Source of the DNA: an uncultured Fusobacteriaceae bacterium
Lineage (GTDB): Bacteria; Fusobacteriota; Fusobacteriia; Fusobacteriales; Fusobacteriaceae
DNA length: 35,105 nt
Assembly: GCA_947072665.1 (NCBI GenBank)
Contig: CAMTIW010000010.1
Coordinates: forward strand, 1-35,105
Reading direction: 5' to 3'
Position numbers and translations under genes: made by a program. This document shows positions 1 through 35,105 of this stretch, piece after piece. Under the pieces are notes generated by a model. It was not told the origin of the DNA and did no database searches. It was given only the letters and a program-made list of their open reading frames with translations. Every line of letters starts with the position of its first letter. Position 1 is the stretch's first letter.

Positions 1-1549
1 GTTTTTTTTCATCTTTAGATAATTTTATTTTATAATCTTTAAGAGAAATAATATCATTTTCAACATTTAACAGTTGATTTTGAAGATTATTCACAATAGA
101 ATTAAATTCTTTTATAGAGAGAGAATTAAAAAGCTTACTTTTAAGTTCGGAACGTTGAATTCCTTTTTTTAATCTATTCTTATTATGAAAATCTTCCAAT
201 AATAATTTTATAGATTCTGAAATTTTTGTAAATTCTGCCATGGAGATATATCTTTTTGAGTCTAAATTTTCAAGAGAAATTAATTCTTTATTTATGACTA
301 AATTTTGAATTTCTAACTCTTTAATATCTTCACCTATTTCTTTTATAATATCATGTAAAGTTAAAAATGTAAGTTTTTTAGATTTTAAAAGGGATATTAT
401 TTTAGAATTTTTATCTCCATAAGCTAGTGCTTCTAATCTTTCTATATATTCTAAATTTCTTTTTTTAGTTTTAGTTCCACAAGGGTTAAGTATTTTTATT
501 CCACCTATTGTATCAAGAGGGGAGTAGTTTCTAATAACTCCAATACTACGATATACTGCAACAATATTTTCTTCTAATTCTAACTGTACGTAAGTAGGTT
601 TAGAAGTAGTTATCTCATCTTCTATTAAAAGCTTAATTCTACCAATAACTTCTGTAGTTCCAATATGTAGTCTAATTCTACTGTTATTTTTAACTTTATT
701 TTTATCATTGAGTAAAGTAAAAATACAATCTACTCGATTAGACATATCTAAATTTTTATTTTTAGATATAATGTCTCCTCTTTTAACCTCTTGGACTTCT
801 AAATTGCCTAAATTTAATGCACATCTATTACCAGCATCTAGAGAAGTCATCTTAATTCCATGATTTTGAATACCTTTTACTTTATGAAGAGTTTTATTTG
901 GATATAAAGTAATAGTATCTCCTTCTGTGATAATTCCAGAAATTGTTGTTCCTGTTACAACTGTTCCAAAACCTTTAACAGAAAAAACTCTATCCACTGC
1001 CATTCTAAATTCATTTTCATTTTTATTTTCTAGGTTTATTTTTTCTAATTCTGTATTTAAAATAGTTTTCAAATTTTTATATGATTCTGGAGATTTAGAA
1101 CTTACTTCTACAATAGGTAAAGTTTCTAAGAAAGAATTTTCAAATACTTCTTTGATATCTTTTTTTATCTCAACAATTTTTTCTTCAGAGGCAAGATCTC
1201 TTTTTGTTAATACAATAATACCTTTTTGTACCCCTAATATTTTACAGATATTAGCATGCTCTATTGTTTGTGGCATTATACCATCATCACAAGCTATAAC
1301 AAGCATAATAAAATCTATACCAGAAGCTCCAGCAACCATGTTCTTTATAAATTTTTCATGTCCGGGAACATCTATTATTCCTACTTTTTTTTCTGAAGGA
1401 AGAGTGTAGTATGCAAAGCCTAAATTTATAGTCATTCCTCTCTTGGCTTCTTCTGGTAAAGTATCTGTATCAAATCCTGTTAAATTTTTTATTAGTGTTG
1501 TTTTTCCGTGATCAATATGTCCAGCTGTCCCTATTATTAAATTCCTCAC
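1..1549 (-). CDS. selB: Selenocysteine-specific elongation factor SelB (3' end outside window)
   Basis: SelB is the EF-Tu-like GTPase that delivers Sec-tRNA to in-frame UGA codons by binding the SECIS hairpin in the mRNA. The visible 516 residues start at a GTG (1547-1549) with a GAGGA site five bases upstream. They read MRNLIIGTAGHIDHGKTT: G1 loop GHIDHGKT (10-17), switch RGMT (37-40), DVPGHEK (60-66) and TKRD in place of NKxD (114-117). Domains II and III follow, and the visible end is in the region expected for the C-terminal winged helices that bind SECIS. The family is usually about 600-640 aa, so roughly 100 residues lie off the left edge. The start is 7 bases after the selA stop, so it is the last visible gene of a selD-selA-selB operon. 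Confidence 0.95.
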   Translation of the reverse strand, partial: MRNLIIGTAGHIDHGKTTLIKNLTGFDTDTLPEEAKRGMTINLGFAYYTLPSEKKVGIIDVPGHEKFIKNMVAGASGIDFIMLVIACDDGIMPQTIEHANICKILGVQKGIIVLTKRDLASEEKIVEIKKDIKEVFENSFLETLPIVEVSSKSPESYKNLKTILNTELEKINLENKNENEFRMAVDRVFSVKGFGTVVTGTTISGIITEGDTITLYPNKTLHKVKGIQNHGIKMTSLDAGNRCALNLGNLEVQEVKRGDIISKNKNLDMSNRVDCIFTLLNDKNKVKNNSRIRLHIGTTEVIGRIKLLIEDEITTSKPTYVQLELEENIVAVYRSIGVIRNYSPLDTIGGIKILNPCGTKTKKRNLEYIERLEALAYGDKNSKIISLLKSKKLTFLTLHDIIKEIGEDIKELEIQNLVINKELISLENLDSKRYISMAEFTKISESIKLLLEDFHNKNRLKKGIQRSELKSKLFNSLSIKEFNSIVNNLQNQLLNVENDIISLKDYKIKLSKDEKK

Positions 1550-1556
1550 TTTTTCC

Positions 1557-2933
1557 TCACTTTTTTTCTATAATTTTTTTAATTATTTTTGAAATTTCTA
1601 AAAAATCATATTCTTGGATAGTTTTCATATCAATAACAAAACTATCATTATATATTCTACCTATGATAGCAGGTTCATTATCTCTAAATTTTTTCTCTAA
1701 ATAATTAGCATTCCCAATAAAACTAAGACCATAACTTGGGACGGTTTCTTCTGGCATTGAGCCACCACCTATTTTTGCTCTTGTTTCTATTAAAGTAGTT
1801 TCTACTGAATTATCATTTAAAAGTTTTTTTAAATTTACTGCTCTTTTGTGAACATTTTCTTTAGGTTCTAAAATCATTCTTAAAGTTGGAATTTCTCTAA
1901 TAGCTTCTCTTTCATCTAGATAATAAGAAAATACTACTTCAAGGAGAGCAATAGAGTTTTTATTCATTCTAAAAGCTCTTAAGTATTGATTTTTTAATAA
2001 CCTTTCAATAAGTTCTTTTTTTCCAACAATTATTCCTGCTTGTGGACCACCTAAAAGTTTGTCACCACTAAAAGTAACTATATCAATTCCTACTTTTATA
2101 CTTTCTTGAACGGTTGGTTCTTTTGTAACTCCATATTTAGATAAATCAACAAGAATACCACTTCCTATATCTTCCATTGTGATTATATTTTTTTCTTTTC
2201 CTAATTTGGCAACTTCTTCAACAGAAACAGAGCTAATAAAACCTGACATTTTATAATTTGAAGAGTGAACCTTTAATAGCATTTTTGTATTTTCATTGAT
2301 AGCTTTTTCATAATCAATGGGATGAGTTCTATTAGTTGTACCTACCTCTACTAATTTAGTTCCAGATAAGCTCATAATATCAGGAATTCTAAAAGATCCT
2401 CCTATTTCTACTAGTTCACCTCTGGATACAATTGTTTCTGATTCTTTGGCAAATTCATTGAGGCAAATAATAACTGCAGCAGCATTATTATTTACAACAA
2501 GAGCTCTTTCAGCACCTGTGATTTTACATATTAACTCTTCTAAGTGACTATATCTACTTCCACGGCTACCTTTTTTTAAATCATATTCTAAATTATTATA
2601 ATTTAAAGATATTTCTGACATATTTTCTACCATTTTAGGAGACATTAATGATCTTCCAAGATTTGTATGTATTATTGTACCTGTTCCATTTATTAATTTT
2701 CTTAAACTATAAAGCTTACTAGTTTGTCCTAACTCTTTAATTTTTTCTAATACATCTTTTTCTAAAAAATCTAAAATTTCTTCGTTTTGAATTTTATTTC
2801 TAAAAAATTCTATACCTGATTTGATGGTTTCTACAAATGTATAATAAGTCATTTCTTTAGATAAAGTTTCTAATTCTTTATGAGCTAAAAGCTTATCCAC
2901 TTTTGGAAGCTTTTTAAAGAGTTCTTGATTCAT
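1557..2933 (-). CDS. selA: L-seryl-tRNA(Sec) selenium transferase SelA
   Basis: SelA is a PLP enzyme that converts seryl-tRNA(Sec) to selenocysteyl-tRNA(Sec) using the selenophosphate made by SelD. The protein is 458 aa, normal for the family. Recognisable features are the INGTGTIIHTNLGRS segment (81-95), the SRGSRYSH loop (123-130), the NNNAAAV stretch (148-154) and the PLP-lysine motif TFSGDKLLGGPQAG, with the Schiff-base lysine at about K292. It begins 9 bases after the selD stop and ends 7 bases before selB. The three genes therefore form one tight transcription unit that makes and uses selenophosphate. No selC (tRNA-Sec) is visible nearby. Confidence 0.96.
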   Translation of the reverse strand: MNQELFKKLPKVDKLLAHKELETLSKEMTYYTFVETIKSGIEFFRNKIQNEEILDFLEKDVLEKIKELGQTSKLYSLRKLINGTGTIIHTNLGRSLMSPKMVENMSEISLNYNNLEYDLKKGSRGSRYSHLEELICKITGAERALVVNNNAAAVIICLNEFAKESETIVSRGELVEIGGSFRIPDIMSLSGTKLVEVGTTNRTHPIDYEKAINENTKMLLKVHSSNYKMSGFISSVSVEEVAKLGKEKNIITMEDIGSGILVDLSKYGVTKEPTVQESIKVGIDIVTFSGDKLLGGPQAGIIVGKKELIERLLKNQYLRAFRMNKNSIALLEVVFSYYLDEREAIREIPTLRMILEPKENVHKRAVNLKKLLNDNSVETTLIETRAKIGGGSMPEETVPSYGLSFIGNANYLEKKFRDNEPAIIGRIYNDSFVIDMKTIQEYDFLEISKIIKKIIEKK

Positions 2934-2942
2934 ATTATTCTC

Positions 2943-3968
2943 CTATCTTATAACAATACTTTTTTCTTGTTTAGCTTCAACTGTTCCAATAACCCAGAAT
3001 TCTATTTTATCTCTGTTAAAATCCTTAATTATATTTTCTAAATGTTGAGGACTAACTGTAAAAAGTAGTCCACCTGATGTTTGTGGATCTAACATAATTT
3101 CTTGTAACCAAAATGGGATGTTTTCAAAAACTAGATTTTTCTCTACAAATAGTCTATTTTTTTGTCCCCCAGCAGTGATATAAAATTCCTTGGCATATTC
3201 TTTAGCCTCTTCTAAATAAGGAATTAATTCCGATTCTATAACAAATGTTTTTTCAGTTGCATGTGCCATTTCATAGAGGTGACCTAAAAAACCAAATCCA
3301 GTTATATCAGTACATGATGTTATGGGGTAATCCCATAGAATTTTAGCTGAATACCCATTGAGCATGGTCATATAATAGACCATTTTGTTAATTGCTTCTT
3401 CTGTTGCTTTTTCCATCTTGGAAGCAGTGGAGATAATACCAGTTCCGAGAGGTTTTGTCATTATTATGATATCATCAACATTAGCACCATAATTTTTCCA
3501 AATTTTATCAGGATGGGCAATTCCAGTAACAGAAAGTCCATATTTTGTTTCTGGGTCGTGAACAGAATGTCCACCACTTAAAACAGCACCTGCTTCAGCT
3601 ATTTTTTCTGCTCCACCTCTTAAAATTTCTTTTAAAATTGAGATGTCTTCTTTTTCAGGAAAACATACAATATTCATAGCTGTTTTAGGAACTCCACCCA
3701 TGGCATAAACGTCACTTAAAGAGTTAGCAGCGGCTATTTGTCCAAATATATAAGGATCGTCTACCATAGGGGTAAAAAAATCTAAAGTTTGAATCATTGC
3801 TATATCCTCAGTAAGTTTATAAACAGCTGCATCATCAGCTTTGTCGTAACCTACTATTAAATTTTTATCTTCCACTCTTGGAAGATCAGAAATAATTGTT
3901 GAAAGAACCTCCGGTCCAATTTTATTCGCTCAACCACCTATAGAACATCTATCTAAAATTTTTCTCAT
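2943..3968 (-). CDS. selD: Selenophosphate synthetase SelD, itself a selenoprotein (in-frame TGA = Sec13)
   Basis: SelD makes selenophosphate from selenide and ATP. Without recoding, a reading frame opens only at about 3875 and lacks the catalytic N-terminus. Reading through one TGA (3930-3932) from the ATG at 3966-3968 gives MRKILDRCSIGGUANKIGPE and a normal 341-residue protein. The TGA falls exactly where the family has its catalytic Cys or Sec, and the conserved lysine sits three residues later (K16). The start has an excellent GGAGGTGA site. The ATP-grasping body follows, with DDAAVY, QTLDFFTPMVDDPYIFG, LSGGHSVHD and the DPQTSGGLL segment near the C-terminus. Co-location with selA and selB means Sec decoding is available. 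A simple gene caller would truncate this gene. Confidence 0.95.
3889..3932 (-). promoter_or_regulatory. Candidate bacterial SECIS element after the selD UGA
   Basis: Directly after the TGA the mRNA can fold a GGACC/GGUUC apical helix (bases 3913-3917 with 3905-3909) around a GGA loop. A lower helix, GAAUAA with UUAUUUC (3922-3927 with 3889-3895, one bulge), could extend it. Bacterial SECIS elements sit inside the coding region just 3' of the UGA and carry G-rich apical loops. I folded this by eye, so the exact structure is uncertain even though the Sec codon itself is clear. Confidence 0.5.
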
Positions 3969-4026
3969 AAAATCACCTCCAAAATTGATTGTTATATCAA
4001 AGAATACAACACACTAAAATTTTATC

Positions 4027-4032
4027 ATTATA
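4027..4032 (-). promoter_or_regulatory. Possible -10 box of the selD operon
   Basis: On the minus strand a perfect TATAAT lies 59 bases upstream of the selD start. No convincing -35 hexamer is found at the usual spacing, so this is a weak call. Confidence 0.35.
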
Positions 4033-4063
4033 CTTAGAAAAAAACAACAGGAAAGAAAGATTT

Positions 4064-4079
4064 TTTTCAATATTGAAAA
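4064..4079. promoter_or_regulatory. 16-bp perfect palindrome in the selD / PASTA divergent promoter region
   Basis: TTTTCAATATTGAAAA is a perfect inverted repeat lying between the selD -10 candidate and the -35 of the opposite operon. Its symmetry and position fit an operator for a dimeric repressor, but no cognate regulator can be named from the sequence. Confidence 0.35.
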
Positions 4080-4106
4080 TATAATTAGAAAGAAAAATAT
4101 CATTAC

Positions 4107-4135
4107 TTGATTAATTTGCTAAAATGTTTTAAAAT
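4107..4135 (+). promoter_or_regulatory. Sigma-70-type promoter of the PASTA-rsgA-rpe-marR-rqcH operon
   Basis: TTGATT (4107-4112) and TAAAAT (4130-4135) are separated by exactly 17 bases, about 40 bases upstream of the first start codon, which is preceded by TTGGAGG. Confidence 0.6.
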
Positions 4136-4174
4136 ATAGTATATATTAAAACTTTAACTTAATTTGGAGGACTT

Positions 4175-4879
4175 ATGAAAAAATTTTTATTATGGTTAAT
4201 TGCCTTTATATCAGTAGTTGGAGTTTTATACTTTTCAATTAACATATCTTTAAAAACATATTTTAATAATTCTTTCTATTATACTCCTAATTTGATAGGA
4301 ATGAATATAGAAGATATTAAATTATTAACTAAAAATAGTCCTATTCGAATAGAAGAAGTTTCTAAAGAATTTTCTAAAGAACCTGAAGGTATAATTTTTA
4401 TGCAAGAACCAGATTCAAAAGAAATTATTAAAAAGAATAGAGTAATAAAAATTTGGGTAAGTAAAGGTTCCAATGATATTGGAGTACCTAATGTGGTTGG
4501 TCTTAATTATATTGATGCTAAATCAATAATAGAAAGCAAAGGATTTAAAGTAGGTGAAATATTAGCAGTTACAGTGGACTCTCCCATGGATGAGGTTATA
4601 TCCACAGAACCTGCCCCTGATACGTTACTATTATCTTCAGAGAAAGTAAATTTATTAGTTAATAAAAATTCAGAAGTTTCTAAAGTTGAAATGCCAGATT
4701 TAATTGGGCTTAGTTTAAGTGAAGCAACAACAATACTAAAAGATAGTTCTCTTATCTTGGGAACTATTAAGTATGAAAATTATGAAAGTATAGAGCCTAA
4801 TATAGTAATAGAAACAAGCGTGGAGTATAAAGCAGAACTGACAACGGGAAGTACTGTGAATTTTATTGTTAGCAAATGA
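4175..4879 (+). CDS. Membrane-anchored three-PASTA-domain protein without a kinase domain
   Basis: The 234-aa protein has four cytoplasmic residues, one membrane segment (about 5-27) and then three PASTA repeats facing outward. The repeats open at PNLIGMNIED (38-47), VPNVVGLNYIDA (104-115) and MPDLIGLSLSEA (173-184). PASTA domains bind peptidoglycan fragments or lipid II and normally form the external part of Ser/Thr kinases or class B PBPs. Here nothing catalytic is attached. The next genes, rsgA and rpe, are the ones that follow the PASTA kinase gene prkC in Firmicutes, so this looks like the sensor half of that locus with the kinase missing. It begins its operon behind a good promoter and a TTGGAGG site. 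I infer a peptidoglycan-binding or divisome-associated role. Confidence 0.85.
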   Translation: MKKFLLWLIAFISVVGVLYFSINISLKTYFNNSFYYTPNLIGMNIEDIKLLTKNSPIRIEEVSKEFSKEPEGIIFMQEPDSKEIIKKNRVIKIWVSKGSNDIGVPNVVGLNYIDAKSIIESKGFKVGEILAVTVDSPMDEVISTEPAPDTLLLSSEKVNLLVNKNSEVSKVEMPDLIGLSLSEATTILKDSSLILGTIKYENYESIEPNIVIETSVEYKAELTTGSTVNFIVSK

Positions 4880-4898
4880 TAAATAGAAATATAAGGAG

Positions 4899-5792
4899 AT
4901 GGTTTTTATCCAAGGAAGAGTTATAAATAAAGTACAGGGTTTTTATTATGTAGATACAGGAAAGGGAGTATATGAGTCTAAATTAAGAGGGTTATTAAAA
5001 AGAAGCGATAGAAAAGATAACTGTGTAGTAGGTGATATTGTTGAAATAAGCGAAGAAAATTCTATAACAAAAGTTTTTGAAAGGAAAAATCTTTTACTTA
5101 GACCAGTGGTTTCTAATATTGATTATTTGGTTATTCAATTTGCAGCTAGAAACCCAGTTATAGATTATGAAAGACTTGGTATTTTACTTTTACATAGTTT
5201 TTTTAATAAAATTAAACCGATTATAGTTATTAATAAAATTGACCTTATTTCTGAAGAGGAGAAGCAAGAGATTGCAAATAACTTATCTTACTTAAAAGAT
5301 ATAAAGGTACCTTTACTTTTTATTTCACAAGAAAAAAATATAGGAATACAAGAATTAGAAAATATTATTAAAGATAATGTAACTGCATTTGGTGGACCAA
5401 GTGGAGTTGGAAAATCTAGTATTATAAATTTATTACAAAATGAAAAAGAACTTAAAACTGGTGTTACCAGTGAAAGACTAAAAAGAGGAAAGCATACCAC
5501 TAGAGATACTAAATTACTACATTTAAGTGCTGGTGGATTTATAATCGATACTCCAGGATTTTCATCAGTTGAATTTCCAGAAATTGAAGATATAAAAGCT
5601 TTAGAGGAACTCTTCCCTGAATTTTCACAAAAAAGAAAACCGTGTAAATTTAATGACTGCATCCATATAAACGAACCTGAATGTGGAATAAAGGAACTTG
5701 TAGAAAATCATAAAATAACAGAATACAGATATAATTTTTATAAAAAAATATATGAAACATTAAAAAATGAAAGGTGGAATAAATATGACTAA
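4899..5792 (+). CDS. rsgA: Ribosome small-subunit-dependent GTPase RsgA
   Basis: RsgA is a circularly permuted GTPase that checks late maturation of the 30S subunit. The order of motifs is the diagnostic one: OB fold (about 1-60), then G4 NKID (112-115), G1 GPSGVGKS (166-173), the RGKHTTRD switch (196-203) and G3 DTPG (217-220). A zinc knuckle with C249, C254, H256 and C262 follows. At 297 aa the length is normal. The start is odd: AAGGAG (4893-4898) abuts the ATG with no spacer, and an in-frame TAG only four codons upstream rules out an earlier start. Initiation may therefore be weak or depend on coupling to the PASTA gene, 19 bases upstream. The 3' end overlaps rpe by 8 bases. Confidence 0.95.
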   Translation: MVFIQGRVINKVQGFYYVDTGKGVYESKLRGLLKRSDRKDNCVVGDIVEISEENSITKVFERKNLLLRPVVSNIDYLVIQFAARNPVIDYERLGILLLHSFFNKIKPIIVINKIDLISEEEKQEIANNLSYLKDIKVPLLFISQEKNIGIQELENIIKDNVTAFGGPSGVGKSSIINLLQNEKELKTGVTSERLKRGKHTTRDTKLLHLSAGGFIIDTPGFSSVEFPEIEDIKALEELFPEFSQKRKPCKFNDCIHINEPECGIKELVENHKITEYRYNFYKKIYETLKNERWNKYD

Positions 5793-6441
5793 AAATATTA
5801 AAATAGCTCCCTCTATATTGTCAGCAGATTTCAGTATTTTAAGAGAGGAGTTAAAAGCTTTAGAAATTGCCGGAGCAGATTGGGCTCATATCGATGTCAT
5901 GGATGGGAATTTTGTACCTAATATAACATTTGGACCTCCTGTTATAAAATCCATAAGAAAACATTCTAATCTATTTTTTGATGTACATCTGATGATAGAG
6001 GCTCCAGAGAGATATTTAGATGCTTTTGCTCATGCAGGTGCAGATATGATAACTATTCATGTAGAATCAACTATCCATCTTCATAGGGTTATACAACAGG
6101 TAAAATCACTGGGGAAAAAAGTTGGAGTTTCTTTAAATCCAGCAACATCTGTAGATTGTTTAAAATATATAATTGATGAATTAGACATGGTACTTATTAT
6201 GAGTGTAAACCCAGGTTTTGGAGGACAATCTTTTATAGAAACAACTATTCAAAAGATAAAAGATGTGAGAGAAATGAGTTCTACAGTTGATATTCAAATT
6301 GATGGTGGAATAACAGATAAAACTATTTTAAAATGTATAGAAGCGGGAGCAAATATATTTGTTGCTGGCTCTTATGTTTTTTCAGGTAATTATAAGGAAA
6401 GAATAGAATCTTTAAAAATAATAGATAAGGTTGTGATATAA
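5785..6441 (+). CDS. rpe: Ribulose-phosphate 3-epimerase
   Basis: Rpe interconverts ribulose 5-phosphate and xylulose 5-phosphate in the pentose phosphate pathway. The 218-aa TIM barrel shows the standard motifs: APSILSADF at the N-terminus, HIDVMDGNFVPN (metal ligands His35 and Asp37), DVHLMIE, MSVNPGFGGQSF, and the phosphate-binding GGI and VAGS loops near the C-terminus. I chose the ATG at 5785 because AAGGTGG lies seven bases upstream; an in-frame ATG at 5767 has no such site. The gene overlaps rsgA by 8 bases. The rsgA-rpe pairing matches Firmicutes. Confidence 0.96.
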   Translation: MTKNIKIAPSILSADFSILREELKALEIAGADWAHIDVMDGNFVPNITFGPPVIKSIRKHSNLFFDVHLMIEAPERYLDAFAHAGADMITIHVESTIHLHRVIQQVKSLGKKVGVSLNPATSVDCLKYIIDELDMVLIMSVNPGFGGQSFIETTIQKIKDVREMSSTVDIQIDGGITDKTILKCIEAGANIFVAGSYVFSGNYKERIESLKIIDKVVI

Positions 6442-6442
6442 A

Positions 6443-7105
6443 ATGAAAAATGTAAATAGAGTTAATGGAGTTTTAGAGGAGTTTTTCAAACTTTTTTATA
6501 AAACGGAAGATATGGCATTAAAAGTTGGAATAAAAGGGCTTACGCATACAGAATTACATATTATAGATGCAATAAATGCAGATACCTTAACTATGCATGA
6601 ACTTTCTGATAGATTAGGAACAACAATGGGAACAGCAACAGTAGCAATTTCTAAACTTTCAGAAAAAGGTTTTATTACGAGGACTCGTTCTGAACTAGAT
6701 AGAAGAAAAGTATATGTAGCTTTGGATAAAAAAGGTGTTGAGGCATTAATTTATCATAATAACTATCATAATATGTTGCTTTCTTCTATTACTGAAAATG
6801 TAGCACTTCCTGATTTAGAGAAATTTATTGAAATTTTTGAAGTTATTTTAAATAATTTATCAAATAAAACTGGATTTTTTAAACCTCTTCCTTTGGATGA
6901 ATTTTTAAAAGGAACAAGGGTTTCTGTTGTAGCAATTAAAGGAACACCTATTATACAGGATTATTTTATTAAAAATGGAATAAAGAATTTTTCTACCATT
7001 GAAATTTTGAAAACAGGTAAAGAGATTGAGATTTCAACTTTTGATAAAAGAATTATAAAGTTAGATGCTTTAGATGCTAAAAATCTTATTTGTACAAAAG
7101 TATAA
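6443..7105 (+). CDS. MarR-type regulator with a C-terminal FeoA-like (SH3) domain
   Basis: The 220-aa protein has a MarR winged helix (about 5-140) with the recognition region MHELSDRLGTTMGTATVAIS (51-70) and the wing RTRSELDRRKVYVALDKKG (80-98). Residues 148-218 look like a FeoA domain: PLDEFLKGTRVSVVAIKG, then IQDYFIKNGI, a short IEILK strand and IKLDALDAKNLI. Such SH3-like tails are known from DtxR/MntR/IdeR metal regulators but are unusual on a MarR protein, so metal (iron or manganese) sensing is a reasonable inference. The ATG lies one base after the rpe stop and has no strong Shine-Dalgarno, which implies coupling to rpe. No operator could be assigned. The 16-bp palindrome ahead of the operon is one candidate. 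Confidence 0.8.
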   Translation: MKNVNRVNGVLEEFFKLFYKTEDMALKVGIKGLTHTELHIIDAINADTLTMHELSDRLGTTMGTATVAISKLSEKGFITRTRSELDRRKVYVALDKKGVEALIYHNNYHNMLLSSITENVALPDLEKFIEIFEVILNNLSNKTGFFKPLPLDEFLKGTRVSVVAIKGTPIIQDYFIKNGIKNFSTIEILKTGKEIEISTFDKRIIKLDALDAKNLICTKV

Positions 7106-7114
7106 GGAGAAAAC

Positions 7115-8737
7115 ATGTTTTATTTAGATGGAATATCTCTTCATAAGATAATAGAGGAATTTTCTTGTAATCTTGTGGGGAAAAAAATAGGGAAAATATC
7201 ACAAGAAACAGAAACAGCTATAACATTTTCTTTTGGTAGACAGTCACTTGTTATATCTTGTAGCAATTCTTTACCTATATGTTTTCTTTCTAATGAAAAA
7301 AGTTTTAGATTAAATGAGGAATTCAATTTTGTTCTTTCACTTAGGAAATACTTCTCTAATGCATCATTAGAGAAGATTGAACAAGTGGGAATGGATAGAA
7401 TTCTTTGTTTTTCTTTTAAAAAACTAGATGAATTAGGAGTTATACATATATATAAGCTTTATTTTGAAATAATGGGAAAACATTCCAATCTTATTATTGT
7501 TAATTCTGAAAATAAAATTTTAGATTTAATAAAAAAAATTCCCATAGAGGAGAATAGATTAAGGGTTCTTCTTCCTGGAGCTGATTATTTACAGCCCATT
7601 ATTTCAAAAAAAACCTTTCCTTCAGATGTAACAGAAGATAACTTTAAAAGTTTTAAAGATATTGGACTAGTAGAATCTTTAGAAGGAGTGGGGAAAAATT
7701 TAGCATTAACCATTGAAAATTTTCAGGATTTAAAAAATAGTTTAGAATCAATTTCTTCTCCTAAATGTTTTTTAAAAGATAATAAAATAGTTTTAGGAAC
7801 TGTTCTATCTAATCTTGAACCTAAAATATTTGATAAAGTTATAGAGTTTCAAACTTTCAGTGAGTTAGTTGAATATTATCTTGAAAAAAATGCAATATCT
7901 TCTAGTTTTGAGATTTTATTAAATAAAATAACTAGAGCTGTAAATACAAAAATAAAGAAAATAGAGAAAATATTAGTTAATATAGAGAAAGACAATGTGG
8001 ACAAGAACAATTTTAATGAATATAAGGAGATTGGAGATATATTAGCTGCTAATATTTATTCTATACCTAAGTTTATTTCTCAAATAGAATTATATAATTT
8101 TTATACAGATAAAATGATGGTTATTATACTTAATAAGGCACATTCAATTCAAAGAAATATTGAGTCATATTATAAGAAATATAATAAATTAAAAAGAGGA
8201 TTAGAATCTAATAAGAGTAGAAAAGTAGACGTTCAGAAAGAATTAGATTATTTAATTTCTATTTTAACTTTTACGAAAACTGTACCTACAGTAGAAAATT
8301 TAAAAGATATTGTAGAAGAGTTAGAGAGTCAAAAATATCTGAAAAAAAGTTTAAAAGAAATAAAAAAAACCAAGAAAAGTAAGAAAAAAATATCTTTAGG
8401 TATTTCTATTGTAGAGGAAGTTTTCACTATAATTTACGGAAGAAATAATATTGAAAATGATTACGTTACATTTAAAATAGGCACTAAAGATGATTTATGG
8501 TTTCATGCCAAGGATATTCCCGGGTCACATGTTATTTTAAAATGTAGCGAACAGAATTTAACTTCTGAGCTTATTGAAAAAGCAGCTAGTTATGCAGCTA
8601 ATTTTTCTCGAGGAAATTCAGGAGATAAAATAAATATAGATTATACACGAAGAAAATATGTAACGAAACCTAATGGATCAAGACCGGGATTTGTTATTTA
8701 TACCAATCAAAAGACTATTAACTTAATAAAGGAGTAG
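7115..8737 (+). CDS. rqcH: RqcH / NFACT-family ribosome quality control protein
   Basis: RqcH binds stalled 50S-peptidyl-tRNA complexes and adds C-terminal alanine tails that mark the nascent chain for degradation. At 540 aa the length is typical. The NFACT-N domain begins with FYLDGISLHKIIEE and carries the Asp-Arg pair needed for tailing (D94-R95, in VGMDRILCFS). A long coiled coil occupies roughly 265-420. NFACT-R follows with DLWFHAKDIPGSHVIL, ending in YTRRKYVTKPNGSRPGFVIY. Proteins of this family have also been called fibronectin-binding (FbpA), but the domain pattern supports ribosome quality control. The start has AAGGAG nine bases after the marR stop. The gene shares the operon with the ribosome factor rsgA. 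Confidence 0.93.
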   Translation: MFYLDGISLHKIIEEFSCNLVGKKIGKISQETETAITFSFGRQSLVISCSNSLPICFLSNEKSFRLNEEFNFVLSLRKYFSNASLEKIEQVGMDRILCFSFKKLDELGVIHIYKLYFEIMGKHSNLIIVNSENKILDLIKKIPIEENRLRVLLPGADYLQPIISKKTFPSDVTEDNFKSFKDIGLVESLEGVGKNLALTIENFQDLKNSLESISSPKCFLKDNKIVLGTVLSNLEPKIFDKVIEFQTFSELVEYYLEKNAISSSFEILLNKITRAVNTKIKKIEKILVNIEKDNVDKNNFNEYKEIGDILAANIYSIPKFISQIELYNFYTDKMMVIILNKAHSIQRNIESYYKKYNKLKRGLESNKSRKVDVQKELDYLISILTFTKTVPTVENLKDIVEELESQKYLKKSLKEIKKTKKSKKKISLGISIVEEVFTIIYGRNNIENDYVTFKIGTKDDLWFHAKDIPGSHVILKCSEQNLTSELIEKAASYAANFSRGNSGDKINIDYTRRKYVTKPNGSRPGFVIYTNQKTINLIKE

Positions 8738-8740
8738 AGG

Positions 8741-9613
8741 ATGCTAAAGATATTTAATGAATTTTTAACTGTTTATATTGATCCTAAAGGAGCAGAAGTT
8801 CGTGAGGTTATTAATAATGAAAATGAACTTAATTATATGTGGGAAGGAAATGAAGAAATATGGAGTGGAGTATCACCTGTTCTTTTTCCTGTAGTAGGAA
8901 AATGTAATAATGATGAAATTAAATTTGATAGTAAAGTATATTCATTTACTAATCATGGCTTTGCAAGATTTTCTGTTTTTGATTCACATAAACGTTCAAA
9001 TAGTGAAATTGAACTATCATTAACTGGGGATATGCTAGTTGAGAATAGTTTCCCAATGGATTTTGAATTTTATGTGACATATAAACTAAAAAAAAGAAAA
9101 TTAATAACAACTTATTCTATATATAATCCTATGATTAAATCATTATTCTTTTCTGTTGGAGCTCATCCTGCTTTTAAATGTCCTTTTGATTCTGAACATT
9201 CTTTAGAAGATTATTTTTTAGAGTTTGAAGTGGAAGAGGAAATGTTATCCCATGAACTTACTGGAAATGGAACATATACAGGAAAGACAACTTCTTATGA
9301 AACAAAAAATAAAAAGATTAATTTAGCAACTCCAGGTTTTGATAAAACTTTTGTTTTTTCAGATTTCAAAAGTAAATATGTAACTTTAACTGAAAAAGAT
9401 ACAGAGAAAAAAATATCTGTTAGTTTGGAAGGTTTCAAATATTTAGCTTTTTGGAAGAAGTTAGCAGGAAATTTCATATGTATTGAACCTTGGTGTGGAA
9501 AAGGTGATGATGTTGATTTTTATGGTGATTTTAAAGATAAAAAAGATTTAATAAAGTTAGAAACAAAAAAAGAGTTTGTAGTTTCATATGAAATAGAGTT
9601 TGATTATCAATAG
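8741..9613 (+). CDS. Aldose 1-epimerase (galactose mutarotase) family protein, LacX-like
   Basis: This 290-aa beta-sandwich protein belongs to the mutarotase superfamily, which interconverts alpha and beta anomers of sugars. Visible landmarks are NHGFAR (His72), AHPAF (His142) and the CIEPWCG segment with the candidate catalytic base Glu249. There is no signal peptide, so it is cytoplasmic. The sequence resembles the LacX branch more than classical GalM, and the actual substrate (free sugar or sugar phosphate) cannot be read from it. It starts three bases after the rqcH stop with AAAGGAG overlapping that stop region, and is the last gene of the operon before a strong terminator. Confidence 0.85.
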   Translation: MLKIFNEFLTVYIDPKGAEVREVINNENELNYMWEGNEEIWSGVSPVLFPVVGKCNNDEIKFDSKVYSFTNHGFARFSVFDSHKRSNSEIELSLTGDMLVENSFPMDFEFYVTYKLKKRKLITTYSIYNPMIKSLFFSVGAHPAFKCPFDSEHSLEDYFLEFEVEEEMLSHELTGNGTYTGKTTSYETKNKKINLATPGFDKTFVFSDFKSKYVTLTEKDTEKKISVSLEGFKYLAFWKKLAGNFICIEPWCGKGDDVDFYGDFKDKKDLIKLETKKEFVVSYEIEFDYQ

Positions 9614-9614
9614 A

Positions 9615-9656
9615 AAATAAAGTGACCAAAAAATTATTTTTTTGGTCACTTTATTT
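9615..9656. terminator. Bidirectional intrinsic terminator between the epimerase gene and ywbE
   Basis: A perfect 19-bp stem (9615-9633 with 9638-9656) with a TTAT loop has A/T tracts on both sides of a GTGACC/GGTCAC core. It serves both convergent genes. Confidence 0.9.
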
Positions 9657-9663
9657 ATATAAA

Positions 9664-9858
9664 TTAATTTATTATTTCTTGAACTCTTCCAACAGTTCCA
9701 TCAACTAGCCTAACTTTTATTCCATGGGGATGGGTAGCAGAGTTAGTCAATAGATCCTTCACTACTCCAAGAGTTAATTTACCTGTTCTTTGATCTTCTT
9801 TTTTTACTATTTTAACATTTATTCCTGGTTTTATATTACTTCTATTTTTTCCGTTCAT
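9664..9858 (-). CDS. ywbE: YwbE family protein (DUF2196)
   Basis: This 64-residue basic protein is recognisable by NGKNRSNIKPG, the KKEDQRTGKLTLGVVKD segment and THPHGIKVRLVDGTVGRV, which match the small YwbE family found across Firmicutes and related phyla. The fold is expected to be a compact KOW/SH3-like beta barrel. The family has no established function that I know of; nucleic-acid binding is only a guess from its charge and fold. The start has AGGAGA 12 bases upstream. It is monocistronic, convergent with the preceding operon and divergent from the transporter. Confidence 0.88.
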   Translation of the reverse strand: MNGKNRSNIKPGINVKIVKKEDQRTGKLTLGVVKDLLTNSATHPHGIKVRLVDGTVGRVQEIIN

Positions 9859-9950
9859 TTACGTGTCACTCTCCTAAAATTTTATATCTAAATTTTACCT
9901 TTAAAAAAAGAATTAGTCCATATATTTTTATTATTAAAATGAAAGTTAAT

Positions 9951-9979
9951 TTGCAATACATCTTAAAAGATGTTAAAAT
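9951..9979 (+). promoter_or_regulatory. Promoter of the EamA transporter with an inverted repeat in its spacer
   Basis: TTGCAA (9951-9956) and TAAAAT (9974-9979) are 17 bases apart. Between them lies CATCTT-AA-AAGATG (9959-9972), a perfect 6-bp inverted repeat that would place a bound repressor directly over the promoter. The GAGGTGA ribosome site follows at about 10006. Confidence 0.6.
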
Positions 9980-10018
9980 ACTCCTACAAAAATAATATTA
10001 ATGTAGAGGTGAAAAAAG

Positions 10019-10891
10019 ATGAATTATCATATTAAAATTATTATTGCCATGGTTATTTTTGGAAGTATAGGATTATTTGTGAGATTGATACCTCTTTCAA
10101 GCAGTGAAATTGTAATATCTAGAACAATATTAGGGAGTTTAGTTTTATTTTTTGTATTTGTAAAGGAAAAGAAAAAAATAACCTTAGAAACTCTAAAAAA
10201 AAATTTATTAATTCTTATTCTTTCAGGGACAGCTATGGCATTGAATTGGGTATTTTTATTTGAGGCATATAGACATACTAGTATAAGTATAGCTACTATA
10301 ATTTATTATTGTGCACCTATTATAGTATTTTTACTTTCACCATTGCTTTTAAAGGAAAAGATAACTTTCACAAAATTTGTAGGTATATTTTTAGCTATGT
10401 TAGGAATGATATTAGTAAATAAAGAAGGGATAACTGGTGGAACTTCAAATTTAGGAATATTCTATGGTTTATTAGCAGCAATTTTTTATGCAATGTTAAT
10501 GCTATGTAATAAATTCATAAAAAATTTAGGAGGTTTAGAAATAACTTTAGCTCAGCTTGTTGTAGCCAGTATTATTTTATTTCCGTATGTATTAATAAAT
10601 CATAGTGGTACTTGGGAACTACCTAATAAAACTGGAATAATGGCTCTTTTGATATTAGGAATAATTCATACAGGATATGCATGTTATCTTTATTTTTCAT
10701 CCATGCAAAAATTATCTGGTCAGACAGTAGCATTATGTAGTTATATCGATCCTTTTTCTGCTCTGATTTTTTCATATTTTATTTTAAGTGAAAAACTTAG
10801 TGGTGAACAATGGATAGGAGCTATACTTATATTAGGTGGGGCAGGTTTTGGTGAACTTTACAAATCAAGAAAAAAACAAAAAATATATTGA
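10019..10891 (+). CDS. EamA/DMT family transporter (10 TM)
   Basis: The 290-aa protein is almost entirely hydrophobic, with about ten membrane helices arranged as two EamA repeats (roughly 4-135 and 145-280). Typical DMT features are MVIFGSIGLFVR at the start, LNWVFLFEAYRHTSISIAT in the first repeat, SPLLLKEKITFTKFVGIFLA (108-127) closing it, and FSYFILSEKLSGEQWIGAIL near the end. Members export or import amino acids and other small metabolites across the inner membrane; the substrate cannot be assigned here. It has its own promoter with a candidate operator, so expression is probably regulated, and a hairpin terminator follows. Divergent from ywbE. Confidence 0.9.
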   Translation: MNYHIKIIIAMVIFGSIGLFVRLIPLSSSEIVISRTILGSLVLFFVFVKEKKKITLETLKKNLLILILSGTAMALNWVFLFEAYRHTSISIATIIYYCAPIIVFLLSPLLLKEKITFTKFVGIFLAMLGMILVNKEGITGGTSNLGIFYGLLAAIFYAMLMLCNKFIKNLGGLEITLAQLVVASIILFPYVLINHSGTWELPNKTGIMALLILGIIHTGYACYLYFSSMQKLSGQTVALCSYIDPFSALIFSYFILSEKLSGEQWIGAILILGGAGFGELYKSRKKQKIY

Positions 10892-10942
10892 AATAGAACA
10901 CTTCTTAATACATTATTATTTATATACTTAATTTAACAATTT

Positions 10943-10994
10943 TAGACGATAATTCTTGCATCTTTATAGATGTTGAGATGAATCGTCTATTTTT
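10943..10994 (+). terminator. Hairpin terminator after the EamA transporter
   Basis: TAGACGAT (10943-10950) pairs with ATCGTCTA (10982-10989), enclosing an inner CATCT/AGATG hairpin, and is followed directly by TTTTT. The branched inner part is larger than a minimal terminator, so a small structured RNA is an alternative. Confidence 0.65.
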
Positions 10995-11201
10995 ATAATT
11001 AAGTTTGAAAAGAATAATTTAAATATTTAAAGAGGAGTCTAGCCATTACATGAATCACTTTGACTAAATTTATATAAATTGTTCATTTGAGTTAAAATAA
11101 TTATATTTTTTCATAACTAAAAAAACGAAAATTATTTTTCAATAAAAAACTTAAAAATGTTTTTTTATAAAACTTAATGAACTAAAATGGGAAAAAATAA
11201 C

Positions 11202-11230
11202 TTGATTTTTTTATTATTTAAGTACATTAT
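11202..11230 (+). promoter_or_regulatory. Candidate promoter of the trimeric autotransporter gene
   Basis: TTGATT (11202-11207) and CATTAT (11225-11230) are 17 bases apart, giving a leader of about 60 bases before the ATG. The ribosome site is TAGGGGGA. Confidence 0.45.
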
Positions 11231-11299
11231 CTAAATATATTATTTTGAATAAGAAATTTAATTTAGTTAAAAAATAAAGGAAATTTAGGGGGAATATCT

Positions 11300-12292
11300 A
11301 TGAAGAAATTTAAGCGTTTAAAGTTATTTTGTGTATTTGTATTGTTGACAGGAGTGATGAGTGTAGAAGCTAATGGACAGGTAGAGACAAGGCCAACTAC
11401 TAAAAAGCAAACAAAAGAGAGTTTGAAGAAAGAAAAAGCTGAAGTTAAAAAAAAGGAAGTTAAAGCTAAAAAAAAGGCAGTTGAAGTTGAAAAACAAGCA
11501 AAACGAGCTGAGCAAAAAGCACATAGCGCAAATATAGCATCACAATTTGCAATGAGAGAAATGGCTAAAAATCAAGATGCAATAAAAGTGAATAAAGAAG
11601 CATTAGTAGAAAAAGATAAACAAATAGCCAATAAAGAAGCATTACTAAAAAAAGATAAACAAATAGCCAATATAGATTCAGCACTTGGAAATATACAATC
11701 AGAAGCAGGAAAAACAAGTGCAAATGTAGCAACAAATATAGCAGATATATCTAGTAATTCTAATATGATATATGCTGTAGCTGAGAAGGCAGAAAAAAAT
11801 AAAAAGGATATAAAAAATGTAGGATTAACAGCAGATGCAGCAGTGGAAGCAACTCATAAAAATGAAACAAATATAACAACAAATACAGAAGAAATCAATA
11901 AAAACACAACAGCAATAAAAGAAAAAAACGTAAAAGTAGATAAAAATACAACAGCAATAGTTAGCAATAAAGAAACTATTGATAGATATGAGGGATATAT
12001 TGCAGAAAATAAATCAGCAATAGGGGCAGTAAATAGCAGAGTAGATAAATTAGATAGTAAAGTTAATAAAGGAATGTCATTAATGGCAGCAATGGCAGCA
12101 ATAGATTTCCAAGATGTAGAGGTAGGGGAAATTGCAATTGGTGCAGGAGTTGGACATTTTTCAAATTCTCAAGGGGTAGCTTATGCTCCAACAGATGCGC
12201 TAAAATTAAATACGAAATACTCAGTTTCATCAGATGACGTAAAAACTTTAGCAGCTGGTGTAGGTGGAACTTATAAATTTAAACTAAACTAA
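11300..12292 (+). CDS. Short YadA-like trimeric autotransporter (coiled-coil stalk plus anchor, no head)
   Basis: The 330-aa protein has a signal peptide (1-24), a very basic Lys/Glu coiled coil (35-75), a long stalk of coiled-coil segments (80-235) and a YadA-type membrane anchor (about 240-330). The anchor shows AVNSRVDKLDSKVNKGMSLM, then AAMAAIDF, GEIAIGAGVGHFS and the final strand AAGVGGTYKFKLN. Trimeric anchors each supply four strands to a 12-stranded outer-membrane barrel. There is no globular head domain, so this is a minimal stalk-only adhesin or a presentation scaffold. Residues 98-123 are a 13-residue repeat (NKEALVEKDKQIA and NKEALLKKDKQIA). The protein ends in Asn rather than an aromatic residue. 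It has its own promoter and terminator and faces the convergent ibrAB pair. Confidence 0.9.
   Translation: MKKFKRLKLFCVFVLLTGVMSVEANGQVETRPTTKKQTKESLKKEKAEVKKKEVKAKKKAVEVEKQAKRAEQKAHSANIASQFAMREMAKNQDAIKVNKEALVEKDKQIANKEALLKKDKQIANIDSALGNIQSEAGKTSANVATNIADISSNSNMIYAVAEKAEKNKKDIKNVGLTADAAVEATHKNETNITTNTEEINKNTTAIKEKNVKVDKNTTAIVSNKETIDRYEGYIAENKSAIGAVNSRVDKLDSKVNKGMSLMAAMAAIDFQDVEVGEIAIGAGVGHFSNSQGVAYAPTDALKLNTKYSVSSDDVKTLAAGVGGTYKFKLN
11591..11668 (+). repeat. Two tandem 39-bp units inside the adhesin stalk
   Basis: Units 11591-11629 and 11630-11668 differ at a handful of bases and keep the reading frame (13 codons each). Such in-frame tandem units can change copy number by slippage and so vary stalk length. 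Confidence 0.85.
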
Positions 12293-12326
12293 AATTATAA
12301 CTTTGAAAAATTAAGAAACTATTATA

Positions 12327-12379
12327 AATTCTCTCTGAATTTCCTTATTAAAAAAGGACATATTCAGGGAGAATTTTTA
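12327..12379 (+). terminator. Intrinsic terminator of the adhesin gene
   Basis: AATTCTCTCTGAAT (12327-12340) pairs with ATTCAGGGAGAATT (12362-12375) with one G-U pair. An inner TCCTT/AAGGA helix extends it and a T run follows. Confidence 0.88.
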
Positions 12380-12388
12380 TATATAGAA

Positions 12389-12451
12389 AATCCTTTTAGG
12401 TGGGTAGTTCACCATTAGTATATTAAATGCTCTTTTCTGCCTAAAAGGATT
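12389..12451 (-). terminator. Long-loop inverted repeat after ibrB, probable terminator
   Basis: AATCCTTTTAGG (12389-12400) is the exact reverse complement of CCTAAAAGGATT (12440-12451). The 39-base interior holds a smaller GGTG/CACC hairpin. It lies 18 bases beyond the ibrB stop, so terminating that operon is the simplest role. The large structured loop also fits a small RNA or a mobile-element boundary. Confidence 0.5.
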
Positions 12452-12468
12452 ATATTTCACAACTAATA

Positions 12469-13131
12469 CTATTTTTTTTTATTTATTTCAACATCCCATG
12501 CTTTGGAAAACTCTCTATCTTTAAATAGTCCAGGTAATCCAGATACTTGTTTTAATCTTAAAACTTCATCTTTACTCATTCCTAATTCTTTTATTATCTC
12601 TTTATCTTCCCATCCGTTCTGGACTAGTTCAGAAATAAGACTTACCATTAATGTTACATCATGTTTACCTCTAGCTCTATTATGTCTTATTGTTGATGCC
12701 ATTCTATCTTTTATATTGGAATTATTATCACCTAATACAGAAATAGGTAAATAACCCATGGTTCTTTTTTTTATAGAGTCAAGATTACCAACAGTTAATC
12801 TGTGAAAACCATCTACAACTTGGTATTCTCCTTTTATTTTTATAGTAACAATTGGCTGTGTATATCCATCATGAAGTATACTATGTTTTAATAATTCATA
12901 TTCAGGAGGAGCTACTTTATTTGGATTATATAGATTTGGAGAAATTTCATCTATCTTCTTCCATAGAATACAATCTACAGGCTCATTTGAAAAAGGACTT
13001 ATTTCTCTTAAAAATAATTTTATCTCATTTAGAATAGAGATTTTTTCATCTAATCCTAAATCGGAATATAGAGTTCTGATGTCTTTTAAATGTTTAAATA
13101 TTTCAAAAATAGAATTTAAGTTATTGTCCAT
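12469..13131 (-). CDS. ibrB: ParB/sulfiredoxin-fold protein, IbrB-like
   Basis: This 220-aa protein has a ParB N-terminal-type fold in its middle. The motifs are LKHSILHDGYTQPIVTIKIK (81-100), GEYQVVDGFHR (101-111, the nucleotide-binding DGxHR motif) and the arginine box MASTIRHNRARGKHD (144-158). A helix-turn-helix-like segment follows (about 173-195, NGWEDKEIIKELGMSKDEVL). It lies 27 bases after a DUF3440 PAPS-reductase-like gene, and that pair is the hallmark of E. coli ibrA/ibrB, which together activate eib genes encoding Ig-binding trimeric autotransporters. Here a trimeric autotransporter is the convergent neighbour. The start has AGGAGA. The biochemical activity of the pair is not established to my knowledge; regulation of a surface protein is inferred from E. 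coli and position. Confidence 0.82.
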   Translation of the reverse strand: MDNNLNSIFEIFKHLKDIRTLYSDLGLDEKISILNEIKLFLREISPFSNEPVDCILWKKIDEISPNLYNPNKVAPPEYELLKHSILHDGYTQPIVTIKIKGEYQVVDGFHRLTVGNLDSIKKRTMGYLPISVLGDNNSNIKDRMASTIRHNRARGKHDVTLMVSLISELVQNGWEDKEIIKELGMSKDEVLRLKQVSGLPGLFKDREFSKAWDVEINKKK

Positions 13132-13158
13132 AATTTTATTCTCCTAATATCTATATTT

Positions 13159-14424
13159 TTATTCGCCATATATTTTTTTTAAAGTCATAAGCTTTTGATA
13201 TTCATTTTTATTTTGAGTAAAGCTTAATTCATAGCAGTAAAAATCATTTTTTAGAATAACTTTACAAATTCTCCTCCAACTAGGAATTTTTTTTTGTGCT
13301 TCTAATTTTTTATCTGCAATATCTGGAATTAGAATAGTTTCAAATAGTCCATTGTTTTCATATTTTATATTAGTACCACCTAATTTTTTATCCCACCATT
13401 TTAAAAAAGTATTTATTTTTTTTAAATAATGGATTTTTAGATATTTTGGCATAGTTTCTAGTAAAAAAATTACATATTCTTTATGTGTATATCCATCAGG
13501 TATAGAAATACTTCTATTCCCTAATATTTTATCACCTTGATATAAAGCGCCAAAATTTGCACCTGAGACTCTTTCAACTATTTTAAACCATGTTTCAGGT
13601 TCTATCTCATGAAATAGATCCAGACTTTTTCTTTGATTGTCACCATAGGGCTGACAGAGTCTCATCTCATAAATTGATTCACCATAACGATAAAAATAAT
13701 CATAAATTTTATTATATGAAAAATTAAATTTTGAAATAGAAGTCCAAATATCTTCAACTCTCCAATCATATATTGGATAAAAATTATATAAATCAGTTGT
13801 TTTAACTAAATTAACTCTTGTAGACCATTGTAATCCTTTATAGTTACTTTTATAATTTCTTGAAATAGTAGTAAATCTTTTTAAACTTTCGTCACTTCTA
13901 ATACCAACTAAACTTGCAACCCTATGATTATTACTTTCTTGTGCTAACCATTCACCAAAATATACAATTATTTCTTCGAATTCCATTCCAAATTTAAACC
14001 AAGTCCAGTCTTTAGGGAGATTATCTTCATTTATCACATATTTTTTATTGGGCATCTCTCTTATCCATGAGTTTTTTTTATTTTTATCCCAACATACCCA
14101 TTTGGGAGAGAAAACAGAAACGGCATTTCTTAAAGATATGGGTAAGCAAATCCAGTAAGGTTCTATTTTTGGATTTTCAAATACTTCAGTAACATATTTA
14201 ATAGTTTCTTTATATTGTGCTTCCATATCAATAAAGAAAACTTTTAAAGGCAATAAGTTTAAATTTTCAGCAACAATAAGGGCAATGTTAAGCATGACAC
14301 CACTATCTTTTCCCCCAGAAAAAGAAACATAAACATCCCCTTGAAATTCTTTGAAAATATATTCAAATCTTTCATAAGCTTTAACATAAACATCTTCTGA
14401 CATATATGATTTTTTTTTCTCCAT
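13159..14424 (-). CDS. ibrA: DUF3440 PAPS-reductase-like PP-loop ATPase, IbrA-like
   Basis: The 421-aa protein opens with the adenine-nucleotide PP-loop SFSGGKDSG (34-42), as in PAPS reductases and N-type ATP pyrophosphatases. FIDMEAQYKET (64-74), the VGIRSDESLKRF segment and FYPIYDWRVEDIW follow, all typical of the DUF3440 family. It lacks the C-terminal Cys motif of true PAPS reductases, so sulfate assimilation is unlikely. AMP-activated transfer of sulfur or a similar group to a nucleic acid or protein is plausible from the fold but unproven. The start at 14424 is preceded by AAAGGAGA, 11 bases away; M8 is an alternative start. It forms an operon with ibrB. The E. coli homologue works with IbrB as an activator of adhesin genes. 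Confidence 0.85.
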   Translation of the reverse strand: MEKKKSYMSEDVYVKAYERFEYIFKEFQGDVYVSFSGGKDSGVMLNIALIVAENLNLLPLKVFFIDMEAQYKETIKYVTEVFENPKIEPYWICLPISLRNAVSVFSPKWVCWDKNKKNSWIREMPNKKYVINEDNLPKDWTWFKFGMEFEEIIVYFGEWLAQESNNHRVASLVGIRSDESLKRFTTISRNYKSNYKGLQWSTRVNLVKTTDLYNFYPIYDWRVEDIWTSISKFNFSYNKIYDYFYRYGESIYEMRLCQPYGDNQRKSLDLFHEIEPETWFKIVERVSGANFGALYQGDKILGNRSISIPDGYTHKEYVIFLLETMPKYLKIHYLKKINTFLKWWDKKLGGTNIKYENNGLFETILIPDIADKKLEAQKKIPSWRRICKVILKNDFYCYELSFTQNKNEYQKLMTLKKIYGE

Positions 14425-14712
14425 TTATTTTATTTCTCCTTTTTAGATAATAAAATTTTTAAATAAACTACTCACATATGAAAAATATTTTATATACTTT
14501 AATAAGCTAGAAGATTTCTTCCAGCTACATGAATAGTTTTACTTAATATTCAAGACAACCAAATTATTAAAACATAATTATATATTCTAGTATATCACTT
14601 AGGGATGAAAGGTTCAAGAAAAAATAAAAAGCTATATTTTTGACATTATTCTGTAACAATTCTCTGCTATACTTAATTTAAGTAATAAATATAAAAATTA
14701 AGGAGGAAAAAA
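14425..14712. other. Divergent regulatory region between ibrA and the small exported peptide gene
   Basis: The 288-base region contains a 10-bp-stem inverted repeat, AGCTAGAAGA-TT-TCTTCCAGCT with one mismatch (14505-14526). TACATGAAT follows directly (14526-14534). It also holds the rightward promoter near 14649. I could not define the leftward ibrA promoter. Confidence 0.5.
14649..14673 (+). promoter_or_regulatory. Extended -10 promoter with an 11-bp-spaced direct repeat at the -35 position
   Basis: TGCTATACT (14665-14673) is an extended -10 box without a good -35. In place of the -35 lies TTCTGT (14649-14654) repeated as TTCTCT (14660-14665), a period of 11 bases. OmpR/PhoB-type regulators bind direct repeats with that spacing over weak -35 sites, and such a regulator is encoded just downstream. 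Autoregulation is an inference. Confidence 0.45.
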
Positions 14713-14943
14713 ATGAAAAAATTATTATTGGTAGGAGCTTTTATTATATCGGGAATTTCTTTTAGTGGTACATTAGAGGAAAAACATAGTCATGTTACAT
14801 CAGGTATGGTAAAATGTGAAGTGAAAGATTGTACTATGATGAATAATGGAGTTCAGAAAGATAACATGAAATTGAAGAGTTCAACTCAAGAAATAAGATT
14901 GCGACAAATTATGAATTCGACAAGTTCAGATAGAAAAAATTAA
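14713..14943 (+). CDS. Small exported peptide, Cys/His/Met-rich, unknown function
   Basis: The 76-aa product has a clear signal peptide (MKKLLLVGAFIISGISFSG, cleavage near 18-20). The mature part of about 57 residues has candidate metal ligands clustered near its start: H25, H27, M32, C35, C40, M42 and M43. The rest is hydrophilic and charged. The two cysteines could instead form a disulfide in the periplasm. It has a perfect AAGGAGG site and sits just ahead of a response regulator and histidine kinase, separated from them by a hairpin. I do not recognise the family. A periplasmic stress or metal-binding peptide under control of the adjacent two-component system is a reasonable hypothesis only. 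Confidence 0.7.
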   Translation: MKKLLLVGAFIISGISFSGTLEEKHSHVTSGMVKCEVKDCTMMNNGVQKDNMKLKSSTQEIRLRQIMNSTSSDRKN

Positions 14944-14950
14944 TAAATAT

Positions 14951-14991
14951 AATATATAAAAAAGGCGACAAAATCGTCTTTTTTATATATT
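14951..14991 (+). terminator. Hairpin between the small peptide gene and the response regulator
   Basis: An 18-bp stem (14951-14968 with 14974-14991, one G-U pair) with a CAAAA loop has a T-rich 3' arm. It would end most transcripts of the peptide gene, leaving partial read-through into the two-component genes, whose first ATG is 20 bases further on. Confidence 0.8.
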
Positions 14992-15010
14992 ATAAAATCC
15001 AGGAGAATAT

Positions 15011-15670
15011 ATGAAAAAAAAAATTTTAATAGTTGAAGATGAACAAGATTATGCTAATATAGTAAAAAAAAGTTTAGAAAATGAAAATTTTGAAGTTAAG
15101 ATTGTAGGTGATGGCTCTTTAGTATTAGAGAAATTTTATCAATTTTCACCTTCACTAGTCCTTCTAGATATAAATCTTCCCAAAAAGAATGGTTGGGAAA
15201 TCTGTAAAGAAATAAGGCAAGTATCTAAAGTTCCTATAATTATAATAACTGCTAGAGATACTGAAAATGATGAAATTTTAGGTCTTGAACTAGGTGCTGA
15301 CGACTATGTGATAAAACCTAATAATATAAAAATAATTTCTTTAAAAATAAAAAAAATTCTTAAAATAGAAAATAATAATTTTTTTTATTTGGATAAACTT
15401 AGTTTTGATTTGAATAGATTTAAAATGATAATTAATGGAGAGGAAATTATTCTTAATAAAAGAGAGTCTTTTTTATTAGAATATTTATTTAAAAATCCAA
15501 ATATAGTTTTATCTAGAGAAACTTTATTAAATGAAGTTTGGGGATTTGAATTTTTAGGGGAAGAAAGAGCAGTGGATACTCTAGTAACTCGTCTTAGAAA
15601 AAAAATGGGAGATTATGGTGATTACATAAAATCAATAAGGGGAGTTGGATATGTTTTTAACCAAAATTAA
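15011..15670 (+). CDS. OmpR/PhoB-family response regulator
   Basis: The 219-aa protein has a receiver domain (1-118) with the acidic pair in VEDEQ, phospho-acceptor D53 in LLDINLPKKNGWE, T80 in IIITARD and K102 in DYVIKPN. A winged-helix DNA-binding domain follows (about 125-217), with LNKRESFLLEYLFKNP, the VDTLVTRLRKKM recognition helix and IRGVGYVF in the wing. The spacing after K102 is slightly short because the linker is compact. The start ATG has CAGGAGA upstream. It overlaps the histidine kinase gene by 20 bases, so the two are co-translated. The likely target is the promoter of the small exported peptide upstream. The signal is unknown. Confidence 0.93.
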   Translation: MKKKILIVEDEQDYANIVKKSLENENFEVKIVGDGSLVLEKFYQFSPSLVLLDINLPKKNGWEICKEIRQVSKVPIIIITARDTENDEILGLELGADDYVIKPNNIKIISLKIKKILKIENNNFFYLDKLSFDLNRFKMIINGEEIILNKRESFLLEYLFKNPNIVLSRETLLNEVWGFEFLGEERAVDTLVTRLRKKMGDYGDYIKSIRGVGYVFNQN

Positions 15671-17000
15671 AATAAATTTTTTCACAAAAATATTTTTTCT
15701 TTTAACTTTTATAATAATGATAACTCTCTCTCTAAATTACATTTTTAATGCAATTTTTTTAGAAAAATACTACATATATAGAAAAAAAGAAGGAATGTTA
15801 AAAATTCTTCAAAACGCTAAAAAAATTTATTTAAATAATTCAGAAGATGATTTTGAAGCATATGTTTATAATATAAATGAATCAAAGGGAATTAATATTA
15901 TTATAAGAAGATCTCACGAAAAAATGAATAGAATGAATTCTAAAAAAATAATGAAAGAAATAATAAAAGAAATCCCTTATAATAAGTTTATAGATAAAAA
16001 TCTATATGGGAATGATGCAAAAATTCTTTATTATGGTGAAAAAATAACAGAAAGCGAAGGAATATTTGTAGGCACATCGCTTTCAGTTATAAGAGCTCAC
16101 GGAGTTGAAAGTAATATATTCAATATTATTACTGCATTTTTTGCATTAATAATTTCTTTATCTATATCTCTTATATCATCTAAGAGAATGACTAGAGATA
16201 TTAATAATCTCAACGAAAAAGCTAGTAAGATTTCTAAATTAGATTTTTCTGAAAATATAAATATAGAAAGAAATGATGAAATAGGAGAGTTAAATGAAAA
16301 TTTAAATAAGATGTCAGAAAGTTTATCGTCATCAATTGATAATCTTAAATCTTTTGTATCAAATGCATCACACGAGTTAAAAACCCCTGTGGCTATAACA
16401 TGTGCTTATGCTACAATACTTCTTGAAAATAAAAATATAAGTGAGATAGAAAAAATTAAATATTACGATATAATATTGAAAACGGGTATAGAAATGGGTG
16501 ATTTAATAGAAAATTTATTAATATTATCAAAATTAAATGGTAATACTATTAAAGTAAAAACTGAGAAAATAAAAATAAAAGATTGTATAAAAAACTCTTT
16601 AGATAAATATGATATATTGGAACTAAAAAAGGATATAACAATAAATTTAAATATTGAAACTGAAGAAATAATTTCTGATTATAAACTGTTAAAAATTGTT
16701 TTAGATAATTTAATACAAAATGCTTTGAAATATTCTATCTATGAAAATAAAATAGAAATTTATGAAAAAAATAACTATCTTTTTATAGAAAACAATTTTG
16801 AAGGAGCTATTAATGAAGAGAAAGATAATTTGTTTCAACCTTTTAAGCGTGGACAAAATGCTGAAGATTTTAAATCTGAAGGAACAGGAATTGGACTTTC
16901 TATTGTAGCTAAAGCTCTCAGTTTATTGAAAACATCCTATTCTATCAAGATTATTGAAAATAAATTTATTTTTAAAATAGAACTATTTCTTAAAAGATAA
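15651..17000 (+). CDS. Membrane sensor histidine kinase
   Basis: The 449-aa kinase has two membrane segments (about 12-35 and 157-178) flanking a small periplasmic sensor domain of roughly 120 residues rich in Lys/Asn/Ile. A HAMP domain (180-235), HisKA with the phospho-acceptor H241 in ASHELKTPVA, and an HATPase domain with the N box DNLIQNALKYS (N357) and G box GTGIGLSIVA (411-420) follow. I chose the ATG at 15651 because AAGGGGAG ends six bases upstream; a TTG at 15645 in frame is too close to that site. It overlaps the response regulator. The sensor domain does not match a family I recognise. The genetic neighbour is a small exported peptide, which may report on or buffer the same stimulus. 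Confidence 0.93.
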   Translation: MFLTKIKINFFTKIFFLLTFIIMITLSLNYIFNAIFLEKYYIYRKKEGMLKILQNAKKIYLNNSEDDFEAYVYNINESKGINIIIRRSHEKMNRMNSKKIMKEIIKEIPYNKFIDKNLYGNDAKILYYGEKITESEGIFVGTSLSVIRAHGVESNIFNIITAFFALIISLSISLISSKRMTRDINNLNEKASKISKLDFSENINIERNDEIGELNENLNKMSESLSSSIDNLKSFVSNASHELKTPVAITCAYATILLENKNISEIEKIKYYDIILKTGIEMGDLIENLLILSKLNGNTIKVKTEKIKIKDCIKNSLDKYDILELKKDITINLNIETEEIISDYKLLKIVLDNLIQNALKYSIYENKIEIYEKNNYLFIENNFEGAINEEKDNLFQPFKRGQNAEDFKSEGTGIGLSIVAKALSLLKTSYSIKIIENKFIFKIELFLKR

Positions 17001-17017
17001 TTATGGAGATATAATTG

Positions 17018-17055
17018 TAAAAGAGTCTTTTCGTTCATTTGAAAGGACTCTTTTA
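17018..17055. terminator. Bidirectional terminator between the kinase gene and hdhA
   Basis: A 15-bp stem (17018-17032 with 17041-17055, one G-U) around GAGTC/GACTC, with A/T tracts on both sides, serves both convergent genes. Confidence 0.88.
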
Positions 17056-17060
17056 GTTTA

Positions 17061-17831
17061 TTAGTCTAATTCTTGTATTCCCCCACCATTTATTGCTAAA
17101 ACTTGTCCACTTACCCATTTAGACATAGGACTAGCAAAATAAAGTATACCCATTCCAATATCACTTGCTTCTCCTAATGTTTTTAATGGTGTTTTGGCAA
17201 GCATTTTTTTCTCTATTTCAGGAGTTAAAACAGATTCTAGTGCAGCAGTTCTAATTGCCCCAGGAGCAATTGCATTAACTCTAATAATTGGTCCTAAGTC
17301 CACTGCCATATATTTTGTTAACTGGTTGATTGCTGCTTTAGAGCTTCCATAGACACTCATATTAGGTGTAGCCATCTCACCAGCCATAGAACTTATGTTA
17401 ATTATAGACCCATATTTACTTTTAATCATATGAGGAACGCATAGTTTAGATAATGTGAAAATACTAAATAAATTTAAATTGTATATTTTTTCAATATATT
17501 CTTTAGTAAGACGTTGAAATTTTTCTCGACCTCCACCCCCACCTCCAACATTATTTACAAGAATGTTAATTTGTCCCATTTCTTTTAGTGTAATATCTAT
17601 AAGATTATTTAAATCTTCATCTGAGGTTATATTACATTTAACCCCAATAGATTTAATTCCAAATTTTCTAGCTTCTAGAGCTGTTTGATCTATTGTCTCT
17701 TGAGTTCTTCCTATAGCAACTATATTAGCACCTGCAGAAGCTAGTGTTAAAGCTGCTGCTTTTCCAATTCCAGCCCCAGTTACAATTGCAGTCATACCTG
17801 TTAAATCATAAAAATTAATTTTCGTGTTCAT
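17061..17831 (-). CDS. hdhA: Short-chain dehydrogenase resembling 7-alpha-hydroxysteroid dehydrogenase, with a shortened cofactor loop
   Basis: The 256-aa protein closely resembles E. coli HdhA, an NAD-dependent enzyme that oxidises the 7-alpha-hydroxyl of bile acids. Shared landmarks include ILVNNVGGGG, the LTPEIEKKML segment, VSGQVLAINGGGIQELD at the C-terminus and the catalytic S148, Y161 and K165 (YGSSK). I chose the ATG at 17831 because GGAGG lies five bases upstream; the open frame extends further but only through AT-rich leader. The Gly-rich Rossmann motif is odd: VTGAGIGKA where the family has TGxxxGIG, two residues missing. A second one-residue gap lies before IRVNAIAPGA. Cofactor binding may be altered or lost. 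It is monogenic. Function as a bile-acid enzyme is inferred from similarity; another SDR substrate is possible. Confidence 0.85.
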   Translation of the reverse strand: MNTKINFYDLTGMTAIVTGAGIGKAAALTLASAGANIVAIGRTQETIDQTALEARKFGIKSIGVKCNITSDEDLNNLIDITLKEMGQINILVNNVGGGGGGREKFQRLTKEYIEKIYNLNLFSIFTLSKLCVPHMIKSKYGSIINISSMAGEMATPNMSVYGSSKAAINQLTKYMAVDLGPIIRVNAIAPGAIRTAALESVLTPEIEKKMLAKTPLKTLGEASDIGMGILYFASPMSKWVSGQVLAINGGGIQELD

Positions 17832-18435
17832 TTTTCCTCCTCTTTCCCTTTTTACTATAAATATTAATGTGATTATAACATTATTTAATGAATGAATAAA
17901 TAAAAAAAATAAAAAGTGAATTATTGTAATGAAAATGGAGGGTTTTAAACTTAAATTTAAAAGATAATAAAAAAACAAATTAAAAAGTAATTAAAAACAA
18001 AATATTAAAATAAAATATTAAAAAAGGATTTTTTTTTATAGATAGGTATATATATTTCCTAATAAAAAATATAACAATATTTTTATTTTAATAAGTTGTT
18101 TTAAAATAGAATATAAAGTATTTAATAAAAACTTTAACTCTTTAAAATGTGTGTTTTATATGATTTTTTTAGAAAAAATATTTTTGATAAATAAAAAAAT
18201 ATAGTGAATTTTCTATAAAATAAAATACATTTAGTTGTTATTTTTTCTTTAAAAAGTAGAAGTAATTTATAAAAGGAAAATAAAAAATAAATAAGTAAGT
18301 ATAGATAATTCCGAAAATAAAAAAACAAAATAAAAAGTTTTTAAGGTGGTGATAGAAGAAATATAAATCACATTTTTAAAGAAAATTGGAATTGAGCAAC
18401 AGAGGTTAAAAATTTTAAAATCTAAGGAGGAGTTT
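17832..18435. other. Gene-free, extremely AT-rich 604-base region upstream of the surface-protein cluster
   Basis: Nearly all A and T, with A-tracts and a direct repeat AAAATATTAAAA (about 18000-18022). It contains the hdhA promoter on the minus strand and must hold the promoter of the surface-protein operon. I could not choose among several poor matches. Open frames on the minus strand here lack ribosome sites and are not credible. Long A/T leaders like this suit curved DNA or nucleoid-protein control. Confidence 0.5.
17872..17880 (-). promoter_or_regulatory. Extended -10 promoter of hdhA
   Basis: On the minus strand TGTTATAAT forms an extended -10 box about 40 bases upstream of the start. 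A TTTATT at a usable distance could be a weak -35. Confidence 0.5.
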
Positions 18436-18867
18436 ATGAAGAAAGGAATTTTATTTTCAATTTTTATATTAACAGCAGCTATTAGTTTTTCGGAATTAAA
18501 ATCAAATTTAACATCTAACAAAATGGTGATGGTAAACAATCAGATGCAAATGATGCCAGCAGACAACGCTACACCAGGTGATACATTAGTTTATACATTA
18601 GCTCTTAATAATGAAAACACATCAGGAATAACAAATGTAAATCCAGTTATACCTATTCCAAGTTATACAACATTAGTACCTAGTATGGTAGAACCAGCTA
18701 ATTTTATGGTAACAACAGATAATCAAAACTATGTAGCTTATCCTCAAATGGGCGCAAATAATCAACCAGTAGCAGATAATATGTATAAATCAGTTAAATG
18801 GGATATTGGAAATATGAGTGCTAATGAAGTTAAAACAATGAAGATAGGAGTTAAAATAAATAATTAA
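18436..18867 (+). CDS. Small exported DUF11-like surface protein (first gene of the surface cluster)
   Basis: The 143-aa protein has a signal peptide (1-19, ending SFS) and a single immunoglobulin-like DUF11-type domain. The landmarks are TPGDTLVYTLALNNENTSG, a central PSYTTLVPS segment, SVKWDIGNMSANEVKTMKIG and the terminal strand VKINN. The last strand resembles the C-termini of the three large paralogues downstream (YNIKVNQ, YNVKID). It has no cysteine and is rich in Asn, Met and Pro. AAGGAGGAG precedes the ATG. A one-domain subunit in front of multi-domain relatives suggests a capping or minor subunit of the same surface structure, but that is inference. Confidence 0.75.
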   Translation: MKKGILFSIFILTAAISFSELKSNLTSNKMVMVNNQMQMMPADNATPGDTLVYTLALNNENTSGITNVNPVIPIPSYTTLVPSMVEPANFMVTTDNQNYVAYPQMGANNQPVADNMYKSVKWDIGNMSANEVKTMKIGVKINN

Positions 18868-18996
18868 TAAATTGGTTTAATAAAATTTTTTTAATAAAAT
18901 AAAAATAAATAATATCAAGGAGGTCTATGGTCAAATAATTAAATAGGAAAATGTCTGAACTATAAAACAAATAAACCAAAGGGAGATGGGTAAATT
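18868..18996 (+). promoter_or_regulatory. Leader of the major surface-protein gene, with a stand-alone Shine-Dalgarno
   Basis: The 129-base leader contains a perfect AAGGAGG (18917-18923) followed only by a three-codon frame (ATG at 18927, stop at 18936-18938), 74 bases before the real start. TTGGTTTA (18872-18879) can pair with TAAACCAA (18972-18979), closing a loop just upstream of the gene's own GGGAG site. Stand-alone strong ribosome sites in leaders are known to stabilise mRNAs by holding a 30S subunit. That use here is a hypothesis. Confidence 0.45.
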
Positions 18997-21153
18997 ATGA
19001 AAAAAGCTTATGGAATTTTATTAACGTTATTTTTATTAGCTTCAAGTGCTACATTAGCAGCACCAGCACCAGCAAACTCAACAATCGGAACACAGGCAAC
19101 AATTAGCTATACGGATACAGATTCAACAGCAAAAACTACTACATCAAACCTAGTACTTACAACTGTTAATTCAATCTATGCATTAACATTATCACCAACA
19201 GGAAACTATACAGCTTATGCAGGACAAAATATATCTTATCCAATTTCTATTACTAATAATGGTAATACAGCTGATACATATACGTTATCAGAAACAGGAT
19301 CAACATTACAAAACTTAGTATTTACAGTGGATACAAATGGAAATGGAGTAATAGATGCAGGAGAAACAACTACAATAGCCAACCTAGCAAACACACCATC
19401 AGTAGCATCAGGAGCAGTTTTAAAATTAGTTGTAACAGGAACAGTACCAGCAGCAGCAGTAGCAGGAAGTGTACAAACTTATACAACAACTGCAACTTCT
19501 GTAGGAAATACTGCAGTATCAGCTTCAACAAATAACTTATATACAGTAAATACACCAGCAGCAATAGGAATTACAAAAACAGTTGGAGCATCAGCAGTAC
19601 CAGGAGCATTTACTTATATATTTAAAGTAACTAACCCTTCAACAACAGCAGCAAGTAATGTAATCCTTACAGATACATTACCAGTGGGAATTGAACCAGT
19701 AGGTTCTACAGCAGTTTGGAATCCAATTTTATCAGCAACAAATAAAGGAATAACTTATGCAGCAGATGGATTAGAAGTTCCATCCAATGAAGTAGATTTA
19801 CAATATGTTTCTAGAGTAATAACATTTAAAATTTTAAATGTACAAGCAAATATTACAACAGCGAGTGTGGGAGGAGTATTAACTCTTACAGTAGCACCTA
19901 CAGGAACTCCAGTAAGTGGTACAGTTTTCAGTAATACAGGTTCATTTGTATATAATAATGGATTTGTAGTTACATCACCAGCAACAACAGGAACAGCAGT
20001 TTATACAGTACCGGTTGCAAAATCAGTAACTGTAACTAATAATATATCTCTTCAAATACTTCAAGGTGATACCATTGTTTTACCACAAACACTTACAAAT
20101 ACAGGAAATACAGCAGATACATATAACCTAAGTTTAGCAAATACTTCACACATAACAGGAACAGTATTCTACTTAGATACAAATGGAGATGGAATAAGAC
20201 AGGCTTCAGAAACTACAGTTTTATCTAATCCATTAGCATCAGTAGCACCAGGTGCAACTGTTAAATTCTTTGCAGTTGGAGTAGTAGGACTTCCTCCAGT
20301 TGGAGCATTAGTATTTAATATCGTTGCAACTTCTACAACAGATGTAGCAGTAACTGGATCAAGTACAATTACAGGAACAGTAGTAAATGGTTTTGCACTA
20401 GTTTCACTTTCAGCAGAAATCACACTAAGTGCAGTACAAGGTGCTGTAGTAACTTTACCTCAATCAATATTGAATAAAGGTACAACAGCAGAAACTTATA
20501 CTTTAGCAATGAACTATGCAAATATATTAACAGGAGTTACATATTACCTAGATACAAATGGAGACGGAATTAGACAGGCTGGAGAAACAACAGTTCTTTC
20601 AAATCCAACAACTTCAGTAGTAGCAGGAGGAACTCTTAACTTCTTCGCAGTAGGAACAGTACCAGCAGCTCAAGCACCAGCAACTTATGTATTCAGACTT
20701 TATGCAACAGGTGTAACTAATACAGCAGCACAAGACTGGAGTACATTTACTTTAACAGTAACACAACCAGTAATTACTTTAACACTTGTAAAATCTCAAG
20801 CTTTAGATGCAAATGGAGATAATGTATTAGATGCAGCTTACGCTCAAACAGCTCTTACAGCTAATCCAGGAGCAAAAATATTCTACAAAATAGTTGGAAC
20901 AAACACAGGAACAACAGCAGTAAATAACTTTACAATTCAAGATAACGTAGCAGCTTATGCAACATTAACTTTTGGTGATGGAACAGTTTCAGCAACAGGA
21001 AAACCATCATACAGAATAGGATCATCAGGAGCTATGACAGAAGTTCAAACTCATCCAGTAGATGGAGGAACAGGACTTATCCAAGCTACAATACCTACAT
21101 TAACACCAGGTTCTACAATAGAATTCTACTATAATATCAAAGTAAATCAATAA
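18997..21153 (+). CDS. Major Ala/Thr-rich secreted surface protein with DUF11 module and EF-hand-like loops
   Basis: The 718-aa protein has a signal peptide (1-21, ALA-like cleavage) and no cysteine. The N-terminal motif is IGTQATISY (30-38). A domain with the calcium-type loop DTNGNGVIDAGE (112-123) comes next, then a DUF11-like module (190-340, SNVILTDTLPVGIEPVG), then two repeats of 125 residues with loops DTNGDGIRQASE (394-405) and DTNGDGIRQAGE (519-530). The C-terminal domain (603-718) starts with LDANGDNVLDAAY and ends YYNIKVNQ. The loops match the 12-residue EF-hand spacing D-x-N-x-D-G. Codon use is much more uniform (GCA, ACA, GTA) and less AT-rich than the neighbours, as in highly expressed genes. 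A terminator follows directly, so this is probably the abundant subunit. An S-layer-like or fibre-forming role is inferred. Confidence 0.8.
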   Translation: MKKAYGILLTLFLLASSATLAAPAPANSTIGTQATISYTDTDSTAKTTTSNLVLTTVNSIYALTLSPTGNYTAYAGQNISYPISITNNGNTADTYTLSETGSTLQNLVFTVDTNGNGVIDAGETTTIANLANTPSVASGAVLKLVVTGTVPAAAVAGSVQTYTTTATSVGNTAVSASTNNLYTVNTPAAIGITKTVGASAVPGAFTYIFKVTNPSTTAASNVILTDTLPVGIEPVGSTAVWNPILSATNKGITYAADGLEVPSNEVDLQYVSRVITFKILNVQANITTASVGGVLTLTVAPTGTPVSGTVFSNTGSFVYNNGFVVTSPATTGTAVYTVPVAKSVTVTNNISLQILQGDTIVLPQTLTNTGNTADTYNLSLANTSHITGTVFYLDTNGDGIRQASETTVLSNPLASVAPGATVKFFAVGVVGLPPVGALVFNIVATSTTDVAVTGSSTITGTVVNGFALVSLSAEITLSAVQGAVVTLPQSILNKGTTAETYTLAMNYANILTGVTYYLDTNGDGIRQAGETTVLSNPTTSVVAGGTLNFFAVGTVPAAQAPATYVFRLYATGVTNTAAQDWSTFTLTVTQPVITLTLVKSQALDANGDNVLDAAYAQTALTANPGAKIFYKIVGTNTGTTAVNNFTIQDNVAAYATLTFGDGTVSATGKPSYRIGSSGAMTEVQTHPVDGGTGLIQATIPTLTPGSTIEFYYNIKVNQ
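20170..20595 (+). repeat. Near-identical 50-bp segments 375 bp apart within the major surface-protein gene
   Basis: Bases 20170-20220 and 20545-20595 encode the two DTNGDGIRQA calcium loops and are about 85% identical, within a 375-bp (125-codon) duplicated domain. Unequal recombination could delete or amplify a domain in frame. Confidence 0.7.
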
Positions 21154-21175
21154 GATTTTTTAAAGTAAAAAATAG

Positions 21176-21207
21176 AAAGGCTCTTAGAAACATTAAGAGC
21201 CTTTTTT
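21176..21207 (+). terminator. Terminator/attenuator inside the surface-protein cluster
   Basis: AAAGGCTCTTA (21176-21186) pairs with TAAGAGCCTTT (21194-21204), and a T run follows. It stands between the 718-aa gene and the next paralogue, whose ATG is only about 20 bases further. Read-through would give the downstream genes a lower level. Confidence 0.88.
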
Positions 21208-21227
21208 AAAAAAAGGAGTTGGTATAA

Positions 21228-22637
21228 ATGTTAAAGAAAATAAAAAAAAATATTTGTTTTTTAATTTTATTTTTTTTATATACCTTAATATCGTATTCAA
21301 TAACTCCAACTACTTTCCAAATAGGGACTATTGCAATGCTTGTATTGGAAGATAAAACAGAAATTCTATCCAATATTGTAGTAGTAACAATAGTGAATGA
21401 TATTGCTAACATAACAATAGAGAAAAGTTTTAAAGATGAGCCCGTAAAAGAAGAGCAAAAAACACTAGTTTTTAAAATTTTAAATAATTCCAATATAAGA
21501 GGAGAGGACTTATTATTAACTGATGATTTATCAAATAAATATGATATTGTTGGAGATTCTGTGTTATGGACTCCTTTTGGAGAAAATACAACAAAGAAGC
21601 TGACTTTAGTAGAAGATGGTCAAGAAAAAGAAGATATAAATGTGAGTTTAAATTTTAAAAATAATATTTTGAATTTTACAATGAAGGTAGTGGGCGAAAA
21701 TCAATTAATAACTAGTAATGGAGGCTATTTAGAAGTTGTTATTAAACCTAAAGATGATTTATTAGCTAGAACTATACTGAAAAACATAGCCATCTATGAG
21801 TATTTTAATGGAGTAGAAAAAAAAAATAACATAGAAACAAATGTGTTAAATTATGAAGTCCCTATCATTTCAAAAGCTATTTTTACTGGTGAAAGTAAAT
21901 CTTTTGAGAGTTCGGGAAATATAATTTACTTTACTAATATTTTAAAAAATATAGGGAATATAGAAGATACTTATAATATAATTCTTGCTAATAATTTATT
22001 TAAAGATGGAGATACATTCAAGATTGGGCAACTTATTAATAATGTTTTCACTGAGTTTCAAGATACAAATAAAGACGGGATAATAGATACTGGAAAATTA
22101 ACAGTTGGGAAAAGTATAAATATAATATTAGAAGTAACAACAAAGAGCAGTACCTTAACATTGAGAGATCTTTCTATTGAAAAAATTGCAACCAGTGTAG
22201 AAAACCCTCAATATAACGTAGTGGTAAAGGATGTACTGGATCAACTTATCTCCAGTTCGAGTTCAGTAGAATTTTTTAAATACCAGTCTCTAGATAAAAA
22301 TAATGATAATATAATTGAATTTCCCTATACTCAAAATTTAATAGGTGGGAATCCAGAAAATAAAATTTTCTATAAAATAATAGTAAAAAATATAGATGAA
22401 AATCCTATTACAGAGTTATTAATAGAAGATTACATCCCTGAATATACAAAGATGTCTTATGGTGATAATAGTCTCAGTGAAAAAGGAAGGCCAGTTTATA
22501 GATTGAGTAATGATAATATTTTTAAAGAGATAGTTTCCAAGCCATTTATTGGAAGAAATGGAACAATAAAAGTAGAGATACCTATTCTAAATAAAGATGA
22601 GACCGTGGAAATATACTATAATGTAAAAATTGATTAG
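21228..22637 (+). CDS. Secreted paralogue of the major surface protein (469 aa)
   Basis: The signal peptide covers about 1-24. The N-terminus keeps a degenerate version of the family motif (FQIGTIAMLVLED, then SNIVVVTIVND). The central DUF11-like module spans about 67-215 (LVFKILNNSNIRGEDLLLTD, then VLWTPFG), a DxNxDG loop DTNKDGIIDTGK lies near 276-287, and the C-terminal domain starts at about 354 with SLDKNNDNIIEFPY and ends YYNVKID. It aligns module for module with the 604-aa protein and, minus two repeats, with the 718-aa protein. Codon use is ordinary AT-rich, unlike the 718-aa gene. AAGGAG precedes the ATG. It is probably a minor subunit of the same surface assembly. Confidence 0.75.
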   Translation: MLKKIKKNICFLILFFLYTLISYSITPTTFQIGTIAMLVLEDKTEILSNIVVVTIVNDIANITIEKSFKDEPVKEEQKTLVFKILNNSNIRGEDLLLTDDLSNKYDIVGDSVLWTPFGENTTKKLTLVEDGQEKEDINVSLNFKNNILNFTMKVVGENQLITSNGGYLEVVIKPKDDLLARTILKNIAIYEYFNGVEKKNNIETNVLNYEVPIISKAIFTGESKSFESSGNIIYFTNILKNIGNIEDTYNIILANNLFKDGDTFKIGQLINNVFTEFQDTNKDGIIDTGKLTVGKSINIILEVTTKSSTLTLRDLSIEKIATSVENPQYNVVVKDVLDQLISSSSSVEFFKYQSLDKNNDNIIEFPYTQNLIGGNPENKIFYKIIVKNIDENPITELLIEDYIPEYTKMSYGDNSLSEKGRPVYRLSNDNIFKEIVSKPFIGRNGTIKVEIPILNKDETVEIYYNVKID

Positions 22638-22664
22638 AAATCTGTTAGGAGTTGATGAATTAAA

Positions 22665-24479
22665 ATGACAAAAAAAATAAAATATTTAATAATTTATATG
22701 ATGTTCTCAATTTTTAATAGTGTAGTATCTTTTTCAGCTGTTCCTGCAAATACTAATATAGGTATTCAAGCTACAATTAGTTATAAGAAAATAACAGGTG
22801 ATAAGGTTTTTTCTTTTTCTAATATTGTCATTTTAAAAGTAAATGAAGTAGTTAGTTATGAATTACAGGGCTTGATCAATGATATTACAGTCTATGAGAA
22901 TGGAGAATTTATAATTCCTTACTCCATATCAAATAGTGGAAATACGGCAGATTCATACTTGATTTATTTAGAATCTTTAGAATATATCGATGTGAATAAT
23001 TACTTTATTGACTCTAATAATAATGGTATTTTAGAAGCAGATGAAACTACAGAATTAAAAAAAATAGATGATATATATTCAGAAACACCTAAAATAGAGG
23101 CTAATCAAATATTTCATTTTTTTTTAGTAGGGAAATTAAAACCTAATATAGTTGATAATATCAAAATAAATATAAAATTAAATACAAAAAGTAATTTAGA
23201 TAAAAGTCTAATCCAACATGTAGAAACTCAGTTAACAACGAATCTTGCAAATAAAATAACAATAAAAAAATATATAGCAGAGGTTCCAAATACTCAAATT
23301 AAACTATTTGTATTTAAATTTATAAATATATATTCCAATCCTACTTCCAATATTGTTTTAGATGACAATATTGATTCTAGATTTATTTTAGCTGGGGACA
23401 AAGGATATTGGCTTCCATTTGGAAAAGATAAAGAGGTGGAGTTAACTTTTCAAGATGATGGAAAGGAGTTGAATGCTAAAGACTTAGCGTTGAAAATCAC
23501 AAATAATGTAATGACTTTAACAATGGATTCTATTCCTAGAAATGCTCTTGAAAGTAATTCTGGTGGTTATTTATATATCCCTGTTATTGTTAATCCTGGA
23601 GTATCGGAAAATACTGTTTTGAAAAATAAAGCAACATATAATTATTTTGATGGAAAAAATCAGACAAGTAATTATACAACACCAGAGGCTACATACATAG
23701 TACCTTATATAAATGTAATAGATTTACAAGGAGATTCTGTAAATGGAGTAACTACTCTTACTTTTAAGTTTGAGAATTATTTGACTAATTTAGGAAATAG
23801 TAGTGATATATTTAGTCTTTCCTTAGTAAATAATAGTTTTCCCAATGGAACATTATTTAATATTGAACTTGAAAGAGGGAATGGTGAGATTGAGAATAAG
23901 GGAGATATACTAGTAGGGAATTTTATTTCTTTAGGCGAAGTTAAGCAAGGTGAAAAAATAAAGATAAAAGTTAATGTAACAATACAAGATCCTGAAAATT
24001 TATATAATAATTATGCAATTAATAAGCTGATATTAAGTAAAAAGAATCCAACTGCCATAACTTCAGTTACAGATTCTTTTATAGGATATAAAATAGATGA
24101 TAATTTCACTTTTGAAAAATTTCAAGGATTAGATATAAATAATGATGGGATATTAGATATAGATTATACTAAAAATGACTTGGAAGTAAAAACTAATTAT
24201 GTAATATATTATAAATTAATTTTTACTAACAAAGATAAAATTACTATAGAGAATATTATATTGTCAGATAAAGTACCAGATAACACTACTATAAATAATG
24301 GTGATGGTTCTTTATCACCAAGAGGTGTACCTTGTTATGCAGTAATATCTAATACGGGGATAAATAATGGTTATAATAGAGCAGAAAATTTAGGAGATGA
24401 TACAATAGGAAGTTTAAAACTTGATTTGAAAGAAGGAGAGAAAATAGAGTTGTATTTTAGTGTAAATATAGATGAATAA
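22665..24479 (+). CDS. Secreted paralogue of the major surface protein (604 aa)
   Basis: The signal peptide covers about 1-24 (ending SFS). The family N-terminal motif is well kept (NIGIQATISYKK). A domain with the loop DSNNNGILEADE follows (about 110-125), then the DUF11-like module (195-345, NIVLDDNIDSRFILAGD and YWLPFGKD), another repeat-like domain, and the C-terminal domain from about 488, opening GLDINNDGILDIDY and ending YFSVNIDE. One cysteine lies in the C-terminal domain. The start ATG is 13 bases from AGGAG, rather far, and lies 27 bases after the preceding stop, so coupling is likely. It is more complete than the 469-aa paralogue because it retains the N-terminal calcium-loop domain found in the 718-aa protein. 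Confidence 0.75.
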   Translation: MTKKIKYLIIYMMFSIFNSVVSFSAVPANTNIGIQATISYKKITGDKVFSFSNIVILKVNEVVSYELQGLINDITVYENGEFIIPYSISNSGNTADSYLIYLESLEYIDVNNYFIDSNNNGILEADETTELKKIDDIYSETPKIEANQIFHFFLVGKLKPNIVDNIKINIKLNTKSNLDKSLIQHVETQLTTNLANKITIKKYIAEVPNTQIKLFVFKFINIYSNPTSNIVLDDNIDSRFILAGDKGYWLPFGKDKEVELTFQDDGKELNAKDLALKITNNVMTLTMDSIPRNALESNSGGYLYIPVIVNPGVSENTVLKNKATYNYFDGKNQTSNYTTPEATYIVPYINVIDLQGDSVNGVTTLTFKFENYLTNLGNSSDIFSLSLVNNSFPNGTLFNIELERGNGEIENKGDILVGNFISLGEVKQGEKIKIKVNVTIQDPENLYNNYAINKLILSKKNPTAITSVTDSFIGYKIDDNFTFEKFQGLDINNDGILDIDYTKNDLEVKTNYVIYYKLIFTNKDKITIENIILSDKVPDNTTINNGDGSLSPRGVPCYAVISNTGINNGYNRAENLGDDTIGSLKLDLKEGEKIELYFSVNIDE

Positions 24480-24515
24480 TAAATATATTCTTTATATTTA
24501 TTAGGGGGATTTAGT

Positions 24516-27500
24516 ATGAAATGGAAAATTATATTTATGTTTATATTTATATATTCTTTGATATTTACAGGAACTGCTAATATTTCCATAACAAATATTG
24601 GGACGGTAAGTATATCAGGTTCAATTCATAGCTCAAATAAAGTTTCAACTGACTTGGAACTAATTAGTATAGCTACAACCATAGAAAGTGATAGAAAAAA
24701 TATTCAAGTAGGAGAATTAGTTAATTTCAAAATAAAAATAACTAATAATTATAAATCAGAGTTAAATGAAATTAGTACATATATTATATTACCACGAGGT
24801 TTTAATTATATTAAAAATATAATTAAAGTAGCTGGATTCACCATTACAGAAGTAGAAAAACATCCTAATAATATTATTCTGAAAATAGAAGGGAAATTAA
24901 ATAGTGGTGATGAGCTAGAATTTATAGCAGTATGCCAAGCAGCAATGGGAATAAAAAAAGGGATCAACATAATAAATACTAAATCTTTAGGTATAGTAAT
25001 AGGAGGGAATATAGGTTCTAATACTGCCAGTACCAATATAAATGTAATAGAAGATAAATTATTGAATACTGGTGTCATATTTGGAAGAGTTTTCATAGAT
25101 GAAAATAAAAATGGAGTTTTAGATGAAGGAGAACAAGGTATTCCAGGAGCAAAAATATACTTAGAAAATGGTCATTTTGTCTATACCGATATAGAGGGAA
25201 AATATAGTATGTTTGGAGAGCGAGCTCTAACACACGTACTAAAATTAGATTCATTTTCAATTCCAAAAAGGGGGCGATTAGCAAAACTAGACAGTAGATA
25301 TTCAGAAGATGGAAGCCAAGTTTTTGCAGATGTAAAAAAAAGTGAATTTTATAAAGTTAACTTTGCTTTTCATGATGTATCCATGAGCTTTTTAGAGGAG
25401 ATAAAAAAGAGAAGTGATATGAAAAATCTTCCCACAGAATTATCACAGGTTATAGAAAAAAATGAATTTGTATTTAAAACTTTTGATTCAAAAAGTGGAA
25501 AAATAGATAGTAGTGGATATTTTTCAGGTCAAAAAGATACTCTTCAAAAAGCTATGGAAGAGATTCAGAAAGCTAAAGAACAAAAAAAAATAGAGGAATA
25601 CTTAGCAAAAGAGAAAAAAAATGAAAAAACACCAGAGGAAATGACTAAAGAATTGGAACATAAATTAGATAACTCAAATAATACATTAGATATCATTAAT
25701 TTAAAGGATAAGGAGTTGGTTTCTAAGATAATTTCAATACAGATAAAATCAAAATTAGGGGATAGCATGGAGGTGTATTTAAATGATAATTTAATCCCTT
25801 ATAAACTATTAGGTACAAGTGGCGAGTCTATAAAAAATGATTTGAGTTTTTATGAATATGTTGGAATTGAGCTAAAACAAGGTAATAATAAAATAAGAGC
25901 AGTATCAACTTTTGAAGGGATGAAAAAGGTAAAAGAGATAGAAGTAATTTTTGCTTCTGGAGTAGAAACCATTGAACTTAATTATAATAAAAAAGATTTA
26001 GTAGCAGATATTCAAAAAGCAGTAGATTTTACTCTTATATTAAAAGATAAAAATGGTAATGTAATATCCAAACCATATTTCGTTTCCATTGTAAACGATA
26101 AAGGAAGTTGGCTATCTCAAGATATAGCACCCAATGACCCAGGGCTACAATTTATAAGTAGTGGCTTAGAAACTAAATTAAAATTTTTACCATTTCCAGA
26201 AACAGGTGAAACTGAATTTAAAATTTTTGTAGATGGGAAGGAAAAAAATTATAAAATAGATTTTAAAGCACCTAAAAGACCTCTTTTAATAAATGCAATA
26301 ATTGAAGGTAGAGTAAACTCTAAAAGCAATGGTATTAGTTTAGAGAGCGGAGATGATTTTTTTGAGGATTCTTTCTCTCGTAGAACTGCAATTTTTTCAA
26401 CTGGAAGTTTAAATGAAGAATATAATTTAACTCTTTCTTATGACAATACAAAAACAGATGATGAAGTTTTTTTTCAGAAATTAGTAGCAGATGATTTTTA
26501 TTTAGTCTATGGTGATAATTCTATAAGAGGTTATGAAGCTCAATCTACTTCAAAACTTTATTTAATGCTAGAAAATGATAATAGTAAATATTTGTACGGT
26601 GACTATAGTTTAAGTTGGTCAGATGATTCAGTTGATATAGGAAGTTATTCTAGAATTTTAAATGGTTACAATTATAAATATAAAAGTGATAAAATAGAAG
26701 CAGAAGCATTTTTATCCAATACCAATTCGGTTCAAGTTATAGATGAATTTCCTGGGAGAGGAGTTTCAGGGCCGTATCAATTATCTAGGGGTAATATTTC
26801 AGAAAATTCAGAGCAAGTAAAAATAATAATGTATGATAAAAATAATCCATCAATTGAGCTTATACAAGTTGATGCACCACCTTATACCATAGATTATGAT
26901 ACTGGAGTTATTTATTTTAATACAATTATTCCAGAATTTGATAAAAAAGGAAATATATTGAAAATTAGAGTAACATATGAAATAGATTCTAAAAGTGGAA
27001 AGAAATATAACGTATATGGAGGAAACCTTAAATATCATTTTAATGAAATGGTAAGTGTGCAAGGAGTTTGGGTAAAAGATGAAAATCCAGAAACAGATTA
27101 TGAAAATAGAAGTTATAATTTCACCGTGGATATGGATACCAAAGGTAAGATAATATTGGAAACAGGTCAAACAGTTCATATGGGTGAAACAGGAAAAGCA
27201 AATATGATAAAGTATATAAATAAAGGACCAAAATTTAAATCTAAAATGATTTATTATGATGGTGACTCTAATTTCTTTAATCCAGCTTCATTTGTGAGAC
27301 CAGATGCGAAATTGTTTTCTGTAAATAATACATATGAATTAACAGATGTAGATATTTTACAAACACAGGGCTTTTATTATAAGGATAAAAAAGAAGATAA
27401 AATTTCAAAACAACTTTATCAAGGATATAAAAGAATTATAAATTCAACAACAACTTTAGATATAGGAGGTAAATATACTAAAAATGAAACAGATGGAGAT

Positions 27501-28634
27501 ATAAAACCTTTGGTGACTTTGGGAAGTAAATTAACATGGGGTCCTAGTAATATCGAAGGTCTTATAAACTACTTAGAATTTGAACAAGATATAGATGATT
27601 CTTCTAAGAAAAGATTAGGGGTAGGTTCTGAATATATTGTAAATAAATATTTAAAACTTTATGGGAAATATGATTTTATTTCTACATTACCTGATACCAC
27701 TGTAATAGATAGATTTAATGTTTCTTATAAAAAATTGTATGGATTTGAATTAGGGACATTGGATTATTTAAGATTTTATACAGAATATAGAGAACATGAT
27801 AATGATACTTTTGATAAGGAAGTAGCTTTTGGATTTAAAAATAATGTAGATATCAATAAGAATTTAAATTTTTCTTCTGTATTTGAAAGGGTTATAGGGG
27901 TTAACAAAGATAAGAGTACTAATAAAAACGATAAAACAAATTTTTTATTTTCCTATGGCTATAAAGATGAAAAAACAAATACAAGTGTAGGGGATTTAAA
28001 TTTTACAATTGAAAATGAAATTACCAGTATCTTATCAAGATTAGCTTATGGAAGAAAAATAAAGGATGACCTAACTTTTGCAGTTAAAAATAGGTATTAT
28101 ATACAAGATATGAAGAAAAATAAAAAGAAAGATAGATTTTTATTAGGAATAGCATATAGAGATAGTAAAGATATTTATAATAGCTTAATAAAATATGAAA
28201 TTAATTATGATAATGGTATTGATAATAAAGGATATAAACATTTAGCAAATATTATAAGTACAACTCATAATATCCAACTTAAAAATAATTTAGTGACTAC
28301 ATTTTCACTAGGTGGGAAATATGTTCAAGATGAAAACATTTATGCCGTAGAGAAATATTTTGCATATATGTTAGGATTTAATACAAGGTATTATGCCACA
28401 GAAAAAATAGATTTGGGTCTGAATACAGCAGTTTATATTGATGATAAATCTATGGAAAAATATGGTGTAGGGATAGAGTTAGGCTATACTTTAGATAATA
28501 ATTTTTGGATATCAGTAGGCTATAATTTTTTAGGTTTTAGAGATAAAGATTTCTTTAATGATGATGATTATTCCAAAGGTATTTATTTAAGATTTAGGCT
28601 TAAATTTGATGAAGGTATTTTAAATAGGTTCTAA
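24516..28634 (+). CDS. Large outer-membrane protein: DUF11 + SdrD-B-like module + coiled coil + Ig-like domains + beta barrel
   Basis: The 1372-aa protein has a signal peptide (1-20), a DUF11 domain (45-180, VGELVNFKIKITNN and STYIILPRGFNYIK) and an SdrD-B/carboxypeptidase-regulatory-like module (190-285). In that module GRVFIDENKNGVLDEGEQG is a calcium-type loop, D195 to E206. A charged coiled coil (340-395) and two Ig-like domains (about 400-480 and 485-585) come next. From about 600 to the end the sequence alternates polar and aromatic residues in short strands (YGDNSIRGYE, LYGDYSLSW, GGKYTKNE) and finishes with LRFRLKFDEGILNRF, a terminal Phe as in outer-membrane barrels. It is the last gene of the cluster. 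I infer an anchor or secretion platform for the three paralogous proteins. A stand-alone adhesin is the alternative. Confidence 0.78.
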   Translation: MKWKIIFMFIFIYSLIFTGTANISITNIGTVSISGSIHSSNKVSTDLELISIATTIESDRKNIQVGELVNFKIKITNNYKSELNEISTYIILPRGFNYIKNIIKVAGFTITEVEKHPNNIILKIEGKLNSGDELEFIAVCQAAMGIKKGINIINTKSLGIVIGGNIGSNTASTNINVIEDKLLNTGVIFGRVFIDENKNGVLDEGEQGIPGAKIYLENGHFVYTDIEGKYSMFGERALTHVLKLDSFSIPKRGRLAKLDSRYSEDGSQVFADVKKSEFYKVNFAFHDVSMSFLEEIKKRSDMKNLPTELSQVIEKNEFVFKTFDSKSGKIDSSGYFSGQKDTLQKAMEEIQKAKEQKKIEEYLAKEKKNEKTPEEMTKELEHKLDNSNNTLDIINLKDKELVSKIISIQIKSKLGDSMEVYLNDNLIPYKLLGTSGESIKNDLSFYEYVGIELKQGNNKIRAVSTFEGMKKVKEIEVIFASGVETIELNYNKKDLVADIQKAVDFTLILKDKNGNVISKPYFVSIVNDKGSWLSQDIAPNDPGLQFISSGLETKLKFLPFPETGETEFKIFVDGKEKNYKIDFKAPKRPLLINAIIEGRVNSKSNGISLESGDDFFEDSFSRRTAIFSTGSLNEEYNLTLSYDNTKTDDEVFFQKLVADDFYLVYGDNSIRGYEAQSTSKLYLMLENDNSKYLYGDYSLSWSDDSVDIGSYSRILNGYNYKYKSDKIEAEAFLSNTNSVQVIDEFPGRGVSGPYQLSRGNISENSEQVKIIMYDKNNPSIELIQVDAPPYTIDYDTGVIYFNTIIPEFDKKGNILKIRVTYEIDSKSGKKYNVYGGNLKYHFNEMVSVQGVWVKDENPETDYENRSYNFTVDMDTKGKIILETGQTVHMGETGKANMIKYINKGPKFKSKMIYYDGDSNFFNPASFVRPDAKLFSVNNTYELTDVDILQTQGFYYKDKKEDKISKQLYQGYKRIINSTTTLDIGGKYTKNETDGDIKPLVTLGSKLTWGPSNIEGLINYLEFEQDIDDSSKKRLGVGSEYIVNKYLKLYGKYDFISTLPDTTVIDRFNVSYKKLYGFELGTLDYLRFYTEYREHDNDTFDKEVAFGFKNNVDINKNLNFSSVFERVIGVNKDKSTNKNDKTNFLFSYGYKDEKTNTSVGDLNFTIENEITSILSRLAYGRKIKDDLTFAVKNRYYIQDMKKNKKKDRFLLGIAYRDSKDIYNSLIKYEINYDNGIDNKGYKHLANIISTTHNIQLKNNLVTTFSLGGKYVQDENIYAVEKYFAYMLGFNTRYYATEKIDLGLNTAVYIDDKSMEKYGVGIELGYTLDNNFWISVGYNFLGFRDKDFFNDDDYSKGIYLRFRLKFDEGILNRF

Positions 28635-28668
28635 AAAAACTTTACAGAGAAATCTGTAAAGTTTTTTT
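28633..28668 (+). terminator. Terminator of the surface-protein cluster
   Basis: AAACTTTACAGA (28637-28648) pairs with TCTGTAAAGTTT (28653-28664) across a GAAA loop, extended by A/T pairs and followed by a T run. It overlaps the stop codon of the large outer-membrane gene. Confidence 0.9.
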
Positions 28669-28705
28669 TATATTTTATTTTTATAAGCCCATAGATTGAT
28701 TTTTA

Positions 28706-28738
28706 TGATATAATATTATTGAAAATAAAATATTTTAT
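28706..28738 (+). promoter_or_regulatory. Extended -10 promoter of the dinG operon with a downstream palindrome
   Basis: TGATATAAT (28706-28714) is an extended -10 box. A 14-bp perfect palindrome ATAAAATATTTTAT (28725-28738) lies in the early transcribed region and could be an operator, although in such AT-rich DNA chance symmetry is common. Confidence 0.45.
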
Positions 28739-28770
28739 CAATATAAAATACTGAAAGAAAAAGGAAAAAA

Positions 28771-31230
28771 ATGAATATAAAAGAAAAAATGTCTTTAGCA
28801 GCAATACAAATAATAAGAGAAGAAATAGAACTTGCCTCAGGAAATGAAGTTTTTTTTAGAGGAATACTAGAAGAAACAGGAATAATAGAAAAGGTAGAAG
28901 TTTTAGCAAGAGGAAATAAAAGAGCAACACCAGCAATATTAAAAAGAATGAAAAAAGAAGAAGTAATTATACATAATCATCCTTCTGGATACCTTTATCC
29001 ATCAGATGCAGACATAGAGGTAGCTTCTTATTATGCCAATAGTTTTAACGGTGGTTTTTATATAATTAATAATAATGTAACAGATATTTATGTGGTGGTA
29101 GAAGTATACAAGGATAAAAATATCCCAATTGAAATAACACCTTACTTTGAAAAAAAAGGTTTGATAGCACAGTTTTTTCCAGAGTTTGAATATAGAAAAG
29201 AACAAATGGAAATGGCAAGTGTTATAGAAAAAGGATTTAATGAAGAGAAAAAAGTAGTAGTAGAGGCAGGAACAGGAACAGGAAAAACATTGGCATATTT
29301 AATTCCAGGGATTGAATGGGCGGTAAAAAATAAAAAAAGAATAGTTTTTTCTACGAATACTATAAATCTTCAAGAACAACTTTTAAATAAAGATATTCCT
29401 CTAGCTAAAAAAGTTTTAGGTTATGACTTTAAATATGTGTTGGTAAAGGGAAGAGGCAATTATATGTGCAATAGGAAATATCACAACTTTGTTATGGGAG
29501 AAAAAGTTGATATGAATGATTTTTCCATTGTTCAAAAAAATCAATATGCAGAGATAATAAAGTGGGGGAGATTCACTAAAGATGGGGATAAATCTGAATT
29601 AACTTTTGAAGTTGAATCACAAATATGGGAAATTTTTCAAAGTGAGACAGATACATGTATAGGAAATAAATGTCAATATAGGGATGAGTGTTTTTTCTTT
29701 AAAGCTAGAGATGAAAAAAAGAAAGCTGATGTATTAATAACTAATCATCATCTTTATTTTACTGATTTAGCAATTAGAAAAGAGATTGGATTTTCTACTG
29801 ATTATGCCATTTTACCAGAATACTCAAGTATAGTTTTTGATGAAGCACATAATATAGAGAAAGTAGCAAGAGATTATTTTTCGTGTGAAATATCTAAATT
29901 GAGTTTTATAAAATTGTTGAATAAAATAGAAAATAGTGATAAAAAAAGAAAGAATATAGGTGTATTGGGAATTGTAGATAAAATATGTAGAGATCAAAAA
30001 TCTTTTGAAGGAATGAAATTAATTGAGAATTTAAGAGTTAGGCAAGCACAGTTTTCAGTAGCAATAAGAACTTATTTTAATCAAATGATAGAATTATTTA
30101 CAAGTGAAAGACAAGAGATAGCAAGTATTAGGTTAAAAAAAGATGAATTAGCTCAAATAAACTATATAGACAGCTTAAAATTTTATAGTTCTGAATTATT
30201 GGTAGAACATGGATTATATCAAAGAACTGGTAGGTCACTTATAAAAATTATTAGGGAATTAGATGATGATGATGGAACTATAAGTGAACTTATAAAATAT
30301 TTGGAGAGACTAGATGACTATGTAAGTAATTTAAAATTTATAGATAGTATGGAAGATGATGGGTATATTTATTGGGTGGAAGTAAATAGAAGAAAAGGCT
30401 ATGCTAAAAGGGTTGCAACACCATTAAAAATAGATTCAGAATTACAAAAAAATCTTTTTATTAATATGAAGACAATAATATTTACATCTGCTACAATAGC
30501 TATTGGGAGTAATTTCAAATATTTTAAGGATTCTATTGGATTAAAAGATGAAGTTATAGAAGATGTAATAAGCTCACCATTTGATTACGATAAAAAAATG
30601 AAAGTGTATATTCCTGATGATTTTTGTGACCCAAGTAGTAAAGATTTTTCTGAAGAGGTAGCTAATTTTTTAAAGAGTTCATTAGTTGCATCTAGAGGTA
30701 GAACTTTTGTGTTGTTTACATCATATAAAATGTTGAATTATGTCTATTATAGTGTTAGAGATGAACTAGAAAAGAATGGAATAGAATTATTTATACATGG
30801 AACAGCTCCTAGAACACAGCTTGTGGAGCTTTATAAAAAGTCAGAAAAACCTGTTCTTTTTGGAACTGATTCTTTTTGGGAAGGTGTGGATATAAAAGGT
30901 GAAAAATTAAGTTCTGTAATAATTATAAAATTACCATTTAAAGTTCCAAATGATCCGATAACAGAAGCAATAATAGAGAGTATAGAACTAGAAGGAAAAA
31001 ACTCATTTATGGAGTTTCAAATTCCAGAGGCAGTAATTAAATTTAAACAAGGAATTGGACGTTTAATTAGAAGTAAAAGTGATTCGGGAAATGTTATTAT
31101 TTTAGATAATAGAGTTATAAATAAAAAATATGGTCAATTCTTTAAAAGTGCAGTTCCAAGTAAAAATATTTTAGTGGCTAGTAAAAGTAAAATTATTAAA
31201 GATATTTTTCAGGAGATGGGGGAAAAATAG
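28771..31230 (+). CDS. dinG: DinG-family Fe-S helicase with an N-terminal JAB/JAMM domain
   Basis: The 819-aa protein joins two parts. Residues 1-115 form a JAB/MPN domain with a complete JAMM zinc motif, HNHPSGYLYPSDAD (H68, H70, S78, D81), close to that of RadC. Residues about 135-815 form a superfamily 2 helicase of the DinG/XPD type: Walker A AGTGTGKT (166-173), Fe-S cysteines C233, C296, C301 and C307, DEAH (357-360), ATNHH-like ITNHHLYF, and the C-terminal motifs FGTDSFWEGVD and KQGIGRLIRS. DinG unwinds 5'-3' DNA and resolves R-loops and DNA-RNA hybrids. The JAMM domain suggests an added hydrolase activity, possibly proteolysis or nuclease-like, as is unresolved for RadC. E. coli DinG has no such domain. 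It heads the run ending with the lipase-like gene; the HD-protein ATG directly follows its stop. Confidence 0.92.
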   Translation: MNIKEKMSLAAIQIIREEIELASGNEVFFRGILEETGIIEKVEVLARGNKRATPAILKRMKKEEVIIHNHPSGYLYPSDADIEVASYYANSFNGGFYIINNNVTDIYVVVEVYKDKNIPIEITPYFEKKGLIAQFFPEFEYRKEQMEMASVIEKGFNEEKKVVVEAGTGTGKTLAYLIPGIEWAVKNKKRIVFSTNTINLQEQLLNKDIPLAKKVLGYDFKYVLVKGRGNYMCNRKYHNFVMGEKVDMNDFSIVQKNQYAEIIKWGRFTKDGDKSELTFEVESQIWEIFQSETDTCIGNKCQYRDECFFFKARDEKKKADVLITNHHLYFTDLAIRKEIGFSTDYAILPEYSSIVFDEAHNIEKVARDYFSCEISKLSFIKLLNKIENSDKKRKNIGVLGIVDKICRDQKSFEGMKLIENLRVRQAQFSVAIRTYFNQMIELFTSERQEIASIRLKKDELAQINYIDSLKFYSSELLVEHGLYQRTGRSLIKIIRELDDDDGTISELIKYLERLDDYVSNLKFIDSMEDDGYIYWVEVNRRKGYAKRVATPLKIDSELQKNLFINMKTIIFTSATIAIGSNFKYFKDSIGLKDEVIEDVISSPFDYDKKMKVYIPDDFCDPSSKDFSEEVANFLKSSLVASRGRTFVLFTSYKMLNYVYYSVRDELEKNGIELFIHGTAPRTQLVELYKKSEKPVLFGTDSFWEGVDIKGEKLSSVIIIKLPFKVPNDPITEAIIESIELEGKNSFMEFQIPEAVIKFKQGIGRLIRSKSDSGNVIILDNRVINKKYGQFFKSAVPSKNILVASKSKIIKDIFQEMGEK

Positions 31231-33300
31231 ATGAAAAAATTTGAAATTTTTGGTTATAATTTTAGTTTTCAATTTCAAAGGAAAAATTGGGATAATCCAG
31301 AAATTTATTCTAAAAATAATATGTTAAAAGAAAAAATATTTTATCTAATAATAATAATGAGTATATTTGTATTAAGCAGCAAAGTAAATTTATTCTATAG
31401 AAGTGAAAACTATAGGGTAGGAGATATTATAAAAAGTGATATATATGCTCCTAAAAGTGTTGTATATAGAGATGAGAGTGCTAAAAATAAAATAATTGAA
31501 CAGCTTATAATAACTTCTGGACGTGAATATCTTTTTGTATCTAGCGCTGAAAAACATTATACTAAAAATTTTGAGGAATTATTTGAAAATTTAGAGCTCG
31601 TAAGAAATAAAAAAGAAAAATATGATTTCAAAATTTTTGAGCAAGAGTCAGGAGTTAAAATACCTGAACCAATTATTAAAGAGTTATTAAGAATGTCTAA
31701 AAAAAATTTTAATAGAACTAAAGAAGAAATAAGTTTACTATTATCAGAAATATATAAAAAAGGAATTTTTCAAGAGGAAAAAATTATAAGGATTGACGAA
31801 GGTTTAGAAGAGAGAATGGATGATTTATCGAAACTTCAAAATAAAATTTTAAAATTTTTTATTACTCCAAATTATGTTTATGATCCAGAAAAGACGAAAT
31901 ATTCAATAAGAGAAAAAGTCCTTCAAATAAAAGATCAGTTTGTTAAGATAAATGTAGGGGATTTAATAATAAAAAAAGGTGAAATATTAACTGACCATAA
32001 TATTAAATTATTGGAAGCTGTTGGAATTTCTTCTGTGAAAAAGAATATTTTATATTTTATTTTGAATATTTTATATTTATGGATAGTGGGAACAATATTC
32101 TATTATATATCAATTTCATTATTGAAAAAAGAAATATTAAATAAAAACTTTTATAGAAGTACATTTTTAATAATAGTCTCTATGTTTACAATATTTAGAT
32201 TTTTTCCAAGTGAATATATATATATAATACCATTTGATGCATTATTATTTTTATTACTTATTTTAACAAATATAAATTTTAGTTTTATTTTAGCATTTTT
32301 TTCACTGGCGTTTATTCTTCCAATAATAGATTTTAATACTAAGTATTTTATAATAAATATTTTTGCTATAATTTTTGGGTCATATTTAGTAAAAAAAATT
32401 ACTACGAGATCTGAAGTTTTAAGTATAGGAATAAAACTATCCATATTAAAAGTACTGTTGTATATAGTTCTAACTGTATTTTTAAATGATGAAAGTTCCA
32501 GTGGAACTTTGAAATCCATCGAACTTTTAATATCAGGAATAATATCAGGAATGATAACTTTGGCCTTGGTACCATATTTTGAAAGAACTTTTAATTTATT
32601 GGATATTTTTAAGCTACTAGAACTAGGAGATCTTTCTAATCCTTTGTTAAAAAGATTGTCCATAGAAGCACCAGGAACTTTTCAGCATTCTATGATGGTA
32701 GCAACGCTTTCAGAAAATGCAGCAGAATCTATTGGAGCAAGTCCTATATTTTGCAGAGTATCTTCATATTATCATGATATTGGAAAAATAAAAAGACCAA
32801 ATTTTTATGTGGAAAATCAAAATCCAGGTGAAAATCCTCACGATAAAATATCTCCGTCTATGAGTAATTTAATAATTAAAGCTCATACAAAAGATGGTGT
32901 AGAAATAGGGAAAAAAAATCAATTGCCAAGAGAAATAAGAGATATTATGTTGGAGCATCAAGGGACAACTTTACTTGCTTATTTTTATAATAAAGCTAAA
33001 AAATTAGATCCAAGTGTAAAAATAAATGATTTTAAATATCCTGGACCTAAGCCTAAAACGAAAGAATCAGCAATTATTATGTTAGCTGATTCTATTGAAG
33101 CAGCAGTAAGATCTATAGATGAAAAAACACCTATTTCTATTGAATTGATGGTTAGAAAAATAATAAGTAATAAAATAGAGGAAAATCAATTAGTAGATGC
33201 AGATCTTACATTTAGAGAAATAGAAATTATAGTTGAAAGTTTTGTTAAAACTTTAATTTCAATTCATCATGTGAGAATTAAATACCCAAATCAAAAATAA
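31231..33300 (+). CDS. pgpH: PgpH-type 7TM-HD domain phosphodiesterase (c-di-AMP hydrolase family)
   Basis: The 689-aa protein has an N-terminal membrane segment (about 34-50), an extracellular 7TMR-HDED domain (55-265), seven membrane helices (272-450) and a cytoplasmic HD domain. The HD residues appear in FQHSMMVATL (H486) and YYHDIGKI (H515-D516), and later in IKAHTKDGVEIG, MLEHQGTTLLAYFY and MLADSIEAAVRS. Firmicute PgpH hydrolyses c-di-AMP to pApA, so c-di-AMP signalling is implied. No diadenylate cyclase is in the window. The order pgpH-ybeY-dgkA is the same as in Firmicutes. Translation starts on the base after the dinG stop, with AGGAGATGGGGG inside the end of dinG as ribosome site. 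Confidence 0.93.
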   Translation: MKKFEIFGYNFSFQFQRKNWDNPEIYSKNNMLKEKIFYLIIIMSIFVLSSKVNLFYRSENYRVGDIIKSDIYAPKSVVYRDESAKNKIIEQLIITSGREYLFVSSAEKHYTKNFEELFENLELVRNKKEKYDFKIFEQESGVKIPEPIIKELLRMSKKNFNRTKEEISLLLSEIYKKGIFQEEKIIRIDEGLEERMDDLSKLQNKILKFFITPNYVYDPEKTKYSIREKVLQIKDQFVKINVGDLIIKKGEILTDHNIKLLEAVGISSVKKNILYFILNILYLWIVGTIFYYISISLLKKEILNKNFYRSTFLIIVSMFTIFRFFPSEYIYIIPFDALLFLLLILTNINFSFILAFFSLAFILPIIDFNTKYFIINIFAIIFGSYLVKKITTRSEVLSIGIKLSILKVLLYIVLTVFLNDESSSGTLKSIELLISGIISGMITLALVPYFERTFNLLDIFKLLELGDLSNPLLKRLSIEAPGTFQHSMMVATLSENAAESIGASPIFCRVSSYYHDIGKIKRPNFYVENQNPGENPHDKISPSMSNLIIKAHTKDGVEIGKKNQLPREIRDIMLEHQGTTLLAYFYNKAKKLDPSVKINDFKYPGPKPKTKESAIIMLADSIEAAVRSIDEKTPISIELMVRKIISNKIEENQLVDADLTFREIEIIVESFVKTLISIHHVRIKYPNQK

Positions 33301-33319
33301 AAATATAAGGGAGTAAAAA

Positions 33320-33784
33320 ATGGAATTAGTATTAGATTTATCAATTGAAATAGAAAAATATGAAAATTTATTAATAGAAGAAAAAGTTACTAAATACGTG
33401 AAAGATGTATTAGAAGATGAATTTGATTCAGAAAAACCAGTTTATGTATCTGTAGCAATTGTTGATAATGAGAGAATAAAAGAAATAAATAGAGAATTTA
33501 GAGGAAAAGATATGCCAACAGATGTAATTTCATTTGCTTACCACGAAAGTGAAGGTTTTGACATAGGACCATATGATACTTTAGGGGATATTATAATTTC
33601 AGCTGAAAGAGTTGAAGAGCAAGGAATAGACTATGGACACTCCATGGAAAGAGAATTTTATTATGTATTGACTCATGGACTTTTACACCTTTTAGGTTAT
33701 GATCATATAGAGGAAGAAGATAAAAAGGAGATGAGAATAAGAGAAGAGGAAATACTTGAAAAATTTGGTTATACAAGGAGCTAA
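33320..33784 (+). CDS. ybeY: Endoribonuclease YbeY (16S rRNA maturation)
   Basis: YbeY is a single-strand-specific zinc endoribonuclease needed for 16S rRNA 3'-end processing and 70S quality control. The 154-aa protein shows the metal motif HGLLHLLGYDH (H119, H123, H129) and the upstream family segments FRGKDMPTDVISFAY and LGDIIISAERV. AAGGGAG lies before the start. It sits 19 bases after pgpH and 3 bases before the dgkA-PAP2 gene, the order seen in Firmicutes, which supports operon co-transcription. Confidence 0.96.
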   Translation: MELVLDLSIEIEKYENLLIEEKVTKYVKDVLEDEFDSEKPVYVSVAIVDNERIKEINREFRGKDMPTDVISFAYHESEGFDIGPYDTLGDIIISAERVEEQGIDYGHSMEREFYYVLTHGLLHLLGYDHIEEEDKKEMRIREEEILEKFGYTRS

Positions 33785-33787
33785 ATT

Positions 33788-34510
33788 ATGAAAAAAAATA
33801 AGGTAACAGGAAAAGAACATGATATTATAGAAAGTTTTAACTATGCAATAGATGGTATATTTGAAGCTATAAGAACAGAAAAACATATGAAATTTCATGG
33901 TTTTATCTCTGTTATAGCAGTTATTGTATCTATTTTTTCAGAGATGAGTAAATATGAAATATTAGCTTTGATTTTATCTATAACCATGGTTTGGGTTGCA
34001 GAGCTCTTTAATAGCTCTATAGAAGCTATTGTGGACATGATAACAGCCCAATATCATCCCTTAGCAAAAAAAGCTAAAGATATAGCTGCAGGAGCAGTAT
34101 TAATAACAGGAATTAATGCAATAGTTGTAGCTTATGTTATTTTTGAAAGAAGAGTAAGTTTTTATTTAAATGATTCTTTTTCTATTTTAAAAAAATCTTT
34201 TCAAAATAGTTTGGTTATAATATTAGTTATAATTACTATACTGGTTATTTTAATAAAAAAATATTATAAAAAAGGTAGGCCTTTAAGGGGAGGATTACCT
34301 AGTGGACATAGTGCTTTGGGCGGTATGGCATTTACTGCAATAACTTTTTTAACAGATAGTTCAAAAGTATTTTATTTAGCTATGATACTTTTAGTTTTAG
34401 TTATGCAATCTAGAGTTGAAGGAAAAATTCATAATATTAAAGAAGTAGTATTAGGAGCGATATTAGGGATAGGAATAACTTATTTAATATTGATATCATT
34501 AGGATTTTAG
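33788..34510 (+). CDS. dgkA: Fusion of DgkA-type lipid kinase and PAP2 phosphatase
   Basis: The 240-aa membrane protein has a DgkA domain (about 10-120) with the active-site helix AELFNSSIEAIVD (E72, E79) and AKKAKDIAAGAV. A PAP2-type phosphatase domain (135-238) carries KKGRPL (R164, P165), PSGHSALGG (S172, H174) and SRVEGKIHNIKE (R209, H215); the last position is Glu where the family usually has Asp. In Gram-positive bacteria DgkA phosphorylates undecaprenol, and PAP2 proteins dephosphorylate undecaprenyl pyrophosphate. A single protein carrying both would control the lipid-carrier pool for peptidoglycan and surface glycan synthesis. Firmicute dgkA at this position lacks the PAP2 half. The start overlaps the ybeY stop region (GGAG then ATG). 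Confidence 0.88.
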   Translation: MKKNKVTGKEHDIIESFNYAIDGIFEAIRTEKHMKFHGFISVIAVIVSIFSEMSKYEILALILSITMVWVAELFNSSIEAIVDMITAQYHPLAKKAKDIAAGAVLITGINAIVVAYVIFERRVSFYLNDSFSILKKSFQNSLVIILVIITILVILIKKYYKKGRPLRGGLPSGHSALGGMAFTAITFLTDSSKVFYLAMILLVLVMQSRVEGKIHNIKEVVLGAILGIGITYLILISLGF

Positions 34511-34532
34511 AGTTAATAGATAGGAGAAATAA

Positions 34533-35105
34533 ATGGCTGTAACTAAAAAAGAATATTTACTTATGAGTTTATTAGCGTATTTTAATTTTACTTCAAGTGA
34601 GTATGATAAATGCATTTATGAGCTCTTGGCATTACCAGAATTAAACCTAAAAAAAGATACTGATTTAGAAAGTATTGGATTAGATTCTCATCAAAATATT
34701 TTTTATTATTTGGCTCATGAATTAGAAAATAAAAAATTTAAAACCATGAGAACAGATTCGTTTCAAAGTTTTTTAGATTATTTTTCAGAGGAATTAAATA
34801 AATGGAAACTTTGTGCAATTGAAGATAGAAGACCTACAACAAAAAAAATATTGAATAAAGAAATAGAAAGAACTGGATTTTATGCTGTTTCTTTTACAGA
34901 TGGAGAGAATGTCGTAATATCTATTAGAGGAAGTGAAACTTTTCCTATAGAAGAAGCATATAAGGATTTCATTGAGAATAATTTGGTATTAGGAATAGGA
35001 AAAAGACCGAAACAATTTAATAATGCAGTGGAGTTTTATAATAAGCATATAGAATATTTAAATATAAAAAAAGAAAAAATCTCTCTTACAGGTCATTCAC
35101 TAGGG
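34533..35105 (+). CDS. Lipase-like alpha/beta-hydrolase (Mbeg1/DUF2974-like), 3' end outside window
   Basis: The visible 191 residues begin MAVTKKEYLLMSLLAYFNF with TAGGAGA upstream. The first 60 residues are helical. A class-3-lipase-like core then begins, with GFYAVSFTDGENVVISIRGS and KDFIENNLVL. The window ends precisely in TGHSLG, the GxSxG nucleophile elbow with the catalytic serine. The rest of the active site is beyond the edge. There is no signal peptide, so the enzyme is probably cytoplasmic. The resemblance is to the Mbeg1-like/DUF2974 hydrolases, whose substrates are poorly known. It follows the dgkA-PAP2 gene by 22 bases and may be co-transcribed with that membrane-lipid enzyme. 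Confidence 0.75.
   Translation, partial: MAVTKKEYLLMSLLAYFNFTSSEYDKCIYELLALPELNLKKDTDLESIGLDSHQNIFYYLAHELENKKFKTMRTDSFQSFLDYFSEELNKWKLCAIEDRRPTTKKILNKEIERTGFYAVSFTDGENVVISIRGSETFPIEEAYKDFIENNLVLGIGKRPKQFNNAVEFYNKHIEYLNIKKEKISLTGHSLG

Follow-up and report, generated by a model that had tools for sequence, protein, structure and literature searches.

Five genes on the plus strand at positions 18436-28634 of the window (the whole 35,105-nucleotide stretch of DNA from an uncultured Fusobacteriaceae bacterium that was analyzed) form a cassette of predicted secreted proteins, and we see about an even chance that this cassette is an export and assembly platform in which a giant, peptidoglycan-anchored outer-membrane barrel serves C-terminally tagged cargo, with a logic like that of the Type 9 secretion system (T9SS) but without homology to it. 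The genes encode a one-domain protein (SMALL), three multi-domain proteins (MIDDLE-1, MIDDLE-2, and MIDDLE-3), and a barrel protein (BARREL); they are separated by gaps of 27-129 bases, signal peptides could be read from the sequence of all five products, and re-checking of the ORF coordinates confirmed the five ORFs of the original prediction. An intrinsic terminator-like hairpin with 16 pairs and a T-rich tail lies directly 3' of BARREL (28633-28668, plus strand), but it is a supporting sign only, as the region has 5 terminator-like sites where shuffled sequence would be expected to give 3.1. Promoter-like sites showed no excess over the shuffled level, and an Rfam search of the region gave no match. 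Database names for the parts of the cassette were DUF11, NEW3, carboxypeptidase-like, or hypothetical only, and the gene set appears to be new as a set, named so far only by domain annotations.

BARREL (1372 aa; 24516-28634) is a predicted outer-membrane protein, analyzed as an ORF and by Pfam, profile searches, and AlphaFold2. An AlphaFold2 model of residues 173-1372, made with an alignment of forty-five relatives, had a pLDDT of 83.6 and a pTM of 0.80 and bore out the expected C-terminal barrel, which is predicted to be very large (26286-28607). DSSP assigned 39 strands at least 8 residues long to residues 591-1364 of the model, and the prediction, with a count from DSSP alone, is that about 36-39 membrane-type strands make up the barrel. 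The final strand, GIYLRFRLKF, is beta-signal-like, and a small domain (SGPY...SE...YTIDYDTGVIYF) is inserted in the predicted barrel after approximately seven strands. The barrel-coding DNA also contains a 40-base tandem repeat of 2.1 copies (27377-27458). Foldseek comparison of the model with the PDB returned the outer-membrane barrels LptD, Mtr, FimD, SlpA of the S-layer deinoxanthin-binding complex (SDBC), and SprA, and no solved barrel of like size and shape was found there (best TM to query 0.18). Searches of PDB sequences gave mainly Ig-domain matches (beta-galactosidases, S-layer, invasin) and no barrels.

The arm in front of the barrel is arranged as N-motif, DUF11, SdrD_B, helical spacer, and Ig-like domains. 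Its N-terminal part (24579-24986) consists of a degenerate N-motif (SITNIGTVSI...SSNKV), which is strong in relatives, and a DUF11 domain (residues 55-157, E 1.8e-4). The SdrD_B-like domain (25062-25250; PF17210, E 2.2e-5) is conserved better than any other part of the arm, with 62% identity to the nearest relative, and was matched in 31 of 40 relatives. It is followed by the helical spacer (25383-25670), which appears as helices in the AlphaFold2 model, and by an Invasin/Big_1-like Ig region adjoining the barrel (25722-26270; Pfam, profile search, AlphaFold2). The domain string originally proposed for this protein stood for the Ig region, which AlphaFold2 supported; the Pfam matches to DUF11, SdrD_B, and Big_1-like domains were all weak. 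The Pfam scan found no OmpA peptidoglycan-binding domain (PF00691) in BARREL of the window itself; such a domain is present in the arms of 13 of the 40 relatives, mostly between SdrD_B and the barrel, and in many gammaproteobacterial relatives it stands at the interval of the helical spacer. Because the arms of relatives carry this domain, the arm of BARREL is most likely periplasmic and probably tied to peptidoglycan, and we consider the OmpA domains, as read from these sequences, the best evidence on BARREL topology. Separate OmpA-family genes were also seen directly 3' of the barrel in some cassettes (L223:13144-14226, L086:14314-15039, L074:845-1291).

The three MIDDLE proteins were confirmed as paralogs, with the 604-aa protein matching the 469-aa protein at E 8.7e-43 and the 718-aa protein at E 1.8e-32. 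By ORF, homology, and profile analysis, MIDDLE-1 (718 aa; 18997-21153) has a signal peptide, an N-terminal hairpin, DUF11-type repeats, and a C-terminal domain (C-domain), and MIDDLE-2 (469 aa; 21228-22637) has a degenerate N-motif, a W-x-PFG module, an Ig module, and a C-domain. MIDDLE-3 (604 aa; 22665-24479) was modeled by AlphaFold2 (pLDDT 90.2, pTM 0.66) as an N-hairpin followed by four Ig-like domains, the last of which is the C-domain, and Foldseek with this model returned Ig-domain strings such as PrgB, BcpA, and integrins. The C-domain, which is Ig-like and of the DUF11 type, was found at the end of all three proteins, as first proposed, by a profile whose training set includes two of the three window C-domains, with i-E 4.3e-45 in MIDDLE-1 (residues 594-718; 20776-21150), 4.6e-32 in MIDDLE-2 (residues 347-469; 22266-22634), and 4.2e-41 in MIDDLE-3 (residues 480-604; 24102-24476). 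It occupies the final 125 residues or so, and its last strand is the literal end of the protein.

The other shared features held in part. The N-terminal IGTQATISY motif is clear in MIDDLE-1 and MIDDLE-3, where it comes immediately after the signal peptide (hairpin and first strands of MIDDLE-1: residues 24-97, 19066-19287, profile E 2.1e-29), but it is degenerate in MIDDLE-2 (E 6.6e-4); a hairpin of this type also opens BARREL proteins in other phyla. The W-x-PFG segment reads WTPFG in MIDDLE-2 and WLPFG in MIDDLE-3, but WNPIL in MIDDLE-1. DUF11-like modules gave matches that were mostly under Pfam's gathering score, and against TIGR01451 MIDDLE-1 scored 27.5 bits, above the curated cut-off of 24, but MIDDLE-2 and MIDDLE-3 were below this cut-off or had no match. 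Across loci, the length of MIDDLE ranges from about 300 to 3376 aa and is set by module number, with both end modules kept. MIDDLE-1, MIDDLE-3, and the start of the C-domain contain EF-hand-like DxNxDG loops (weak Pfam EF-hand matches; 19300-24476), which suggest calcium binding. The G+C content of MIDDLE-1 (18997-21153) is approximately 0.35, compared with approximately 0.26 in the rest of the window, and follows its Thr/Ala/Val-rich repeats.

SMALL (143 aa; 18436-18867), which is found upstream of BARREL in four phyla, proved to be the one-domain relative that had been suspected: hhalign aligned it to the C-domain with a probability of 97.2% (E 3.4e-11), and it scored 25.5 bits against TIGR01451, above the curated cut-off of 24. 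Pfam and NCBIfam scans of SMALL gave only DUF11/TIGR01451 and no match to a PapD-type chaperone.

The expected co-occurrence of MIDDLE and BARREL was found in 96 Fusobacteriales genomes, where each was positive in 8 genomes and 7 of these were common to both (hypergeometric 5e-9, which overstates the strength because the genomes are related), and the two genes are also adjacent in phyla beyond Fusobacteriota. Neither BARREL nor MIDDLE is present in two other genomes from the same genus as the window. A scan of genome contigs with the single BARREL sequence gave zero relatives, so detection needed a profile, with which the same BARREL was recovered from Verrucomicrobiota, Acidobacteriota, and Gammaproteobacteria. 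Among the genomes sampled, barrel matches below E 1e-30 were seen in 38 of 274 from Gammaproteobacteria, 12 of 149 from Acidobacteriota, and 4 of 195 from Verrucomicrobiota; these counts take in more distant barrels too. BARREL is also plasmid-borne in Acinetobacter haemolyticus, whose plasmid keeps the SMALL-MIDDLE-BARREL order, and in Pacificitalea manganoxidans DY25, where two genes upstream of BARREL take the positions of SMALL and MIDDLE. Coraliomargarita sp. SDUM461004 is a further environmental strain that has the cassette. The same order recurs in Fusobacteriota, Verrucomicrobiota, Acidobacteriota, and Pseudomonadota. A system confined to Fusobacteriota was therefore rejected, since no fewer than three further phyla, and plasmids of proteobacteria, carry this same cassette.

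Gene order was analyzed at 44 barrels with at least 3.5 kb of upstream DNA, four of which are of a two-gene sister type. SMALL was upstream in 28, a MIDDLE-type gene in 39, and at least one of them in 40, and these partners were on the same strand and usually adjacent. The training set of the profiles for this analysis comprised 12-14 proteins taken from the window and from eleven further loci. Loci L145-L174 therefore serve as an independent test, and upstream partners were found at every one of them except L153, L168, and L169. The count for SMALL took in an N-truncated MIDDLE piece at L063 and passed over the SMALL of L062, which lies 13.4 kb upstream, beyond the 3376-aa MIDDLE; the total of 28 is unchanged. 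No barrel turned up in one further assembly (G023), where the end of a contig (L071:6587-11718) carries SMALL and MIDDLE together with a truncated MIDDLE-3-like gene.

In other phyla, additional genes beside BARREL encode proteins with unlike bodies (P-domain, DNRLRE-type repeat, GEVED, and SdrD_B with a region that by eye resembles a beta-helix) whose literal end matches the C-domain profile. These matches include i-E values of 1e-4 to 1e-8, and some of them could represent generic DUF11 similarity, the C-domain being of the broad DUF11-type fold. In a check of 32 genomes, 12 had been picked because they carry BARREL or SMALL-MIDDLE, and 11 of these cassette genomes had a MIDDLE-type C-domain, against none of the 20 other genomes checked from the order; the sole cassette genome without it is G010, whose contig begins inside BARREL. 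MIDDLE genes that are unlinked to a barrel (G001 contig 35 and G012 contig 8) retain the C-domain. Because the unlike additional cargo conserves the C-domain and not the N-hairpin, we take the C-domain as a probable tag.

The SprA barrel of T9SS has 36 strands; BARREL is predicted to have 36-39 or so, but its structural overlap with SprA is low (TM 0.13). In T9SS, the SprA translocon recognizes its substrates by their C-terminal domain (PMC10994853). T9SS is like the cassette in having a giant outer-membrane barrel and unlike cargo with a common beta-sandwich C-terminal domain, and its cargo genes may be unlinked; the cassette differs in its low Foldseek score to SprA and in being found outside Bacteroidota. 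Membership in T9SS was rejected, as there was no SprA sequence match and no T9SS C-terminal-domain family: profiles A1 and A3 matched no SprA in all PDB sequences up to E 5 and 10, Pfam gave no match to the SprA family in BARREL or its relatives, and the three MIDDLE proteins matched none of the T9SS C-terminal-domain families in NCBIfam, their C-domain being instead of the DUF11 type. Chaperone-usher systems (FimD/PapC) resemble the cassette in the barrel insertion after the sixth or seventh strand, the periplasmic N-terminal arm, and the co-encoded Ig-like subunits. But the barrel of an usher has 24 strands against 36-39 or so, the subunits of the cassette are multi-domain strings, and membership was rejected because BARREL and its relatives had no usher match in Pfam and the cassette contains no PapD-type chaperone. 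Membership in the autotransporters (Type 5) was rejected too, with no barrel-domain match in Pfam and about 36-39 predicted strands against about 12.

SlpA, or the SDBC, of Deinococcus has a very large barrel and an N-terminal part that reaches peptidoglycan. It is like BARREL in both respects and was a Foldseek match, but there is no sequence match, and SlpA is not known to have DUF11, SdrD_B, or C-domain-tagged partners. Surface grappling-hook filaments built of DUF11 domains in a row are described for GhpA of Aureispira and GhlA of Litorilinea; GhlA is one protein of 6596 aa, and Litorilinea is without canonical outer-membrane markers (PMC13319060). They differ from the cassette in that the part of this source drawn on here reports no giant-barrel partner (PMC13319060), and the cassette is without such a DUF11 string of several thousand residues, SMALL and MIDDLE being 143-718 aa and the longest relative 3376 aa. 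A paper on T11SS mentions DUF11 merely in passing, and a description of the cassette was not found in open-licence literature on DUF11 or on Fusobacterium/Cetobacterium surface proteins, which is weak evidence of absence.

We infer the following localization, route, and roles. All five proteins would cross the inner membrane by Sec, and BARREL would sit in the outer membrane, its N-terminal arm reaching into the periplasm; in those relatives that have an OmpA domain, at the least, this arm would hold peptidoglycan. The MIDDLE proteins, with a conserved module at either end, are predicted to be Ig/DUF11 domain strings, some containing DxNxDG motifs that resemble Ca2+ loops. The C-domain would be an address tag that is recognized by BARREL or SMALL before the protein is passed through the barrel, and MIDDLE would then be displayed or assembled as surface fibers, the length of which is set by module number. 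SMALL, a lone copy of the tag, may be a plug, cap, or base subunit. By analogy, export and fiber assembly through BARREL appear most likely because unlike cargo with a common C-domain beside a giant barrel is the logic of T9SS, and because a periplasmic arm resembling the subunits recalls the ushers. A stronger statement, which we consider possible but less likely than not, is that at least four phyla share a previously undescribed outer-membrane secretion system, unrelated to Type 9, whose peptidoglycan-anchored barrel (about 36-39 strands) would be the exporter of proteins bearing a C-terminal DUF11-type tag.

The original prediction was supported in part. Its "dedicated anchor or exporter" fits the co-occurrence of MIDDLE and BARREL and the predicted barrel, and between its two halves we rank export and assembly through BARREL first and a pure anchor or surface-layer role next. 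BARREL would then be a structural, peptidoglycan-tied protein like SlpA, on which the Ig-strings dock homotypically via N-hairpin and DUF11 to form a surface layer or fiber, with export by another route. We consider this possible but rather unlikely: the OmpA domains in relatives' arms, the helical spacer, the N-hairpin common to MIDDLE and BARREL, and the SlpA/SDBC barrel among the Foldseek matches all agree with it, but the additional cargo conserves the C-domain rather than the N-hairpin, which favors a tag, and SlpA is not known to have such tagged partners.

Two-gene sister cassettes consist of a giant DUF11-repeat protein followed by a related barrel of approximately 1170-1330 aa (L065:3-7639, L074:1335-9294, L075:8791-16943, L076:6389-13812, L225:1-10757). 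They were found in Fusobacteriaceae and also on a plasmid of Sinorhizobium meliloti, and in G013 the sister cassette adjoins the main one. They are like the main cassette in the related barrel and the DUF11 partner immediately upstream, but they have no SMALL and no capped multi-gene set, and the barrel match begins only near the Ig region. At acidobacterial loci L177 (1897-13890) and L178 (3332-19600), single fusion proteins of approximately 4000-5400 aa have 12-28 DUF11-type repeats on the N-terminal side of a related barrel. Such strings hardly fit the periplasm, and these fusions speak for a barrel that threads its own N-terminal arm outside, in the manner of an autotransporter, with MIDDLE proteins binding the displayed stub. 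This is improbable in our view, as in many orthologs an OmpA domain that binds peptidoglycan separates the arm from the barrel, Pfam matched no autotransporter domain, and the fused genes are distant relatives, not orthologs. Least probable of all is an envelope spacer, all of whose parts are periplasmic and stitch the outer membrane to peptidoglycan with the barrel as a pore, which the OmpA domains and helical spacer would suit but which the variable number of modules and paralogs, the MIDDLE strings of up to 3376 aa (the longest being hard to fit in the periplasm), and a patchy, sometimes plasmid-borne distribution unlike that of a housekeeping tether all speak against.

On its 3' side, the cassette is followed by a DinG-type helicase (28771-31230) that shows a weak RadC/JAB-like match close to the N-terminus. 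Linkage to the neighboring DinG/7TM-HD block was rejected, as relatives conserve this block without having the cassette next to it, and the cassette is therefore an accessory insertion. The window also encodes a two-component regulator and a kinase shortly before the cassette region (15011-17000), and the cassette on the Pacificitalea plasmid has a response regulator upstream of it (L224:1607-2227); these genes may regulate the cassettes. Four Cetobacterium-type cassettes have a lipoprotein-like gene of approximately 250 aa before SMALL (L064:9777-10547, L065:7758-8504, L066:12007-12774, L067:8381-9112), which is absent from the window.

BARREL is among the largest single-chain outer-membrane barrels predicted. 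If export through it is true, the cassette would represent a secretion and assembly machine of a new class that occurs in several phyla and on plasmids, and the problem that the Type 9 system solves would have a second and unrelated solution. Even if BARREL is merely an anchor, it would give a function-linked partner to proteins with DUF11, a common and largely unexplained domain family.
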